A stretch of DNA of 64,000 nucleotides from Mucilaginibacter rubeus. Lineage in GTDB: Bacteria; Bacteroidota; Bacteroidia; Sphingobacteriales; Sphingobacteriaceae. Both the position numbers and the translations under genes were made by a program. This document shows, piece after piece, positions 1 through 64,000 of this stretch. How positions within the stretch are numbered: the first letter of the stretch is position 1; each line of letters begins with the position of its first letter. The notes beneath the pieces are model-generated. The model had not been told where the DNA came from, did not search any database, and was given only the letters and a program-made list of their open reading frames with translations. The stretch is from positions 1 to 64,000 of the forward strand of contig NZ_BMKD01000001.1 of the NCBI RefSeq assembly GCF_014643835.1, given 5' to 3'.

Positions 1-83
1 GTTTATTGAAGATAGCAAACATATTAACTGCTTTCAGCATTGCCTGTAAAAGCAAATGGCCGAATAATCTTTTGCTTTGCAAT

Positions 84-197
84 TTAATTATTCAGCCATT
101 TTAAGCCCTGTTGCGCAACGGCCACATTCATATCGGGCTTTTTTGTAATCCAGTACTGGTTATCTACCGTTATTAAACGGAATAAAATACCGTGTTT
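84..197 (-). pseudogene. possible C-terminal coding remnant, family unknown
   Basis: Reading the minus strand, 37 codons stay open between an in-frame TGA (198-200) and a TAA (84-86). The translation looks protein-like (VDNQYWITKKPD, ending QQGLKWLNN), but no start codon fits its 5' end. A second minus frame is open from about 242 down to about 160, so the two pieces could be one decayed gene broken by a frameshift. I do not recognise the family. It could also be chance coding potential in an intergenic region. Confidence 0.3.
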
Positions 198-355
198 TCA
201 CGGGTTGCGGGACCGTTTTTAAATGGCGAGATTTAAGCGTTGATTAAATCATGCAAAACAAGAACTGCCATTACCTATCACGGGTTGCTAATATTGCCTT
301 CAATAATAATTGATATAATATTTAAAACCTAAACCTTAACTTTAACCTTGTCTTT

Positions 356-383
356 ACACCCGTCAGTTTGATGGGTGTTTTTT
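356..383 (+). terminator. rho-independent terminator
   Basis: A 10-bp stem (356-365 with 369-378, one G-U pair, 3-base loop) is followed immediately by a run of T, so it points rightward. No plus-strand gene is visible to its left, so it ends either a transcript starting outside the window or an unannotated RNA, or it attenuates the gene at 467. It covers the ATG at 368, which argues against using that ATG as the start of the next gene. Confidence 0.65.
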
Positions 384-466
384 GTTTTATACCAGTTCAA
401 ATTCATGAGCGTTCAGTAAGCGGGCATTGTTGTTTAAATTACAATTTGTACTTACTTTCACCCTCA

Positions 467-3307
467 ATGAATCATCTGTTTACAGGTTACAAAACGCTTC
501 AAAAATTAATACTTCCGGCGCTGTTACTTTCTGCTACATTATCAAAAGCGCAGGTGTTTGGCGGTAATCCGCCTTCTATAAAGTGGAAACAGGTAAACAC
601 ACCGCCCGCGCGGGTAATATTCCCGGCCGGATTGGATTCGGCGGGATTAAGGGTTGCCAATATCGTGCAGCAAATGAACGGCCCGATCCGGTCAACAATC
701 GGCTTTAAGCAAAAACAAATCAGTATTGTATTGCAAAACCAAACCACCGTAGCCAACGGCTATGTAGGATTGGCCCCCTTCAGGAGCGAGTTTTTTTTAA
801 CCCCAGAGCAAAATAGCTTTGATATAGGCAGCCTGCCATGGCCGCAGCAACTGGCTATTCACGAGTACAGGCATGTGCAGCAGTACAATAATTTTAATGT
901 AGGCCTGTCGCATTTACTCCGCATAATTTTTGGCGAGGGCGGGCAGGCGCTGGGTAATGATTTGGCTGTACCTAACTGGTTTTTTGAGGGCGACGCTGTA
1001 TTTAACGAAACCCTGGTAAGCGAACAGGGCAGGGGCCGGCTGCCTTATTTTTTTACAGGTTACCGTGCGTTGTGGGCTGCGGATAAGAACTACAGCTATA
1101 TGAAGCTTCGCAATGGCTCGTACCGCGATTATGTGCCCGATCATTACCCGCTCGGCTATATGATGGTAGCCTACGGTCGCGAAAAATATGGCAGCGAACT
1201 ATGGAAAAACGTAACACATGACGCCGCGGCCTATCGCGGTGGCTTTTATCCTTTTCAATGGGCTGTTAAAAAATACACCGGCGAAAGTTTCAAAACCTTT
1301 TCAAATAACGGGTTTGCTTATTTCAAACAGCAATTTGCCGAAGATAACACCCAACCGGTTGCAGAACGAAGGACACATTTTGACGCCAACCGGCAATACC
1401 CGGCTTTTGTGAATGATAGTACGCTCATCTATGCCAAAAATACTTACGATCACTTGCCCGCCTTTGTCATTAAAAACGGTAGTAAAGAAGTGAAAATCAG
1501 CACCCGTTCCTATTCATTGGATAGTTATTTTGATTATCACAACGGTAAAATAATTTATACATCCTATCGGCCGGATTTACGCTGGGGCTACCGTAATTAT
1601 AGTGAATTGATGCTGCTTGATGCAAAAACAGGCCAGGAACACCGGATCACCTCAAAAGCAAAATACTTTTCGCCTGCTTTTAGTGCCGATGGTCAAAGTA
1701 TTGTTGCTGTACGGGTTGATCCATCAGGTGCAAGCCGGCTACATATTTTGGATACTGCAGGGAAACTGCAACAGGAAATTCCAAATCCCCGGGGGCTGTT
1801 TTATACTTACCCTAAGTTTTATGGCGATGGCAAACTGCTGTCGGCAGCGCGCAATAAGGAAGGCAAAATGGGGATAGCCCTTACCGAGATTGCTACCGGT
1901 AAAACGGATTATTTAACGCCACTGAGTTATCGCCCGATAGGTTTTATCGCCCTGAAAAAGGATACGCTTTATTTTACCCAAACCGATGGTAAAAACGACC
2001 GCCTGTTTGTAATGATGCTTAACGATAAAAGTGTTTATGAGATGCTGCCTACCGGTAACGACAGTGGCATAGGTTATTATCAACCTGCTGTAAGCGACAA
2101 TAAACTGGCCTGGGTAGGTTTTACAGCTGATGGTTACCGGATTAGCCAGGCTAACAAAAAAGATTTAAAATGGATAGCCGCCGGGGGGGATTATGCACGC
2201 TACCTGCCCGACCTGGGGATCACCGCGCTCAAAAAAGATTCGGCTGCCAATTTAGTTGCCGAAATAACTAATAAGCCTTTGCAGGTTACCAACTATTCCA
2301 AAGCGCATGGATTGTTTAATTTTCACAGTATCATCCCCAACATCAGCGACCCTAATTATTCATTCGCTATCACAGGCGAGAACGTGTTGAATACTTTTCA
2401 GTCCGAGTTGTCTTTTGATTATAATACTAACGAAGGCTACAAGCAGTTTGGTTTCGATGCCATTTATGGGGCCTTATTCCCCTATATTTCGGCCGGGGCC
2501 GATTATACACTCGACAGGCGGAGCTTTTATAAAGGCCAATACGTTTACTGGAACGAGACTGCTGTACATAGTGGCTTGCGGGTCCCCCTGAATTTTAGTG
2601 AAGGCAAGCGTTTAACCAGTATTACCCTTGGCAGCGACCTGTATTTTAACAGCATCAACTTTCAACAAGCCTACAAAAGCAGTTTTGCAGATAGATCGTA
2701 CAGTTATCTGAATAACTATATCAGTTTTAGCAATCAAACGCAACAGGCACAGAAAAATATTTATCCCCGGTTTGCGCAAAGCATAGGCGTCAATTATAAA
2801 TCGGCAGTTTCGGGCTCAGGAGCAACACAACTGTTAACAACCGGGTCGTTTTACTTCCCTGGCTTGTTTGTGAACCACAACTTTGTCATCAGCCTGGCGC
2901 GCCAGCAAAAAGGAAAAGATAATGTAATCAGTTTCTCTAATGATTTCCCTTTCTCCAAAGGTTATACCGCCGAAAACCTGGATAATATGAATAAGATTGG
3001 CTTAACCTATCATATGCCAATAGCGTATCCTGATGCAGGTTTCGGTAACCTGTTTTACCTGTTACGCTTACGTACTGCATTGTTTTTTGATTATACCCAT
3101 GCCAGCGCATCAAACTTTTTTACCGATGGCAGCAGCTTTAAACAAAACTTCAGGTCAGTGGGCGGTACCTTGTATTTCGATACCAAGTTCTTTAATCAAA
3201 ACAGTATCACATTCGGTGTCAGGTATAGCAGGCTGCTGGACGAAGATTTTTTTGGCGGAGTAGGGAGAAACAGGATAGAGCTGGTTTTGCCGGTTACATT
3301 TTTTTGA
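467..3307 (+). CDS. outer-membrane propeller/beta-barrel protein with gluzincin-like metallopeptidase motif
   Basis: Predicted 946-residue exported protein. The ATG at 467 is preferred over one at 368, because it gives a clean signal peptide (MNHLF... cut near SKAQ) and the upstream ATG lies inside a terminator. HEYRH (residues 132-136) followed by a W-x-x-EGD motif (E174) has the arrangement of the two His and the Glu ligands in HExxH+E zinc peptidases. The middle (about 300-560) has TolB/PD40-like propeller repeats. The last 300 residues look like an outer-membrane beta-barrel ending in Phe (VTFF). A surface-exposed or periplasmic peptidase anchored by a barrel is my inference; substrate unknown. 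The gene is monocistronic, with a convergent neighbour 2 bases away. Confidence 0.75.
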   Translation: MNHLFTGYKTLQKLILPALLLSATLSKAQVFGGNPPSIKWKQVNTPPARVIFPAGLDSAGLRVANIVQQMNGPIRSTIGFKQKQISIVLQNQTTVANGYVGLAPFRSEFFLTPEQNSFDIGSLPWPQQLAIHEYRHVQQYNNFNVGLSHLLRIIFGEGGQALGNDLAVPNWFFEGDAVFNETLVSEQGRGRLPYFFTGYRALWAADKNYSYMKLRNGSYRDYVPDHYPLGYMMVAYGREKYGSELWKNVTHDAAAYRGGFYPFQWAVKKYTGESFKTFSNNGFAYFKQQFAEDNTQPVAERRTHFDANRQYPAFVNDSTLIYAKNTYDHLPAFVIKNGSKEVKISTRSYSLDSYFDYHNGKIIYTSYRPDLRWGYRNYSELMLLDAKTGQEHRITSKAKYFSPAFSADGQSIVAVRVDPSGASRLHILDTAGKLQQEIPNPRGLFYTYPKFYGDGKLLSAARNKEGKMGIALTEIATGKTDYLTPLSYRPIGFIALKKDTLYFTQTDGKNDRLFVMMLNDKSVYEMLPTGNDSGIGYYQPAVSDNKLAWVGFTADGYRISQANKKDLKWIAAGGDYARYLPDLGITALKKDSAANLVAEITNKPLQVTNYSKAHGLFNFHSIIPNISDPNYSFAITGENVLNTFQSELSFDYNTNEGYKQFGFDAIYGALFPYISAGADYTLDRRSFYKGQYVYWNETAVHSGLRVPLNFSEGKRLTSITLGSDLYFNSINFQQAYKSSFADRSYSYLNNYISFSNQTQQAQKNIYPRFAQSIGVNYKSAVSGSGATQLLTTGSFYFPGLFVNHNFVISLARQQKGKDNVISFSNDFPFSKGYTAENLDNMNKIGLTYHMPIAYPDAGFGNLFYLLRLRTALFFDYTHASASNFFTDGSSFKQNFRSVGGTLYFDTKFFNQNSITFGVRYSRLLDEDFFGGVGRNRIELVLPVTFF

Positions 3308-3309
3308 CG

Positions 3310-4107
3310 TTAATAAGCTTTGTTTCTGATGTAACCATCTCTTGGAAACACACCGGCTATATCACCATGACATTCATATAGAAAAGTTTTTCGGTTAATA
3401 AGGTAATCGAAAATTCGCTGATCTTTATTTGAGATTTTAAAGCCATATTTTTTTAATCGCATATACCCATAAATACCATAAGCTTGCGTTTCACTACATA
3501 TATTAACAAGCATTGCACGTAATTTAGTAACCTGTTTGTGCTTTGCAAGGCTATCTATTAACTTTGCTTCGTCGGTTTCATATGCGCCATCACCGCAGTA
3601 TAATCCGAACATTTCATGCTCGTTTAATTCTTTTTTTAGGTCGTCGATAGTTTTTGCAGAGTCATAAAATGCATTTCTTAATTTTAGATACTGCATAGCC
3701 TTTAAAGTATCTATTTTAGGGTGATTTCTGAGTATGTTGGATTTTCTATCGTAATCATTATAGCGTATTGATGTCCCCTGGCCGTATAGAACCGAACTTA
3801 AACAAATAGTGTCATCATGCACCAATAAATTTATATGATAGTCATAAGTACCGTTAAGTGTTATATTTATTAAACGGTGAGTATACCCGAAATCAACGTC
3901 TCTGTCATATACAAGTTTTACGTCGCTATTAACAGGTTCGCGGGTTTTCTTGATGCTATCAGCACGCTGATAAAGTCGGTTGGCAGATTTTTCCTGGTTC
4001 GCCAATGCTTCAAATTTGAGATAGAATGTTCTATCCAGATTTTGGCAGTAACCGTCACAAGTGGTTAGCAAAAGTAAAATGAACAATATCTTTTTTGCGA
4101 TCTTCAT
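3310..4107 (-). CDS. secreted hypothetical protein
   Basis: 265 residues starting with a typical export signal (MKIAKKILFILLLL, then TTC, then YCQ). The Cys at residue 17 is a possible but poor lipobox because Thr precedes it; cleavage near YCQ by signal peptidase I is equally possible. The rest is charged and contains no motif I recognise. The gene is noticeably more AT-rich than its neighbours, as are the orphan secreted genes at 29001 and 36261. It converges on the propeller/barrel gene with only 2 bases between stops. Function unknown. Confidence 0.65.
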   Translation of the reverse strand: MKIAKKILFILLLLTTCDGYCQNLDRTFYLKFEALANQEKSANRLYQRADSIKKTREPVNSDVKLVYDRDVDFGYTHRLINITLNGTYDYHINLLVHDDTICLSSVLYGQGTSIRYNDYDRKSNILRNHPKIDTLKAMQYLKLRNAFYDSAKTIDDLKKELNEHEMFGLYCGDGAYETDEAKLIDSLAKHKQVTKLRAMLVNICSETQAYGIYGYMRLKKYGFKISNKDQRIFDYLINRKTFLYECHGDIAGVFPRDGYIRNKAY

Positions 4108-4129
4108 TTAATGTTGCTTAACGGAATTT

Positions 4130-4162
4130 ACAAGATATCAGTTTTATGTCCTGATATCTTGT
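4130..4162. repeat. 12-bp perfect inverted repeat, word-like
   Basis: ACAAGATATCAG at 4130-4141 is matched by its exact reverse complement at 4151-4162 around a 9-base loop. It is followed by reiterations of the same word (tatcttg, tcttgaatc). It lies just after the cutC stop, with weak T-richness on the minus strand, so it may double as a terminator. The style resembles the other word-like intergenic repeats of this window. Confidence 0.7.
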
Positions 4163-4178
4163 ATCTTGAATCTTTTCT

Positions 4179-4925
4179 CTAACTATTCGCCAGCCTGATC
4201 AATTCCCTAACCCGGTCAACGCCGGTAACATCAATGCTGTATTCATCGCCGGCTTCGTTGCTCATGAGAATATGATCGTTATGAAATTTCATTTTACTGG
4301 CAATTTTTATCCTTGCCGATGAGTGTACTTCGGTAGCGCCGGTAAAATGGATCAGGTCGGCTACGTTAACTTCACTTACGCCGCTCCCGGGCATGATACT
4401 GATACGGCCTGCCGCCTGCTCAATAAGTCGGTTTAAGTTACTGGCGCCTTCAATAGCCGTGCTTTTACCACCCGAGGTCAGGATCCGCTCGCAGCCCATT
4501 TCTATAATTTCTTCAAGGGCTTTATGCTGATCGGCACACATGTCGAAGGCCCGGTGGAACGTTACGCCCAGGCCCCATTGCCGGGCAAGGCGCACCATTT
4601 CGGTACAGCGTTCTATATCTATGGTGCCGTCTTCCCGGAGTATGCCTATCACAATGCCATCGCATCCGGCGTCAATGCAATACCTGATATCGGCCATCAT
4701 GAGCTTGTACTCCATATCATTGTACAAAAAATCGCCGCCGCGCGGGCGGATGAGCACATACAGCTTGATATGGAGCAGGCTGCGGGCCATTAATATCGTA
4801 CCGTGAGATGGGGTGGTGCCGCCATCCTTCAAATTTTCGCAAAGTTCAACACGCACAGCGCCGCCCTCCTGGGCCGCCAGGGCCGATGTAACCGAATTAG
4901 CACAAACTTCGAGCGATACTTGCAT
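4179..4925 (-). CDS. cutC: copper homeostasis protein CutC family
   Basis: 248 residues, the usual CutC length, cytoplasmic TIM-barrel. Family signatures are present along the chain: VRVELCENL near the N-terminus, the RPRGGDF motif, TFHRAFDM, LTSGGK and the late PGSGV loop. CutC is classically linked to copper tolerance, but its biochemical activity is unsettled and a general role in metal or sugar-related chemistry remains possible. It is transcribed alone. The ATG at 4925 is directly preceded by a word-like hairpin repeat rather than a recognisable promoter. Confidence 0.92.
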   Translation of the reverse strand: MQVSLEVCANSVTSALAAQEGGAVRVELCENLKDGGTTPSHGTILMARSLLHIKLYVLIRPRGGDFLYNDMEYKLMMADIRYCIDAGCDGIVIGILREDGTIDIERCTEMVRLARQWGLGVTFHRAFDMCADQHKALEEIIEMGCERILTSGGKSTAIEGASNLNRLIEQAAGRISIMPGSGVSEVNVADLIHFTGATEVHSSARIKIASKMKFHNDHILMSNEAGDEYSIDVTGVDRVRELIRLANS

Positions 4926-4933
4926 GTTTTTTT

Positions 4934-5069
4934 AAGTCCATAGTCCATGGTCGATAGTCCATAGCCTTTTTTGTTCATAGTCTATAGTCGATAGTTCATA
5001 GACTACTACTGTTAAGTTAACTATATTCTGCAATATTAAGCCATGGACTATCGACTATGGTCCATGGCC
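4934..5069. repeat. word-like inverted repeat, TAGTCCATAG family
   Basis: The left arm (4934-4965) and right arm (5041-5069) are imperfect reverse complements built from permutations of the same words (agtccatag, tcgatag, ccatgg). Between them is another copy of the words (tagtctatagtcgatag). The same vocabulary, including the exact 15-mer GTCGATAGTCCATAG, returns at 40180-40342. The element fills the whole gap between cutC and the glycosylasparaginase gene and could form a long hairpin or cruciform. Confidence 0.85.
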
Positions 5070-5073
5070 TAAA

Positions 5074-6084
5074 TTATTTATAATAACTCTTGCCAGGTAT
5101 TAACAGATCCTGCTGCTGCGCATTGCAAACAGCGTATGAAAAACCGCTTTGTATGGCATATGCGCCATATTCACCCTTTTTATTGATAGCTAAAAAGCCA
5201 ACCTGGATCTTTTTTGCTATTTCCGGCTTCTTTTTGATAATGCGGTTTACGGCTTCCTTACAGGCATCCTCGGGCGATAAACCCTGGCGCATTAATTCAA
5301 CCACCAAGAAGCTGCCCACATTGCGGATCACCTCTTCGCCAACACCGGTTGATGTAGCACCGCCAACTTCATTATCTACGTAAAGGCCCGCGCCTATAAT
5401 AGGACTGTCGCCAACACGGCCATGCAGTTTGAAGGCCATACCGCTGGTAGTGCATCCGCCCGAGATATTGCCTTTGGCGTCAATAGCCAGCATACCAATA
5501 GTATCATGGTTATATTTATTGCCAGGTTTGCCGCCGTTTTCGATATTCATAACGGGGCTGTACTGGGCCTTTTTAAGCCACTCCTTCCAGATCTTTTCTG
5601 TTTCGGGGGTTAACAGTTTTTCTTTTTTCATACCCTGCTCAACGGCAAACTGGGTAGCACCTTCGCCAACCAGCATTACGTGAGGGGTTTTCTCCATCAC
5701 CAAGCGGGCCACCGAAATAGGGTGGGCTATATTCTCCATGGCTGCTACCGAGCCGCAGTTGCCAAACTCGTCCATGATACATGAGTCGAGGGTTACATGT
5801 CCGTCACGATCCGGCAAGCCGGTGCGGCCTACGGTATGGTTGGTAATATCTTCGGCTTCGGGAATGCGGGCGCCGGCTTCAATGGCGTCGAGCGCACGGC
5901 CCCCGGCTGATAATACTTTCCAGGCTCCTTTGTTGGCTATAATGCCAAAATCCCAGGTTGAAATTACGATAGGATAACCGCCTTCGGGCTTTGATATGAC
6001 AGTTTTTGCGATGGCAGATTTAGAAAGCGCTGCAAATGAAGCACCTGCAGCAGATAATTTAATGAACTTACGGCGGTTGTACAT
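5074..6084 (-). CDS. N4-(beta-N-acetylglucosaminyl)-L-asparaginase (glycosylasparaginase)
   Basis: 336 residues, Ntn-hydrolase fold of the isoaspartyl peptidase/asparaginase superfamily. The N-terminus is a Tat-type signal (RRKFIK, then an Ala-rich segment to AIAKT), so the enzyme should be periplasmic. The autoprocessing site is the HDTIGM motif with Thr195 as the new N-terminal nucleophile. The downstream GRVGDSPIIGAG substrate-binding stretch and the STGVGE motif are intact. The HDT-IGM context matches glycosylasparaginases such as that of Elizabethkingia rather than plant-type asparaginases. The expected role is removing GlcNAc from Asn of degraded glycopeptides. No partner glycan genes lie next to it. 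Confidence 0.9.
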   Translation of the reverse strand: MYNRRKFIKLSAAGASFAALSKSAIAKTVISKPEGGYPIVISTWDFGIIANKGAWKVLSAGGRALDAIEAGARIPEAEDITNHTVGRTGLPDRDGHVTLDSCIMDEFGNCGSVAAMENIAHPISVARLVMEKTPHVMLVGEGATQFAVEQGMKKEKLLTPETEKIWKEWLKKAQYSPVMNIENGGKPGNKYNHDTIGMLAIDAKGNISGGCTTSGMAFKLHGRVGDSPIIGAGLYVDNEVGGATSTGVGEEVIRNVGSFLVVELMRQGLSPEDACKEAVNRIIKKKPEIAKKIQVGFLAINKKGEYGAYAIQSGFSYAVCNAQQQDLLIPGKSYYK

Positions 6085-6106
6085 ACCGCTAATATATGAA
6101 AAACAG

Positions 6107-6226
6107 TTTTAAGTCGTAAGTTCTAAGTCTTCAGTCTGAAGTCGTAACTCTTGAGTTTTAAGTTAAGACCCTGTCAGGTTATAAAAATGAAGGTTTTTGA
6201 CCCGCGACTTAAGACTTTCGACTTTG
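6107..6226. repeat. word-like inverted repeat, AAGTCTTAAG family
   Basis: The gap between two minus-strand genes is filled by permutations of aagtc, taag and ttctaagtc at the left (6107-6165) and their reverse complements (gacttaagactttcgac) at the right (6205-6226). It is organised like the TAGTCCATAG repeats but uses an unrelated vocabulary. Confidence 0.75.
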
Positions 6227-6235
6227 AAAAAAAAG

Positions 6236-6676
6236 CTATTCGAAATCCCGCTGGCAATTAAAACAATGCCAGGCTTTACGGCTATAAAACGGGAATATCA
6301 TCAATAAAAATGAGATGATGGCAGTGAGCCAATGAACCCTTTTTTCGGTTGCAGAACCGTAGCGTACATTGGTTGAGCCACAATAAGGGCAAATCACCGC
6401 ATTAAGCGTTTCGTCGTCAATTTCAATATGGTCCTGGTCGTGCAGGTCACCTTCGGCAGCTAAGATTTCACGGCAACGCTCCAGGTCGCGCTCAAATATT
6501 TTTAGTTTAATACCGCCTACAGCCTGGTTGTAAAGCGGGTTTGAACCTATGGTGTTTTCATCGGCAATAAAGCAGGGAATGCCATAACCCTCCAGTTTGG
6601 TGCGGATGATATGTGCAAGCATCACATCATAATAAGTTTCAAATGTTATGATCTTTTCTTCGGGTTGAACGGCCAT
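6236..6676 (-). CDS. DUF2007-like protein with C-terminal zinc ribbon and membrane segment
   Basis: 146 residues from the ATG at 6676; a TTG seven codons upstream is less likely. The N-terminal half (about 8-65) resembles the DUF2007 'putative signal transducing protein' fold: EKIITFETYYDVMLAHI, then GIPCFIAD and a GGIKLKIFERD segment. A CPYCGS knuckle and a terminal CFNCQRDFE knuckle make a split zinc ribbon flanking one hydrophobic segment (LTAIISFLLMIFPF). Role unknown. It is divergent from the WYL regulator gene, sharing a 53-base intergenic region. Confidence 0.75.
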   Translation of the reverse strand: MAVQPEEKIITFETYYDVMLAHIIRTKLEGYGIPCFIADENTIGSNPLYNQAVGGIKLKIFERDLERCREILAAEGDLHDQDHIEIDDETLNAVICPYCGSTNVRYGSATEKRVHWLTAIISFLLMIFPFYSRKAWHCFNCQRDFE

Positions 6677-6729
6677 ATGTAGATAAATATTAATCAAAGG
6701 TAAATTGTTTTTTATTTAATTTGGACGCC

Positions 6730-7677
6730 ATGAACCGCATCGACCGAATATCAGCCATTTTGATCCAACTACAATCGCGCAGGGTAGTAAAGGCCGGTGA
6801 TATTGCCGATAGGTTCAACATTAGCCTGCGTACAGTTTATCGCGACATAAAAACGCTTGAAGAAGCAGGCATTCCCCTTATAGGCGAAGCCGGGGTTGGC
6901 TACTCTATTATGGATGGTTATCGCCTGCCCCCGGTAATGTTTACCCGCGAGGAAGCCACCGCTTTTTTAACCGCCGAAAAATTTGTTGAAAAGCTTACAG
7001 ATACCTCTACGATGGCGCAGTACCAATCGGCCATGTATAAGGTGAGGGCCATTCTTAAATCATCAGAAAAAGATGCTTTGGAAAATCTTGACGGCAGCAT
7101 CGAAGTACTGAAAAGCCATAGCCAAAAACGCGCCGGAAGTACTGATCATATTCAAACCATACTGGATTGTATCATTTGTAAGAAGATCATGTGCATTGAC
7201 TATTTCGCCGCCCACTCGCAGGAAAATACCAAACGCGATGTAGAGCCGGTCGGCGTTTTTTTCCTTGATAGTTTCTGGCACCTGATAGCTTACTGCCGCC
7301 TGCGCAGTGATTACCGCGATTTCAGGATCGACCGTATCAAAAAGCTGATGGTAACAGATAAAAGTTATATCAACAGCAAGCACCCTACGCTAAAGGATTA
7401 TATTGATAAGATGGCCAGCGAAAAGCAGCTTGAACAGGTGGTGATCAAAGTTGACAAGGAGATTCACAGCTACCTTGATCATCAAAAATACTATGGTGGT
7501 TTTGTATCTGAGAAAACTGTAGGCAATAAGATTGAAATGACTTTTTTGACCATCTCATTAGAAGGTTTCGCCCGATGGTATATGACCTTTGGCGACCGTG
7601 CTGAAATCATTAAACCAGATACACTGCTGCAGCGTGTACGGGAGATCACCGCGACCATAGCCCAAAAAATAAATTAA
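6730..7677 (+). CDS. WYL-domain transcriptional regulator (YafY/DeoR type)
   Basis: 315 residues from the ATG at 6730; a TTG three codons upstream is the alternative. N-terminal HTH_11 winged helix (RIDRISAILIQLQ, then ADRFNISLRTVYRDIKTLEEAG) followed by a WYL ligand-sensing domain (about 140-225; IDYFAAH, WHLIAYCRLR, FRIDRI) and a WCX-like C-terminus. Such proteins usually control neighbouring genes in response to small molecules or nucleic acid signals. A TGACA-N6-TGTCA palindrome 20 bases after its stop, ahead of the next gene, is a natural operator candidate (inference). Confidence 0.92.
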   Translation: MNRIDRISAILIQLQSRRVVKAGDIADRFNISLRTVYRDIKTLEEAGIPLIGEAGVGYSIMDGYRLPPVMFTREEATAFLTAEKFVEKLTDTSTMAQYQSAMYKVRAILKSSEKDALENLDGSIEVLKSHSQKRAGSTDHIQTILDCIICKKIMCIDYFAAHSQENTKRDVEPVGVFFLDSFWHLIAYCRLRSDYRDFRIDRIKKLMVTDKSYINSKHPTLKDYIDKMASEKQLEQVVIKVDKEIHSYLDHQKYYGGFVSEKTVGNKIEMTFLTISLEGFARWYMTFGDRAEIIKPDTLLQRVREITATIAQKIN

Positions 7678-7697
7678 TTTCTTTTCTTTTTTCCTGC

Positions 7698-7713
7698 TGA
7701 CATAAGGCTGTCA
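7698..7713. promoter_or_regulatory. TGACA-N6-TGTCA inverted repeat, candidate operator
   Basis: Perfect 5-bp half-sites (7698-7702 and 7709-7713) lie 86 bases before the EVE-gene ATG. A near-consensus -7 element (TTACTTTG, 7725-7732) follows. The position between the WYL regulator and its downstream genes suggests control by that regulator; this is not demonstrated. Confidence 0.5.
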
Positions 7714-7798
7714 CCAGTGCGTTGTTACTTTGTTTCATAATGGCAGGGGCAGGGCTTTTATTGGTCGTGTTTTTGCGGGTAATTTAAACCATACACTT

Positions 7799-8254
7799 AT
7801 GAAACATTGGATAATAGTAGTATCAAAAGATCACATTGGCCGTGGCATTTCCGGGGGATTTATTCAGGCCAATCATGGTAAACTGGCGCCGCTTAAACGT
7901 ATGGAGGTTGGCGACTGGGTAGCGGTGTATTCGCCTAAACAAAAGATGAACGGCAATGAGCCTTTGCAGGCTTTTACAGCCATTGGTCAGGTGCGTGACG
8001 AGGATATTTATCAGAAGCAAATGGCTATCGATTTTATCCCATACCGCCGCAATGTAAATTACTACGAATGTGCCGAAGTACCGATAGCCCCGATGATTGA
8101 CGAACTCGATTTTATCACCAACAAAAAAGCGTGGGGTTACAACTTCAGGTTTGGGTTTTTTGAAGTTCCCGGCGCAGATTTTAAGAAGATAAAGGAACAA
8201 ATGATCACTGCAAAACAACCACTATTAAATAAAGCTACGTTATGGAAAAATTAA
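7799..8254 (+). CDS. EVE domain protein
   Basis: 151 residues from the ATG at 7799; an upstream in-frame extension is rejected because it runs into the candidate promoter. Nearly the whole protein is an EVE domain (PUA-like): MKHWIIVVSKDHI at the start, GDWVAVYSPK, and FTAIGQVRDEDIY. EVE domains bind modified bases in DNA or RNA and occur in stress-response and defence contexts. Here the gene overlaps the next gene by 13 bases, so the two are translationally coupled, and it follows a WYL regulator. Substrate unknown. Confidence 0.88.
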   Translation: MKHWIIVVSKDHIGRGISGGFIQANHGKLAPLKRMEVGDWVAVYSPKQKMNGNEPLQAFTAIGQVRDEDIYQKQMAIDFIPYRRNVNYYECAEVPIAPMIDELDFITNKKAWGYNFRFGFFEVPGADFKKIKEQMITAKQPLLNKATLWKN

Positions 8255-8664
8255 CAGTAAATGTGCAGGTAAAATTTAAAGCCCCGATGGCTAAAGTTTG
8301 GCAAGGCCTGACTGACCCTGCTATGGTGAAAAAATATTTTTTTGGTACCGATCTTGAATCGAGCTGGAGGGTAGGGGAGCCCATAAAATTCAGTGGGGAG
8401 TGGGATGGTAAAAAGTATGAAGACCATGGAACTATCCTGGACATTGATCCCGGTACATTTGTAAAATATAATTACTGGAGCAGCATGAGCGGTACCGAAG
8501 ACAGGCCCGAAAACTATGCTAACATTACCTATAGCCTAACCGAGAATAATGGCGAAACCGAGCTTACCATTACCCAGGATAATGTAAAAAATGAGGAAGC
8601 CAAAACGCATTCAGAGCAAAATTGGAAAGGGATTTTTGAGGGACTGAAGAAGTTGGTTGAATAA
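8242..8664 (+). CDS. SRPBCC / AHSA1-like protein
   Basis: 140 residues with the START-like fold of the Activator of Hsp90 ATPase homologue 1 family. N-terminal VQVKFKAPMAKVWQGLTDP is followed by KYFFGTDLES, a WSSMSG segment and the C-terminal ENWKGIFEGLKKL helix (here QNWKG). These small cytosolic proteins bind hydrophobic ligands and are common in xenobiotic-response gene groups. It overlaps the EVE gene and likely shares its promoter. Confidence 0.88.
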   Translation: MEKLTVNVQVKFKAPMAKVWQGLTDPAMVKKYFFGTDLESSWRVGEPIKFSGEWDGKKYEDHGTILDIDPGTFVKYNYWSSMSGTEDRPENYANITYSLTENNGETELTITQDNVKNEEAKTHSEQNWKGIFEGLKKLVE

Positions 8665-8758
8665 TAATAATTATAAACTAATAATTTATATAATCATTAT
8701 AATTAACTGTATAAAAATTAATTATATATCAATATAACAAATAGTAATAGCTCCAGGT
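8665..8758. other. extremely AT-rich spacer
   Basis: Almost pure A/T for 85 of 94 bases, far below the surrounding GC content, with short TATAAT/ATTATA alternations. No exact TAnnTTTG element is visible in it. It precedes the frameshifted GyrI-like gene. Confidence 0.6.
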
Positions 8759-9216
8759 ATGGATAAAGTAACAATAAAAGGTTTCTTTTTGGTCGGCATT
8801 TCGGTGCGCACCACAAATCAGGGCGGCCAGGCGATGAAGGATATTGCCGGGCTCTGGAACTGGTTTATGAGTGAGCATGTTTTACAGCAGGTGGTGAACC
8901 GCGTCAGCGATGATATTTATTGTGTGTACACTGATTATGAAAGCGATAAGGATGGCTTTTATACCGCAGTACTGGGTTGTAAGGTAGCTACTAAAGACAA
9001 TTCCCTGAAGGGCTGATCTGCATTACTGTGCCTCCCGGAAACTATAACCGTTATATTGCCAAAGGTGCACTGCCGCAATCAGTAGGGGAAACCTGGCACC
9101 AGATCTGGACAAGCGACATTGACAGGAGGTACATGGCTGATTTTGATGTATACGGAGACAGATCACGTCATTCGGAGGACGCAGAGGTGGAGGTTTTTGT
9201 GGGAGTGAATAACTAA
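8759..9216 (+). pseudogene. GyrI-like / AraC effector-binding domain protein, frameshifted
   Basis: The first frame (8759-9016) encodes the N-terminal half of a GyrI-like small-molecule binding protein (VGISVRTTNQGGQAMKDI, then IYCVYTDYESD and LGCKVAT). It ends prematurely just after KDN. The second half, PEGLICITVPPGNYNRY to EVEVFVGV, continues in the frame one step back from about 9001 to the TAA at 9214-9216. Loss of a single base near 8999-9004 explains the break. The full protein would be about 152 residues, as expected. It could be a true pseudogene or a sequencing error. Confidence 0.85.
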
Positions 9217-9221
9217 CTATC

Positions 9222-9305
9222 GTCATGCTGAACTTGTTTCAGCACCCCATCAGAAGAGCCGCCTGGAATCTTGCTTGTGAGGTGCCGGAATAAATTCGGC
9301 ATGAC
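9222..9305. repeat. hairpin repeat, GTCATGCTGAAC type
   Basis: The left arm 9222-9246 and right arm 9281-9305 are imperfect reverse complements (GTCATGCTGAA...CAGCACC against GGTGCCGG...GGCATGAC). A T run follows the right arm, so it may also terminate the frameshifted gene. Repeats with this wording are widely dispersed in Bacteroidota genomes, as far as I recall. Confidence 0.75.
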
Positions 9306-9382
9306 TTTTTAGCTAAAAGAATATAGCGTTTAGACTACAGAAAACTCTGTAATTTCTAAAATTCTATAAATTGTAATTGGTA

Positions 9383-10717
9383 TTACCTACTAAAAGTCAA
9401 TCGTTTACCGGCTTTACCTTCAATAAGACTTCCATTCGCATATGCCAGGTTTCCCGATATCAAAGTATAAGCTACCTGCGAGCGGAAGGTATTGCCTTCA
9501 AATGGGCTCCAGTTACATTTATACAGGATATTACTTTTATTTACGTTCCAGGGTTTGTTTAAATCTACAAGTACAAGGTCGGCCCAGTAACCCTCGCGGA
9601 TGAAGCCACGTTTTTCTATTTGAAAAAGGGTAGCTACGTTATGCGCCATTTTTTCTGCAATTTGCTCGAGGCTTATTTTGCCGTGATGATATAGCTCAAG
9701 CATGGCGGGCAAAGCATGCTGAACCAACGGTCCGCCGGATGGCGCCTGCAGGTAAGGCTGCTCTTTTTCTTCTATAGTATGCGGGGCGTGGTCGGTAGCA
9801 ATAACGTCAATCCTTCCATCAAGTACAGCACGTAAAATACCATCACGGTCTGCCTCTGTTTTTACTGCCGGGTTCCACTTAATATAGTTGCCTTTTGTGT
9901 CATAATCTGCATCGGTAAACCACAGGTGATGGATGCAGGCTTCGGCGGTAATTCGTTTATCTTTTAATGGAATTGTGTTGTCAAAAAGATGTGTCTCACG
10001 CTCGGTAGAAATGTGCAAAATATGCAAACGGGTGTTGTGTTTTTTTGCCAGCTCAACCGCCATTGATGACGACAAATAGCAGGCCTCTGCGCTCCTGATT
10101 TTTGGATGCATCCGCACCGGAATATTTTCGCCAAGCAGCTGTTTGTAATGAGCAAGATTGCTCTTGATTGTAGCCTCATCTTCGCAGTGAGTTGCAATCA
10201 ACATTGGTGACTGAGCGAACAGTTTTTCGAGCGTGTGAGGGTCGTCAACCAACATGTTGCCCGTAGATGAACCCATGAACACTTTGATACCGCAAACATT
10301 GCTGGTATCTGTGCGCAAAACCTCATCTAAATTGTTGTTGGAGGCACCCATAAAAAACGAATAATTAGCCAGCGAATTGCGCGACGCAATCTGGTATTTA
10401 TCCTCCAAAAGTTCCTGCGTTAAAGTGTTGGGAACAGTGTTGGGCATCTCCATAAATGAAGTGATACCTCCGGCAACAGCAGCGCGCGATTCGGTATAAA
10501 TATCGGCCTTATAAGTTAGGCCCGGCTCGCGGAAATGTACCTGGTCGTCGATGCACCCGGGCAACAAATGCAGGCCTTCTGCGTTGATAATTTCATCGGC
10601 TTGCGTGTCAATTACTGAATCGATACGGTCTATCAAACCATCTTTAATCAATACATCGGCAATGTATTGCTTATGCTCGTTAACTATAGTGGCAGCTTTT
10701 ATCAGAATTGTAGACAT
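9383..10717 (-). CDS. pyrC: dihydroorotase, class I
   Basis: 444 residues, amidohydrolase fold. It catalyses cyclisation of carbamoyl-aspartate to dihydroorotate in pyrimidine synthesis. The metal-site motif reads DDQVHFREPG (58-67): the second His (H61) is present but the usual first His is Gln60, a variant I recall from other Bacteroidota dihydroorotases. Other landmarks are intact: GITSFMEMPNT, the Lys loop KVFMGSSTGN, the histidines of HILHIS, and the late ATDHAPHT motif. Allantoinase or hydantoinase is the alternative within this superfamily. It is transcribed alone on the minus strand. Confidence 0.85.
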   Translation of the reverse strand: MSTILIKAATIVNEHKQYIADVLIKDGLIDRIDSVIDTQADEIINAEGLHLLPGCIDDQVHFREPGLTYKADIYTESRAAVAGGITSFMEMPNTVPNTLTQELLEDKYQIASRNSLANYSFFMGASNNNLDEVLRTDTSNVCGIKVFMGSSTGNMLVDDPHTLEKLFAQSPMLIATHCEDEATIKSNLAHYKQLLGENIPVRMHPKIRSAEACYLSSSMAVELAKKHNTRLHILHISTERETHLFDNTIPLKDKRITAEACIHHLWFTDADYDTKGNYIKWNPAVKTEADRDGILRAVLDGRIDVIATDHAPHTIEEKEQPYLQAPSGGPLVQHALPAMLELYHHGKISLEQIAEKMAHNVATLFQIEKRGFIREGYWADLVLVDLNKPWNVNKSNILYKCNWSPFEGNTFRSQVAYTLISGNLAYANGSLIEGKAGKRLTFSR

Positions 10718-10719
10718 GG

Positions 10720-10752
10720 TTTTTGATTTCGGATGTTCGATTTCGAATTTAT
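10720..10752. repeat. dispersed word-like repeat, copy 1
   Basis: The words GATTTCGGATGTTCGATTTCGAAT directly precede the dihydroorotase start on the minus strand. The reverse complement of nearly the same string, with a 6-base insertion, is at 53947-53987. Confidence 0.7.
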
Positions 10753-10777
10753 TTATGATGCTTATAACAGGTCAAAC

Positions 10778-11224
10778 TTACAAAGTTTTTGAAACTTCGT
10801 AAGTTTCAATAGCGGTGGCTATTTCTTGCTCTATCGGAAACTGCCCCAAACTTTTATAAATGGCAGTACCATTGGCGTCGCTATCCTTTACGGCCCATGT
10901 TGCCATTGCATACATTACCGGCCGCAATTCCATGCCCGAATCACTGAGCCGATAGCTTACGTGGGGCGGTACAACCGGTTTGGATTCCCTGATCAGCAGG
11001 CCGTCGGCTTCCAGTTGTTTCAGGTGCTGGATCAACATTTTTTCGGTGATGGTCGGGATGGATTTTTTTAGCTCACTGTAGCGTTTGCTCCCGGTTAAAA
11101 GATGGAATAAAATGATCGGTTTCCAGTACCCGCCTATGCGTTCCATAACATAAGTTACCGGGCATTCTTTAAATGCGGCTTGTTTGTTTTCCTGTATGGT
11201 CGAGCTTTCTTTTATTGCTGTCAT
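10778..11224 (-). CDS. HxlR-family transcriptional regulator
   Basis: 148 residues, winged helix-turn-helix of the HxlR type. Hallmarks are the N-terminal ECPVTYVMERIGGYWKPIIL, the YSELKKSIPTITEKMLIQHLKQLE recognition region (split here by wording), and the wing ending in YRLSDSG. The conserved Cys at residue 21 matches the redox-sensing Cys of YodB/HypR-type members, so sensing of quinones or electrophiles is plausible. It is divergent from an NmrA-like oxidoreductase gene and lies across a compact operator-promoter region; auto- and cross-regulation is the simplest reading. Confidence 0.9.
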   Translation of the reverse strand: MTAIKESSTIQENKQAAFKECPVTYVMERIGGYWKPIILFHLLTGSKRYSELKKSIPTITEKMLIQHLKQLEADGLLIRESKPVVPPHVSYRLSDSGMELRPVMYAMATWAVKDSDANGTAIYKSLGQFPIEQEIATAIETYEVSKTL

Positions 11225-11242
11225 GGTGATACATACTTTAGG

Positions 11243-11281
11243 GTAAGTACTTGTAAAAAAGTAAGTACAAAAATAACTTTG
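11243..11281 (+). promoter_or_regulatory. HxlR operator repeats plus -33/-7 promoter
   Basis: GTAAGTAC occurs twice on the plus strand (11243-11250 and 11261-11268), 18 bases apart. The -33 TTG at 11251-11253 and an exact -7 TAACTTTG at 11274-11281 are separated by 20 bases, the Bacteroidota spacing. The second GTAAGTAC sits between -33 and -7 and the first abuts -33, so protein binding would block this promoter, which drives the gene at 11305. Confidence 0.75.
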
Positions 11282-11304
11282 CTTTCAATAAAAACAAAAA
11301 CATT

Positions 11305-12189
11305 ATGAAAATTATAGTAACAGGTTCAACAGGCAATATAAGCAAACCTTTAACACAAACTTTAACAGCCGCAGGGCATAACGTAACCGTAATCAGCAGT
11401 AACGCCGATAAGATAGCAGAGATAGAATCATTAGGGGCTAAAGCTGCAATTGGCTCGCTAACAGATGCCGATTTTTTGACCGAAACATTTACCGGAGCCG
11501 ACGCGCTTTACGCCATGGTGCCGCCAAACTTTGGTGCAGAAAGCTTAAGGGCATACCAAAACGAAACAGGTAAAAGCTATGCCGAAGCCATTAAACGGTC
11601 GGGTATAAAAAAAGTAGTTGCGTTAAGCAGCATCGGGGCGCATTTGGATAACGGTGTAGGCCCTATAAAAGGCATCCATGATGTTGAGGGGATTTTGAAC
11701 GGATTAGATGGTGTGGCCGTTAAGTTTATCCGTGCACCGTTCTTCTATATCAATTTTTTCAGTAACATCCCGCTTATCAAGCACCAGGGGATCCTTGGAT
11801 CAAATTATCCCGCAAATACAAGGCTGATCATGGTACACCCTAAAGATATTGCGGCAGCAGTTGCTGAAGAGTTGCAAAAAGATTTTGCAGGTAAAAGCAT
11901 ACGCTACATTGTAAGCGATGAGTCAACATCCGGCGGGGTTGCAGCGGTTTTAGGTGAGGCAATAGGTAATCCTAACTTGCCATGGATTGAGTTTACTGAT
12001 GAACAGCTTGCAGAAGGCTTATCTCAGGCAGGTGTTCCACTTGAAATGACCCGCAATTTTGTTGAAATGGGCACTGCGGTAAAAAGCGGAAAGATCTGGG
12101 AGGATTATGATAAGCATAAGCCTGTATCGTCCGGTAAGGTGAGTTTGCAGGATTTTGCCAGGGAGTTTGCTGCGGTATATAACGGCTAA
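11305..12189 (+). CDS. NmrA-like NAD(P)-binding oxidoreductase
   Basis: 294 residues, atypical short-chain dehydrogenase of the NmrA/QorB type. The dinucleotide-binding motif GSTGNISKP lies at residues 7-15. The central VVALSSIGAH and the IRAPFFYINFF region are typical of NAD(P)H:quinone-reductase-like and sensor-like family members. Its divergent HxlR regulator fits a role in quinone or electrophile detoxification (inference). It ends at a hairpin terminator and stands alone. Confidence 0.88.
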   Translation: MKIIVTGSTGNISKPLTQTLTAAGHNVTVISSNADKIAEIESLGAKAAIGSLTDADFLTETFTGADALYAMVPPNFGAESLRAYQNETGKSYAEAIKRSGIKKVVALSSIGAHLDNGVGPIKGIHDVEGILNGLDGVAVKFIRAPFFYINFFSNIPLIKHQGILGSNYPANTRLIMVHPKDIAAAVAEELQKDFAGKSIRYIVSDESTSGGVAAVLGEAIGNPNLPWIEFTDEQLAEGLSQAGVPLEMTRNFVEMGTAVKSGKIWEDYDKHKPVSSGKVSLQDFAREFAAVYNG

Positions 12190-12237
12190 ATTTTCTCATG
12201 TAAAAGTCATTATTGCTGAAAAAGCAGTAGTTGGCCT

Positions 12238-12277
12238 CATCCAACCCCCACCTCAGGCGAGGGTTGGATGCTTTTTT
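12238..12277 (+). terminator. rho-independent terminator
   Basis: CATCCAACCC (12238-12247) pairs with GGGTTGGATG (12261-12270), followed by C and six T. It is placed 49 bases after the oxidoreductase stop. Similar catccaaccc strings are often repetitive in genomes, so it may be a repeat-derived terminator. Confidence 0.75.
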
Positions 12278-12399
12278 GAAGGCTCCACTTTTGGGAAATT
12301 TAGAGATGTTCCACTGATTTGTACCCCGCAACGATCACTTGTGAACGATACGCTCTTCTTGTTTCCTGGTTCTTACTTTCCTGACTCGCACTTTCCGCA

Positions 12400-12431
12400 T
12401 TGTTCCTACTTCAACAAAAAGCCTATCTTTG
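12400..12431 (+). promoter_or_regulatory. Bacteroidota promoter of the DEAD-box gene
   Basis: TTG at 12400-12402, 21-base spacer, exact -7 TATCTTTG at 12424-12431. The ATG is only 5 bases after the -7 element, so transcription would start at or next to the start codon, giving a leaderless message. Confidence 0.7.
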
Positions 12432-12435
12432 CGGC

Positions 12436-13788
12436 ATGGCAGTAACCTTTGAAGATTTTAAATTTAACCGGCAAATTTTGAACGCGATAGCCGATGCCGG
12501 TTATACCGAAGCTACGCCTATCCAGCAAAAAGCCATTCCACCGATATTGAACGGGCAGGATGTAATGGGCATAGCGCAAACGGGTACCGGTAAAACAGCG
12601 GCCTATGTGTTACCTATTATCATGAAGCTGAAATATGCTCAGGGTGAGCATGCACGCGCGCTCATCATTTCGCCTACCCGTGAGCTGGCCATGCAGATAG
12701 AAGAGAACGTGAAAATTTTCGCCGCCAATACCGATTTACGTGTGGTGGTGCTTTATGGCGGTATCGGCCCTAAAACACAAATTGAACAGATCAACAAAGG
12801 GGTTGATATTATTGTTGCTTCTCCGGGCCGTTTCATGGATATTTACCTTGCCGGGCATATCGTAACCAAAACATTGCAGGTGCTGGTTTTGGATGAAGCT
12901 GATAAAATGATGGATATGGGCTTTATGCCCCAGATAAACCGCATATTGGAAGTGGTACCTGTGAAAAGGCAAAACCTGCTTTTTTCGGCTACGATGAGCG
13001 AGAAGGTGCACCAATTGTCGGCTAACTTCCTGGAGTTCCCTACGGTTATTGAGGTTACCCCGCAGGCAACGCCCGCGCAAACGGTTAACCAGCATTTATA
13101 CCATGTGCCTAATATCAAAACCAAAATCAACCTGCTTAAAAGGTTGCTTGATAATGAAGGCGATATTACTAAGCTGATTGTATTTTGTAAAACCCGTGCG
13201 GTGGCCGAAGACGTATTTAAATTTCTGACCCGTAAATTTGGCGAAGAAGAAGTGAAAGTGCTGCACGCCAATAAAGGGCAAAATACGAGGATCAACTCTA
13301 TCAATTCATTTAAAAACGATGATGTGAAGATCCTTGTGGCTACCGATGTGGCATCGCGTGGTATTGATGTGAGCGATGTAAGCCATGTCATTAATTTTGA
13401 TGTACCGGTGGTGTATGAGGATTATGTACACAGGATTGGCCGCACAGGCAGGGCATTACAATCAGGCGAGGCCATTACTTTTGCTACGCCGTCTGAAGAG
13501 TATTATATCCGCAAGATTGAGAAACTCATCAAGCAAACCATTCCCGTTGAGCGTATCCCCGACGATGTGTTTATTGAAGAAACCCTATATGAGGAAAGGC
13601 AGGACCAGGCGCGGGAAATAGATATGCAAAAGCGCAAAGAAGATCCCGATTTTAAAGGCGCTTTCCACGAAAAGAAATCCCTTAACCAGCGCAAAAAGTT
13701 TGATGCCAATAAGGATAAAGCTAAATACGGTTCAAAAGCAGCAAGGCAGGGTACAGGCCGATCATCCAAAAGCAAAAAAAGACACTAA
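12436..13788 (+). CDS. DEAD-box ATP-dependent RNA helicase, RhlE-like
   Basis: 450 residues from the ATG at 12436; a TTG at 12400 is part of the promoter. Motifs in order: Q motif before AIPPILNGQD, Walker A AQTGTGKT, PTRELA, ASPGR, DEAD in VLDEADKMMDMGF, SAT, then helicase domain 2 with ATDVASRGIDV and HRIGRTGR. The C-terminal 70 residues are rich in Lys/Arg, typical of RNA-binding tails on RhlE-type proteins. The likely role is RNA remodelling in ribosome assembly or decay. A 3-TM protein gene follows 9 bases later. Confidence 0.95.
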   Translation: MAVTFEDFKFNRQILNAIADAGYTEATPIQQKAIPPILNGQDVMGIAQTGTGKTAAYVLPIIMKLKYAQGEHARALIISPTRELAMQIEENVKIFAANTDLRVVVLYGGIGPKTQIEQINKGVDIIVASPGRFMDIYLAGHIVTKTLQVLVLDEADKMMDMGFMPQINRILEVVPVKRQNLLFSATMSEKVHQLSANFLEFPTVIEVTPQATPAQTVNQHLYHVPNIKTKINLLKRLLDNEGDITKLIVFCKTRAVAEDVFKFLTRKFGEEEVKVLHANKGQNTRINSINSFKNDDVKILVATDVASRGIDVSDVSHVINFDVPVVYEDYVHRIGRTGRALQSGEAITFATPSEEYYIRKIEKLIKQTIPVERIPDDVFIEETLYEERQDQAREIDMQKRKEDPDFKGAFHEKKSLNQRKKFDANKDKAKYGSKAARQGTGRSSKSKKRH

Positions 13789-13797
13789 GCCCCATCA

Positions 13798-14064
13798 ATG
13801 AAATTCAGATTTACCCCTTTAAACTTTTTTACCGCGTTTTTGGTGGCGGTAGCAGCCTATGTTTTTATTTATGGAGCTGGTATGGCCGGACGCCCGCTTG
13901 AACATTGGGGTGGTACCATAGGTTGGATCTTTTTGCTGTTTGCCTTTGTGGTTTTTGTGATTGATATCATGTTCCGCAACTTTTTTATCGAAACCAAAAA
14001 AATATGGATGGTGGAGACCTTCTTCATCGTTCTGGTTATAATTATATTCTTACTTGTTAAATAA
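13798..14064 (+). CDS. small three-helix membrane protein
   Basis: 88 residues with three predicted membrane helices (about 9-27, 41-60, 69-87) and almost no soluble part. I do not recognise a family. It sits 9 bases after the helicase and 8 bases before gldC, so it is probably co-transcribed with them. Confidence 0.75.
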   Translation: MKFRFTPLNFFTAFLVAVAAYVFIYGAGMAGRPLEHWGGTIGWIFLLFAFVVFVIDIMFRNFFIETKKIWMVETFFIVLVIIIFLLVK

Positions 14065-14072
14065 ATTTTGAA

Positions 14073-14405
14073 ATGAAAACCGCTGAAATAAAGCTTACCG
14101 TTACGCTTGATGATAATAATGTTCCTGAGCACATTCTTTGGGAATCGACCGACTCAACCAACAAGGAGGCGTTGCCTGTAAAATCAATGATGCTTGCCCT
14201 GTGGGATCAAAGCTATAAAAATACCCTGCGCATTGACCTTTGGACAAAGGATATGCCGGTTGACGAAATGAAGCGCTTTTTTTATGAAACCCTGCAAACC
14301 ATGGGCGATAGCTTTTTACGCGCTACCGGCGAGAAAAATATTGTTGAAGACCTGCGCGATTATTGCGCCCACTTTGCCGATAAGATGGAGATAACTCAAA
14401 AATAA
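14073..14405 (+). CDS. gldC: gliding-motility protein GldC homologue
   Basis: 110 residues, full length for GldC. The pattern IKLTVTLDDNNVPEHILWE, MMLALWD and LRIDLWTKDMPVDEMKRF is typical. GldC in Flavobacterium supports gliding but is not essential for it; in non-gliding Sphingobacteriaceae it is retained with unknown function. gldB, usually its neighbour, is not seen here. A four-helix membrane protein follows. Confidence 0.92.
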   Translation: MKTAEIKLTVTLDDNNVPEHILWESTDSTNKEALPVKSMMLALWDQSYKNTLRIDLWTKDMPVDEMKRFFYETLQTMGDSFLRATGEKNIVEDLRDYCAHFADKMEITQK

Positions 14406-14414
14406 CAACCTAAT

Positions 14415-14849
14415 ATGCGCCTTAGCTCAATTTTATCATTCGCAGGGTTTGCCCTGTTATTTGTTGCAACCTATTGCCCGTTGCTGCGGGTATTCCATGT
14501 AACCAGCTGGAATATTTATAAGCTTAACCAACCTTATGGGCTGGTGCTTTTACTGGTAGCTGTTGTCGGGATCATAGTATCGTTCCTTAACCAGGCTAAA
14601 ATTATGCGTGTGACTGCCTGGCTTTCGGTGGCTCTTGTAGTATTGCTGCTGGTTGCCGCTATTATGAAGGTTAATTCGGCATTTAGCTTTATTCCGTTTA
14701 AAGGTATTAACAGATTTTTAACCAGCCAGCTTAAATTTCAATGGGGGTGGTACGTAATGTTTGCCGGCCCGGTTTTGGCTTTAATTGGTGCATTAAGCGG
14801 TAAGCCAAAAACTTTTATGCCAACTACTGCAGATCCTGCTGCAAATTAA
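14415..14849 (+). CDS. four-helix membrane protein, unknown
   Basis: 144 residues with four predicted membrane helices (about 5-22, 41-60, 68-87, 113-131). The loops contain nothing recognisable. It is the last gene of the helicase/gldC group, and a strong terminator hairpin begins 13 bases after its stop. Confidence 0.75.
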   Translation: MRLSSILSFAGFALLFVATYCPLLRVFHVTSWNIYKLNQPYGLVLLLVAVVGIIVSFLNQAKIMRVTAWLSVALVVLLLVAAIMKVNSAFSFIPFKGINRFLTSQLKFQWGWYVMFAGPVLALIGALSGKPKTFMPTTADPAAN

Positions 14850-14861
14850 TACTCCCCGGGT

Positions 14862-14905
14862 GTTTAAAAAAAGCTGTAACGTTTACTTTACAGCTTTTTT
14901 TAAAC
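14862..14905. terminator. strong hairpin terminator
   Basis: A perfect 18-bp inverted repeat (14862-14879 and 14888-14905) with an 8-base loop. The arms contain AAAAAAAGCTG and CAGCTTTTTTT, so it can terminate in either direction. It ends the helicase-gldC transcript. Confidence 0.9.
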
Positions 14906-14937
14906 ATATTTGTAATTCAGATTAATACGGATACCTA

Positions 14938-17900
14938 ATGTCAAAGTTTTCCTTCCGCCAGCAGGTTTTAGCTGGCTTTGTAGTATCAATCATTCTTGTT
15001 TTTGTGGTGGGCGTTTTGTCTTTTAACAGCCTGCGCCAATTTGAAGAGGATAATGCCTGGGTTGATCATACTCAAAAGGTTATTCATACGTCAACAAGTT
15101 TATTGCAGGACCTGGTAGATGCCGAAACAGGCATGCGTGGCTATGGTGCTACCAATAACAAGGCATTCCTTGAACCCTATAACGCCTCTTTGCCTAAAAT
15201 AGCCGATGGCCTTGCCACTTTGAAGGATTTAGTGAAGGACAATCCTGTACAGGTAAAACGTATTGATTCGATAAATAAACTGGTAAAGGAGCAATTGCTG
15301 ATACTCAAAACAAACGTTGAAACACGCGGAAGCCAGGGGCTTGACTACATGGTGCAACGGGGCATGTTTTTAAATGGCAAAGAGAATATGGATCAGGTCC
15401 GTATGCTTATTGACCATATGACCAACGCTGAAGAGCGATTGCTTACCAACAGGGAGGAAAGCTCGCAGGAAGCATCTACATTTGCTAAGATCGTAATTGC
15501 ATGCGGATCATTGGTCTTCCTGTTCATTATCCTGATGTTGTTCTTCTATATTCAAAAAACATTTGATCAGCAAAGGAAGACGGAAGAGGAGGTGCGTGTT
15601 GCCAATATTGAACTTGGTAAGGTACTTGCCGATAACGAAGCTAAAAACTGGCTGCTTACAGGTACCGGCCAATTGAATGAGAAGATGCAGGGCCAACAGG
15701 TTGAAAAGGAACTGTCAAATAATATTCTGTCTGAAGTTTGTACTTACACCAATGCCGCAGCAGGTACATTTTACCTGTATAACGAAGCAAACAACAGGCT
15801 TGAGCTTTATGCTTCATACGCCTTCCACAATCCTGATTTTGTTAAGAAGTCGGTACAAATGACCGAGGGCTGGCTTGGCCAGGTAGCCAAAGATGGCAAA
15901 GCTGCGGTTGTAAAAGGTAAACTGAACGATAAGCTTGAGCTTTCATCATCGGTATTAAAAACTGAACTGGCCGAATCATTTATCATACCTTTCTTTTTTG
16001 ATAAAAAGCTAAAAGGCGTAATGGAGGTTGCTTTTAATGAAGGGATCTCGAAAAATAAATCGGAATACATCTTAGCAATCGCTAATGATATAGGTATAGC
16101 TATTAATACATCGCAGGCACGTACTATTATGAACGACCTGTACGAGGAAACCCAGCAGCAGGCCGAAGAGCTGGAAGCACAACAGGAAGAGTTGCGGGTT
16201 ACCAACGAGGAGCTTGTTCAAAAAACTGAAGAGCTGCAGGCCTCAGAAGAAGAGCTCCGGGTACAGCAGGAAGAACTGCGTACCACCAATGCCGAACTGG
16301 AAGAAAAAGCCAGTTTGCTTGAAGAAAAAAACCAGGCCATTGAACAGGCCCGCCAGGCTATTAACCTTAAGGTTGAAGAACTGGAAACCACGGGTAAATA
16401 CAAATCGGAGTTTTTGGCCAACATGAGCCATGAGCTGCGCACACCGCTTAACAGTATCCTGGTACTGGCGCGGATCCTTAAAGATAACAAGCCTGCCAAT
16501 CTTTCTGAAGACCAGATCAAATATGCCAGCGTTATCTTCAACGCCGGTAATGACCTGCTTACTTTGATCAATGATATCCTCGACCTTTCAAAAATTGAAT
16601 CGGGCAAGCTGGATATGCAAAATGAAGATATTAAGGTAAGCGATATTGTTGGCGATATGGAAATGCTGTTTGCCGAAGTAGCCAGCAACAAAAAAATTAA
16701 TTATACAACAAGTATAGACAGGCAACTGCCGCAAACCATATTTACCGATAAGGTACGTATAGAGCAGGTGATCAAAAACCTATTAAGCAACGCGTTTAAG
16801 TTTACTTCTGAAAATGGTTCTATCGCCATTATTGTAAAGTCGGGTATTAAAGATAAAACCATCAGCTTTGCTATCAAAGATTCGGGGATCGGGATCCCTG
16901 CGGATAAGCAAAAAGTAATATTTGAGGCATTTCAGCAGGCCGATGGTTCAACGAGCCGTAAATATGGCGGTACCGGTTTAGGTTTATCTATAAGCCGCGA
17001 ACTTGCTTTCCTTTTGGGCGGCAGCATAACCCTGAGCAGTGAGCCGGGCATAGGCAGCGAATTTGTACTTACTGTGCCTTTTGAAGCTAAATTAACACCC
17101 GCCGCCTTAATTGAAGAGGCTTTGCCAACTGCCGAAACTTTTAAGCCTGTAACAGAGTTCCTGAGCCCGGTTAAAGCTGCCCCGCGCGACCCCGGTAAAG
17201 AGCCTTTGGTTGTAATTGTTGAGGATGATAAAAACTTTGCAAACATATTGCAGGATTATGCCCGCGATCATGGTTATAAATCAATCATGGTGTATGAGGG
17301 TACCCGGGCGGTTGAAATTGTGAAGGAAGCCAAACCTGATGCCGTGATCCTGGATATTATGCTGCCTGGTAAAGACGGCTGGCAGATTTTGAAGGAGTTA
17401 AAAAATGATGAGGATACGATGCACATTCCGGTCCACCTGATGTCGGCCGGGGATGCTGCCGCAAACCGTGTACGTCGCGAAGGTGCCATCAACTTCATGA
17501 AAAAACCTATCAATACCGAAACGCTGGATAAGCTTTTCGCCGATATCATGGTACAAAGCGGCACCAGGTTTAAACAGATCCTGCTGGTTGAAGATCACAA
17601 GGCCCAAAGCCAGGCCTTGAAAGACCTTATGCAGGGCCAGGGGATTACCGTCGACCAGGCTTTTGACGGCGAATCGGCATTCAGGTTGTTGCATGAAAAC
17701 GAGTACCAGTGTGTGATCCTTGACCTTAACCTGCCTGATATTTCAGGGTTGGATTTGCTGGATAAGATCAAAGAGGTTGATCGCTTTGCTTCATTGCCTG
17801 TTATCATAAATACAGCAATGGAACTTGATAAAACATCGGTTAACAGACTAATGCACTATGCCAACGCCATGGTGGTTAAAACCAATAAATCATCCGACAG

Positions 17901-18396
17901 GCTGATTGATGAGGTTAACCTGTTCCTGAACAAGATCAGCGAAACGGCAAATGGACAGCCACAACAGGTGTCACCTGCAGTTCCTGCAAAGCCTAAATCA
18001 TTAACTAAAGGCAAAGATGCTATTAAGGGCAAAAAAGTGCTCATTGTTGATGACGATATGCGCAACATTTTTGCGCTGAGCAGCGCCCTGCAAAGCTATG
18101 ACCTCAATGTAGAGATAGCTAATGACGGTGAAGAAGCCATAGCTAAACTTGAGGATATAAAGGATATTGATATAGTGCTTATGGACATCATGATGCCAAA
18201 AATGGATGGCTATGAAGCTACCAGGCATATCCGTAAGCAAAACAAATGGGCTAAATTACCCGTAATAGCATTAACTGCAAAAGCAATGAAAGACGACCGC
18301 GAAAAATGTATAGCGGCCGGCGCCAATGATTATATCACCAAGCCCGTTGATATGGACAGGCTGATTTCGCTGATGCAGCTTTGGCTTGAAAATTAG
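14938..18396 (+). CDS. hybrid sensor histidine kinase: CHASE3-GAF-coiled coil-HisKA-HATPase-REC-REC-REC
   Basis: 1152 residues. TM1 (11-29), a CHASE3-like sensor with the VDAETGMRGY signature (about 36-175), TM2 (185-206), GAF (about 257-394), then an unusual 80-residue coiled coil made of EEL repeats (about 402-484). The kinase core has phospho-acceptor His498 in the MSHELRTPLN motif and an ATPase domain (about 600-714) with the GTGLGLSI box. Three receiver domains follow with acceptor aspartates D806, D929 and D1083. The gene starts a tight operon with cheR, cheB and a second hybrid kinase. The Glu-rich coil between GAF and kinase resembles segments found beside CheB/CheR-type proteins. Confidence 0.95.
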   Translation: MSKFSFRQQVLAGFVVSIILVFVVGVLSFNSLRQFEEDNAWVDHTQKVIHTSTSLLQDLVDAETGMRGYGATNNKAFLEPYNASLPKIADGLATLKDLVKDNPVQVKRIDSINKLVKEQLLILKTNVETRGSQGLDYMVQRGMFLNGKENMDQVRMLIDHMTNAEERLLTNREESSQEASTFAKIVIACGSLVFLFIILMLFFYIQKTFDQQRKTEEEVRVANIELGKVLADNEAKNWLLTGTGQLNEKMQGQQVEKELSNNILSEVCTYTNAAAGTFYLYNEANNRLELYASYAFHNPDFVKKSVQMTEGWLGQVAKDGKAAVVKGKLNDKLELSSSVLKTELAESFIIPFFFDKKLKGVMEVAFNEGISKNKSEYILAIANDIGIAINTSQARTIMNDLYEETQQQAEELEAQQEELRVTNEELVQKTEELQASEEELRVQQEELRTTNAELEEKASLLEEKNQAIEQARQAINLKVEELETTGKYKSEFLANMSHELRTPLNSILVLARILKDNKPANLSEDQIKYASVIFNAGNDLLTLINDILDLSKIESGKLDMQNEDIKVSDIVGDMEMLFAEVASNKKINYTTSIDRQLPQTIFTDKVRIEQVIKNLLSNAFKFTSENGSIAIIVKSGIKDKTISFAIKDSGIGIPADKQKVIFEAFQQADGSTSRKYGGTGLGLSISRELAFLLGGSITLSSEPGIGSEFVLTVPFEAKLTPAALIEEALPTAETFKPVTEFLSPVKAAPRDPGKEPLVVIVEDDKNFANILQDYARDHGYKSIMVYEGTRAVEIVKEAKPDAVILDIMLPGKDGWQILKELKNDEDTMHIPVHLMSAGDAAANRVRREGAINFMKKPINTETLDKLFADIMVQSGTRFKQILLVEDHKAQSQALKDLMQGQGITVDQAFDGESAFRLLHENEYQCVILDLNLPDISGLDLLDKIKEVDRFASLPVIINTAMELDKTSVNRLMHYANAMVVKTNKSSDRLIDEVNLFLNKISETANGQPQQVSPAVPAKPKSLTKGKDAIKGKKVLIVDDDMRNIFALSSALQSYDLNVEIANDGEEAIAKLEDIKDIDIVLMDIMMPKMDGYEATRHIRKQNKWAKLPVIALTAKAMKDDREKCIAAGANDYITKPVDMDRLISLMQLWLEN

Positions 18397-18398
18397 TT

Positions 18399-19229
18399 AT
18401 GGATACAGAGCAGGGAATTATATCACATGCGCAGGTTCATGAGCTTATTGATATTGTAAGAAAGGTTCATGGCTTTGATTTTTCGGGTTATACCAAAGCT
18501 TCATTAAAACGGAGGTTAACCCGTATTATGCTGCTCAACAAGTTTGAGTTTTATGACCTTAAACATGTGCTTATTAATGACGCAGACTTTTTTCAGGGCT
18601 TTTTGGAAGAAATTACGGTTAACGTAACCGAAATGTTCCGCGATCCTTCATTCTATCGTGCGGTTAACTCACAGGTTGTTCCGTATCTTTCAACTTATCA
18701 GCACGTCAAAATCTGGAGTGCAGGCTGCTCAACGGGCGAAGAGGTTTACTCTATGGCCATATTGCTGAACGAAGCTGGTTTGGGAAAAAAGTCGTTCATA
18801 TACGGCACGGATATCAATACCGAGGTTTTAAAGGAGGCCCGTAAAGGGATCTACAGTTTGCGTAATATAAAAAGCTATGCGGAAAATTATCAATACACTG
18901 ATTTAAAAGGTTCAATTACAGATCATTTTACCATTTTGTACGATGCCGCGTCGATACACAATGAGTTAAAACAAAATACACTGTTTTCGGTACATAATTT
19001 AATATCTGATACCGTATTTAATGAGTTTCAGATGATAAGTTGCCGGAATGTTTTTATTTATTTTGAAACTTACCTGCAGGAACGGATTCTTGACCTGTTT
19101 TATAAAAGCCTTTGCCCTTTGGGTTATTTATGCCTTGGCAGTAAAGAAACCATTCGGTCAGATACGTTTAAGAGTAAGTTTAAGGTGATCAACCAAAAAG
19201 AAAACATTTACCAAAAAGTTGGGACCTGA
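18399..19229 (+). CDS. cheR: CheR-type protein-glutamate methyltransferase
   Basis: 276 residues, full CheR length. An N-terminal helical domain (KRRLTRIMLLN, then EEITVNVTEMFRDP) precedes the SAM-binding domain (IWSAGCSTGEE). CheR methylates glutamates, classically on chemoreceptors, but there is no receptor, cheA or cheW here. It begins 2 bases after the kinase stop and overlaps cheB by 11 bases. A partner within this operon, perhaps the kinase coiled coil, is an inference. Confidence 0.94.
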   Translation: MDTEQGIISHAQVHELIDIVRKVHGFDFSGYTKASLKRRLTRIMLLNKFEFYDLKHVLINDADFFQGFLEEITVNVTEMFRDPSFYRAVNSQVVPYLSTYQHVKIWSAGCSTGEEVYSMAILLNEAGLGKKSFIYGTDINTEVLKEARKGIYSLRNIKSYAENYQYTDLKGSITDHFTILYDAASIHNELKQNTLFSVHNLISDTVFNEFQMISCRNVFIYFETYLQERILDLFYKSLCPLGYLCLGSKETIRSDTFKSKFKVINQKENIYQKVGT

Positions 19230-19806
19230 TAAAAAGTTACTGGAAAGATGGCATGCCGCCCAGATCGTATTATTGGGCGGATCGGCAGGCTCGTTCAAAA
19301 TTTTATTCCGGATCATAAAAGATCTTCCCGAAAAACTGGGGAAAACCGTAATTCTTATCATACACAGGAAAAAAAATTTTTTCAGCGAAATAGAAAAACT
19401 ATTTGCCGAGAACAGTCGTATGTACATGCGCGAAATTGAGGACAAGGATATTCTTAAAACGGATACTATGTATATTGCGCCGGCAAACTATCATACCTTA
19501 ATTGAACGCGGCGGTTATTTTAGCCTGGATGTTTCGGAACCGGTATGGTATTCAAAACCATCAATTGATGTTACCTTTGAAAGCGCTGCCGAGGTTTATG
19601 GTGACAAGTGCATGGCGATATTACTTTCAGGTGCCAACCAGGATGGCGCCAAAGGCTTATTAAAATTAAAGAAAAGCGGCAGCCTTACCATAGCGCAGGA
19701 GCCCGGCGACGCGGAAATGGCCGAAATGCCAAAGGCAGCTATAAATTTAGGTGCTGCCGATTATGTTTTAACACAGGATGAGATTTTTAAACTTTTACTT
19801 TCATGA
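19219..19806 (+). CDS. cheB: CheB-type protein-glutamate methylesterase, receiver-less
   Basis: 195 residues containing only the methylesterase catalytic domain. The triad is visible: Ser22 in GGSAGS, His49 in LIIHR, and Asp142 in GANQDGAKG. The regulatory N-terminal receiver of canonical CheB is absent, so activity must be controlled otherwise, perhaps by the receivers of the flanking kinases. There is no ATG near the 5' end; the TTG at 19219, inside the end of cheR, is the only sensible start and implies translational coupling. Confidence 0.92.
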   Translation: MGPDKKLLERWHAAQIVLLGGSAGSFKILFRIIKDLPEKLGKTVILIIHRKKNFFSEIEKLFAENSRMYMREIEDKDILKTDTMYIAPANYHTLIERGGYFSLDVSEPVWYSKPSIDVTFESAAEVYGDKCMAILLSGANQDGAKGLLKLKKSGSLTIAQEPGDAEMAEMPKAAINLGAADYVLTQDEIFKLLLS

Positions 19807-19834
19807 CAATCACCAACCCCCTAATTAATATTAA

Positions 19835-21763
19835 ATGACCCCTGTTAATATTCTTATAGTTGATGACAGAGAAGAGAACATCATTGCTCTGGAGGCATTG
19901 CTTAAGCGCGATGATATCAAAATATTTTCTACTACCTCGCCAAATGAAGCCCTTAAAATTGCCTGGGAAACCAATATTGCCATTGCTTTAGTTGATGTTC
20001 AGATGCCCGAAATGGACGGCTTTGAACTGGTGGAAATGCTTAAATCAAACCCACGTACCAAAGATATCCTGGTTATTTTTGTCACAGCCATTTCAAAAGA
20101 AGCCAAGTATGCTGTTAAAGGCCTCGGTACCGGCGCTGTAGATTATCTTTACAAACCGCTCGATCCTTATATTACTTCGGCCAAGGTTGATTCATTTGTG
20201 CAGCTGGCCCGCACCCAGGCCGAAATAAAACAAAAGAACGATGAGCTGCAGAACTATGCCATAGTTGTCAAAAACTCGGCCGATATTATCACATCGGTCG
20301 ACGCGCAAAGTCTCCGCATTGACAATATCAACCCCACCGTCGAAAAGATAATGGGTTTCAGGCCTGATGAACTTATTGGTAAAAGTATTGTTGACCTGGC
20401 CATCGACGATCATAAGGCGCCGTTTCGCAAAAAACTGGGCGAGATCATTAAAGACAACCTCAGTTATGCCATTTTTGAATTTAAGTTTGAAACCTTTGAT
20501 AAAAGGGTAATTTGGGTGGAGTGCCGGGCTGCATACCGCAACAAAACCATATTTATTAATATCAGCGATATTTCTCCCCAAAAAAGTTACCAGGAGCAGC
20601 TCATCAAATCGAAAGAAAACGCGGAGTACAGCAAAAAGGTGAAAGAAACCTTTTTGGCCAATATGAGCCATGAGCTGCGTACACCGGTTAATGGCATTAT
20701 AGGTATCACTTCGCTTTTGCGTAAAACAGATCTTACCGATCAGCAAGTGGGGATGCTTGATTTGCTTGATACCTCCTCAAAATCGTTATTGGGTGTGATC
20801 AATGATGTGCTTGATATCTCAAAAATTGAGGCCGGTAAGTTCAGTATCATCCGCACCGCCAATAATGTTTATGAGATTGTAAATTCGGTTTTTAACCTGC
20901 TTAAGTTTAAAGCCGATGAGAATAACATTGAGTTTTTGCTGGATATTGAAGATGAAGTACCTGAATACCTTATGGTGGATTCATTACGCCTGAACCAGAT
21001 CTTGATGAACCTGCTGAGCAACGCCCTTAAGTTTACCGAAAGGGGCTATGTAAAACTTAAGATTACCGTACTTCAAAAACACAATGATAAGGTAAAGCTG
21101 AAATTCAGTGTTGAGGATACGGGCATCGGGATCCCGGCCGACAGGCTTAACAGGATCTTTGATTCATTTGAACAGGCCGAAGAAGATACCGTAAGCAAAT
21201 ACGGTGGTACCGGGCTTGGTTTAACGATAGTGAAAAAGTTGGCTGAGCTAAAGGGAGGCGAACTTACTGTAAGCAGCCAGGTAGGCAGGGGCAGTACTTT
21301 CAACTTTGTATGCTGGTATACCATCAGTATTAAACCCAAAACTAAGGTAACTGCCAAAACTGATAAAATATTGCCGCCGTTTAATAATGTACGGGTGCTG
21401 GTAGCTGAAGATAACATGGTTAACCAGTTTATGCTCTCCAAAATATTAAAGGACTGGAATGTAGAGGTGGAAATGGTTGATAATGGCCGTAAGGTTATTG
21501 AGAGGCTTACCAATAAAGACTATGACATTGTTTTAATGGATACCCATATGCCCGAAATGAACGGTTACCAGGCAGCCAAAACCATCCGTGTTGATTTTGA
21601 GGAGCCTAAACGGAGTATTCCAATCATATCGCTATCGGCGGCAAGTTATGACCATGAGCAGCAGGAAGCACTATCGGCAGGGATGAACGATGTGCTTTCA
21701 AAGCCGTTCCTGCCTTATCAGCTGCATGAAAAAATGTCGAGGTTATTGAAGGTGGGAGTTTAA
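19835..21763 (+). CDS. hybrid histidine kinase: REC-PAS-HisKA-HATPase-REC
   Basis: 642 residues, no membrane segment, so cytoplasmic. N-terminal receiver (VNILIVDDREEN, acceptor D54), PAS (about 137-255), HisKA with His279 in the MSHELRTPVN motif, an ATPase domain (about 385-500, GTGLGLTI box), and a C-terminal receiver with D569 in LMDTHMPEMNG. An N-terminal receiver on a kinase allows input from an upstream phospho-donor, presumably the 1152-residue kinase of the same operon. Its stop overlaps that of the convergent gene in TTAA. Confidence 0.95.
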   Translation: MTPVNILIVDDREENIIALEALLKRDDIKIFSTTSPNEALKIAWETNIAIALVDVQMPEMDGFELVEMLKSNPRTKDILVIFVTAISKEAKYAVKGLGTGAVDYLYKPLDPYITSAKVDSFVQLARTQAEIKQKNDELQNYAIVVKNSADIITSVDAQSLRIDNINPTVEKIMGFRPDELIGKSIVDLAIDDHKAPFRKKLGEIIKDNLSYAIFEFKFETFDKRVIWVECRAAYRNKTIFINISDISPQKSYQEQLIKSKENAEYSKKVKETFLANMSHELRTPVNGIIGITSLLRKTDLTDQQVGMLDLLDTSSKSLLGVINDVLDISKIEAGKFSIIRTANNVYEIVNSVFNLLKFKADENNIEFLLDIEDEVPEYLMVDSLRLNQILMNLLSNALKFTERGYVKLKITVLQKHNDKVKLKFSVEDTGIGIPADRLNRIFDSFEQAEEDTVSKYGGTGLGLTIVKKLAELKGGELTVSSQVGRGSTFNFVCWYTISIKPKTKVTAKTDKILPPFNNVRVLVAEDNMVNQFMLSKILKDWNVEVEMVDNGRKVIERLTNKDYDIVLMDTHMPEMNGYQAAKTIRVDFEEPKRSIPIISLSAASYDHEQQEALSAGMNDVLSKPFLPYQLHEKMSRLLKVGV

Positions 21764-22245
21764 AACTCCAGCCTGGTTTGCCCAACGCCCATTACCTTTG
21801 CCTCATGCTCAAGCAGCCATTTTTTGCGCCATATGCCGCCCGCGTAGCCGGTTAAGCTGCCATTTGACCCTATTACCCGGTGGCAGGGCACTACAACCCA
21901 TAGGTTGTTACGGCCGTTGGCAGATGCTATTGCCCTTATAGCCAAAGGATTGTTCATTTGGTTTGACTGCTGGGCGTAAGTAATGGTTGTTCCATAAGGG
22001 ATCTGGATCAACTCGTCCCAAACCTGTTGTTGAAACTCGCTGCCTTCCTGCTTTATAGGAAAGGTAAATTGCTTCCTTGTACCAGCAAAGTACTCATTTA
22101 ACTCATCAATAGCAGCTTGCAGCAACGGGGTAGGAGCAGGTTCAATGTCATATTCCTCATCCCTTATCGATACTGATGCTATAAAGCCATCTTCTTCAGT
22201 AATGCGGGCAATGCCAACAGGCGTGCGGAAATAAGCTACAGACAT
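21760..22245 (-). CDS. ogt: methylated-DNA-protein-cysteine S-methyltransferase
   Basis: 161 residues, normal length for Ogt. The suicide acceptor Cys121 lies in VVPCHRVIGSNG, and the IPYGTTITYAQ helix-turn-helix and the asparagine hinge (ASANGRNN) are intact. It repairs O6-alkylguanine and O4-alkylthymine directly. It is transcribed alone and converges on the hybrid kinase with overlapping stops. Confidence 0.95.
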   Translation of the reverse strand: MSVAYFRTPVGIARITEEDGFIASVSIRDEEYDIEPAPTPLLQAAIDELNEYFAGTRKQFTFPIKQEGSEFQQQVWDELIQIPYGTTITYAQQSNQMNNPLAIRAIASANGRNNLWVVVPCHRVIGSNGSLTGYAGGIWRKKWLLEHEAKVMGVGQTRLEF

Positions 22246-22324
22246 GGTAATTGGTATGTTATATTCAAAATTAAGCTAATTTTTTTAGCTTGTCAAATGC
22301 CCTTACTCACTCGCAGGTAATTAT

Positions 22325-22332
22325 TACATTTG
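22325..22332 (+). promoter_or_regulatory. -7 promoter element of ccmB
   Basis: Exact TAnnTTTG match (TACATTTG) ending 5 bases before the ATG at 22338. This argues for that start rather than an upstream TTG and suggests a leaderless message. No TTG is seen at the ideal -33 distance. Confidence 0.55.
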
Positions 22333-22337
22333 CGGTG

Positions 22338-23021
22338 ATGAAACTTGTTAATGAAACCTGGTGCCTGCTAAAAAAGGAAGTTTTGCTGGAGTGGCGGTCT
22401 AAATATGCTTTTAATGGCGTTTTGCTGTACGTGGTTTCAACGGTTTTTGTTTGTTATATCTCCCTCAACTTAAACCCAGGCTTTTCTAACAGCAGCGGTT
22501 ACCCCATAGTTTGGAACGTGTTGTTCTGGATCATTATGCTGTTTGCATCGGTAAATGCCATAGCCAAAAGCTTTATGCAGGAAAGTAAAAGCAGGTTGCT
22601 ATATTATTACTCCATTGCCAGTCCGCAGGCAATCATCCTGTCAAAAACAATCTATAATATTTTGCTGATGGCTTTGTTAAGCACATTGGCTTTAGTGGTA
22701 TTTAAAGTGTTTTTCCCTAATACCCTCGGTGACCCGCTGTATTACTTTCTTGCCGTATTGCTGGGGAGCGTCAGTTTTTCTACCGTTTTTACCATGATCT
22801 CGGCCATCGCGTCAAAGGCCGGTAATAACGGTACCCTAATGGCTATATTAAGCTTCCCGGTTATTATCCCTGTTATACTGGTGCTTATTAAGTTAAGTAA
22901 AAGTGCAATGGACGGGGTAGACCGGAGTTTCTTTTACGGCAATATAGGGGTTTTGTGTGCTATCAATGCGATTGTAATTGCTACTGCCTTACTGCTTTTC
23001 CCTTATCTGTGGCGCGATTAA
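22338..23021 (+). CDS. ccmB: haem exporter subunit CcmB (cytochrome c maturation)
   Basis: 227 residues from the ATG at 22338, about the usual CcmB length (roughly 220), with six predicted membrane helices. The N-terminus (LVNETWCLLKKEVLLEWR) and the following SKYAFNGVLLY are typical. CcmB forms the CcmA2BC haem-handling ABC complex that releases holo-CcmE. No ccmA is adjacent; ccmC, ccmD, ccmE and ccmF follow 7-13 kb downstream. Confidence 0.9.
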   Translation: MKLVNETWCLLKKEVLLEWRSKYAFNGVLLYVVSTVFVCYISLNLNPGFSNSSGYPIVWNVLFWIIMLFASVNAIAKSFMQESKSRLLYYYSIASPQAIILSKTIYNILLMALLSTLALVVFKVFFPNTLGDPLYYFLAVLLGSVSFSTVFTMISAIASKAGNNGTLMAILSFPVIIPVILVLIKLSKSAMDGVDRSFFYGNIGVLCAINAIVIATALLLFPYLWRD

Positions 23022-23167
23022 TTGCCCCATTATCATCTGACCGGTATTCATTCTGAATTTTTTCCGATCCCGTTTCATGCTGACATTTTTGGACGAGCAT
23101 GCTTTGCATGGCCGCCAACGGTAAATTTTTGCCCTCTTATCGGCATTTTTTTCTAATGTTATTTTAA

Positions 23168-23198
23168 TTTGGATTAAGTCTAAATGAATATTACTTTG
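23168..23198 (+). promoter_or_regulatory. Fur-box-like palindrome overlapping a promoter
   Basis: An imperfect palindrome TTTGGATTAAGTCTAAA (23168-23184) resembles TTTAGA/TCTAAA Fur-type boxes. Its left half supplies a -33 TTTG (23168-23171). A near-consensus -7 TTACTTTG (23191-23198) follows at 19-base spacing and the porin gene ATG is at 23221. Repression by an iron regulator would fit the imelysin/cytochrome operon. Confidence 0.5.
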
Positions 23199-23220
23199 TT
23201 GCCAACTTAACCAAACAACA

Positions 23221-24462
23221 ATGCATGCTAAAACCCTTACTTTAGTCATTTTCTCCTTTCTTGTTTCGGACACGGTACTGGCACAGCAGCCCAATACCTC
23301 AACTGCCGAAGATTCACTTAATAACAATACCGTTAAGAGTTCGCTTTTATCAAATACTACCATTGGTGGTTACGGTAACGCTTTTTACCAGTACAATAAC
23401 AATCAAAAAACTGCCAAAGTTGATTTGGAGCGCTTTGTGTTGTTTGTTGGCCACAAGTTCAGCGATAAGATCTCTTTCTTTTCCGAAACCGAACTGGAAG
23501 ACGCTAAAGTAAACGGCGGCGAACCCGGAGGGGAGATCACCATTGAGCAGGCCTACCTGAAATTTAACTTAAATCCTAACCAATACATAGTTGCCGGTTT
23601 GTTTTTGCCGAGGATAGGTATCCTTAACGAAAACCACCTGCCAACCACCTTTAACGGTAACGAGCGTAACTATGTAGAAATCCTGGTGATTCCTGCCACA
23701 TGGCGCGAATTGGGTGTTGGCTTTTATGGTCGCTTAAATAACTTACCTATCAATTATTCGGTTGGGTTGATGAATGGTTTAAGCGCCGGCGGCTTTACCC
23801 ATGGTACAGGTATTGTTGATGGCAGATTTGAAGGTCGTAATGCAACCGGTACAAACCTTGCAGTTACCGGTGCGCTTCAGTATTACCAAAGCGGGTTTAA
23901 GGCCCAATTATCCGGTTATTACGGTGGCACCGTAGGTATCCGTAAAACAGAGGCTGATAGTCTTGGTTTAAACTCTGGCGTTTTTGGTACTCCGGTTGCT
24001 ATGGGCGAGGGGGATATCCAGTATAACGGGCAAGGCTTTTCGGTAAAAGTATTGGGTACTATACTTTCTATTAAAGATGCCGATAAGATCAACAAGGCAT
24101 ACGCCAGCAACACACCCAAAACAGCTTACGGTGCTTATGCCGAAATAGGTTACGATTTGCTTTATCGCAGCAATTACGGCAAAGCAAACGCACCACAGCT
24201 GATTGTTTTTGTGCGCGATGAAAAACTCGACCTGAATGCCAGCATCCCTTCAAACGGAATAACCGATCAAACGCTGAATAAAAACTTTATTGTGGCCGGC
24301 CTTACTTACCTGCCGCTCCGTAACGTAGTGGTTAAAGGCGATATCAGGCTGGCACATTCAGGCGTGCAAAACCCGGAGCTGATCATTAACCCAAGTCCGG
24401 TTGCGTTGCCATACCAAACCAATAATACTTTGATAAACCTGGGTGTTGGATATTCATTTTAA
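23221..24462 (+). CDS. porin-like outer-membrane beta-barrel protein
   Basis: 413 residues with a signal peptide cleaved near VLAQQ and a C-terminus ending in an aromatic strand (GVGYSF). The sequence alternates hydrophobic and polar residues in barrel-like strands (GGYGNAFYQY, KISFFSETELEDA, ITIEQAYLKFN). It resembles phosphate-selective porin-like or DUF-type porins. It is first in an operon with a Rieske protein, imelysin and a di-haem cytochrome, so it may pass the metal or redox substrate used by them (inference). Confidence 0.85.
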   Translation: MHAKTLTLVIFSFLVSDTVLAQQPNTSTAEDSLNNNTVKSSLLSNTTIGGYGNAFYQYNNNQKTAKVDLERFVLFVGHKFSDKISFFSETELEDAKVNGGEPGGEITIEQAYLKFNLNPNQYIVAGLFLPRIGILNENHLPTTFNGNERNYVEILVIPATWRELGVGFYGRLNNLPINYSVGLMNGLSAGGFTHGTGIVDGRFEGRNATGTNLAVTGALQYYQSGFKAQLSGYYGGTVGIRKTEADSLGLNSGVFGTPVAMGEGDIQYNGQGFSVKVLGTILSIKDADKINKAYASNTPKTAYGAYAEIGYDLLYRSNYGKANAPQLIVFVRDEKLDLNASIPSNGITDQTLNKNFIVAGLTYLPLRNVVVKGDIRLAHSGVQNPELIINPSPVALPYQTNNTLINLGVGYSF

Positions 24463-24473
24463 ACTTAAACAAC

Positions 24474-24899
24474 ATGGATAGAAGAGAATTTGTAAGGCAG
24501 TCATGCTCATTATGCCTTGCTGCTGGTGCCGGTATGCTGGTGGGCTCCTTATCGGGCTGTGCTACCTTGCCTGTTTATAAAGCAGCAGTAGCCAATAACA
24601 CCGTAACTGTACCCGAAACGTTGTTCGGCACAACCAATTTTCAATTGATCCAGCCCAAAAACCAGTATTACAATATCGGTTTAAAAAAAGAGGCTAACGG
24701 CACTTATACCGCTTTGCTGTTAAAATGTACCCATGCCGATAACCAGCTTACTCCTGTTGGTAATAACGGTTACAAGTGCGATTTGCATGGCAGCACTTTT
24801 AATAACGAAGGCCAGGTAACTGCGGGTCCTGCTGAGCGTCCGCTTAAGAAATACACAACAGAAGTACTATCGAATCAAATTATAATTCATTTAACTTAA
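24474..24899 (+). CDS. Rieske [2Fe-2S] lipoprotein
   Basis: 141 residues. The N-terminus has a Tat-like twin-arginine motif (RREFVRQ) and lipobox LSGC with Cys29, so the protein should be exported folded and anchored. The Rieske ligands are C85-T-H87 and C102-x-x-H105. Rieske lipoproteins of this kind transfer single electrons outside the inner membrane. It lies 11 bases after the porin and 9 before imelysin, clearly in an operon. Confidence 0.9.
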   Translation: MDRREFVRQSCSLCLAAGAGMLVGSLSGCATLPVYKAAVANNTVTVPETLFGTTNFQLIQPKNQYYNIGLKKEANGTYTALLLKCTHADNQLTPVGNNGYKCDLHGSTFNNEGQVTAGPAERPLKKYTTEVLSNQIIIHLT

Positions 24900-24908
24900 T
24901 CTTTTACC

Positions 24909-25979
24909 ATGAAAAACACTTTACTTGGCCTGTCATGCATAGCTGCTGTTGCCCTTAGCAGCTGCGGAAAAGACAAAACATCAGTTCAAAACACAACGGT
25001 TGATGAGCAGGAAGTAATAAACCAGTTTGTTAATGTTGTAGGTAATCCTAACTATGTTGATATTCAGGCAAAGGCAACTTTGTTAAATACATCAATAACT
25101 ACGTTTTTAACAACGCCCACTGATGCTAATTTGACTGCTGCCCGTACAGCCTGGAAAAATACCCGTCAACCATGGGAACAGGCTGAAGGCTTTTTGTTTG
25201 GTCCGGTTGAGGACGATAATTATGACCCAACTATGGACAGCTGGCCTTTGAACAGGACTGACGTTGACGCTTTAATAGGAAGTTCAGATGTTATAACATT
25301 GTCTTATGTAGATGGGCTGGATGGTTTCTCAAAAGGCTTCCATGGCATTGAGTATATTATTTTTGGCCCGGGTGGTACAAGAAAAGCCGCCGATATCACA
25401 GCCCGCCAAAAAGATTATCTGAAGTTTACTTCTCAAAGTTTATTAAATACTACTACTGCGCTTATGAATAGCTGGGCAGCTTCGGGTGATAACTATGCAG
25501 CCAAAATCACTACAGCCGGAAATGGAAGTACAGCCTTTAAAACGCGCAAAGAACTGTTTACTACCATTGCTACTCAAATGGCCGCCATTTGTGAAGAAGT
25601 GGGTACAGGTAAAATGGCCGAGCCCTTCACCGAAAGGGATTCGACTAAAGATGAGTCATCATACTCGCATAATACCACTACCGATTTCATAAATAATATA
25701 CAAGGCGTACTTAATGTATATACTGCCACTTATAATGGTGCCAAAGGCACAACAAGCTTAAGCGCTTTGGTTGCTTCAAAAAACCTGGCTTTAGATACTA
25801 AGATCAAAACACAAATACAAACTGCACTATCAGCGATGGCTTTGATAACCCCAACTTTTGAAAAAGCTATTTATGATAACCGTGACAAAATTTCAAATAG
25901 CCAAACTGCCCTGGCAACCCTGCAAGCCACACTTGAAGGCGATTTGGTCACTTTTATACAAACTAATATTAAGGACTAA
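24909..25979 (+). CDS. imelysin-family lipoprotein
   Basis: 356 residues, lipobox LSSC near residue 19. The imelysin/M75 signature HxxE is present as HGIEYIIFG (H145, E148), preceded by the AWKNTRQPWEQAEGFLFGPV stretch typical of the fold (given here only as landmark). Imelysins of the IrpA/EfeO group bind iron or function in iron uptake and are often paired with di-haem oxidoreductases, exactly as here. Proteolysis is doubtful despite the M75 name. Confidence 0.92.
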   Translation: MKNTLLGLSCIAAVALSSCGKDKTSVQNTTVDEQEVINQFVNVVGNPNYVDIQAKATLLNTSITTFLTTPTDANLTAARTAWKNTRQPWEQAEGFLFGPVEDDNYDPTMDSWPLNRTDVDALIGSSDVITLSYVDGLDGFSKGFHGIEYIIFGPGGTRKAADITARQKDYLKFTSQSLLNTTTALMNSWAASGDNYAAKITTAGNGSTAFKTRKELFTTIATQMAAICEEVGTGKMAEPFTERDSTKDESSYSHNTTTDFINNIQGVLNVYTATYNGAKGTTSLSALVASKNLALDTKIKTQIQTALSAMALITPTFEKAIYDNRDKISNSQTALATLQATLEGDLVTFIQTNIKD

Positions 25980-25987
25980 TTTTTAAA

Positions 25988-27361
25988 GTGAAGAAATTAA
26001 GCGTAATAGGCGCGTTGGTGCTTTTGGTGTTGCTGCTGGCAAAATGCCAGAAAGCAGCCCAGTTCCCTGCAGATAAATATGACGAGCGTTTATCAGGAGG
26101 CGATGCCACTGTGTTTGATATTACCTCGCACTCGTTTGGCAATATGTTTCCCGGACTTTCGGGCTATGATGCAGAGGTTCACGGCTTAGGTGATGCAGCA
26201 TTCAGCAAGATCTTTGTTACTGCGCCTGCACCTATTAACCCGGGGTTAGGAACTATTTTCAATAACAATTCCTGCATTTCGTGCCACCATAATGATGGGA
26301 TCGGCCTGCCAACTGCCGGCGAATCAAATTCGTCGCTGTTAATGCGGATCAGCATTCCCGGTACTGACGAACATGGTGGACCGCTTGCCGCGCCGGGTTA
26401 CGGTTTACAATTGCAGGATAAAGCCGTTTTTGGAAAAACGCCTGAGTGTAAGGTTAATATTACATACAACGATGTGACATATAACTTTCCTGATGGCGAA
26501 GCGTATGCCTTACGTACGCCTACTTATACACTAAGTAATTTGTATACGGCTCTGTCGGCCGGATATATGTTGTCACCGCGCCTGGCACCGCCAATGTATG
26601 GTTTAGGATTGCTGGAAGCAATACCTGAAAGTACCATTGTTGCCATGGCCGATCCTAACGATGCCAACGGCGATGGCATAAAGGGGCATGCAAACTATGT
26701 TTGGGATGTGGCAACGCAATCGCGCAAATTAGGCCGTTTTGGATGGAAAGCCAATACTGCATCTATACTTACCCAGGTAGCAGCTGCTTATAACCAGGAT
26801 ATTGGTATCACTAATAAGATATTCCCGGTTGAAAACTCTTTTGGCCAGGTGCAGTATGATAACTTGAAGGATGATCCGGAATTGGCAGATAGTACACTAA
26901 ATGCCGTGAGGTTTTATGTGGCTACGCTTGCAGTGCCGGCGCGTCGTGATGTTACGGATGCTACTAATAAAAGGGGGGAGCTGTTATTTAAACAAGGGAA
27001 ATGTGAAAGCTGTCATCGCCAAACCCTTACAACCGGGGTAAATGTAGCTTTTAAACCTTTGTCAAACCAGGTTATCCATCCTTATACCGACATGCTGGTG
27101 CATGACATGGGCACTGGCCTTGCCGATAACCGCCCCGACTTTTTAGCCGGAGGGCAGGAGTGGCGTACAGCTCCGCTTTGGGGCCTGGGATTGTTTGAAA
27201 AGGTCAATTATCCGGGCTATTACCTTCATGATGGCCGTGCACGGAGTATTACCGAAGCCATTATGTGGCATGGCGGTGAAGCGGAATCATCAAAAGTTTT
27301 CTTCAGTACGTTATCTAAAGTTGATAGGGACGCGATGCTAAGCTTTTTAAAGAGCTTATAA
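25988..27361 (+). CDS. di-haem c-type cytochrome, DUF1111 'thiol oxidoreductase' family
   Basis: 457 residues starting at GTG. An N-terminal lipobox (LLAKC, Cys20) predicts a lipid anchor. Two CxxCH haem-attachment sites are present, CISCH (96-100) and CESCH (339-343). The second is followed by the DMGTGLADNRPD and HDGRARSITEAI regions typical of the imelysin-associated peroxidase-like family. The haems need the Ccm system encoded around this operon. The likely role is periplasmic electron transfer coupled to metal uptake. Confidence 0.92.
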   Translation: MKKLSVIGALVLLVLLLAKCQKAAQFPADKYDERLSGGDATVFDITSHSFGNMFPGLSGYDAEVHGLGDAAFSKIFVTAPAPINPGLGTIFNNNSCISCHHNDGIGLPTAGESNSSLLMRISIPGTDEHGGPLAAPGYGLQLQDKAVFGKTPECKVNITYNDVTYNFPDGEAYALRTPTYTLSNLYTALSAGYMLSPRLAPPMYGLGLLEAIPESTIVAMADPNDANGDGIKGHANYVWDVATQSRKLGRFGWKANTASILTQVAAAYNQDIGITNKIFPVENSFGQVQYDNLKDDPELADSTLNAVRFYVATLAVPARRDVTDATNKRGELLFKQGKCESCHRQTLTTGVNVAFKPLSNQVIHPYTDMLVHDMGTGLADNRPDFLAGGQEWRTAPLWGLGLFEKVNYPGYYLHDGRARSITEAIMWHGGEAESSKVFFSTLSKVDRDAMLSFLKSL

Positions 27362-27437
27362 TTTATTTCCTGATGAAATTGAAAGCGATATGGAGTAATT
27401 CATGCCGCTTTTTTGTTTGATAAAGCCCTATTTAAAT

Positions 27438-27531
27438 CCATGTCATTGCGAGTGCAGCGTGGCAATCGCATGCTATACAGGGCGGACATGCTTCCGTGCG
27501 GTTGCCACGCTGCGCTCGCGAAATGACATGG
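27438..27531. repeat. long hairpin repeat, TGTCATTGCGAG type
   Basis: The left arm (27438-27470) and right arm (27498-27531) are near-complementary: CCATGTCATTGCGAG...GTGGCAATCGC against GCGGTTGCCAC...GAAATGACATGG. A run of T follows. A related shorter element lies at 32454-32544. Strings of this wording recur in many Bacteroidota genomes. It may terminate the di-haem cytochrome operon. Confidence 0.85.
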
Positions 27532-27600
27532 TTTTTGTTTGTTTTTCCATGCAGCTTTTATCTTCCCAACACCTGTGGTTAAAAACAATCGCAATAAAAG

Positions 27601-27640
27601 TTCTATAAATTCTCTAATTCAATAAATTCGAGTTCAGACA
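27601..27640. repeat. AATTC-rich word repeat, copy 1
   Basis: Reiterated AAATTC/TAATTC words ending in AAATTCGAGTTCAGACA. A cognate stretch ending AAATTCGGGGTCAGACA is at 62408-62450. Confidence 0.55.
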
Positions 27641-27736
27641 AACCCACCGCAACAAAAATTATACACCGGCAATTCATTAACCGTTCATAAAAAATGCGTT
27701 TTTTAGCAGATTGAAAAAATATCCTAATTTTATTTA

Positions 27737-28921
27737 ATGCGTTTTTATTGGTTTTTGCTTATCGCGTTTATATGTCCGCTCATAGTTTCGGCACAAACCG
27801 GTACTATTACAGGTAAGGTAGTGCGGGCTGATACCAAAAGCCCGGTAGCCAATGCCAGCGTGTTTTTAAACAATGCCACTTATGGCACTTCCACTGCCGA
27901 GGATGGGACCTTTACTTTGGCTGGTGTTAAGCCAGGCCAATACCAGCTGGTGGTTACCGGAGTAAGTATTGAAGAATATTCCACAACTGTATTAGTTGGT
28001 AAAGAGCCTGCAAAGCTAAATATCGAGGTTAATCAAAAAGTGCTGATGCTGCGCGAAGTAGTGATCAGCAGCAGCGCCGACTGGAAAAAGAATTACGAAC
28101 TGTTCCGCAAGGAATTTGTTGGCGATACCGAAAACGGCAAGGAGTGTAAAGTTACCAACCCACATATTTTAAATATTATCTACCACAGGGGAAAGCAGCA
28201 GTTGGAAGCCTCTGGCGATGAGTTTTTGGTGGTAGAGAACCTGGCCTTAGGCTATCGTACCAAATTTTTGCTCAAAAACTTTTTGTATGATGCTATTGAG
28301 CATACCATATCCTATTCGGGAAGTGCGCTTTTTGAAAACCTGCCCGGCAGTGCAGCACAAAAGAAACTCTGGAAGCAGAAACGCGAACAAGCCTATTACG
28401 GATCGGCCCAGCATTTTTACCGTTCGCTTTATAAAGGAACGTTAAAACAAGAAGGGTTTGAAGCGCATGATTTTACAAGGCAAATTAATCCCGAACGCCC
28501 TGAAGAAGCTGTGTTGATGCAAAAGATGAAAAAATACCGGGAAGGCCCGCGCGATTCGGCCATGCGTTATTATAACCTGTCGAAGATGACCAAATGGTAC
28601 CGGGAAAACCTCGCTAAGCTGCCTTACCAGGAGTTTGAGATTTTGCGTAAAACACCACAGGATGGCATTTATGCACTTACCTTTCCGCATTTTTTATATG
28701 TAGTATATACGAAACGCGAAGAGACTACCGAGTTTAAGGACGTTTATCATCCGTTGGATATGCCCAATTATGAAACCAGTATCATGACCAAATATTCGGG
28801 CTATATTGCATTTGATATGAATGGCATTGTGGTATCAAGCCCGAGCCCGCTTTATGAGGGCTCATGGTCGAAGGCTAAGCTTGGCGATCTGCTGCCGGTT
28901 GATTATGAGCCGGGGGATTGA
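27737..28921 (+). CDS. CarboxypepD_reg-like domain protein
   Basis: 394 residues with a signal peptide (cleavage near VSAQT). Residues about 22-105 form a carboxypeptidase-regulatory-like domain (GTITGKVVRADTKSP, then ANASVFLNNATYGTSTAEDG), the beta-sandwich common at the N-terminus of Bacteroidota TonB-dependent receptors and surface proteins. The remaining 280 residues are a soluble domain I do not recognise, rich in aromatic and basic residues. It is monocistronic. Function unknown; periplasmic or outer-membrane location is inferred. Confidence 0.8.
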   Translation: MRFYWFLLIAFICPLIVSAQTGTITGKVVRADTKSPVANASVFLNNATYGTSTAEDGTFTLAGVKPGQYQLVVTGVSIEEYSTTVLVGKEPAKLNIEVNQKVLMLREVVISSSADWKKNYELFRKEFVGDTENGKECKVTNPHILNIIYHRGKQQLEASGDEFLVVENLALGYRTKFLLKNFLYDAIEHTISYSGSALFENLPGSAAQKKLWKQKREQAYYGSAQHFYRSLYKGTLKQEGFEAHDFTRQINPERPEEAVLMQKMKKYREGPRDSAMRYYNLSKMTKWYRENLAKLPYQEFEILRKTPQDGIYALTFPHFLYVVYTKREETTEFKDVYHPLDMPNYETSIMTKYSGYIAFDMNGIVVSSPSPLYEGSWSKAKLGDLLPVDYEPGD

Positions 28922-28953
28922 TTAATTTCAGGAAGACTTTGCTTATTTCGAAT

Positions 28954-28961
28954 TATATTTG
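28954..28961 (+). promoter_or_regulatory. -7 promoter element
   Basis: Exact TAnnTTTG match (TATATTTG), 39 bases before the ATG at 29001. No ideally spaced -33 TTG is visible. Confidence 0.4.
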
Positions 28962-29000
28962 CCGCCACCATCGCAGATATAATTCTTGTTACCATCCTTT

Positions 29001-29711
29001 ATGAAATATATAAGCTATTTAGTGTTAGCTGTTGTTTTTGTTGCGCAGGGAGTTTCAGCACAACAAATAGTATTTAAAGACCAAAATTTAAAATCGGCTT
29101 TACTTAAAAGAGGCTATGATTTTAATAAAAACGGCGAAATAGAAGTATCCGAAATTGACACTGTGGCGAATTTAAACATTGCCAAAAGTGATATTAGGCT
29201 GTTAGATGATTTAAAATATTTTAAAAGTTTAGAAAGGGTTTATGCAATGTCTAACCAGATTGCGAACCTGGATGTGTTTTTTGACAATAATACGATTAAG
29301 GAAATTTATATCGGAGGCAATGTTCTCGGAAAAAAGTTGACGCTAAAGAATCTCAGAAATTTGACCGTTTTGGCGGCGGCCCATAATGACTTGGAAACAG
29401 TCGAATTAAATGGCACTGATAGCATCAGGCAACTTTATTTACAGAGCAATGCGTTTAAAAACATCAAATTGGAAAACCTGACTAATCTCAGCGTATTAGA
29501 ATTAATAGATAATAAGGCGTTAAAGACTATTGACATCAGACTAAACGTTGCTCTCACTTACATTGGACTGCTTTCAACGGCTGTATCCCAATTAGATATT
29601 TCCAATAACAAATTGCTGTCAACGTTTTATGTAAGTAATACTGTGAAAGTAATAAAGAGTGCCGGTCAGGAGAATTTTAAGTCCGCACCAGTTATAAGAG
29701 AGATTCACTAA
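29001..29711 (+). CDS. secreted leucine-rich-repeat protein with EF-hand-like loop
   Basis: 236 residues from the ATG at 29001; a TTG five codons upstream is less likely. Signal peptide ends near VSAQQ. An EF-hand-like calcium loop (DFNKNGEIEVSE) follows. The remainder consists of irregular leucine-rich repeats of about 20-22 residues (LTVLAAAHNDLETVEL, LSVLELIDNKALKTI). The gene is AT-rich compared with its neighbours. Probably a secreted or surface protein in protein-protein contacts; partner unknown. Confidence 0.78.
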   Translation: MKYISYLVLAVVFVAQGVSAQQIVFKDQNLKSALLKRGYDFNKNGEIEVSEIDTVANLNIAKSDIRLLDDLKYFKSLERVYAMSNQIANLDVFFDNNTIKEIYIGGNVLGKKLTLKNLRNLTVLAAAHNDLETVELNGTDSIRQLYLQSNAFKNIKLENLTNLSVLELIDNKALKTIDIRLNVALTYIGLLSTAVSQLDISNNKLLSTFYVSNTVKVIKSAGQENFKSAPVIREIH

Positions 29712-29771
29712 AATGTGTAATACTTTATGTTTGCCTAAACTTAGTGTCGAATCAATGAGCAAATAATTAGT

Positions 29772-29779
29772 TACATTTG
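29772..29779 (+). promoter_or_regulatory. -7 promoter element of ccmC
   Basis: Exact TAnnTTTG match (TACATTTG), 14 bases before the ccmC ATG. Confidence 0.55.
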
Positions 29780-29793
29780 CCTGCATAAATCAT

Positions 29794-30468
29794 ATGAAGT
29801 TTATTTATCAAACATGGTGGAAGGTTGCGGCTGTTTTGCTGGTGCTGTCTACCTTTTACACCGGCCTGGTTTTCAAAGCGCCGAGACTGCCAATTATTCA
29901 CGAAACCATCCGTAATTTGTATTTTCACGTACCCATGTGGATGGGCATGCTGACTGTTTTTGTGGTATCGGTTTATTTTAGTATCAAATACCTGCAAACG
30001 GGTAAAGAAGAGCACGACCTTGCCGCCGTTGAGAGTGTTAATACCGGCTTGCTGTTTTACACCTTGGGCCTTTTAACCGGTATGCTGTGGGCAAAATTTA
30101 CCTGGGGCGAATTTTGGAGCGGCGACCCCAAACAAAATAGTGCGGCCATTGCATTTTTGTTGTACTGTGCTTACCTGGTGCTCCGTAACTCTATTGATGA
30201 GGAGCAGAAGCGGGCCAAGATTTCGGCCATCTACAATATCTTCGCTTTCCCCATCATGATTGTGCTGATATTTGTTTTGCCCCGCATGACAGATTCATTA
30301 CACCCCGGCAGCGGCGGTAACCCTGCATTTGGTAAATACGACCTTGATAACGGTATGAAGATAGCCTTTTACCCGGCTATGGCAGGCTGGAGTTTTATTG
30401 CCCTTTGGATAGCAACTATCCGTTACCGCATCCGTTTAATTGAGAATAAGAAGAACGCTATAAATTAA
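29794..30468 (+). CDS. ccmC: haem transporter/chaperone CcmC (CcsA/CcmC family)
   Basis: 224 residues with six predicted membrane helices. The tryptophan-rich haem-binding loop appears as WGEFWSGDPKQNS, in which the second Trp of the classical WWD motif is Gly. Conserved His residues flank it (HVPMWMG, then DSLHPG). CcmC loads haem onto CcmE. The gene is followed after 1 base by ccmD. Confidence 0.9.
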   Translation: MKFIYQTWWKVAAVLLVLSTFYTGLVFKAPRLPIIHETIRNLYFHVPMWMGMLTVFVVSVYFSIKYLQTGKEEHDLAAVESVNTGLLFYTLGLLTGMLWAKFTWGEFWSGDPKQNSAAIAFLLYCAYLVLRNSIDEEQKRAKISAIYNIFAFPIMIVLIFVLPRMTDSLHPGSGGNPAFGKYDLDNGMKIAFYPAMAGWSFIALWIATIRYRIRLIENKKNAIN

Positions 30469-30469
30469 G

Positions 30470-30679
30470 ATGAAGAAATTAACGCTTTTATTGCTACTGC
30501 TTACGTTTTGTACCGCTGTTTTTGCACAACCAGGGCAGCAGGTTGAAATGGCCGATGCCCTGCGCCAATCGGGAAAAATTTACGTGGTTGTAGCAACTAT
30601 TTCCATAATTTTTGTTGGACTGGCTATTTACCTGTTTACTATAGACCGCAGATTAAAAAAAGTCGAAAACGAAAAGTAG
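30470..30679 (+). CDS. ccmD: CcmD-family protein
   Basis: 69 residues. A cleavable signal peptide (to VFAQP) precedes one membrane helix (about 37-56) and a basic tail (DRRLKKVENEK). Classical proteobacterial CcmD has one helix and no signal peptide, so this is the longer Bacteroidota form. CcmD helps release holo-CcmE from CcmABC. The assignment rests on position next to ccmC and on topology. Confidence 0.8.
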   Translation: MKKLTLLLLLLTFCTAVFAQPGQQVEMADALRQSGKIYVVVATISIIFVGLAIYLFTIDRRLKKVENEK

Positions 30680-30687
30680 TTCAAATA

Positions 30688-30712
30688 ATATGTTTAAACA
30701 ATTTAAACATAT
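30688..30712. terminator. AT-rich perfect hairpin after ccmD
   Basis: ATATGTTTAAA (30688-30698) and its exact reverse complement (30702-30712) surround a 3-base loop, 8 bases after the ccmD stop. No T tract follows, so it may be a mRNA-stabilising 3' hairpin or a weak terminator. Confidence 0.5.
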
Positions 30713-30831
30713 CATTCGTAACGGTGTTGACTGGTGTATAGGGCACACTAACTAAGAAATATTTGCAATATTGATAAAAATTGTACCAAATTTGCTCACT
30801 TTTTTAAGAGATTAATATTTATACAATAGTT

Positions 30832-32268
30832 ATGGCTACGAATATTTTGATTGCCGACCAGGAAACACACTTCTTCAGCGACGTGTGCAAAAACTTCGAT
30901 CATGCTGCCCAATTCACCAAACACGATGCAGGCCTGCTTGATCAAATTAAATCATGTAACAGTGTTTACCGCTTCCGTTTCCCCATTCGCAAGGGTAACA
31001 GTTTTGAGGTAATTGACGCCTGGCGTGTGGAGCACTCGCACCACCAGTCGCCAACCAAAGGAGGTATCCGCTACAGCGAAATGGTGAATGAGGATGAGGT
31101 AATGGCCCTCGCCGCGCTCATGACTTACAAATGCGCCATTGTTAACGTTCCGTTTGGCGGCGCCAAAGGCGGTATCAAAATAAACCCTAAAAACTACACC
31201 GTAAGCGAGCTGGAAAACATCACCCGCCGTTATACCGTTGAGTTAATCAAAAAGAACTTTATTGGCCCAAGCATTGACGTGCCGGCACCTGACTATGGAT
31301 CGGGCGAGCGCGAAATGAGCTGGATTGCCGATACTTATGCTACCATGAACCCCGGTCAGCTGGATGCTATGGGCGCTGTAACCGGTAAGCCTATCGCGCT
31401 GCATGGTATCGCGGGCAGGAGGGAAGCTACCGGCCGTGGTGTGGCCATCGCCACCCGCGAGTGCGTAAGCGTTGGCGAGGATATGCAAAGGATTGGCCTG
31501 TTGCCGGGTTTATCGGGCAAAAGGGTAATTGTGCAGGGCCTTGGTAATGTAGGTTACTATTCGGCTAAGTTTTTATCCGAAATGGGGGCAATAATAGTCG
31601 GCTTATGCGAATTTGAAGGCGCTATTTATAACGAGAACGGTTTAGATATCGAGGCTGTATTCCAGCACCGTAAGGCAACAGGTTCTATTTTAGGATATGC
31701 TGCCGCGATACAGGAATTTACCAATACCATGGAAGGCCTTGAGCAGCCATGTGATATCCTGGTACCGGCAGCTCTTGAAAACCAGATCACCGAAGCAAAC
31801 ATCCGCAACATACAAGCTAAGATCATTGTTGAAGGCGCTAACGGCCCAACATCGCCAGAGGCTGAAGCGATATTTTATGCTAATGGCGGGATGATTGTAC
31901 CTGACATGTTTGCCAACGCCGGTGGTGTAACAGTATCCTATTTCGAATGGTTGAAAAACCTGAGCCACGTAGCATTCGGCAGGATGAACCGCAGGTTTGA
32001 AGAAAACTCGAATCTTAACCTGGTAAATATGGTTGAAGGTATCACCGGTGTAGCTTTAACTTCGGTGCAGCGTTCTACCATTATTAAAGGCGCATCAGAA
32101 CTTGAACTCGTAAATTCGGGACTGGAAGATACCATGATCCGCTCATACCACGAGATCAGGGAAATTTACAAAAGCAACCCTGAGATTGGCACCCTGCGTA
32201 ATGCAGCCATGGTTGGTGCTATCAATAAAATAGCAGTATCGTACCAAAATTTAGGGATCTGGCCATAA
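30832..32268 (+). CDS. Glu/Leu/Phe/Val dehydrogenase family, likely glutamate dehydrogenase
   Basis: 478 residues. N-terminal substrate domain with [17 protein letters not shown] and the catalytic lysine motif PFGGAKGG (K112). The Rossmann domain carries the [13 protein letters not shown] nucleotide loop. [13 protein letters not shown] and [10 protein letters not shown] follow. The family interconverts glutamate and 2-oxoglutarate with NAD(P). It interrupts the ccm gene series between ccmD and ccmE and ends at a strong terminator. Cofactor preference cannot be told from sequence reading alone. Confidence 0.93.
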
Positions 32269-32296
32269 TTAAGGATTTAATAGTTTTAATATATAG

Positions 32297-32330
32297 CGAG
32301 GTGGGTTTGAAAAAGCCCACCTCGTTTTTT
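32297..32330 (+). terminator. rho-independent terminator of the dehydrogenase gene
   Basis: A 9-bp stem (CGAGGTGGG, 32297-32305, with CCCACCTCG, 32316-32324) is followed by six T. It is a textbook terminator 28 bases after the stop. Confidence 0.92.
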
Positions 32331-32340
32331 GTTTTTAATT

Positions 32341-32435
32341 ATGCCGCGATAGGGGTCGCAGCGGATACCGGCCACTGAGCGTAAAGCCTGCAGGCGTATG
32401 AGCGTAGAGCCCGGGCCGAAGGCATCGCAAATAAA
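32341..32435. other. GC-rich structured block, unknown
   Basis: Distinctly GC-rich for an intergenic region and with near-direct repeats (GAGCGTAAAGC and GAGCGTAGAGC), a CCTGCAGG palindrome, and complementary ends (GATACCGGCC against GGGCCGAAGGC). It is unlike any coding frame. It could be a dispersed repeat or a structured RNA. Confidence 0.45.
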
Positions 32436-32453
32436 ACACTATAATAAATAACC

Positions 32454-32544
32454 GTCATTAAGGAACGAAGCAATCCCCGACTTTACAGAGCAGCCATGTA
32501 AATGTCCTTGTATAGTTCGCGATTGCTTCGTTCCTCGCAATGAC
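32454..32544. repeat. hairpin repeat, GTCATTGCGAGGAACGAAGC type
   Basis: The left arm 32454-32475 (GTCATTAAGGAACGAAGCAA...) and right arm 32521-32544 (GATTGCTTCGTTCCTCGCAA...) are reverse complements except for a 2-base gap. It shares wording with 27438-27531. Confidence 0.85.
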
Positions 32545-32621
32545 GCTGATTTGCATTCAATCAAGAATGATTCTAAATAATACATATGTCTTGTAATAAA
32601 CATTATTCGCTGCACGTTTTG

Positions 32622-32629
32622 TATTTTTG
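32622..32629 (+). promoter_or_regulatory. -7 promoter element of ccmE
   Basis: Exact TAnnTTTG match (TATTTTTG), 31 bases before the ccmE ATG. It indicates a promoter for ccmEF separate from the dehydrogenase gene. Confidence 0.5.
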
Positions 32630-32660
32630 CAAATCGTTATTTTAATAATATAAACCGCGG

Positions 32661-33071
32661 ATGAAAAAAAGTGCAATTTTTGGTCTTGTTGTTATCGCTA
32701 TAGCCATAGCGGTTATCATTAGTGTTTATTCAAGCTCAAGCACCTATGCTACCTTTGCCGAAGCGCAGCAAACCAGCAGTGAACTGCATGTAATAGGCCA
32801 TTTCAGCAAGGGAAAGGAAATGGTTTATGACGCTACTAAGGATGCCAATTATTTTTCATTTTATATGAAAGATAATAAAGGCGAAGAGCGTAAAGTTGTT
32901 TTTACCGGTACCAAACCGGAAGATTTTGAGCGTTCGGAGCAATTGGTACTTACCGGCCAGATGGTTGGCAGCGAGTTTCATGCCTCAAAGATCCTGATGA
33001 AATGTCCATCCAAATACACCCAGGATAAGTTAGAAGTTACAGAAGCGAAGGCTAAACAAGCCAGCATTTAA
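32661..33071 (+). CDS. ccmE: haem chaperone CcmE, CxxxY type
   Basis: 136 residues. N-terminal membrane anchor (about 5-25), then an OB-fold periplasmic domain (ELHVIGHFSKGKEM, VVFTGTKPEDFERSEQLVLTG with the usual spacing). The haem-binding loop reads KCPSKY: Cys115 replaces the classical His of HxxxY, and Tyr119 is kept. CxxxY CcmE proteins are known from the variant 'System I*' of some archaea and sulfate reducers, where the Cys binds haem. ccmF starts 9 bases later. Confidence 0.93.
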   Translation: MKKSAIFGLVVIAIAIAVIISVYSSSSTYATFAEAQQTSSELHVIGHFSKGKEMVYDATKDANYFSFYMKDNKGEERKVVFTGTKPEDFERSEQLVLTGQMVGSEFHASKILMKCPSKYTQDKLEVTEAKAKQASI

Positions 33072-33080
33072 TCATTTTTG

Positions 33081-35543
33081 ATGAATACAGTTTTTAAGGG
33101 CGAACACCTTTTACCGGGACAAATCGGCCAGTTTTTTATTGTTCTTTCGTTTGGTGCAGCCCTGCTGTCATTTATAAGTTACTATTTTGCTACTACAGAT
33201 GATGCCGGTAAGGCCGACAGCGGCTGGCAGCGTTTAGGCCGTTTAGGTTTTTACGTAAATTCTATCTCTATTTTAGGAATGGGCACCTGCCTGTTCTATG
33301 TGCTTTATAATCACTATTTCGAGTATCATTACGCCTGGGCCTATACCTCGCGTTCGCTGCCCGTTTATTACCTGGTATCGGGTTTCTGGAACGGACAGGA
33401 GGGCGGCTTTTTGCTTTGGGCCTTTTGGCAGGCCGTTTTAGGTAATGTACTTATTGCAAGGGCTAAATCATGGGAGCGCCCGGTAATGACTGTTGTTGCC
33501 CTGTCGCAGGTTATTCTGGGAACCATGGTACTGGGTATCGATATCTTTGGCCAACGCATTGGTAGTTCACCATTCTTGTTGTTACGTAATTCAGGTATCG
33601 AAGCGCCTATATTCTCGCAGCCAAACTATCTCGACTTTATAAAAGACGGACAAGGGATGAACCCATCGCTGCAAAATTACTGGATGGTTATTCACCCGCC
33701 TACCTTGTTCCTGGGCTTTGCTTCAATAGTTGTTCCGTTTGCTTACGCGGTTGCCGGGCTTTGGCAAAAACGTTATAAAGAATGGGTGCAGCCTGCTATA
33801 TCGTACGCCTTGTTTGGTTCTATGATATTGGGTACGGGAGTGATCATGGGTTCGTTTTGGGCATATGAGTCATTGAACTTCGGTGGTTTCTGGGCCTGGG
33901 ACCCGGTTGAGAACGGTTCGATATTTCCGTGGTTAACCATGGTTGCGGCATTGCACGTACTTATTGTATTTAAAAATACAGGCCATTCCTATTTTACAGC
34001 TACACTGCTGGTATTGCTGAGTTTTGTACTGGTATGGTACACCTCATTCCTTTCAAGAAGCGGTATCCTGGGCGAAAGCTCAGTTCATGCTTTTACCGAT
34101 TTAGGTATGTTCTGGCAACTGGTTATCGGCATCCTGATATTCCTTGTTTTATCTGTTTGGGTTTTGGTATGGCGATGGAAAGAATTGCCAATCACCAAAA
34201 AAGACGAAGAAACTTACTCGCGCGAGTTTTGGATGTTTGTTGGTTCAGTGTTTTTAGGGTTATCATGCTTTCACCTTATTGTAGTGACATCGGTACCTGT
34301 ATGGAATGCCATGTTTGGTACCAAGATTGCACCTCCTTCTGATGCTGTTAAGCATTATAACGTAATCCAGTCGTCATTTGCGTTTGTGGTGACTTTACTT
34401 ACCGGTTTTACGCAATTCCTGAAATATAAAAAGACCGATATTACCCGGTTCTTTATTACTACCGGTGTTTACCTTGTGTTTGCCATACTGGTAACAGCGC
34501 TTGTTGTTTACTTAACCGGGGTTTATCGCCTTAATTTCGTATTCAATCTGGTAATGTGCGGTTCGGTTTATTCAGTTATTGCCAATGCCAAAGTATTGGT
34601 TGATGCCTTTAAAGGTAAGTTCAAGCTGGCCGGCTCGGCAGTGGCGCACTTAGGTTTTGGCTTGTTGATGGTTGGCGCGGTGATAGCTGCAGGTACCAGT
34701 AAAGTAGTTTCTGAAAACGCAAGCGGTGTGGTTAATGTGCAGGGTTTTGATGCCAAGGCTGGTAATGCCCGCGAAAATATCATGATCTACAAAAACACCC
34801 CGGTAAAAATGGGCGATTATACAGTTACCTATCTTGGCGATTCGGTTTCATCACCATACCATTTTTACAGGGTTGATTATAAAAAGTTTGATGCCAATGG
34901 TAAACTGCTTGAAAACTTTGTGCTTAAACCCAAAGTGCAGGCCAGCCGTGATGCCGGAATGTCTTCATCGCCCGATACCAAACATTACCTGTTAAATGAC
35001 TTGTATACCCATGTCACCGCTATCCCAAGCGAAGGTTTTGCCATGCAGGGCGAGGCCGGTCACGACGAAGGTAACGATGATAAAAACTACGATGAGCCTG
35101 TAGCCCATGAAGTTGCCATTGGCGATACCATCCGGTACCGCGACGGCTTCATGCTGGTTAAATCATTAAACAAACAGGCCACGGTACAAAATATCCCGCT
35201 TACTGCCAACGATGTGGCTATCGGCGCCAATATCGAAGTTCATGCGCATGATGGCAAGGTATATACTGCCGAACCTGTATTCATGATCAGGGGCGGTAAC
35301 GTGTTTGATTTTGCCCGCAAGGTAGAGGACGCAGGTTTAAAACTGCGCTTTTCAAGGATCAACCCTGAGAATAAAAAAGTAGAAATCACTGTTTATCAGC
35401 AGCCGCAAAACAAACGCCCATGGATTGTGATGCGCGCTATCAGCTTCCCGTATATTAACTTTTTTTGGAGTGGTACTATCATTATGGTGATTGGCTTTTT
35501 GCTTTCTATCCAAAGGCGTAATAAAGAACTTAAAACCGTTTAA
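33081..35543 (+). CDS. ccmF: cytochrome c haem lyase subunit CcmF
   Basis: 820 residues from the ATG at 33081; the codon before it is a TTG. About 14 membrane helices. The periplasmic haem-binding loop WGGFWAWDPVENGS places the WAWD core at residues 272-275, with histidine-containing loops (HPPTLFLG, and FKNTGHSYF). A large periplasmic domain lies near 550-780 before the last helix. CcmF takes haem from CcmE and attaches it to apocytochromes. The only c-type cytochrome in the window is at 25988. CcmG/CcmH are not present here. Confidence 0.95.
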   Translation: MNTVFKGEHLLPGQIGQFFIVLSFGAALLSFISYYFATTDDAGKADSGWQRLGRLGFYVNSISILGMGTCLFYVLYNHYFEYHYAWAYTSRSLPVYYLVSGFWNGQEGGFLLWAFWQAVLGNVLIARAKSWERPVMTVVALSQVILGTMVLGIDIFGQRIGSSPFLLLRNSGIEAPIFSQPNYLDFIKDGQGMNPSLQNYWMVIHPPTLFLGFASIVVPFAYAVAGLWQKRYKEWVQPAISYALFGSMILGTGVIMGSFWAYESLNFGGFWAWDPVENGSIFPWLTMVAALHVLIVFKNTGHSYFTATLLVLLSFVLVWYTSFLSRSGILGESSVHAFTDLGMFWQLVIGILIFLVLSVWVLVWRWKELPITKKDEETYSREFWMFVGSVFLGLSCFHLIVVTSVPVWNAMFGTKIAPPSDAVKHYNVIQSSFAFVVTLLTGFTQFLKYKKTDITRFFITTGVYLVFAILVTALVVYLTGVYRLNFVFNLVMCGSVYSVIANAKVLVDAFKGKFKLAGSAVAHLGFGLLMVGAVIAAGTSKVVSENASGVVNVQGFDAKAGNARENIMIYKNTPVKMGDYTVTYLGDSVSSPYHFYRVDYKKFDANGKLLENFVLKPKVQASRDAGMSSSPDTKHYLLNDLYTHVTAIPSEGFAMQGEAGHDEGNDDKNYDEPVAHEVAIGDTIRYRDGFMLVKSLNKQATVQNIPLTANDVAIGANIEVHAHDGKVYTAEPVFMIRGGNVFDFARKVEDAGLKLRFSRINPENKKVEITVYQQPQNKRPWIVMRAISFPYINFFWSGTIIMVIGFLLSIQRRNKELKTV

Positions 35544-35553
35544 CTGTTGTTAA

Positions 35554-36264
35554 ATGGATATTACCAGGCATCAGTATGAAATAGCCCGGCAGGGGTTTTC
35601 TGTTGTTGAGCATATTTATACTGATTCTGAAGTAAAAGTCATCGTCGCCGCTATTGAAAACGCGGATAAAACCAGTCCGCTGTTCAGGCAAACAGATGAC
35701 CTGTTTGCCATAAGACAGTTTTTAAAGGCTGTGCCCGAAATAAGCCCACTGATTTTTACGGGGAGATTAAAAACCTGCTTACAGCAATTGTTTGGTGACG
35801 GTTATTTTGCCGTTAAATCTATCTATTTCGATAAGCCCGAAACATCCAACTGGTTTGTAGCCTGGCACCAGGACCTGACCATTTCTGTTGATAAGAAAAT
35901 TGAGATAGCAGGTTACGGCCCCTGGACGGTTAAGCATAACCAGTTCGCCGTTCAGCCCCCGCTTCATATTTTGCAGGATAACTTCACCATCCGGATCCAT
36001 TTGGATGATACCGATGAAGGCAACGGGGCTTTGAAAGTGTTGCCAGGTTCGCATCTCAAAGAGATCTATCGTCCTGAAAATATCGACTGGCAGCAGGAAA
36101 CCGAAGTAAGCTGCAATGTACAGGCAGGTGGTATCATGATCATGCGGCCCTTACTCATGCATGCCTCAAACCGTACTACCAACAACAAACGGCGTAGGGT
36201 AGTGCATATTGAGTTTAGCAGGACTGAATTGGCAGAAGGGATTGATTGGGCTGAAAGAATTTAA
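35554..36264 (+). CDS. phytanoyl-CoA dioxygenase (PhyH) family protein
   Basis: 236 residues, cupin-fold Fe(II)/2-oxoglutarate oxygenase. The iron triad is H105-x-D107 in WHQDL and H203 in LLMHAS, with the downstream RRRVVHIEF strand containing the 2-oxoglutarate-binding Arg. The IRIHLDDTDEGNGALKVLPGSH core is characteristic. The natural substrate cannot be inferred; bacterial PhyH proteins hydroxylate diverse small molecules. It is 10 bases after ccmF, so possibly co-transcribed, and its stop overlaps the convergent gene in TTAA. Confidence 0.9.
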   Translation: MDITRHQYEIARQGFSVVEHIYTDSEVKVIVAAIENADKTSPLFRQTDDLFAIRQFLKAVPEISPLIFTGRLKTCLQQLFGDGYFAVKSIYFDKPETSNWFVAWHQDLTISVDKKIEIAGYGPWTVKHNQFAVQPPLHILQDNFTIRIHLDDTDEGNGALKVLPGSHLKEIYRPENIDWQQETEVSCNVQAGGIMIMRPLLMHASNRTTNNKRRRVVHIEFSRTELAEGIDWAERI

Positions 36265-37004
36265 TTATTCGGAAAGTCATATGTTTTTCCGGTAGTTCCG
36301 TAAGAGACACCAATGTCGATAAAAAAATCTCTAAGCATTTGATACTTTTGTGTGCACGGCACCCCTTCATCTATTTTTCTTGATTCAGATTCACTTCTTT
36401 GGCAGTGAAAACAAATGTCCAGGTGATCTATAACTTTACCTTTTTTGTCAAGAAAAACAATTGAGTTGCGCGGCTCAAAGCAGTTGGTGAATCCTACTAT
36501 AAGGTAGTTCTTCATGCCGCTGTAACCATAGTTATAGATAATATCGGTGAAATTTTCTATCTCTTTATTAGTTAATATTTTCGATTGTTTAACATTGTCG
36601 TATTTCAAACGGTGATTTTCAATAATGATGCCCGGAATCGTATCCGGAGCTTGTTTAGGGTTTCGTATCGAATTACCTGCAGAGTCTATTATTATGTCCT
36701 GATTTGGTTGCCCTCCTCCCACATAAGATATTGCTATTATTTTAGCAGCAACTGAAAAAGGATATTTCTTTAATCGTTGAGCAACAGTAAACCTTTTTGT
36801 ATAAATGCAATTATCAAATTCAGGTTTATAGCCCTTAATACTTTCACGCGTGTAGGTAACATGTGGTACAATTTTTCGCTTGAAAATATGTTTTACTTTT
36901 TGATGAACCGTTGTATCTGTTAAATAATAACCATTGCGACTACAGTTTGCGTAACAGGCAAGGTTTATCAATAACAAAAAGCAGGTAATCAATCTAAATT
37001 TCAT
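36261..37004 (-). CDS. secreted hypothetical protein (possible lipoprotein)
   Basis: 247 residues with an export signal and a possible lipobox (NLAC, Cys17). Several cysteines lie near the C-terminus (IDHLDICFHCQR, and VPCTQKYQ). No family recognised. AT-rich codon use sets it apart from adjacent genes. It converges on the PhyH gene with overlapping stops. Confidence 0.65.
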   Translation of the reverse strand: MKFRLITCFLLLINLACYANCSRNGYYLTDTTVHQKVKHIFKRKIVPHVTYTRESIKGYKPEFDNCIYTKRFTVAQRLKKYPFSVAAKIIAISYVGGGQPNQDIIIDSAGNSIRNPKQAPDTIPGIIIENHRLKYDNVKQSKILTNKEIENFTDIIYNYGYSGMKNYLIVGFTNCFEPRNSIVFLDKKGKVIDHLDICFHCQRSESESRKIDEGVPCTQKYQMLRDFFIDIGVSYGTTGKTYDFPNN

Positions 37005-37034
37005 CTGATAAAACTATAGATAAAATTGATTTTC

Positions 37035-37955
37035 TTACCCCTTCAAAAACGAAAGGATCTTAGCATTTACGGTGTCGGCCTTTTCAATCATGGGTAAATG
37101 TGCTGCGCCATCAACAGGGAAAAAGTCGGTCTTTAATACGCTGCGGATAGAATCGCTGAAACGTGGCAATACTGTTTTATCGGCTTTACCCCATATCAGT
37201 AATACGCTTTTGCCTGCACTGTTGAGGCAGGTATTGCTCTCACGACCATTTTGATTGTAATTGTACAGCGTTGAAACCAGCGCGTTTCTAAACCCTTTAT
37301 ACTCCATTTGGGGGAGGTAACGGTTTATCCACCCGGGGTGGTTTTTGGGATAAAGAAAATCGGTTGTTTGTCCTTTTGCTCTTTCGTCGGAGTTCACGGC
37401 TTCGTTATAAAGCGTGAAATATTGCGGAGCTACCGGCTTTTTTTGTTCATATACCGGGTCGACAAGGATTAGTTTGTTAACCATACCGGGGTGACTGCAG
37501 GTAAAATTGGTTATCACCGCGCCGCCAAATGATACGCCTGCTAAATTTATTTTCCCGTTTAATTTAAGTTGATTAATGAGATCGAGCAGTTGCGTATTGT
37601 AAAGCTCCTGGTTATAGGGCACATCGGGCCTGTCTGAATAGCCGCGGCCATACATATCATAGCGTAATACCCGGTATCCTTTTTTTATCAAAAAATCGTA
37701 CGTTGGGTCCCAGATATAATAGGGTACGCTAAAACCGTGAACAAGTATAACAACCTGGGCGCTGTCAGGGCCTTCAAGCTGGTAATGGGTTACGCCCTGA
37801 CTTAATTTGATAAAGCTGCCAGGGATGTTTATGCGGCTGGCATCGGTTAAGGTTTTGGTTTCTTTATTGTTATATCTATAGAAGCCGTATAGTATTAATG
37901 ACGCGGCCCCGACAAGAAATATCACAATTATAATGCTTACTTTAAGTATTTTCAT
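37035..37955 (-). CDS. alpha/beta hydrolase
   Basis: 306 residues with an N-terminal membrane anchor (about 6-25), so probably facing the periplasm. The oxyanion-hole motif is LVHGFS, the nucleophile elbow GVSFGG gives Ser142, and a late LLIWGKADKTVLP segment and DGAAHLPMIE supply the acid and the His. The general fold of esterases/lipases and proline iminopeptidases; substrate unknown. A short intergenic gap to the upstream hypothetical gene on the same strand makes co-transcription possible. Confidence 0.88.
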   Translation of the reverse strand: MKILKVSIIIVIFLVGAASLILYGFYRYNNKETKTLTDASRINIPGSFIKLSQGVTHYQLEGPDSAQVVILVHGFSVPYYIWDPTYDFLIKKGYRVLRYDMYGRGYSDRPDVPYNQELYNTQLLDLINQLKLNGKINLAGVSFGGAVITNFTCSHPGMVNKLILVDPVYEQKKPVAPQYFTLYNEAVNSDERAKGQTTDFLYPKNHPGWINRYLPQMEYKGFRNALVSTLYNYNQNGRESNTCLNSAGKSVLLIWGKADKTVLPRFSDSIRSVLKTDFFPVDGAAHLPMIEKADTVNAKILSFLKG

Positions 37956-38037
37956 GCGGTATTAGATGTTGGTTTCTAAAATACAGAAATATTTATACTA
38001 CAGTTAGTTAAATAATTATATCTATTGTAAAGAATAT

Positions 38038-38820
38038 ATGAACATTACCATAATAGGCTCCGGTAACGTAGCTACGCACATGGCAGCGGCCTTTAAGAAT
38101 GCCGGACACCGTATTGTACAGGTATACAGCCGCGATATGCAGCATGCCGCGCTTTTAGCCTACCATGTAGCTGCCGAAGCTGTTGATAACCTTGACAATA
38201 TTAATCCCGATACAGGATTGTTTGTTGTTTCGGTTAAGGACGATGCTATAACGACTGTTGTTAAAGCGTTGTCGGCCCATAAAAAGTTAATAGTACATAC
38301 ATCGGGCTCAACCGATTTGAACAGTTTGCTGGCTTTTACCCCGAAGGCCGGTGTATTTTATCCCCTGCAAACGTTTAGCAAGATAAGAGAGGTTGATTTC
38401 CGATCTGTCCCGCTCTGTCTTGAAGGTGCTGATGATGGTATACTTGCTGATTTAAAGCAGCTGGCATTTACCATCAGTAATAATGTATATAGCGTTAACT
38501 CCGCCCGGCGCAAAATATTGCACCTTGCCGCGGTATTTGCCTGTAATTTCCCCAATTATTTGTACGGAGTTGCCCAGGACCTGCTTGCGCAAAATCAAAT
38601 GGAGTTTAACATGCTGCGCCCTCTGATCCTGGAAACTGCCCAAAAAGTGCTTGAGCAGGAACCGCGCAATGTACAAACCGGCCCCGCAGTACGTAATGAT
38701 GAGGGCACTATGGCTACTCACATGCAGATGCTGAACGAGATGCCTATGTTACAGGAAGTTTATACTTTATTAAGTCAGGGTATTATCAAAAACAATAAAG
38801 GGTTTACCGCACCCGAGTAA
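38038..38820 (+). CDS. Rossmann-like plus DUF2520 domain protein
   Basis: 260 residues. The N-terminal NAD(P)-binding motif is IIGSGNVATHMA. A C-terminal DUF2520 helical domain (about 125-250) carries HLAAVFACNFPNYLYG and TGPAVRNDEGTM. The architecture resembles 6-phosphogluconate/ketopantoate-type reductases, and the biological substrate is unknown. The -7 element of the downstream ferredoxin begins 6 bases after its stop. Confidence 0.85.
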   Translation: MNITIIGSGNVATHMAAAFKNAGHRIVQVYSRDMQHAALLAYHVAAEAVDNLDNINPDTGLFVVSVKDDAITTVVKALSAHKKLIVHTSGSTDLNSLLAFTPKAGVFYPLQTFSKIREVDFRSVPLCLEGADDGILADLKQLAFTISNNVYSVNSARRKILHLAAVFACNFPNYLYGVAQDLLAQNQMEFNMLRPLILETAQKVLEQEPRNVQTGPAVRNDEGTMATHMQMLNEMPMLQEVYTLLSQGIIKNNKGFTAPE

Positions 38821-38826
38821 TTTTGT

Positions 38827-38834
38827 TACTTTTG
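38827..38834 (+). promoter_or_regulatory. -7 promoter element of the ferredoxin gene
   Basis: Exact TAnnTTTG match (TACTTTTG) ending 5 bases before the ATG at 38840, again implying a leaderless message. Confidence 0.55.
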
Positions 38835-38839
38835 CTTAA

Positions 38840-39172
38840 ATGAACATTTATAAAATAAAGATCAATTTCGAGGAAAAAGGGCACGAAAGCGTTGAGTTAC
38901 CTATAGCCGAAGGAGAATCTGTATTAGACGTATGCCTGGAGAATGGCATTGAACTACAGCACAATTGCGGTGGTGTTTGCGGATGCAGCACATGCCATGT
39001 TTATGTAAACAAGGGGATGGATAACATCCAGGAGATTTCCGATAAAGAAGAGGATTTTATTGACAGGGCTGTTAATCCGCGCATTAATTCGCGCCTGGGT
39101 TGCCAGTGTGTGATTGTTGATGGCGACATTGAAGTTACCCTGCCGGATCAGTCGCAGTTTTTAGGCCACTAA
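38840..39172 (+). CDS. fdx: [2Fe-2S] ferredoxin, ISC/adrenodoxin type
   Basis: 110 residues. Cluster ligands C43, C49, C52 and C88 follow the C-x5-C-x2-C...C spacing of adrenodoxin-like ferredoxins, and two extra cysteines (C47, C90) are present. The C-terminal RLGCQC and PDQSQFLGH are typical. It provides electrons for iron-sulfur cluster assembly. An IscX gene 90 bases downstream supports that role, but no other isc genes are in the window. Confidence 0.93.
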   Translation: MNIYKIKINFEEKGHESVELPIAEGESVLDVCLENGIELQHNCGGVCGCSTCHVYVNKGMDNIQEISDKEEDFIDRAVNPRINSRLGCQCVIVDGDIEVTLPDQSQFLGH

Positions 39173-39262
39173 TATTTGCATCAATCCGTTTAAACAATAA
39201 ATAAAACGTATAATTTACAACGTATTAGCGTAACCCCCGGGTAGTACGTAAAATCAACAACA

Positions 39263-39505
39263 ATGAGCGATAATAAATTTGCCTTACCAATTCACTGGAA
39301 TGATTATGAAGATATTGCCATTGAACTTTATGAAAAGTTTGGTGACGATTTTGACGAATCAAAAATATACCGCATCCGTTTTACCGAACTGCTGGAATGG
39401 GTATTGAGCCTGCCTAATTTTGCCGGTACCCGTGCCGAATCAAACGAAGGCCACCTGGAGCAGATCCAGTCGGCCTGGGTATACGAGTGGCGGGATAATC
39501 AATAA
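39263..39505 (+). CDS. iscX: iron-sulfur assembly accessory protein IscX
   Basis: 80 residues, close to the length of Escherichia coli IscX. The acidic helix-rich sequence with IHWNDYEDIAIELYEKF, the FTELLEWVL helix and the C-terminal LEQIQSAWVYEW is diagnostic. IscX binds iron and the cysteine desulfurase IscS and modulates cluster assembly. It sits next to the ferredoxin gene. Confidence 0.93.
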   Translation: MSDNKFALPIHWNDYEDIAIELYEKFGDDFDESKIYRIRFTELLEWVLSLPNFAGTRAESNEGHLEQIQSAWVYEWRDNQ

Positions 39506-39591
39506 TTCAATTGGCAGTTTTGAGCTGGCGGTTTGCCGTTTTAAATTTGCGATTAGCAGTTTAGCACGAAGCAAACATTCTATAGTCAAAG

Positions 39592-39650
39592 AATCGGTGA
39601 AATCACCTCAACAAATCGGTGTAGTCACGAAACAAAATCGGTGTAATCAC
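39592..39650. repeat. three tandem copies of a 15-mer with 22-base period
   Basis: AATCGGTGAAATCAC, AATCGGTGTAGTCAC and AATCGGTGTAATCAC start at 39592, 39614 and 39636, exactly 22 bases apart. The last copy ends 4 bases before the ATG of the KdsC-like gene. Could be binding sites on one helix face (about two turns apart) or a word-like dispersed repeat. Confidence 0.85.
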
Positions 39651-39654
39651 AACC

Positions 39655-40176
39655 ATGGAATCATTCCTGAATAAATTAAAAGATATTACTACCCTCATTT
39701 TTGATGTGGATGGCGTTTTGACCGACGGGTCTGTTTTTGTAACGGAAGCCGGCGAACAAAGCCGCGCCTTTAATATTAAAGATGGCTACGCGCTGCAGTT
39801 AGCTGTTAAATGCGGTTATAATGTTTGCGCGATATCGGGCAGCCGCTCAAAAAGTGCCATGTACAGGTTAAACAGCCTTGGCATCCAGGATGTGTATATG
39901 GGCACACATACCAAATCGCAAAGGTTCAAGATCTACCTGGAAGAAAAAAGCATTATTGCCACCAATGTATTATACATGGGTGATGATATTCCCGACCTGG
40001 AAGTGATGAAGCTTGCAGGCCTGCCTGTTTGCCCTGCCGATGCTGTTGAAGAGATCAAAGCGGTTAGCGCTTACGTATCGCCCTACGGCGGCGGCAAAGG
40101 CTGTGCCCGCGATATCATTGAAAAAGTGCTCAAGGTTCAGGATAAATGGATGAGCAAACAGGCGTATAGCTGGTAG
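39655..40176 (+). CDS. kdsC: KdsC-type HAD phosphatase (KDO-8-phosphate phosphatase)
   Basis: 173 residues, capless class C0 HAD. Motif I is DVDGVLTDG (D17, D19), motif II IS in CAISGSR, and motif IV YMGDDIPDLEVM. Length and the PADAVEEIKAVSAYVSP C-terminal segment match KdsC, which dephosphorylates KDO-8-P for lipopolysaccharide core synthesis. No other kds gene is adjacent. Tight spacing of the direct repeats before its ATG suggests regulation. Confidence 0.85.
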   Translation: MESFLNKLKDITTLIFDVDGVLTDGSVFVTEAGEQSRAFNIKDGYALQLAVKCGYNVCAISGSRSKSAMYRLNSLGIQDVYMGTHTKSQRFKIYLEEKSIIATNVLYMGDDIPDLEVMKLAGLPVCPADAVEEIKAVSAYVSPYGGGKGCARDIIEKVLKVQDKWMSKQAYSW

Positions 40177-40179
40177 GGT

Positions 40180-40342
40180 TTGGTCCATAGTACATAGTCG
40201 ATAGTCCATAGATAATGGTTCATGGAATTAACCCGGCAGATCATGGTTATAAATAGTTTTGTTGCTACTATGATCTATGAACCATTTGCTACGAACTAAT
40301 CAATGCAGCTACCATGATCTATGAACCATCAACCATGAACTA
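40180..40342. repeat. word-like inverted repeat, TAGTCCATAG family, copy 2
   Basis: Fills the gap between kdsC and maf. Plus-strand words (GTCCATAGTACATAG, GTCGATAGTCCATAG, TGGTTCATGG) are mirrored further right by ATGATCTATGAACCAT (twice) and CAACCATGAAC. It shares the exact 15-mer GTCGATAGTCCATAG with 4934-5069. Confidence 0.85.
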
Positions 40343-40347
40343 AAAAT

Positions 40348-40920
40348 ATGAACATCATCCCACCCGTAATTCTCGCATCAAAATCGCCAAGACGGCAGGA
40401 GCTGCTCCGGCTTATGGATATTGATTTCAGGGTTGTGCTTAAAGAGGTTGATGAGTCATTCCCCGATGGGCTTACCCCAACAGAGGTTGCCCTGCATATA
40501 GCCCGTAAAAAAGCAGAAGCATTTGACGAAACGGTAGGGGATGAGGTTGTACTTACTGCCGATACTATAGTGTGTATTGATGGCCTGATACTGGGTAAAC
40601 CCGAAACCCGCGCACATGCTATCGAAATGCTGCAAATGCTATCGGGCCGTGTACACCAGGTTATTACCGGTGTATGTTTGTTATATAAAGGGCGTTATAA
40701 CAATTTTTATGATCTTACCGAAGTGCTCTTCCGCAAGCTTTCTGATGCCGAGATCAGTAATTATGTAGATAAGTATCAGCCGCTTGACAAGGCCGGATCA
40801 TACGGCATCCAGGAGCTGATAGGCCTGATAGGCATCGAACGGATTGAAGGCTCATATACCAATGTTGTTGGTTTACCTACCCAAAAGGTTTATGCACAAT
40901 TGCTTAACTTAAGCAAATAG
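40348..40920 (+). CDS. maf: Maf-family nucleoside triphosphate pyrophosphatase
   Basis: 190 residues. The N-terminal ILASKSPRRQELL signature and the ADTIVCIDG metal-binding loop are intact, followed by GSYGIQELIGL. Maf proteins hydrolyse dTTP/UTP or modified nucleotides to monophosphates (house cleaning) and were first linked to septum inhibition. The wording fits the dTTP/UTP (YhdE-like) branch, but I cannot be sure. Monocistronic or paired with kdsC. Confidence 0.93.
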   Translation: MNIIPPVILASKSPRRQELLRLMDIDFRVVLKEVDESFPDGLTPTEVALHIARKKAEAFDETVGDEVVLTADTIVCIDGLILGKPETRAHAIEMLQMLSGRVHQVITGVCLLYKGRYNNFYDLTEVLFRKLSDAEISNYVDKYQPLDKAGSYGIQELIGLIGIERIEGSYTNVVGLPTQKVYAQLLNLSK

Positions 40921-41132
40921 ATTTCACATACAGGCGCAAGTATTGTGCGGCTGCCTGTGCGGGGATTACTTGTGCCTTTCGCAAACCATTTTATTCGTCG
41001 TTACAGTTTCGCTAAACATCGTTACTTTTTGATAAAGCGTGTTTTTTCCGGTACAATTAAATAAATAATTATTTAATTTAAACCTTTGTTTCCTGCATAG
41101 TCTAAGGTGTTAAATAAAGGGAGTAATTTGTC

Positions 41133-41798
41133 ATGAAAAAAACTATTAATACAGGGCTGGTGTTACTGCTGGTGGCCACCTTGTCTGCATGCAGCAGTTA
41201 CAATTATTACACCGCAGCCCGAAACAAAACAGATTTATCCGCTTACCGTACATTTGCCTGGCTACCTCCTGCAACCATGACCAATAAAGCCGGCGCAGTT
41301 GTAAAAAAGGAAGTGGCTGATGAAAAGGTTAAGGACGCGGCTATTTCGGCATTGGAAAACAAAGGGTTAAAATTCCAGGAAAACAACCCCGATTTACTGG
41401 TAAGTTATACCACAGTTACCGGCCGGGGAATGAAAACTGAGTTTTATCCTTATTACTATGGCGGTTACCCGGGCTTCGGTTTAGGATTTGGCTGGGGTTG
41501 GGGCGGTGGCTGGGGCTATCGTCCGTTTTATGGCTACGGCGGCTGGGGTTGGGGATATCCTTATGGTTACGGTTATGGCGGCGGCGGTTATGCCCGCGTA
41601 CCTTACAAAGAAGGTACCCTGATTATCGACATTATGGATACCAAATCGCGCAAACTGGTATGGCGTGGTTTTGGTGTTGGCGAACTGCACAACCCGCAAA
41701 AAACTGTAAAGGAACTGCCCAAAGTAGTTAACGGCATTATTGAACAACTACAGCTTAACCAGGTACAGCAAGACCAGGTGCCAATGAAAAAAGCATAA
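41133..41798 (+). CDS. DUF4136 lipoprotein with glycine/aromatic-rich loop
   Basis: 221 residues. Lipobox LSAC places the lipidated Cys near residue 20. DUF4136 elements are YRTFAWLPP, then AAISALENKGL and DLLVSYTTVTG, and the late GTLIIDIMD / LVWRGFGVGEL. About 45 residues (113-158) in the middle are almost entirely Gly, Trp, Tyr, Pro and Phe (GWGWGGGWGY and similar), a low-complexity loop inserted between the two parts of the domain. It ends at a bidirectional terminator. Confidence 0.9.
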   Translation: MKKTINTGLVLLLVATLSACSSYNYYTAARNKTDLSAYRTFAWLPPATMTNKAGAVVKKEVADEKVKDAAISALENKGLKFQENNPDLLVSYTTVTGRGMKTEFYPYYYGGYPGFGLGFGWGWGGGWGYRPFYGYGGWGWGYPYGYGYGGGGYARVPYKEGTLIIDIMDTKSRKLVWRGFGVGELHNPQKTVKELPKVVNGIIEQLQLNQVQQDQVPMKKA

Positions 41799-41829
41799 GA
41801 AATTTGCTGATCAATTATTGAACTAATGC

Positions 41830-41866
41830 AAAAATCCCTTCGGGCGCTAAGCCTGGAGGGATTTTT
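41830..41866. terminator. bidirectional terminator with a stop codon in its loop
   Basis: AAAAATCCCT (41830-41839) pairs with AGGGATTTTT (41857-41866). The arms end in T runs on either strand. The stop codon of the minus-strand small gene (41847-41849) lies in the loop, so one hairpin serves both convergent genes. Confidence 0.85.
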
Positions 41867-42047
41867 GTTTGCGGTATAAATGGGTTACAGCAAAAGTAAG
41901 GGCAGCTACGGCTAAAACAATAACCCAGGCATCAAGCGGGCAGTTAGCGTCGCCGTCGGCATTATCACATGGATTATCTAACTGGGCAAAACAGCTTAGG
42001 GTGGCGGCCGCAAAAACAAGAGCGGTTAAAAAGAACTTTTTTTTCAT
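41847..42047 (-). CDS. small protein with PID-CTERM-like sorting signal
   Basis: 66 residues. A signal peptide (to CFAQ) is followed by a short acidic stretch (NPCDNADGDANCPLD), then one membrane helix and a basic tail (YRKQKSLQA). The tripartite CPLD motif-helix-positive charge pattern resembles PID-CTERM/PEP-CTERM-type sorting domains in Bacteroidota. Almost no mature protein remains apart from the sorting signal. It lies 16 bases downstream of the giant T9SS gene on the same strand. The assignment is moderate. Confidence 0.65.
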   Translation of the reverse strand: MKKKFFLTALVFAAATLSCFAQLDNPCDNADGDANCPLDAWVIVLAVAALTFAVTHLYRKQKSLQA

Positions 42048-42063
42048 ATGCGCAAATCGCTTG

Positions 42064-45000
42064 TTATTGTTTTAAAAATTTACCGGTGCCAATCAACTGC
42101 TTGGTTTTGTTATCGGTAACCCTTATGATATATGTCCCGGGTACCAAACCGGTTACGTTGTTTTTCCAGTAAAGCTGTGTGATATTTACTGCCTTCAGTA
42201 TCACGCCACTGCTGTTAGTTAACTGAATATTATAGTTTGCTGAAGCGTTGGTTTGCCCTATGGTTAGGTTTAATGTTTCCGTTACAGGGTTTGGATATAT
42301 CGTAAGCAGGCTATTGCTTATGTTATTTTTTGTATTGGCATACATTAATGGCAGCTCTTTTGACAGGCTGATATCATTGTTTAAATCAGTTAACTGAACA
42401 CGGTAATTATTTAAGCCTTTTGCCGGGTTAGGGTCGGTATAAGAGTAAGTTCCCAAACCGTTCGATTTTATCACATCCAGGTTTTCCCAGGTTTTGCCGT
42501 TATCGGTGCTTCTCTGCAGTGTAAATGTGGTGTAGTTGGCCTCATTTTCAACAATCCAGGTTGTTTTAGCGCCGCCGGTTGCTTTTACTGCATTAAAATC
42601 AAGCAGCCGCAGGCCCAATTTAGGTGATTGGCGCAATATCAGCTGAAAACGTTTTTTACCAAAAGTAGCCGGGGTACTTTTATCAATATTGTAGCTGTAA
42701 ATGTTGTTGTGTTTAAGATCCAGCGAATCTTTAGTAAAGTTATCCTTAAGCCATATTTCATAAATGGCAGGTACGTTACTAAGCGCTCTTAGTTTTAATT
42801 GATATGGCCCGGATGAGGTAGCGTCAGACGTTAGGGGGATGATCTCCTGCTGTTTTTTAGGGAAAGGCCGGTGATGGATAACGGTTTTAACGCTATCGCT
42901 TGACAGGGCCGACAAGGCTATCTGTGCACCATTGGTTCCGAGGTCTTCCGCGTCTTTACTATTTTCAAAAGCCGTACTGGCGTCGTTGTTAAACGCAATA
43001 ACAATATCATCGGTATTAATGGAGTCCTTTATCATTTGCAGCCTTAATATCGGTTCGGCCAATGATGATGAAGTTTGTTGTGATGCTGCTGATTGTGCTT
43101 CGGCAGCCTTCAATATGTCCATGTCGGCAGCTGTGGCCGCCAGCTTCTGTAACCCCTTATCAGCAGGGGCACTTAATAAGGCTATCAGATTTGATGCCGT
43201 TGGTTGCGTTGTTGACTTCGCCGATTCCCTGAAAGTTAATGATTGCGAAGCTGAGGTAGCCTGTATAAAAAACGCCTGCCCGCTGGCTATCATATTACTT
43301 GCATAGCCATCGCTCGAAATACCGGGGTTAATATTGGTAGTCGTATCTGCCGTAGATATAGCAGTGGCCTTTTGCATGTAGCTGGCATACTGCTTTGTTT
43401 TTGGATTGTAAACCCATATTTTGCCCGGAGCAGATAGGGTTGCAGCCGAAGATACCTCTGAGGGGAAACCGGCCCCGTAAATTGATGATGTGGCGGAAAC
43501 GGTTGTTGTTGTGCCCCTGCGGTTAAATTTTTCCCAATTGATGGTGGCCGCGTAAGGATTTCCAACCAGGTTATATCCGTTAACCAGGCTGCCTGTAGTA
43601 TTGCTGAACAAGAGGCTGGTTGTGCCGCTGTACCAGTTGGTTACTGTAATGTTACCTGTATTTAATGTACCTGTTGCTGTTAAAGTGGTGTTGGTGGGCA
43701 CATAGCTTGCGGTTGTTGAAGTTGCAAGATCGGCGGCCGTCCTGTCTCCCCTGAAAAAGAAAAGGAAACCGTTGCCGACAGGTATGGTATGTGAGCCGTC
43801 GGTATCAAAAATATAATTTGGCGGGGAGTTGATATTGTTGATGCCCCTGAAATTACCGGCTGTAAAAGACACTTGCGAGGAGGCTATGTTTTCCCTGAAG
43901 CAGTAAATTGTGGGATTGCCCGATTTATCAAAGCCGCCCGTTGTGCCTGTAGTACCGGTTATCCATGATGAGTTTTTAAGGTAATTTACACTGATTACCT
44001 TGGCTGCTGAACCTGTATTAACAGGAGATGAAAGTAACCTGTACCCCCGGTTATATGAATTGCCACCACTTATAAAACGCTGTACGTTTACATTGCCTGT
44101 AATTGCTGTTCCGGAAGGTATAGCATCTACAGTGGCCGAACCTGTTGCATCGGAGTTTAATGTTAACACACCGCCGGCGGCAAGGGTAGCTGTACCCCCC
44201 ATACTAAGTATACCCGAGGATGATACCGCGAATTTACCCGTGCCCGACATGGTTTTTATACCGCTGCCATTAACAGTAACATTATTGAATTTTGTGCCGT
44301 TGGTGCTGTTGTCTGTAAGAGATTGAGCGCCTGCTTTACTAAAGAACACGGTCCCGGTACCTGCCGTAAATGTACCTGTATTGGTGTAATCGCCATTGAA
44401 AGTTAGTGTGCCCGAACCGCCTGTAATAACAGCGCTGTTAGTAGCGTTACCAGTAATGCTAATATTGCCCGAACCCTGGGTTACGTTTGCTGAATTGGTC
44501 CAGGTTCCTGTAATGGTTATAACGGGGTTGTTCGTGTTAAGGTCTATTGCACCACCGCTTGTGATCCAGTTTCCGCTTACGGTTAGCGCGCCTCCGTCGA
44601 CAGTTTTGGCTGCTGCCCCTGATAAGGTAAGGTTATCATAGTTGGATGGGTTTGTACCTATAAAGCTGTCATTAGTAGCGTATATTGTTTGCGTGCCGGA
44701 GGTAGCTGCGTAGTTAACGAGTCCGGTGCCGGTGCCGCCGGTGGTGAAATCGATAGTGCCACCTGTAGCAGCACTTATTGGGGTATTACCTGTTAAAGTT
44801 AATGTGGAGGCGCCGGTACCGGTATCCATATCAACTAATGCGGCGTTGGTTACAGTTACTATACCATCATTCCTGTTTACATAGTTTGAATTGGTGGTGG
44901 CTATGTTGCTTGCAGTTAATGATCCGGAATTTAGATGAAATGCCGCATTATTTACCGAATAGTTTTGCAGGAACCCCAAGGCGTAATAGCCAATTGCCGA

Positions 45001-46761
45001 CGAGGTAGTATTTAACGATAACGAATTGGTGATATTAAATACAGGGACTGTGGTATTGATGGTAGTGGTATTTGATGTTGGCGAGGTAAATATGTTTGGC
45101 GCCGGTGGTGTTGTATTATCGCCCACTATAAATGAGTTGCAGCTTAATGTTGCATTCCCTGTACCTGTAATGGTTGTTGTTACATCACCGCTGCTGCTGT
45201 TGTGGTTTTGTGTGATGGCGCCGTTTACTGTAAGCGAATAGGTGTTATTGATGGTTAAGGTAATTGACGGAGACCCGAATAGGGTGCTGGTTAAAGGGCC
45301 AAATACCATGGATGCTATGCTGGGTACGCTACTTTGAACAATAGGCTGGTTTTTAAATGAAACAACGCCTATGCGTGCCACATTGGTGGAAGTTGGCACC
45401 GTTGCGGGGCTCCAGTTACCGGTATTGTTCCAGTTATTGTCTGAAGCGCCTGTCCAGTCAATTGCATTTGCAAAAGTTATGATATTACCATTTGACGAGG
45501 GTCCCGTATAAGTAATGGCCGAGCTGTTTCCATTCCCCGTAAGGGTATTAATGCTGGTGACGGTAATGGTGCCTGTAGGGCTGCCACCATAATTGAGCTG
45601 GCTTTTTACCGTACCTGTATAAAAATAATAGCCGGGGACAGAGTAGGATCCATCTGTATTGCCCGAGCTTGAGATAAGGTCGCCCACACTATAATCTTGT
45701 ATAGCGTTACCGGTGTACGTTACTGAACTTATCAATGCATCAGATGAGGTAGAATAATACGAATCATCTGATCGGTATAAGCTCCCTGAACTATTGAAAT
45801 AGGCCTCGAACCCTGCACCGGATGTGTTCATTACCAGTTGGTTAATAACAAAGTTGCCCCTTGATATTATTTTGAGGCCATAGAGGATTACACTTTCGCT
45901 TTCATAATAAGCAGGTTGCGTTACATTATTAGCTGTTCCGTTTGCCCCTGTGGTGGTAAATTGAAGCACACGGGTATACATATCAAAATTATCCCATTGG
46001 AAGCGACCGGCAGTAGTACATGTTGATTCGAGATAGGAATAATAGTATGTGCTGTAGCTGCCGCCCGTTGTGCTTGTGCTTGACGCAACAAGGGTTTTAG
46101 CTGTGGTCATGCCTGCTACAAAAACATCTTTAAAAATTGCCCAGCGGCCATCTTTCAAACGTTGCACTTTGATCATGTACGTTTGCTGATCATTGGCCAT
46201 TGTAGCGTTAAGGAGCTCGTTATAATGGCCTGAAAAAGTGCCATTGTCATACCTGTACCGCAAGCTAAGTGTAGTACCCGTGTGTGTTATGTAAATACCC
46301 TGCATATTATTGGTGGTATAGCCATTGGCAATAAGCCAATAACGCCAGGTATTGTTACCAACAGCCATCACGTCAGGATCAGAGGGGCCTGTACTACTGT
46401 TGTTTTTATAAATGAAGTTCCACTCAAAATCATTAGCGGTAAGATCTACGCTCCCTGATGTGCCGCTTCCGACAAAATCCCACCTGATGGCGCTTATCGC
46501 GTTGGTGGCCGGTACTGCCGATCTCAGGCTTACCGAGCCGTTTAAAGGACTTGTAGTTGATGCATCTATGGTAACCGGGGAACTTGTGCGGGTGGCATTA
46601 CCAACCCCGGTTGCTCCTAATGATGTTATAGTACCGGCAGAGGAAGTTTCAAAGTTATTGTAATAGTAGGTAAGGTTATCGCTGGTTTCCTGGGCCGCAG
46701 CTGCACTGATCAGGCATAGCAGATATCCGGTAAATAAAACGCAGCGTAATTGTGTTTTCAA
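42064..46761 (-). CDS. giant secreted T9SS protein, hemagglutinin-like repeats
   Basis: 1565 residues from a TTG at 46761, or 1588 from a TTG at 46830. No ATG lies near the 5' end. The TTG at 46761 gives a good signal peptide (KTQLRCVLF... to AAAAQE). The first 270 residues are possibly lectin-like. Then come Thr/Ser/Gly/Asn-rich beta-helix-like repeats (WTGASDNNWNNTGNW, GTFTAGTGTVFFS). Later domains are less repetitive. The last about 75 residues form a T9SS type A sorting domain (IYPNPVTETLNL ... GTYIIRV). It should be exported through the T9SS and possibly anchored at the surface. Confidence 0.88.
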   Translation of the reverse strand: MKTQLRCVLFTGYLLCLISAAAAQETSDNLTYYYNNFETSSAGTITSLGATGVGNATRTSSPVTIDASTTSPLNGSVSLRSAVPATNAISAIRWDFVGSGTSGSVDLTANDFEWNFIYKNNSSTGPSDPDVMAVGNNTWRYWLIANGYTTNNMQGIYITHTGTTLSLRYRYDNGTFSGHYNELLNATMANDQQTYMIKVQRLKDGRWAIFKDVFVAGMTTAKTLVASSTSTTGGSYSTYYYSYLESTCTTAGRFQWDNFDMYTRVLQFTTTGANGTANNVTQPAYYESESVILYGLKIISRGNFVINQLVMNTSGAGFEAYFNSSGSLYRSDDSYYSTSSDALISSVTYTGNAIQDYSVGDLISSSGNTDGSYSVPGYYFYTGTVKSQLNYGGSPTGTITVTSINTLTGNGNSSAITYTGPSSNGNIITFANAIDWTGASDNNWNNTGNWSPATVPTSTNVARIGVVSFKNQPIVQSSVPSIASMVFGPLTSTLFGSPSITLTINNTYSLTVNGAITQNHNSSSGDVTTTITGTGNATLSCNSFIVGDNTTPPAPNIFTSPTSNTTTINTTVPVFNITNSLSLNTTSSAIGYYALGFLQNYSVNNAAFHLNSGSLTASNIATTNSNYVNRNDGIVTVTNAALVDMDTGTGASTLTLTGNTPISAATGGTIDFTTGGTGTGLVNYAATSGTQTIYATNDSFIGTNPSNYDNLTLSGAAAKTVDGGALTVSGNWITSGGAIDLNTNNPVITITGTWTNSANVTQGSGNISITGNATNSAVITGGSGTLTFNGDYTNTGTFTAGTGTVFFSKAGAQSLTDNSTNGTKFNNVTVNGSGIKTMSGTGKFAVSSSGILSMGGTATLAAGGVLTLNSDATGSATVDAIPSGTAITGNVNVQRFISGGNSYNRGYRLLSSPVNTGSAAKVISVNYLKNSSWITGTTGTTGGFDKSGNPTIYCFRENIASSQVSFTAGNFRGINNINSPPNYIFDTDGSHTIPVGNGFLFFFRGDRTAADLATSTTASYVPTNTTLTATGTLNTGNITVTNWYSGTTSLLFSNTTGSLVNGYNLVGNPYAATINWEKFNRRGTTTTVSATSSIYGAGFPSEVSSAATLSAPGKIWVYNPKTKQYASYMQKATAISTADTTTNINPGISSDGYASNMIASGQAFFIQATSASQSLTFRESAKSTTQPTASNLIALLSAPADKGLQKLAATAADMDILKAAEAQSAASQQTSSSLAEPILRLQMIKDSINTDDIVIAFNNDASTAFENSKDAEDLGTNGAQIALSALSSDSVKTVIHHRPFPKKQQEIIPLTSDATSSGPYQLKLRALSNVPAIYEIWLKDNFTKDSLDLKHNNIYSYNIDKSTPATFGKKRFQLILRQSPKLGLRLLDFNAVKATGGAKTTWIVENEANYTTFTLQRSTDNGKTWENLDVIKSNGLGTYSYTDPNPAKGLNNYRVQLTDLNNDISLSKELPLMYANTKNNISNSLLTIYPNPVTETLNLTIGQTNASANYNIQLTNSSGVILKAVNITQLYWKNNVTGLVPGTYIIRVTDNKTKQLIGTGKFLKQ

Positions 46762-47391
46762 ATTAATAGGGTTTCGGGCAAATAATGTCAATAATGATGC
46801 TGATTCAATGAAAACGGAATTAAAGTACAAATTTCAACTCAAATATGGGTTTGTGTTGCCAATGGCATCAGTCCTGATGTCTTTTATTGAAAAAATGGAA
46901 AATTTGAAGAAATTAATTATTGATTATTGTTTACACACTTTGGGGAATATTTTCTACTATGCTTTTAATCAATAAGCAGGCTGTTAACTTACAGTAAGGG
47001 CTAATTAATCACTGCGCAACGATAAATATTTCAAAATATTCCTGTTAGGAGTGAGGATTTTGGTTTCCGGTAAAAAACTGTTCAGGTTTGATCGGGGGGT
47101 ATGTGTCTTTAACAATCATCACCATTAACAATTAGTCAACTGAAGTTAATGTGACGATGACTATACGCTACATGGGGTGTTTCAGAGCGGCGTCGGATAA
47201 GTGTTCAATTTTAAAAAAAACGGGTGTTCAACTTTTTGTAGTACGGAATTGTAATGTTCTGATTATCAATGCATATTTGTTCAATCTGTATTTTATATAA
47301 AATGTAAGTGGTTGATAATCAGTGTTTGTTTGTTTTGAAAAATACACCAGGTGTTCCACATTAAAAAATTGAACACCTGGCGTTATATGCT
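46762..47391. other. about 560-630 base intergenic region
   Basis: Between the T9SS gene and the M1 peptidase gene, both on the minus strand. AT-rich, with GTGTTCAA repeated (47201, 47224) and its reverse complement at 47369. A perfect 11-bp inverted repeat (CTGATTATCAA, 47259-47269, with TTGATAATCAG, 47312-47322, 42-base loop) is present. A terminator for the M1 gene is at 47347-47380. No clear -7 element for the T9SS gene is seen. Confidence 0.6.
47347..47380 (-). terminator. hairpin terminator of the M1 peptidase gene
   Basis: A 10-bp perfect stem (CCAGGTGTTC, 47347-47356, with GAACACCTGG, 47371-47380) lies 11 bases after the stop. On the minus strand it is followed by TGTATTTTTC. Confidence 0.7.
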
Positions 47392-49377
47392 TTATTTAAT
47401 CTTTTGGCTGTTATTGCCGCGGTTAAGATCAGGCAGGGCGTTGTCGGGATCAATGGTCACCGATTCAGCTTCCTGTGTAGTAGGCAGTGTATAGGTGATT
47501 TGCCCGGATTGCAGCCAGGTTTCAACCGGCAGGTAAAAGCGTTTCTTACTGCCATCTTTAAATTTAACCTCAACAGTAAACGGCATGGGCAACTGCTCTT
47601 TGTTTACTGCTTTGATGGTGATACCTTTGGATGCATCTTTACCTGCATATTTTGCGTCGATAAGCGCTATATCAACCAGCCAGTTATTATAAAACCAGCC
47701 CTTCCAAAACCAGGAAAGGTCTTCGCCGGCTCCATTCTCCATCGAACGGAAAAAATCATCAGGCTGTGGGTGTTTGTAAGCCCACTGGTTAATGTAGTTT
47801 TTAAAGGCATAGTCAAACCTGTCTTTCCCTAAAATTTGCTCGCGGAGCAATACCAGGCCAAAGGCCGGCTTATAGTAGGTAAGCGGATGGCGGTATTTTT
47901 CGGGGATGGCATCAGGAGCCGTCATAATACTTGGCGATTGCGGATCAAGCAATGATGGGATAATTTCATCGGCAGGGTTGCCACCGCCGGGAGCATACTC
48001 ACTATCACGTTTGGGGGCATATTCGCCTTTATTAAAGGCGTCGGAAGCATATATATCGATAAAGGTGTTAAGGCCTTCATCCATCCAGGCATAACGGCGC
48101 TCGTTTGATCCTACAATCATCGGGAACCAGTTATGGCCTATCTCGTGGGCTGTTACCCAGTAAAGCACGCTGCCTTTATCGGTAATGCCATCAAACACAA
48201 TGCCCGGGTATTCCATACCGCCAGCAATACCGGCCTCATTAATGGCTACCGGGTAAGGGTATACAAACCATTTTTCAGAAAAATATTCTATGGACTTTTT
48301 GAGATATTCGGTAGCCCGGCCCCAGGCATCGTTACCATAGCTTTCGGCCGGGTAAACGCTCATTGCCAATGATTTTTTACCACCGGGCAGGTTCACCCTC
48401 GCTGCATCCCATATGTAAGCTTTTGATGCACCAAAGGCAACGTCACGGGTATTGAGCATTTTGAAATGCCAGGTGAGGGTGCCCTTGTTAACCGGGCGAC
48501 TGGCCGGATCATTAACTTCGGCCAAATCACGGACCATGATGGTTTTATCACTGTTGCGGGCTTGATCTAAGCGGGCTATTTGTTTAGCGGTCAAAACCTC
48601 CTTTGGGTTAAGTAATTCGCCTGAGCCTGCTACGATCATATCCCATGGTACGGTTACCTGGTAATCGATATCGCCGTAATCTAAATAAAACTCACCACTG
48701 CCCAAAAATGGCAGGGTGTCCCAGCCGTGGCTGTCGTCATAAACACACATCCGGGGAAACCACTGCGCAATTTCGTAGATCTTGCCATTTTTGGTATCGC
48801 AATAATCAGTACGGCCTCCAAAGGCACCGGGAATGGTATAATGATAATTGATGCGCAACTTTATTGCACCTTTTTGCAGCGGATGTGCAAGGCGCACCTG
48901 CATGCGGGCGTCAGTAATTACATAAGGTACAGGTTTAACCACATCACCATTATCAACCGATACGGATTCTATCTGATAGCCGCTGGTATGCTGGTCGGCG
49001 CTGGGCGCATGGTCTGTGAAAAAGTTAGAGCGGGCATCCTGTTTATAAGTATTTTGATCAAGCTGCAGCCAAAGGTATGGCAATGCATCCGGGCTGTTAT
49101 TGGTATAGTTAATCACCACAGTACCGCTGATTGTTTTCTTTACGGTATCCAGGGTAACTTTCAGGTTATAGTCTGCCCGGTTTTGCCAGTACTTTGGTCC
49201 GGGCGCGCCACTGGCCGAATGGAAATCGTTACCTTTTTCGGTATAAAACATAGGCGAGAAGGCCTCCGCCGGGTTATAGTTTGACGACGTATCGTTTGGA
49301 TTGAGTTTCCTTTTTTGCGCGAATGCGCCGAGTGCTAAAACCGACAGTAAACCAATGCCGATAAATTTTAATTTCAT
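47392..49377 (-). CDS. M1-family zinc metallopeptidase (aminopeptidase-like)
   Basis: 661 residues with a signal peptide (to AFAQK). The zinc site is HEIGH (411-415) with the distal ligand E434 in WMDEGLN, and the exopeptidase motif is GGMEYPG (386-392), a variant of GxMEN. Domain order: N-terminal saddle-like beta domain (about 70-280), thermolysin-like catalytic domain (about 330-570), C-terminal region. Likely periplasmic or secreted, removing N-terminal residues from peptides. It is transcribed alone with its own terminator. Confidence 0.94.
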
Positions 49378-49537
49378 GGTGTGTATTTAAGCACCCAATA
49401 TACAAAGGATGGCCGGAAAACAGTTTGTTAAAAAAGTTTTAAATAATTATGGAATTTTATGCCGGGTAGCATCATTATAATAAACTACTTAATCACCCGG
49501 ATGAATTAATATATTTATCAATTAAAACGTTGGTATA

Positions 49538-50245
49538 ATGTCTATTCAACAAATCAGCATACCTAAGCCCTGCCACGAGCAATGGTCACAGATGGTACCC
49601 GCTAACAGCGGTCGTTATTGTTATCACTGCTGCAAAACGGTTATCGATTTTACGGTAATGAGCAATGACGAGATCATTAAACTTCTTGCGGCAAAGGATA
49701 ATGTTTGCGGCAGATTTGGCCAAATGCAGCTGATTGAAATTAATGCGGGTATTGGCGCAAATAAAAAGCGATCCTTATCATGGATTGGTATCCTGACAGC
49801 TGCAATAATAAGCTTAACCCGGCTTGAAAAAGCTGAAGCCAAAACCAGGCACAGCCTTGAGCAGGGAGAGTTTCAACGTAAAAGCAATTTGCTCATACCT
49901 GTGCCTACCGGTGTTCAAATATTAGTAAAAGGCCTTGTAACCGAAAAAGGGACTAATGTTCCGATTCCCGGCGCTACAGTCCGTTGTAAAAACGGTGAAA
50001 GTGCAAGCACTGATGTTGATGGCGAATTTAAGTTTTTGGAACTTTCGGAGACAGATACCCTTGTTGTTGGCTTTATCGGTTTTAAGACACAGGAAATAAG
50101 GCTTGCCGACATAGCTGACAGGTCGCAAATAAAAATAGAATTAGAGCCGGAACCGCTAACTGAACAATTTGTTGTGGTAGGAGGTGTATTTGTGCGCCAT
50201 TCTTTTATTCATCGCCTGTGGCATAAAATAAAAAACATATTTTAG
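49538..50245 (+). CDS. membrane protein with Cys-rich N-terminal module and CarboxypepD_reg domain
   Basis: 235 residues. A conserved-looking N-terminal module (1-60) reads PCHEQWSQM, GRYCYHCCKTVIDFT and VCGRF, with C12, C28, C31, C32 and C57 as possible metal or thiol ligands. A membrane helix follows (about 82-97), then a CarboxypepD_reg-like beta-sandwich (about 125-200; GLVTEKGTNVPIPGATV). Topology suggests the Cys module is cytosolic and the sandwich periplasmic. I have seen this arrangement in Bacteroidota proteins but know no function. Confidence 0.75.
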   Translation: MSIQQISIPKPCHEQWSQMVPANSGRYCYHCCKTVIDFTVMSNDEIIKLLAAKDNVCGRFGQMQLIEINAGIGANKKRSLSWIGILTAAIISLTRLEKAEAKTRHSLEQGEFQRKSNLLIPVPTGVQILVKGLVTEKGTNVPIPGATVRCKNGESASTDVDGEFKFLELSETDTLVVGFIGFKTQEIRLADIADRSQIKIELEPEPLTEQFVVVGGVFVRHSFIHRLWHKIKNIF

Positions 50246-50267
50246 GGCTTTATTATAAAAGCTAAAC

Positions 50268-51020
50268 TTGCACTTTCCTGTAAATATACCTTTAGGCCGG
50301 TCATCCATCCCCGTACATTTTATTTGCGAGACACTCGCGTACTTTTTAGGTTACCGGTATTATGCCTGGTTACGCAAACATTCGGCCGATAAGATCAGTA
50401 CTGAACACAGGCTCATCATCTTTATAGGTGCGGCGGCAGGCGCATTTATCGGTTCGCACCTGGTAGGGATCTTTGAAAATCCACCTTTGCTGTTTTCGCA
50501 TTTCAATATCATCTATATTATGGGCAATAAAACCATAGTGGGCGGTATGCTTGGCGGGTTGATAGGAGTTGAGCTTACCAAGAAGCGGTTAGGTGTAACC
50601 ATGTCATCCGGCGATCTGATGGTTTATCCGCTCATCCTGGCTATGGTTATAGGCCGTACCGGGTGCTTTTTGGCCGGACTGGAGGATGGTACTTATGGCA
50701 TAGCCTCCAACCTGCCATGGGCTATTGATTTTGGCGATGGTATCCACAGGCATCCTACCAATTTGTATGAAATTGTGTTTTGGTTAATGCTTTGGATCGC
50801 GTTGAAACTCATTGAACAAAGCCGCCACTTTGCTGATGGTGCAAGGTTTAAAGTGTTTATGGTAAGCTACCTCGTTTTTAGGTTACTGGTTGAATTTATC
50901 AAGCCCGATTATTTTTTCAGTTTTGGCTTATCGGTAATTCAGTTAGTTTCTATCGCCGGTATTTTGTATTATTATAAAGTATTTTTATCTCCTAAAAAGC
51001 TGTTTGTAAACCATGCCTGA
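50268..51020 (+). CDS. divergent Lgt-like (prolipoprotein diacylglyceryl transferase family) protein
   Basis: 250 residues, seven or so membrane helices, starting at a TTG. Lgt hallmarks: HPTNLYE (162-168), a GGMLGGLIG motif and GRTGCFLAG (R130). Two differences from working Lgt: the His of the canonical GGMSFHGGL loop is missing (here GGMLGGL), and the Asn of GRxGNF is Cys133. So it is probably a diverged member using PG-like lipids in another reaction rather than the housekeeping Lgt. Its stop overlaps the radical SAM start by 8 bases, indicating coupled translation. Confidence 0.82.
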   Translation: MHFPVNIPLGRSSIPVHFICETLAYFLGYRYYAWLRKHSADKISTEHRLIIFIGAAAGAFIGSHLVGIFENPPLLFSHFNIIYIMGNKTIVGGMLGGLIGVELTKKRLGVTMSSGDLMVYPLILAMVIGRTGCFLAGLEDGTYGIASNLPWAIDFGDGIHRHPTNLYEIVFWLMLWIALKLIEQSRHFADGARFKVFMVSYLVFRLLVEFIKPDYFFSFGLSVIQLVSIAGILYYYKVFLSPKKLFVNHA

Positions 51021-52410
51021 ACGCCCGTATATATACTATGATTTTACGTTAAGCATCTGCTCTACCTGCTTACGCCGGGTTGATGCCAAAATTGTTTTTG
51101 AGGATGATAAGGTTTACATGCTTAAAAACTGCCGTCAGCATGGTTTTGAAAAGGTGCTGATCGCCACAGATGTGGAATATTATAAAAACTGCCGCAACTA
51201 TGCCAAGCGGAGTGAGATGCCGCTTAAGTTCAACGCCAAAACACATTATGGCTGCCCTTATGATTGCGGCCTCTGTCAGGATCATGAGCAGCACTCATGC
51301 CTTACCGTCGTTGAAGTAACCGACCGATGTAATTTAAGCTGCCCTACCTGCTACGCCATGTCATCACCCACATATGGCAGGCACCGCACCTTGGCCGAGA
51401 TTGAACAGATGCTGGATGTAGTAGTGGCAAATGAAGGTCAGCCTGATGTGGTGCAGATTAGCGGGGGAGAGCCAACGGTGCACCCGCAGTTCTTCGAGAT
51501 CCTGGATATCGCCAAAACAAAGCCCATTAAACATTTAATGGTGAATACTAATGGTATCCGCATAGCTAAGGACGAAAATTTTGTAAAGCGGCTGGCCACT
51601 TACATGCCTGATTTTGAGATCTACCTGCAATTTGATTCTTTCAAAAAAGAAGCGCTGGTGCAATTGAGAGGAGAAGATCTGCGTGAGGTAAGGCAAAAGG
51701 CCATTGAAAATCTTAACAAGTACAATCTGTCTACAACGTTGGTAGTTACTTTGCAAAAAGGTTTAAATACCGATGAATTAGGGACAATTATTGAATACGC
51801 GTTGAAGCAACCCTGCGTTCGCGGCGTAACCTTCCAGCCTACGCAACAGGCCGGCAGGTTAGAGAATTTTAATGAACAAACCGACCGGTACACCCTAACG
51901 GAAGTACGTAACGCGATACTTGAACAAACCAGTGTATTCAATAAAAACGATCTGATCCCGGTACCCTGCAACCCGGACGCACTCGTAATGGGCTATGCCC
52001 TTAAACTTGAAGGGGAAGTGATTCCGTTAACCCGGATGATAAACCCGGATGACCTGTTAGATAACTCAAAAAATACCATTGTTTATGAAAATGATGAGCG
52101 CCTGAAAGGGCATCTGCTCAATATGTTCAGCACCGGTAATTCGGTTGATAAAGCTAAAGAACACCTGCACTCGTTGTTATGCTGCCTGCCTGAAATTGAC
52201 GCGCCAAGTTTAAGCTATGATAACCTGTTCAGGGTGATCATTATGCAATTTATAGATGCGCAAAATTTTGATGTTCGGGCTATCAAAAAATCATGTGTAC
52301 ACATCGTAAATAAAGATATGCAGATCATCCCTTTTGAAACGATGAACATTTTTTACAGAGATGATAAGCGGGAATATCTGGAACAATTAAGAGGAGAAAT
52401 TTTGGTATGA
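51013..52410 (+). CDS. radical SAM enzyme of the MJ0619/Tes type
   Basis: 465 residues. An N-terminal Cys/His module (C16-x-x-C19, C40, H43) is followed by GCPYDCGLC (C81, C85, C88) and the radical SAM CxxxCxxC loop C106-C110-C113 in VTDRCNLSCPTCY. The SAM-binding ISGGEPTVHP lies near 154-163. The cysteine layout, including the GCPxDCGLC block before the radical SAM loop, matches the family containing MJ0619 of Methanocaldococcus, now known as tetraether synthase (Tes), which joins lipid tails. The actual bacterial substrate is unknown. It overlaps the Lgt-like and small membrane genes. Confidence 0.88.
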   Translation: MPERPYIYYDFTLSICSTCLRRVDAKIVFEDDKVYMLKNCRQHGFEKVLIATDVEYYKNCRNYAKRSEMPLKFNAKTHYGCPYDCGLCQDHEQHSCLTVVEVTDRCNLSCPTCYAMSSPTYGRHRTLAEIEQMLDVVVANEGQPDVVQISGGEPTVHPQFFEILDIAKTKPIKHLMVNTNGIRIAKDENFVKRLATYMPDFEIYLQFDSFKKEALVQLRGEDLREVRQKAIENLNKYNLSTTLVVTLQKGLNTDELGTIIEYALKQPCVRGVTFQPTQQAGRLENFNEQTDRYTLTEVRNAILEQTSVFNKNDLIPVPCNPDALVMGYALKLEGEVIPLTRMINPDDLLDNSKNTIVYENDERLKGHLLNMFSTGNSVDKAKEHLHSLLCCLPEIDAPSLSYDNLFRVIIMQFIDAQNFDVRAIKKSCVHIVNKDMQIIPFETMNIFYRDDKREYLEQLRGEILV

Positions 52411-52685
52411 CAGAGGAAGAACAATTACAACCACCCAATCAGCCTCCTGGCAACAAACCCCAAGGTGGAATCAAGATAGTCGGAATTAACCTGGCAGTAT
52501 TTGTTGGTTATACCTTGCTTAGTCTGCTGACCGATGGCGATGTAGTAGCTGGGCTGCTAATGGTTGCCCAGGTGATTGTTTGTATTATACTTTCATTGTA
52601 TTTCCGTAAGTGGAGTTGGTTTTTAGGCGGCTTACTGGTTTTAGTAATTGGTTTTTCAACGTGTGTTGCAATAATAAGGATTTAG
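52407..52685 (+). CDS. small membrane protein, paralogue A
   Basis: 92 residues. A short Pro/Gln-rich N-terminus leads into three predicted helices (KIVGINLAVFVGYTLLS, then a VVAGLLMVAQVIVCII helix, then a WFLGGLLVLVIGF helix). Its ATG overlaps the radical SAM stop in ATGA. It is clearly related to the next gene (same GIN-L-x-V-Y-T pattern and the same GFS-C ending). Unknown function, presumably an accessory of the radical SAM/Lgt-like operon. Confidence 0.75.
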   Translation: MTEEEQLQPPNQPPGNKPQGGIKIVGINLAVFVGYTLLSLLTDGDVVAGLLMVAQVIVCIILSLYFRKWSWFLGGLLVLVIGFSTCVAIIRI

Positions 52686-52704
52686 TATCTCACAAGTTGA
52701 TATA

Positions 52705-52968
52705 ATGGAAACGCAGAAGAAAGACCCCGGTAGCAAAAAAATGATAGTTGTAGGTATCAATCTATCGATATTGGTAGCTTATACCATATATTTCAGATGG
52801 GTTGCTAATGAGGAGCTTATTATATTAGCTGAAGCGATTTTTATTTTTTTGCACGTAGTACTGTGCCTGATATTGGCAATTTTTGCTTTGAGAAAAGAAT
52901 TTTTGTTTAGCGCGCTCGTAGTACTGCTGATCGGTTTTTCGTCATGCTGGATTGTTTTCTCTACTTAG
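52705..52968 (+). CDS. small membrane protein, paralogue B
   Basis: 87 residues, three predicted helices, paralogous to the preceding 92-residue protein: KMIVVGINLSILVAYTIYF aligns with its first helix, and both end with a GFS-containing helix (LLIGFSSCWIVFS). Tandem duplication is the simplest origin. Last gene of the operon; its stop overlaps that of the convergent Ppx/GppA gene in TTAG. Confidence 0.75.
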   Translation: METQKKDPGSKKMIVVGINLSILVAYTIYFRWVANEELIILAEAIFIFLHVVLCLILAIFALRKEFLFSALVVLLIGFSSCWIVFST

Positions 52969-53891
52969 GCCAACATCCCCGCCAAAACCCCTTCTTTTAA
53001 TGAATTAGTACACATGCTCACCTTATGAAGATCCAGCGCATGCATAATGAAGCGGGTAATCAACGAAGCAGCTACGATCATATCAACCCGAACCGGAATA
53101 ATGCCCGGATTTCCCAGTCTTTCTTTATGGCTTGAAAGGATAAGCTTATTGGTGATGGTTAGCAATTCTCCTTCATCAAAATCATAGTGTTGAATGCTCT
53201 TGAGGTCAAATGGTTTTGCTTTTTCGGTTTCTATGAGCCCGGCAAAAGTTTCAAACGAGCCTGATGAGCCAACAAGGGTATCTAATTCAATACCGGAGGT
53301 GGCAATGAACAGATCATTCAGCGTATCCTCCAGATACAAATTCATAGCCTCGATAGATGCGGGCGGAATAGGGTCCGTGTGGTGAAACTGGTCCATAAGG
53401 CGTGCGGCGCCAACTTCAAAGCTCTGTTTCCACAAGATTTTATCGGTGTTGCCCAAAATAAACTCCACACTGCCGCCTCCAATATCCATGATGAGCGAAT
53501 TTTTAGCCGATAGGCATCCACTTAACTTTACGCCATTATAAATAAAAACGGCTTCCTGTTCTCCGTCGATAATTTCGATAGCGATGCCTGTTTGGGCCTC
53601 CACTTCTTTAATGAAATCTTTTCCGTTTGAGGCACTCCGCAAGGCCGAAGTAGCAATTGCCCTTACACTGGTGACATTGTTGGCAGCAATGAGTCCTTGA
53701 AAATGTTGCATGGTATTCACGCCGCGCTGAAAGGCATCAGGCAAAATATAACCCTTATTAATGCCCCCCTCGCCTAATTTAACGGCTTCTGTAATATGTA
53801 CAATTTCACGGTAGTCATGGATATCGCCTTCGGCAATCAATAAATGGAAGGTGTTTGTACCCAAATCCATTACTGCAACGCGTTTACTCAT
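52965..53891 (-). CDS. Ppx/GppA phosphatase family protein
   Basis: 308 residues, ASKHA fold. Motifs: MDLGTNTFHLLIAE (phosphate 1), ATSALRSASNG, and DIGGGSVEFIL (phosphate 2). The family hydrolyses inorganic polyphosphate or pppGpp. At about 300 residues it lacks the C-terminal HD-like domain of E. coli Ppx, as is common in short family members, so which substrate it takes is unclear. A hairpin separates it from the ABC permease gene upstream on the same strand. Confidence 0.92.
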   Translation of the reverse strand: MSKRVAVMDLGTNTFHLLIAEGDIHDYREIVHITEAVKLGEGGINKGYILPDAFQRGVNTMQHFQGLIAANNVTSVRAIATSALRSASNGKDFIKEVEAQTGIAIEIIDGEQEAVFIYNGVKLSGCLSAKNSLIMDIGGGSVEFILGNTDKILWKQSFEVGAARLMDQFHHTDPIPPASIEAMNLYLEDTLNDLFIATSGIELDTLVGSSGSFETFAGLIETEKAKPFDLKSIQHYDFDEGELLTITNKLILSSHKERLGNPGIIPVRVDMIVAASLITRFIMHALDLHKVSMCTNSLKEGVLAGMLA

Positions 53892-53906
53892 ACGGCTAAA
53901 ATAAAT

Positions 53907-53940
53907 AATCCCCGAAAATGTTTATCATTCCCGGGGAATT
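53907..53940 (-). terminator. probable terminator of the ABC exporter operon
   Basis: AATTCCCCG and CGGGGATT (read on the minus strand, one bulge) form a stem with a loop of about 17 bases, followed by ATTTATTTT. It lies 49 bases after the permease stop. Confidence 0.5.
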
Positions 53941-53946
53941 TTATTC

Positions 53947-53987
53947 AGTAAATCCGAAATCGAACATCCAATATCCGAAATCAAAAA
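53947..53987. repeat. dispersed word-like repeat, copy 2
   Basis: Contains ATCCGAAATCGAACATCC and ATATCCGAAATCAAAAA. Its reverse complement, minus a 6-base insertion, is at 10720-10752. Confidence 0.75.
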
Positions 53988-53988
53988 A

Positions 53989-55242
53989 CTATTCTTTATA
54001 AAAGAACCACTTAATCAGTTCTTTATAACTTGCTTTTTTGCCATACATCAATACGCCAACACGATAGATCCTTGCCGCGACATAGGTAGTAAATAAGAAG
54101 CCTACCACCATCATACACATAGATACGGCTACCTGCCAGGGTGCCGGATCAAAAGGAAGGCGTACCATCATGGCAACTGGGGCTGTAAAAGGAATTATAG
54201 ACAACCAAACAGCCAGTGGGCTATCAGGAGCCCTAAAAAGTACTGATACCGATAAAATATAAGTGAACAGCAACGGCATGGTAATCGGAAACATGAATTG
54301 CTGGGTTTCTGTTTCACTATCTACTGCCGACCCTACTGCCGCAAACAGGGCTGCATATAACATGTACCCACTTAAAAAATAAAATATAAAACAGCCCAAA
54401 ATATATCCAAATGGGATTGTTGATAAAGTAGCTATTATACCAGCCATTGGGCTTACCGGCGAATTGAAAGCATGCCCGGCTATTTTAGATGAAATTAGCG
54501 ATAAGATTATCCAGGCACTGAACTGTGTTAAACCAACCAGTCCAACGCCGATAATTTTACCTAACATTAGTTGAAAGGGTTTAACGGATGATATTACTAC
54601 CTCGATAATGCGGTTGGTTTTTTCCTCAATAACACCGCGCATAACCTGTCCTCCATAAATTAAAAGCGAGAGGTATATAAATATGGCACAGGCTATACTA
54701 ACGCCTATATTGGCGCCGAGATTGGCATCTTTATCGCCTGCCTTCGTAATTTCGACCGCTGTTACTGAAAAATCTACTTTTTTTAGTGTATGAAGAACGG
54801 CAGTGTCAATATGATTTTTCTCCATAATATTAGCTGCCGTGATTTCATTCAATTGTTTTTGAATTTCATCGGTGATCTGTATAGCTGCCTTTTTCTTTGA
54901 AAAAACCTGTATAGCGCCAGATTTATGATAATTACCGGGTATATATAATGTTGATACAGTTTCATCGTCTTTAAATTTCGCTTTCGCTGTTTTTATATCT
55001 TCGTTTGTTACTGTAAATTTGATGTTTGGCGTATCATGAAATTTGTTTGCATATAATTTGGTATCATCAACAACATTTATTACATGCAATCCGGCAAGTT
55101 GCTCGCTGCTTTTTGCTATCCAGACAATAGCTCCACCCATAGCTAAAATCAACAAGGGCACTACAAATATCATAATGATGAATGATTTTTTGCGTACCCG
55201 TGTAAGGTACTCGCGTTGTATAATGAGTAATACTTTATTCAT
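53989..55242 (-). CDS. ABC-2 type transporter permease (NatB-like)
   Basis: 417 residues. One N-terminal helix (about 21-41), a periplasmic domain of about 140 residues (about 45-185), then five or six helices. This is the topology of NatB/ABC-2 permeases. The N-terminal IIQREYLTRVRKKSF and the region GVIEEKTNRIIEVVISSVKP (both split here) are typical. The 8-base overlap with the upstream ATPase gene pairs them as one exporter. NatAB exports sodium in Bacillus, but the substrate here is unknown. Confidence 0.92.
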   Translation of the reverse strand: MNKVLLIIQREYLTRVRKKSFIIMIFVVPLLILAMGGAIVWIAKSSEQLAGLHVINVVDDTKLYANKFHDTPNIKFTVTNEDIKTAKAKFKDDETVSTLYIPGNYHKSGAIQVFSKKKAAIQITDEIQKQLNEITAANIMEKNHIDTAVLHTLKKVDFSVTAVEITKAGDKDANLGANIGVSIACAIFIYLSLLIYGGQVMRGVIEEKTNRIIEVVISSVKPFQLMLGKIIGVGLVGLTQFSAWIILSLISSKIAGHAFNSPVSPMAGIIATLSTIPFGYILGCFIFYFLSGYMLYAALFAAVGSAVDSETETQQFMFPITMPLLFTYILSVSVLFRAPDSPLAVWLSIIPFTAPVAMMVRLPFDPAPWQVAVSMCMMVVGFLFTTYVAARIYRVGVLMYGKKASYKELIKWFFYKE

Positions 55243-56155
55243 GGCCGGTGGAATTTAGGTTTACTTTTTCAATAAAAATTTCGTGCATACTCGGGATAAC
55301 CTCCTGCAGCATATTTACCCGCGCTTTAGGAATTAAGTATTGAAGCACATCATTGGAATTATGCCCTTCCTTTAGTTTTATCTTGATATTGTGACTGTCG
55401 TCATCGGCAATAACCTCGCTCATTATTTCAAAGGGCTGGCTGCCATTAAATGCAATACGTTCGCCGGCATACTCAATAAGGTAGGTTTCGTTACGGTATG
55501 AGTTGCGGATATGTTTAACCTTGCCATCCAATATCTTGTGCGATTTATGGATGAGGGCAATGGCGTCGCAAAGCTCTTCTACTGATTCCATTCGGTGTGT
55601 TGAAAATAAAATAGTAGCGCCTTTTTTATTCAGTTCCAGTATTTCGTCTTTAATCAGCTCGGCATTTACGGGGTCAAACCCGCTGAAAGGCTCATCTAAA
55701 ATGATCAGGTCGGGCTCATGCAGTACAGTTGCCACAAACTGCGCTTTTTGCTGCATGCCCTTTGAAAGCTCTTCTATTTTCTTTTTCCACCAGGTTTCCA
55801 TCCCCAGTTTCTCAAACCAAAATTTAAGGCGTTTTTGTGCTTCGGCGCGGCTTAAGCCTTTTAACCGGGCCAGGTAGATCATCTGCTCACCGATCTCCAT
55901 TTTTTTATAAAGGCCACGCTCTTCGGGCAGGTAACCGATCCGTTCGATATGCGATTGATTGAGTTTTTCGCCGTTAAAATAAATCTCGCCCGAATCGGGA
56001 GCAGTAATTTGATTAACTATACGGATAAGGGATGTTTTACCGGCACCGTTAGGGCCAAGCAGGCCAAAAATCTGCCCGCTTTCAACTTCCAAACTTACAT
56101 TACTGAGTGCACGGTGACCGGCGTATTGTTTAACAATATTGCGGATGCTTAGCAT
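55235..56155 (-). CDS. ABC transporter ATP-binding protein (NatA-like)
   Basis: 306 residues. Walker A GPNGAGKT (34-41), signature LSKGM (130-134), Walker B LIILDEP (150-156). The C-terminal extension of about 90 residues (after about 215) is typical of NatA-type ATPases with DUF4162. It pairs with the overlapping permease gene. Starts at ATG 56155; no exact -7 element was found upstream. Confidence 0.94.
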   Translation of the reverse strand: MLSIRNIVKQYAGHRALSNVSLEVESGQIFGLLGPNGAGKTSLIRIVNQITAPDSGEIYFNGEKLNQSHIERIGYLPEERGLYKKMEIGEQMIYLARLKGLSRAEAQKRLKFWFEKLGMETWWKKKIEELSKGMQQKAQFVATVLHEPDLIILDEPFSGFDPVNAELIKDEILELNKKGATILFSTHRMESVEELCDAIALIHKSHKILDGKVKHIRNSYRNETYLIEYAGERIAFNGSQPFEIMSEVIADDDSHNIKIKLKEGHNSNDVLQYLIPKARVNMLQEVIPSMHEIFIEKVNLNSTGHE

Positions 56156-56209
56156 TTATTACGGTTTATGTATCTGTTTTGCTTGTTAGATGGAGTTAAC
56201 CAATAAAAG

Positions 56210-56866
56210 TTACAGCTCCGGTTTATCATATGGCTGGTTGGGGTGGTCCATTTCATAGAACGGTTTTTGCCATTGCCGGTTATCGATAACATTTAAGGCT
56301 GTTACTGCTATATAAATTCCAATAGCAGGAATTATCAGATATACAAGTCCGAGATATCGGATATAAAAAATATAACTGGAATTTCCGATGAATGTAAATA
56401 CTAACGGTACAACTATGTAAAATACCTGGATAAATAGCTCGCCCAGGGCAAAAAGCCGTAATGGCAGCCTAAATTCTGTTGGGCGTAACAAAAAAGTCAT
56501 GGTCACGAGGCATATTATTATCATGAAATTGATGGCACCGCTAACTTGGTAAAAGATGATTAATGATTGTACATTGACTTGAAAAATGCCGATAGCCGCA
56601 CTAACTAAGCCCCATACCACACTATAGATCGTGTAAATGATAAATGCGTTCACTATAAAAGGTTTTTCATTGGTATATTTTAAAATACTTATCACAAATA
56701 TCATCAGCCACGCAAAACAGATGACCGGAATAAATGAGAATAAATGCCTGACACTTTCCGGAATTGTAAATGAAATGGTTTGCATGGCCTGCATTAGCAA
56801 TAATACCAAAGCACTTATTACTGATGTGGCAATGGTAAGGTAGGCAGTATCTCGAGTTGGTTTCAT
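56210..56866 (-). CDS. six-helix membrane protein, unknown
   Basis: 218 residues with about six predicted membrane helices and a short hydrophilic C-terminus (DNRQWQKPFYEMDHPNQPYDK). No family recognised. It lies 54 bases upstream of the ABC ATPase gene on the same strand and could be co-transcribed with it. Confidence 0.7.
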   Translation of the reverse strand: MKPTRDTAYLTIATSVISALVLLLMQAMQTISFTIPESVRHLFSFIPVICFAWLMIFVISILKYTNEKPFIVNAFIIYTIYSVVWGLVSAAIGIFQVNVQSLIIFYQVSGAINFMIIICLVTMTFLLRPTEFRLPLRLFALGELFIQVFYIVVPLVFTFIGNSSYIFYIRYLGLVYLIIPAIGIYIAVTALNVIDNRQWQKPFYEMDHPNQPYDKPEL

Positions 56867-57011
56867 AAGCAGGGTAGGTTTATATTTAAAGTGAACTGCA
56901 TAACAATTTAGCCTGACCGGTAATAAGGTATGGCTGTTTATTGAAATTAAAAAACGGTGTAATTGTTTTGGTACAAAATACGTTGTTTGTTTAATTATAT
57001 AGCCTGCGGAT

Positions 57012-58160
57012 TTATTTCAGTTGCTTCAAGCTAAACCTCAGCATTTCAATAGCTTCCTTTTGCCTCGAAATGATTACATACATATAGCCATTATAAATAA
57101 TGGTATGCGGATAACCATATTGCCCGCCTTTCCACAAACCTTCCTTTTTAAGATGATAAAGCTCATTGGCTATGATATAGTTTTTGTCGAATGATTTGCC
57201 ATCGGCAGAAAGGGATAACACCAGCGGGTTACGGTCATAATGGTGCAATGTATCAGGGATACCGACATAATAAAATCGCTTATCCGGCAACCGACCGAAA
57301 TGAAATTTACTGTCATTATCTGAAAATGGAGCTTCCGCCGGGCGCGACCAATTGCTACCGTTATCCCTGCTTTCAGTTAGCCATAAATGGCCTTTCCAGC
57401 CTTTACCTGTTACCCTGAGCAGCATATGCAGAACATTGTCATCTGTTTGAAAAAAAGATCCTTCGCAAAGCGGAGGTAAACCAGATTTTGCGGCAGGCGC
57501 GTAAAACATGGCAGGGTTATCCTGCTTATAAAGGGAATCAGGGTAGAAACTGCTTAGCTTCCAACCAGAAAGTCCGTGGGGATCATCTGTATAAGGAAAA
57601 GTAAAATTACCGCTGATGATCAGCCTGCCGCTATTGGTAACCTCCGGACCGTGGTTTGGTACAACAGGCAAATGCATATCAAGCGGTTCGCTCCAATGCT
57701 CGCCGTCGGTGCTGGTTTTGGCCCACAAATGGGTGTTATTGCGATGCTTGTCATAGTCGCCGTAATAGGCTACTAAGGTCCCTTCATATTGATAAAGCCC
57801 GGCGGCGGTGAGCACCGTGAGGGTATCGTTGATTTTGCCCGGAGTGGCTAATGTTTTTAACGTCGACCAGTGTTTAAAATCTTTAGAAGTGGCGTAAACC
57901 ACCCTTTGCCCCGGCGAGTCCTCATCGATCATTCCGTTGCTCCATATTGCCACAAAGCGGTCTTTAAAATGAATGATAGATGCATGATGGTTATAGAGCC
58001 ATTCTTTATCCGGCGAGTAGATCATTGATCGTTCGATGGTTAGCTTTGGCACTCCGGCTTCGGTTTGGTAATTGTTGCGAATAGTCGAGGTTTGAGCATG
58101 GGTATTAAGAACGGATAAAAAAAAGCAGGTAACAAAAAGGAGCTGGAATTTTGCAGACAT
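57012..58160 (-). CDS. sialidase-like (BNR/Asp-box) exported protein
   Basis: 382 residues with a signal peptide (to THAQT). The six-bladed propeller fold is indicated by three Asp-box-like motifs: TSKDFKHW (91-98), TSTDGEHW (149-156) and ESRDNGSNW (263-271). Arginine-triad residues of true sialidases cannot be assigned by eye, so exo-alpha-sialidase activity is possible but other glycoside hydrolase or binding roles are equally open. It is monocistronic. Confidence 0.82.
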   Translation of the reverse strand: MSAKFQLLFVTCFFLSVLNTHAQTSTIRNNYQTEAGVPKLTIERSMIYSPDKEWLYNHHASIIHFKDRFVAIWSNGMIDEDSPGQRVVYATSKDFKHWSTLKTLATPGKINDTLTVLTAAGLYQYEGTLVAYYGDYDKHRNNTHLWAKTSTDGEHWSEPLDMHLPVVPNHGPEVTNSGRLIISGNFTFPYTDDPHGLSGWKLSSFYPDSLYKQDNPAMFYAPAAKSGLPPLCEGSFFQTDDNVLHMLLRVTGKGWKGHLWLTESRDNGSNWSRPAEAPFSDNDSKFHFGRLPDKRFYYVGIPDTLHHYDRNPLVLSLSADGKSFDKNYIIANELYHLKKEGLWKGGQYGYPHTIIYNGYMYVIISRQKEAIEMLRFSLKQLK

Positions 58161-58341
58161 GATCCTAATTAACGCAAATTATCCGGTAAGTGAAAGTGGA
58201 GTTGAGGTGCCCGCGTTTGTTTATCCAGAAAATCATCGTTATTAATATGCGAAAATTTTATAACAAAATCGTGGCAATCCTTTTATCCCATAAATCAAGG
58301 TTCTTTTACTAAATTACAGGCTCTATCAACATACATCATTT

Positions 58342-60315
58342 ATGAAGCTAGCCTTATTCCTTATACTTACGCTTTCTGCCGCCGTTAATGTATCTGCCCA
58401 ACAGAAAAAAGCTTTAAAACCTGCTGATGTTTATCGGATCCCAACGGTAAGCGATCCCCAGTTATCGCCCGATGGCAAGTGGGTGGCTTATAGTGTTTCT
58501 GAAGTTGATACTGCAAAAGACCGCCGTGTATCACACCTGTGGATGCAGAGTTTTGATGGCAAAGAGTCTATCGAACTGACCCATGGTGAGGAGGCTGCCT
58601 CGTCGCCGCGCTGGAGCCCGGATGGTAAGTATTTATCATTCCTTTCCTCGCGCGATTCAAAAACAGGCTCACAGGTTTGGCTCATCGATCGCCGGGGTGG
58701 CGAAGGAGTAAAACTGACCAATATTAAAGGCGATTTGAGTGACTACGCCTGGAGCCCTGATGGCAAGCGTTTGGTAATGGTGATAGGCGACCCGGAAAAT
58801 AAAGGCAAGGAAGAACCTAAAACCCCCAAGCCCATAGTTATTGACCGTTATCATTTTAAACAGGATATAGTTGGGTACCTTCAGCACCTGCATAACCACC
58901 TGTATTTAATTGATGTAACCACAAAAAAACTGGATACATTAACCAGGGGCGATAAAGATGAAAGTTCGCCGGTATGGTCGCCTGATAGCAAAACCATTGC
59001 ATTTGTGAGTAACCGCAGTGCCGATCCCGATAAAAATCAAAATACCGATATTTTTACCATTGATGCCCGGCCAGGCGCCAGCATGTTGCAGCTAACCACC
59101 TGGAAGGGGAGGGACGGTAACCCGCAATGGAGCCCAGATGGCAGGTATATTTCCTACCTGCGCTCAACCAGTGATGCGGATTATATGATGTACGATCAAA
59201 ATGTGGTTTGCATAATGGATGTTGTGGGGCAAAATAACAAACCGCTTACGCTGCAGCTTGATCGCCCCGCCGGGGCGCAAACCTGGGCCAAAGACAGTAA
59301 GAACATCGTATTTATAGTAACGGACGATCGTACCCGCTATTTGGCTAATATCAACATCAACACTGGCAAAATCACGCCGATTAACAAGGGTGATTATGTT
59401 TTCAACGATATAAACACCAACCTTTCGGGCAACTGGGTAGTACAAAAAACAGACCCGTATACCCCCGCCGAATTATTCGCTTTGGAAGATAGGAAGCTTC
59501 GCAGGTTAACTTTCCACCATCAGGCCTGGTTAAACACTGTACAACTGGCTTATGTCAAAGGTTTTGAATCAACCAGTGTTGATGGTACAAAAGTATCTGG
59601 TATCATTTTAACGCCCGACAGCGTTCCCAATAAAAAATATCCGTTGATCCTTTTTATTCATGGCGGCCCGGTAGGACAGGATGAATTTGGTTTTGATGCT
59701 ACAAGGCAAACGCTGGCTGCTGCCGGTTATGCTGTAGCTGCTGTGAACTACAGGGGCAGTAATGGCCGCGGGCTGGATTATTGTAAAGCCATTTATGCCG
59801 ATTGGGGCAATAAGGAAGTAAAAGATTTGCTTGGAGCGGTCGATCAACTCGAGAAATTAGGCATCGCCGATCCTGATAAGCTGGGCATAGGTGGCTGGAG
59901 TTATGGCGGCATCCTTACCGATTATACAATAGCCTCCGATACCCGCTTTAAAGCAGCAGCCAGCGGAGCGGGCAGTGCGCTGCAGCTTTCGGTTTATGGT
60001 AGCGACCAATATGTGTTACAGTACGAAAACGAAATAGGCGTACCGTGGAAAAATGTTGATAAATGGATCCAGATTTCGTACCCGTTTTTTCATGCTGATA
60101 AAATAAAAACCCCGGTATTGTTTATGTCGGGCCTGAAGGACTTTAATGTGCCGACCATTGGCAGTGAGCAGATGTATGAAGCATTACGCACACAAGGTAT
60201 CCCAACCGAATTGATATTATATCCCAATCAGTTTCACGGCCTTACCAAACCAAGCTACCAGGTTGACAGGTTGCAGCGCTATGTGGAATGGTATGATAGG
60301 TATTTAAAAAAATAA
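58342..60315 (+). CDS. S9 prolyl-oligopeptidase-family peptidase, copy 1
   Basis: 657 residues with a signal peptide (to VSAQQ). An N-terminal beta-propeller of PD40/WD40-like repeats (about 30-370; LSPDGKW, WSPDGKYLSF, WSPDSKTIAFV) precedes an alpha/beta-hydrolase domain. The catalytic triad is Ser520 in GWSYGG, Asp600 in GLKDF and His632 in QFHGL. Enzymes of this group (S9B/S9C, dipeptidyl or acylaminoacyl peptidase-like) release short peptides in the periplasm. A paralogue follows 38 bases later. Confidence 0.94.
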   Translation: MKLALFLILTLSAAVNVSAQQKKALKPADVYRIPTVSDPQLSPDGKWVAYSVSEVDTAKDRRVSHLWMQSFDGKESIELTHGEEAASSPRWSPDGKYLSFLSSRDSKTGSQVWLIDRRGGEGVKLTNIKGDLSDYAWSPDGKRLVMVIGDPENKGKEEPKTPKPIVIDRYHFKQDIVGYLQHLHNHLYLIDVTTKKLDTLTRGDKDESSPVWSPDSKTIAFVSNRSADPDKNQNTDIFTIDARPGASMLQLTTWKGRDGNPQWSPDGRYISYLRSTSDADYMMYDQNVVCIMDVVGQNNKPLTLQLDRPAGAQTWAKDSKNIVFIVTDDRTRYLANININTGKITPINKGDYVFNDINTNLSGNWVVQKTDPYTPAELFALEDRKLRRLTFHHQAWLNTVQLAYVKGFESTSVDGTKVSGIILTPDSVPNKKYPLILFIHGGPVGQDEFGFDATRQTLAAAGYAVAAVNYRGSNGRGLDYCKAIYADWGNKEVKDLLGAVDQLEKLGIADPDKLGIGGWSYGGILTDYTIASDTRFKAAASGAGSALQLSVYGSDQYVLQYENEIGVPWKNVDKWIQISYPFFHADKIKTPVLFMSGLKDFNVPTIGSEQMYEALRTQGIPTELILYPNQFHGLTKPSYQVDRLQRYVEWYDRYLKK

Positions 60316-60353
60316 TATTTTTATGCCCTCGAAACGGTTTTTTATCGTATTTT

Positions 60354-62354
60354 ATGAAATATGTCCTGTTGATTTTAGGCGGATTGGCTTCTTTACCGTT
60401 GATTGCTCAAACTGCGAAAAAGCCACTTAAACCTACCGATCTGTATAAACAGCCAACGCTGATGGCGCCGCAGCTTTCTCCGGATGGTAAATGGGTGGTT
60501 TACGAATTATCTGAGGTGGATACAGCTAAGGATAAGCGTGTGTCGCACTTGTGGATGCAGAGTTTTGACGGCAAGCAATCCATTCAGCTTACTTATGGTG
60601 ATGAGCCGGCATCCACTCCTAAATGGACGCCTGATGGTAAGTTTATTTCTTATCTGTCCGAAAAGGATTCAAAGAACGGCGGGCAGGTTTGGCTGATGGA
60701 CAGGCGCGGTGGCGAGGGGCACAAGCTGACCGATATTAAAGGTGAACTAGAAGAGTATGTTTGGTCGCCGGATAGCAAAAGGCTGGCATTGATCATTAAA
60801 GATCCCGAAAACAAAGGAAAGGAAGCTCCTAAAACCACGCCTCCTATAAAAATAGACCGTTACCATTTTAAGCAGGATATTGAAGGGTATCTGCAACACC
60901 GGCATTCGCATTTGTATTTGTATGATGTGGCCGCAAAAAAGCTGGATACCCTGACCAGCGGTAATATGGACGATAGTTCCCCGCAGTGGAGCCCAGACGG
61001 AAAAACGATTGCCTACGTAAGTAATCATACAGTCGATCCGGATCGGAATGAAAACACAGACATCTTTACGATAGAAGCTAAGGCCGGTGCTGAGCCTAAG
61101 CAGCTTACTACTTTTACCGGCCATGATATTAACCCCATTTGGGGTCCTGATGGTAAGCATATTGCCTATCTCCGCTCAACAAGTGATGCTGATTATTTCA
61201 TTTATCAGCATGATGTATTGTACCTGATGGATGCCGACGGGAAAAATAATCGTCCGTTAACAGATCAGTTGGACAGGCCGGTTAGCAATATTGCCTGGAG
61301 CAAGGACAGTAAAGACCTCGAGTACGTAGTAAGTAGCGACAGGATCCGCTATATCAACAGGTATAATTTACTTCTCCGCAAATCTGTGTTGGTTTATAAA
61401 GGAAACGAATGCAGTTTTTCTGATATAATGAGCCATTCGTTAGGTGTATGGGTAGGGAAGATGACCACGCCATACATGCCGCATGAGCTGGTGGCGATTG
61501 AAAACGGAAAAATCCGCCGTTTAACTTTTCACCAGGAAAAGTGGCTGAATGAAGTTAAGCTGGCCTATGTGAAAGGCTTTCAGTCGTTCAGCAGCGATGG
61601 CACACTGGTTTCGGGGATACTTTATACGCCCGATAGTGTAGTTACTAAGAAAATGCCCTTCATTCTTTACATTCACGGCGGCCCTACCGATCAGGACGAG
61701 TTTGAGTTTGATGAGATCAGGCAAACGCTGGCTTGTGCCGGGTATGCTGTAGCCGCTGTAAATTACCGCGGCAGTACAGGACGAGGCATTGAATATACCA
61801 AAGCTATTTATGCCGATTGGGGCAATAAGGAAGTGAAAGACTTACTGGGTGCTGTAGATGAACTGGTTAAACTTGGGATAGCCGATAAAGACCGTCTCGG
61901 CATTGGCGGTTGGAGTTACGGGGGCATCCTTACCGATTATACCATAGCTACTGATCCCCGCTTTAAAGCCGCATCAAGCGGGGCGGGCAGTGCCTTACAG
62001 TTAGCCATTTATGGATCAGATCAATGGGTGATGCAATACGATAATGAATTGGGCCCGCCCTGGAAAAATGCTGATAAGTACATTAAGCTATCGTACCCGT
62101 TTTTTCATGCCGATAAAATAAAAACGCCAACCCAGTTCATGTCGGGTTTAAAAGATTTTAACGTGCCCACTGGCGGAGGCGAACAAATGTATGAAGCGCT
62201 GAGATCGCAGGGTGTGCCAACGCAACTGATACTTTATCCAGGCCAATATCATGGCATCACCGTACCCAGTTACCAGGTTGACCGACTGAAGCGCTATATT
62301 GAATGGTTTGATAAATATTTGGCCCCCCAATCCCCTAAAGCGGGAGCTTTTTGA
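60354..62354 (+). CDS. S9 prolyl-oligopeptidase-family peptidase, copy 2
   Basis: 666 residues with a signal peptide (to LIAQT). Same architecture as the preceding gene, and most of the sequence is identical by eye (KKPLKPTDLYKQPTL, LSEVDTAKDKRVSHLWM, GGWSYGGILTDYTIA). Nucleophile Ser521. The differences are concentrated in the middle of the propeller. A tandem duplication with later divergence is clear. It ends with a terminator hairpin. Confidence 0.94.
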   Translation: MKYVLLILGGLASLPLIAQTAKKPLKPTDLYKQPTLMAPQLSPDGKWVVYELSEVDTAKDKRVSHLWMQSFDGKQSIQLTYGDEPASTPKWTPDGKFISYLSEKDSKNGGQVWLMDRRGGEGHKLTDIKGELEEYVWSPDSKRLALIIKDPENKGKEAPKTTPPIKIDRYHFKQDIEGYLQHRHSHLYLYDVAAKKLDTLTSGNMDDSSPQWSPDGKTIAYVSNHTVDPDRNENTDIFTIEAKAGAEPKQLTTFTGHDINPIWGPDGKHIAYLRSTSDADYFIYQHDVLYLMDADGKNNRPLTDQLDRPVSNIAWSKDSKDLEYVVSSDRIRYINRYNLLLRKSVLVYKGNECSFSDIMSHSLGVWVGKMTTPYMPHELVAIENGKIRRLTFHQEKWLNEVKLAYVKGFQSFSSDGTLVSGILYTPDSVVTKKMPFILYIHGGPTDQDEFEFDEIRQTLACAGYAVAAVNYRGSTGRGIEYTKAIYADWGNKEVKDLLGAVDELVKLGIADKDRLGIGGWSYGGILTDYTIATDPRFKAASSGAGSALQLAIYGSDQWVMQYDNELGPPWKNADKYIKLSYPFFHADKIKTPTQFMSGLKDFNVPTGGGEQMYEALRSQGVPTQLILYPGQYHGITVPSYQVDRLKRYIEWFDKYLAPQSPKAGAF

Positions 62355-62373
62355 TAGGCTAACTTAAAATTTG

Positions 62374-62406
62374 AAAAGGATCGAGCTGTTTAACCCGATC
62401 CTTTTT
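62374..62406 (+). terminator. rho-independent terminator of the S9 operon
   Basis: AAAAGGATCG (62374-62383) pairs with CGATCCTTTT (62396-62405), then T. It begins 19 bases after the stop. Confidence 0.9.
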
Positions 62407-62407
62407 A

Positions 62408-62450
62408 AATTCTTCAATTCCTCAAATTCGGAGAAATTCGGGGTCAGACA
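62408..62450. repeat. AATTC-rich word repeat, copy 2
   Basis: AAATTCTTCAATTCCTC then AAATTCGGGGTCAGACA, cognate to 27601-27640. It lies between two convergent genes. Confidence 0.55.
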
Positions 62451-62458
62451 TTCTGATT

Positions 62459-62995
62459 TCAGACAACCAGCTTTCCCTCTACCGAATCATCAATAGTTTT
62501 GCCGATAGCAGCACCGGCTAGCCGTTTTACAAATGCAACGGCATTGCCATGTTTATTGTCCCAGTAATAGCCTTCAGTTGGTTCAACTTTAATAACGCTG
62601 ATGCGCGGATCGTCGATACCTTCGGTAAACCACACTTTGAGTGTCGGTTCCCATAGTTCTTTGATCTTTTCTTTATCTTCGGTAATGGTGGCTATCCCAT
62701 AAAGATTTAAAAAGTCAGAATATCCGGAACCCTGGAAAAGCAGATGAACAAAGGGGTCTTTAGCCAACTCCTCATTTTTATGGCTATCATTAGCGCTCAG
62801 AAACCAGAAATTGCCCTCATCGTCAATTTTCTGTGCCGACATTGGCCTCACTGAAGCGGGTACGCCTGTTTTAAGACTGCTCACAAAGAAGCAACTTTTT
62901 GCGCTTTCGGCAAGTTCTTTAATCTTGGCCAGGGCTTCAGGTCCATTCAAGTCCTTCATATTATCCTCGGGCTGTTGTTGATTGATACTATCCAT
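62459..62995 (-). CDS. PNPOx-like / general stress protein 26 family
   Basis: 178 residues from the ATG at 62995; a TTG at 63040 is less likely. Split-barrel flavin-binding fold with AKSCFFVSSLKTG, PMSAQKIDDEGNFWFLSAND (landmarks), the AKDPFVHLLF strand and IKELWEPTLKVWF. Members bind FMN/FAD or F420 and are often stress-induced; substrate unknown. Monocistronic. Confidence 0.88.
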   Translation of the reverse strand: MDSINQQQPEDNMKDLNGPEALAKIKELAESAKSCFFVSSLKTGVPASVRPMSAQKIDDEGNFWFLSANDSHKNEELAKDPFVHLLFQGSGYSDFLNLYGIATITEDKEKIKELWEPTLKVWFTEGIDDPRISVIKVEPTEGYYWDNKHGNAVAFVKRLAGAAIGKTIDDSVEGKLVV

Positions 62996-63113
62996 TGTTT
63001 CAAGTTTTTGTTGGTAAATGTTATAAGAGTAACCAATCAAAAACTCAATTGTGTGGATTTATTTAACTTAGTAGATAATTATTTAGTTAGAAGTTTTTAT
63101 TAGAGGGGATAGT

Positions 63114-64000
63114 CTACCCAAACACCACCATCCTGTCCGGATATTTGGAAGCATAAGTTGCTACAATATTTTTGATATAGTCATTCCCCGGATAAGGTGT
63201 GAGATAGCTTTTGAGTTGCTGTATATTATTGGCATCAAAATAATGGGAGATATAGCCCATGCCATAAAACTGGCCTTTTTCCACCAAAATACAGCTGTGT
63301 TCATCACCGGTACGGCCCTCATCCCTGATAGCGTACGTTGGTAAAGCTTGCTTAAGCTGATCGATGGCATTGTTAACCTTTTCGTTATAACTGTCGGGAG
63401 GTTCAACACCTTCGCAGGCACAGGTACTTCCTGCTGCACTGACGCAGGGCTCATTGTTTTTTTGTATAAAACAAAGCTTAGGGCACAGGTCAAATGCTTC
63501 TATCAGTTTGTTGAGCAGGTTATAGCCATCAAGCAGGGAATTGCAGGTGTATATCGGGTCGCTGTATTTGCGGTATTTATCAACTGCCAGGCGAATATAC
63601 CCGCGTTGATCTTCAAAAGCGTAAAGACAGAAAGCATTTTCAAAGCGTTTTAACGAGCGATTATATTTGGGCCATAAGCGTTTGATCTCAATAGCTTCCA
63701 ACACAAAGGCGATGAGCTCGGTGCCGCAAACCTGATAGCTGATCTGGTATATATTGCGTAAAAATTCCTGGCGCTGAAAGCCGGGGTTGTTGCCTGTAAA
63801 GTGGCTGCTTACCCTTTTTTTAACGTTTTTGGCTTTACCTACATATATCACTTTGCCTTTTTGATCATGAAAGTAATATACGCCCGGTGTATATGGCAAC
63901 TGGTCAATGTCTTTTTTGGATAGGTTAGGTGGCAGCACCTGATCTTTTGAACCTTGCTTAAGGGATTGTTTAATGTGATTATCGGTATCACTGTTCAGCA
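63114..64000 (-). CDS. GIY-YIG nuclease, C-terminal part of a larger protein (runs off the window)
   Basis: A GTG at 63938 could start a 274-residue protein, but the frame stays open upstream to the window edge (NSDTDNHIKQSLKQ), so this is probably the C-terminal half of a fusion. The GIY-YIG domain spans about 12-95 of the 274-residue reading: GVYYF and YVGKAK, catalytic Arg in KKRVSSHF, and Glu in LIAFVLEAIEIKRLWP. A Cys cluster (C152, C156, C165, C173, C175) follows. In Bacteroidota such modules are commonly fused behind a DnaQ-like 3'-5' exonuclease, in the manner of Cho/UvrC nucleases. Confidence 0.85.
   Translation of the reverse strand, partial: LNSDTDNHIKQSLKQGSKDQVLPPNLSKKDIDQLPYTPGVYYFHDQKGKVIYVGKAKNVKKRVSSHFTGNNPGFQRQEFLRNIYQISYQVCGTELIAFVLEAIEIKRLWPKYNRSLKRFENAFCLYAFEDQRGYIRLAVDKYRKYSDPIYTCNSLLDGYNLLNKLIEAFDLCPKLCFIQKNNEPCVSAAGSTCACEGVEPPDSYNEKVNNAIDQLKQALPTYAIRDEGRTGDEHSCILVEKGQFYGMGYISHYFDANNIQQLKSYLTPYPGNDYIKNIVATYASKYPDRMVVFG

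Follow-up and report, generated by a model that had tools for sequence, protein, structure and literature searches.

The window that we analyzed is a 64,000-nucleotide stretch of DNA from Mucilaginibacter rubeus, and the locus described here consists of four of its genes, all on the + strand. These genes, which we refer to together with their counterparts elsewhere as the cassette, encode an Lgt-like membrane protein (50268..51020; 250 aa, TTG start), a radical SAM protein that forms its own subfamily of the MJ0619/Tes/TrsS superfamily (51013..52410; 465 aa), and two mini-membrane proteins, M1 (52407..52685; 92 aa), with three hydrophobic stretches by the crude hydrophobicity scan that underlies all of our stretch and helix counts, and M2 (52705..52968; 87 aa), a distant paralogue of M1. 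The genes are packed just as the first-pass annotation described: the first three overlap successively by 8 and 4 bases, and 19 bases separate the last two. The TTG start of the Lgt-like gene is plausible because the consensus of its homologues opens with MxFP, with Pro4 nearly invariant. Genome G001 carries the same four genes, with protein identities of 93, 99, 95 and 95% in the gene order of the window, and 36% of sampled words are common to G001 and the window. An upstream gene (49538-50245) was considered as a further member of the unit and rejected; in G001, a divergent peptidase gene adjoins the Lgt-like gene. A role in anti-phage defence was likewise rejected, since PADLOC's sole hits were viperin models that match the radical SAM core (51.0 and 49.2 bits).

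The Lgt-like protein matches the Pfam LGT family (PF01790) with 82.8 bits against a cut-off of 24.9, and both this gathering score and the Lgt fold found for it place it in that family. It falls below the cut-offs of the NCBIfam Lgt equivalog models (55.3/334, 34.1/118.9 and 21.6/636 bits). In comparison with E. coli Lgt (5azb), the protein keeps Arg143 as Arg130 (50655..50657, +) and Arg239 as Arg205 (50880..50882, +), and these two residues and Gly154 are retained in 80 of 80 cassette Lgt-like proteins, a set in which, as in the 94-row radical SAM and the mini-protein sets below, some genomes are counted twice (e.g. L075/L089); Glu202 and Tyr235 are retained in 79 of 80. By alignment, the retained arginines are among the residues that hold and activate phosphatidylglycerol in E. 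coli. Unlike Lgt, however, the cassette proteins lack the acid at position 151 (80/80) and carry Lys or Arg at position 100 (74/80). The position of His103 is occupied by Val91 in the window (50538..50540, +) and by V, M, A, I, L or T in all 80 cassette proteins, so that the absence of the loop histidine, which had been reported for this protein, is general (0/80 with His or an aromatic residue), whereas ordinary Lgts from genomes of the sampled set have Tyr, His or Phe there in 19 of 19 cases (one duplicate having been dropped). The substitutes for His103 named in PMC13251419 are Y, W or F, and that source also gives N146 to C as a change that occurs in distant Lgts. Thus Cys133 in place of Asn146, which the first-pass annotation had taken as a sign of divergence, turns out to be no peculiarity, with Cys there in 15 of 19 ordinary Lgts. 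Mao et al. (PMC4728403) report the H103A, N, Q, R and Y variants of E. coli Lgt as inactive and suggest that HGGL helps to form the lipobox-peptide site. The simplest inference from the altered HGGL region would be a changed acceptor. Alternatively, the Lgt-like protein may have lost activity and may not transfer to thiols at all, because none of these five residues can stand in for His103 in E. coli Lgt. The cassette proteins form one clade in our tree (39 rows versus 21 others), and we rejected ordinary Lgt as their identity on the basis of this separate clade and of their residues.

The radical SAM protein matches PF04055 and the MJ0619-type zinc ribbon PF23545, its best solved relative by sequence is 7tol (E 9e-65), and structure comparison predicts for the whole protein the Tes / GDGT-MAS fold. 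With Tes / GDGT-MAS (MJ0619; 7tol/7tom, NF045702) it shares, besides the fold, a rubredoxin-type site of Cys16, Cys19, Cys40 and His43 (51058..51141, +; Cys in 94/94 and His in 92/94 cassette rows), the N-terminal auxiliary [4Fe4S] motif Cys81, Cys85 and Cys88 (51253..51276, +; 93/94), and the radical SAM CX3CX2C motif Cys106, Cys110 and Cys113 (51328..51351, +; 94/94), which is also invariant in a 42-sequence alignment. The two motifs singled out in the first-pass annotation are accounted for in this way, GCPYDCGLC aligning with the auxiliary-cluster cysteines of GDGT-MAS and CNLSCPTC being the radical SAM motif. Its assignment of the protein to MJ0619/Tes did not hold up: the score is 272.8 bits against a cut-off of 450, and three archaeal C-terminal-side cysteines are missing. 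C338, C455 and C470 are present in only 13, 1 and 1 of 94 cassette rows, respectively, while C456 is present in 94 (Cys428 in the window; 52294..52296, +) and Met439 in 72. Thus, from the archaeal set of C338, C455, C456, C470 and Met439, in which conservation suggests that the four cysteines are ligands, the window protein has only C456 and Met439. The cassette proteins instead have an extra Cys319 (PVPC; 51967..51969, +) in all rows, where the aligned M. jannaschii residue is Ser, and in 86% of rows a Cys390-Cys391 pair (52180..52185, +), candidate ligands within a poorly modelled stretch (372-396). Tyr459, constant in 1000 archaeal homologues according to PMC9433317, is replaced by I, V or F in 94 of 94 rows, a weak criterion because the Y459F and Y459L variants of GDGT-MAS are still active. 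The three-component gene context is a further difference from Tes / GDGT-MAS.

By score, the best NCBIfam match of the window protein is the TrsS radical SAM (seleno)protein (NF045646), but it reaches only 324.7 bits against a cut-off of 490, and no Lgt-like gene lies within 4.5 kb of the TrsS gene at the 8 of 12 above-cut-off loci that were covered, where the neighbors differ from those of the cassette. Score, residues and context therefore led us to reject both Tes and TrsS as names for this protein. In a quickly built tree that has a single archaeal Tes, lacks TrsS and shows long branches for L076 and L078, the cassette protein stands apart from Tes and Tes-like rows, a separation that is seen only in outline. 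Its nearest relatives among the named loci examined are from Mucilaginibacter and other Sphingobacteriaceae (85-86% identity). A Limnohabitans locus (L108) lies inside the Flavobacterium branch of this tree; it is probably a mis-binned contig and was retained in the counts of 80.

We observed the radical SAM gene in 23 of 37 sampled genomes of the genus and 23 of 151 of the family. Across the phylum, it is found in 34 of 395 genomes at E<=1e-30, 31 of them at E<=1e-100, and the Lgt-like gene is found in 36 of the same genomes at E<=1e-12 and 32 at E<=1e-30. With thresholds of 1e-100 and 1e-30, respectively, chosen after a gap in the scores had been seen (the next scores being 1.2e-53 and 2.3e-16), all 31 radical SAM genomes have the Lgt-like gene and 31 of 32 Lgt-like genomes have the radical SAM gene; at E<=1e-30 for both genes, the counts are 34 radical SAM, 32 Lgt-like and 31 shared. 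The three weaker radical SAM genomes (G123, G153 and G358) gave no Lgt-like match in the 395-genome search. A more distant Lgt homologue adjoins the radical SAM gene of G153 (E 2e-29). G076 has the Lgt-like gene alone.

The genome search gave 66 loci, of which 63 contain the Lgt-like gene and 61 encode one or more mini-proteins that fit the Cys rule defined below. Among the three that lack the Lgt-like gene, G093 and G328 have a cassette-type copy on another contig and the L013 locus is truncated where its contig stops. The radical SAM gene of G093 is followed by a gene for a rhomboid-family protease. At 80 loci from named genomes, the best 80 of 566 relatives when similarity to L075, not to the window, sets the rank, the Lgt-like gene is present in 71, in 69 of them on the same strand within 1.5 kb; at L141, there is none within about 6 kb. 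The order may be Lgt-like, radical SAM, mini-protein; Lgt-like, mini-protein, radical SAM; radical SAM, two mini-proteins, Lgt-like; or mini-protein, Lgt-like, radical SAM, and the gene set stays together although the order varies. Carriers among these best 80 of 566 include Pedobacter, Flavobacterium, Aquimarina, Chitinophaga, Cylindrospermum, Phormidium, Paenibacillus, Fictibacillus, Reyranella, Clostridium and Elusimicrobia, and the cassette also occurs on a Persicobacter plasmid. The gene set is thus kept in Bacteroidota and beyond, and its three components, an Lgt-like paralogue, a Tes-fold radical SAM protein and one to several mini-proteins, travel together across phyla. The proposal of the first-pass annotation that the four genes are one functional unit is borne out by the co-occurrence and by the 69 of 80 same-strand loci, and we regard it as almost certain. 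A Pfam LGT score above cut-off and an Lgt fold would also be expected of an ordinary Lgt lying by chance beside an unrelated radical SAM gene, but such an arrangement is scarcely credible given the separate clade, the co-occurrence in 31 of 31 genomes and the ordinary Lgt that cassette genomes possess besides the paralogue. Literature searches produced no description of the gene set among the matches listed, and the cassette is, as far as those searches show, a widespread and uncharacterized module.

M1 and M2 are paralogous, as had been claimed, though distantly so, with E values of 2e-8 and 5e-8 in cross-comparison with G001 and 25% identity in the alignment. A TspO match of M1 (21.1 bits, cut-off 24.0) was put down to chance. 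Across 20 aligned mini-proteins of the window type, the only invariant residues are Met1, Asn28, Tyr35 and Cys86, the last encoded at 52662-52664 (+) in M1; the near-C-terminal Cys of M2 is Cys81 (52945-52947, +). We defined mini-proteins as small ORFs of 50-150 aa with at least two hydrophobic stretches beside cassette enzymes, and a Cys rule as the presence, among the 26 C-terminal residues, of a Cys that follows a hydrophobic run and has two or more small residues among the four positions preceding it. This rule fits 99 of 111 small hydrophobic ORFs near the cassette versus 8 of 53 other small ORFs at the same loci, a comparison in which the control ORFs are not all real genes and mini-ORFs overlapping longer ORFs are left out. 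At least one ORF fitting the rule is present in 75 of the 81 loci that have such small ORFs; 16 of 97 loci have no small hydrophobic ORF under our filters, including the non-cassette loci L077 and L078, and the adjoining small proteins break the rule in two alphaproteobacterial loci (L132 and L138).

The last Lys or Arg precedes the last Cys by 16-21 residues in 96 of 109 mini-proteins (a spacing counted with no control), the last Cys lies 3-14 residues from the C-terminus in 102, and 57 have no second Cys. The stretches counted contain 317 Lys/Arg versus 60 Asp/Glu, a ratio likewise without a control and biased by the fact that these stretches end in Lys or Arg by construction. Membrane proteins generally follow the positive-inside rule. 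If it holds here, the mini-protein Cys, because it follows the last Lys or Arg, would lie at the outer membrane face, where Lgt works, and would have the geometry of a prolipoprotein Cys. As in bacterial lipoproteins, the mini-protein Cys comes after a positively charged residue and a hydrophobic run; unlike in them, it lies close to the C-terminus, and the protein has at least two hydrophobic stretches. Most mini-proteins have no strict lipobox, with Gly, Ala or Ser at -1 in a minority (44 of 105), and in the window the residue before the Cys is a lipobox-like Ser in M2 and Thr, which is not lipobox-like, in M1. A dedicated Lgt paralogue and a radical SAM partner further distinguish the system from the bacterial lipoprotein pathway. 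The Cys behind the last helix is the most constant feature of these proteins, and sequence conservation of this kind suggests that it is probably a modified or working site; the description of the small proteins as a dedicated scaffold in the first-pass annotation is accordingly weaker than their description as substrate.

Within the genus, we searched with a model of the window-type mini-protein in 7 of 23 genomes that have the cassette and in 11 of 14 that lack it. All 7 carriers had matches, 16 in total and every one at the cassette, and the 11 others had none. The model gave no match in four cassette genomes of other genera because their mini-proteins are too different. The number of matches per genome ranges from one to six, with six in G004, one of which has internal stops. 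The variable number of small ORFs, which diverge quickly and lie next to a radical SAM protein that keeps extra metal sites, would fit a RiPP-like maturation in which the radical SAM enzyme modifies the mini-protein (e.g. a thioether or an oxidized Cys) and the Lgt-like enzyme lipidates or handles the product, a lipopeptide that would be secreted or bound to the membrane. Second-tier structural matches of the radical SAM protein include SuiB and SkfB, both peptide maturases, and the protease gene of G093 points the same way; we nevertheless judge this explanation improbable.

Another explanation, close to the view taken in the first-pass annotation, is free-lipid remodelling. The radical SAM enzyme would couple or functionalize the acyl chains of ordinary phospholipids, the Lgt-like protein would hand over or split phosphatidylglycerol, and the mini-proteins would be accessory subunits, with the Cys holding the complex together. 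The GDGT-MAS fold and the retained phosphatidylglycerol-site arginines are consistent with this, as are reports that GDGT-MAS binds bacterial phospholipids (PMC9433317) and that bacterial Tes homologues are proposed lipid couplers (PMC8941075). However, it leaves unexplained both the one constant Cys in otherwise unalike mini-proteins and the one to six mini-protein matches per genome, and the three archaeal C-terminal-side cysteines are missing; we consider it possible, if rather unlikely.

A second type of cassette has the order radical SAM, ICMT/PEMT-family methyltransferase, DUF4395 protein and Lgt-like protein, with a mini-protein behind in the loci read. It occurs in bins or genomes named Chlorobaculum, Ignavibacteria, Elusimicrobia, Clostridium, Bacilli, Coriobacteriia and Patescibacteria, and the methyltransferase and DUF4395 genes are fused in L099. 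A methyltransferase of this family is in keeping with a product that is a lipid or a lipid thiol. The DUF4395 proteins have Cys-rich ends, which together with Cys319 and the Cys pair of the radical SAM protein could also speak for sulfur chemistry, in which an altered C-terminal cluster would donate sulfur to a lipid chain, as in a stopped GDGT-MAS reaction, and the mini-protein Cys would relay the thiol or sulfur. The GDGT-MAS reaction is described in PMC9433317 as passing through a sulfur-lipid intermediate, via a cluster-sulfur-carbon bond. No sulfur-transfer family was found among the few neighbors scanned, and we hold this explanation to be distinctly improbable.

The reading that we tentatively prefer, with somewhat less than even confidence, is that the cassette is a dedicated lipid-modification system for tiny membrane proteins. 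From the observed linkage, residues, folds and sequence position of the Cys, we infer its topology, the lipidation, the order of steps and the nature of the coupling. The Lgt-like enzyme would transfer a diacylglyceryl group to the near-C-terminal Cys of the mini-protein, and the radical SAM enzyme would abstract hydrogen from a lipid chain and join that chain to another chain or to some other group, so that the mini-protein would bear a chain-modified lipid that perhaps spans the membrane. At loci of the second type, the methyltransferase and the DUF4395 membrane protein would process this product further or serve it in some other way. Judged from sequence, lipidation of the mini-protein Cys by the Lgt-like enzyme has about an even chance of being correct, and our confidence that the radical SAM enzyme may act on a lipid chain is just as evenly balanced. 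The earlier suggestion of a lipid-active unit that remodels lipids or acyl chains is partly supported, in that both enzymes belong to lipid families, and falls insofar as it invoked membership in Tes.

Several points speak against this lipid-modification system. Its main weakness is the requirement of E. coli Lgt for His103. In addition, the lipid intermediate of GDGT-MAS is held by the cluster of its C-terminal domain, where the cassette enzyme has other cysteines, and the two enzymes would need to work on one substrate from opposite sides of the membrane, the radical SAM enzyme in the cytosol and the Lgt-like enzyme at the outer face. Most mini-proteins lack a strict lipobox, L132, L138, G076 and L141 are exceptions, and 8 of 53 control ORFs fit the Cys rule. 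At its fullest, the proposal would amount to a previously undescribed lipidation route in which an outer-face Cys near the C-terminus is lipidated by an Lgt paralogue, a Tes-type enzyme then joins or caps the chain and the resulting covalent protein-lipid anchor may span the membrane, with the second type finished by an ICMT-family enzyme as an outline counterpart of the eukaryotic CAAX pathway; in that complete form, we think it unlikely.

Bacterial Tes homologues have been discussed as possible makers of membrane-spanning brGDGT-type lipids, 456 of them in PMC8941075 and those in 281 bacterial MAGs in PMC11868695. The present finding, a widespread module that ties one bacterial Tes-fold subfamily to an Lgt paralogue and a built-in candidate substrate, is larger than what the first-pass annotation described. 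Its carriers belong partly to cultured genera, which makes the question testable. It also serves as a warning that a Tes-type bacterial homologue need not signal tetraether lipids. If lipidation of the mini-proteins is true, it would add both a new site and a new kind of chemistry to what is known of protein lipidation in bacteria.

Immediately upstream of the cassette, 22 bases before the start of the Lgt-like gene, the window contains a gene (49538-50245) whose CarboxypepD_reg product is rich in Cys and His near its N-terminus. This gene was not found at the same place upstream of the cassette in G001, a relative with the same four cassette genes, and we therefore ruled it out as a cassette member. 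At the other end, the last cassette gene and a convergent Ppx/GppA-family gene share a stop-to-stop overlap of four bases (window 52965-52968), and the same arrangement is observed in G001.

Among the mini-protein variants, six tandem matches, one of them with internal stops, occupy 18783-20203 of contig C7 in genome G004 (locus L017). The mini-protein of G699 (L242, 5948-6244) has a Cys close to its C-terminus; it also gives a weak B-box zinc-finger match of 19.9 bits, which is under the cut-off.

Some cassette genes appear interrupted. An in-frame stop is present in the radical SAM gene at L011 (genome G024) and at L092 (G588), reflecting either decay or sequencing error. Likewise, the Lgt-like gene of Flavobacterium davisii reads as two ORFs (L100, 5280-5970) and is either broken or affected by sequencing error.

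A cassette-like Lgt of 36% identity is encoded in G076 (L246, 6653-7498), though no radical SAM match was found in that genome, nor was a mini-protein fitting the near-C-terminal Cys rule found nearby. In G093, where the Lgt-like gene lies on a separate contig, the gene following the radical SAM gene encodes a rhomboid-family protease (L079, 9418-10053).

In G780, two MJ0619-family radical SAM genes lie in tandem inside a gene cluster (L244) whose neighbours, labelled from our reading of their start peptides, resemble ketosynthase, acyl carrier protein, SDR and cysteine-desulfurase genes. Tes-like radical SAM proteins are encoded in two Bacteroidota genomes, G123 (L077, 7864-9321; 493.5 bits) and G358 (L078, 7107-8582; 441.6 bits), the cut-off being 450 bits. 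No Lgt-like gene was found within either locus, and both proteins keep the archaeal C-terminal-side Cys.
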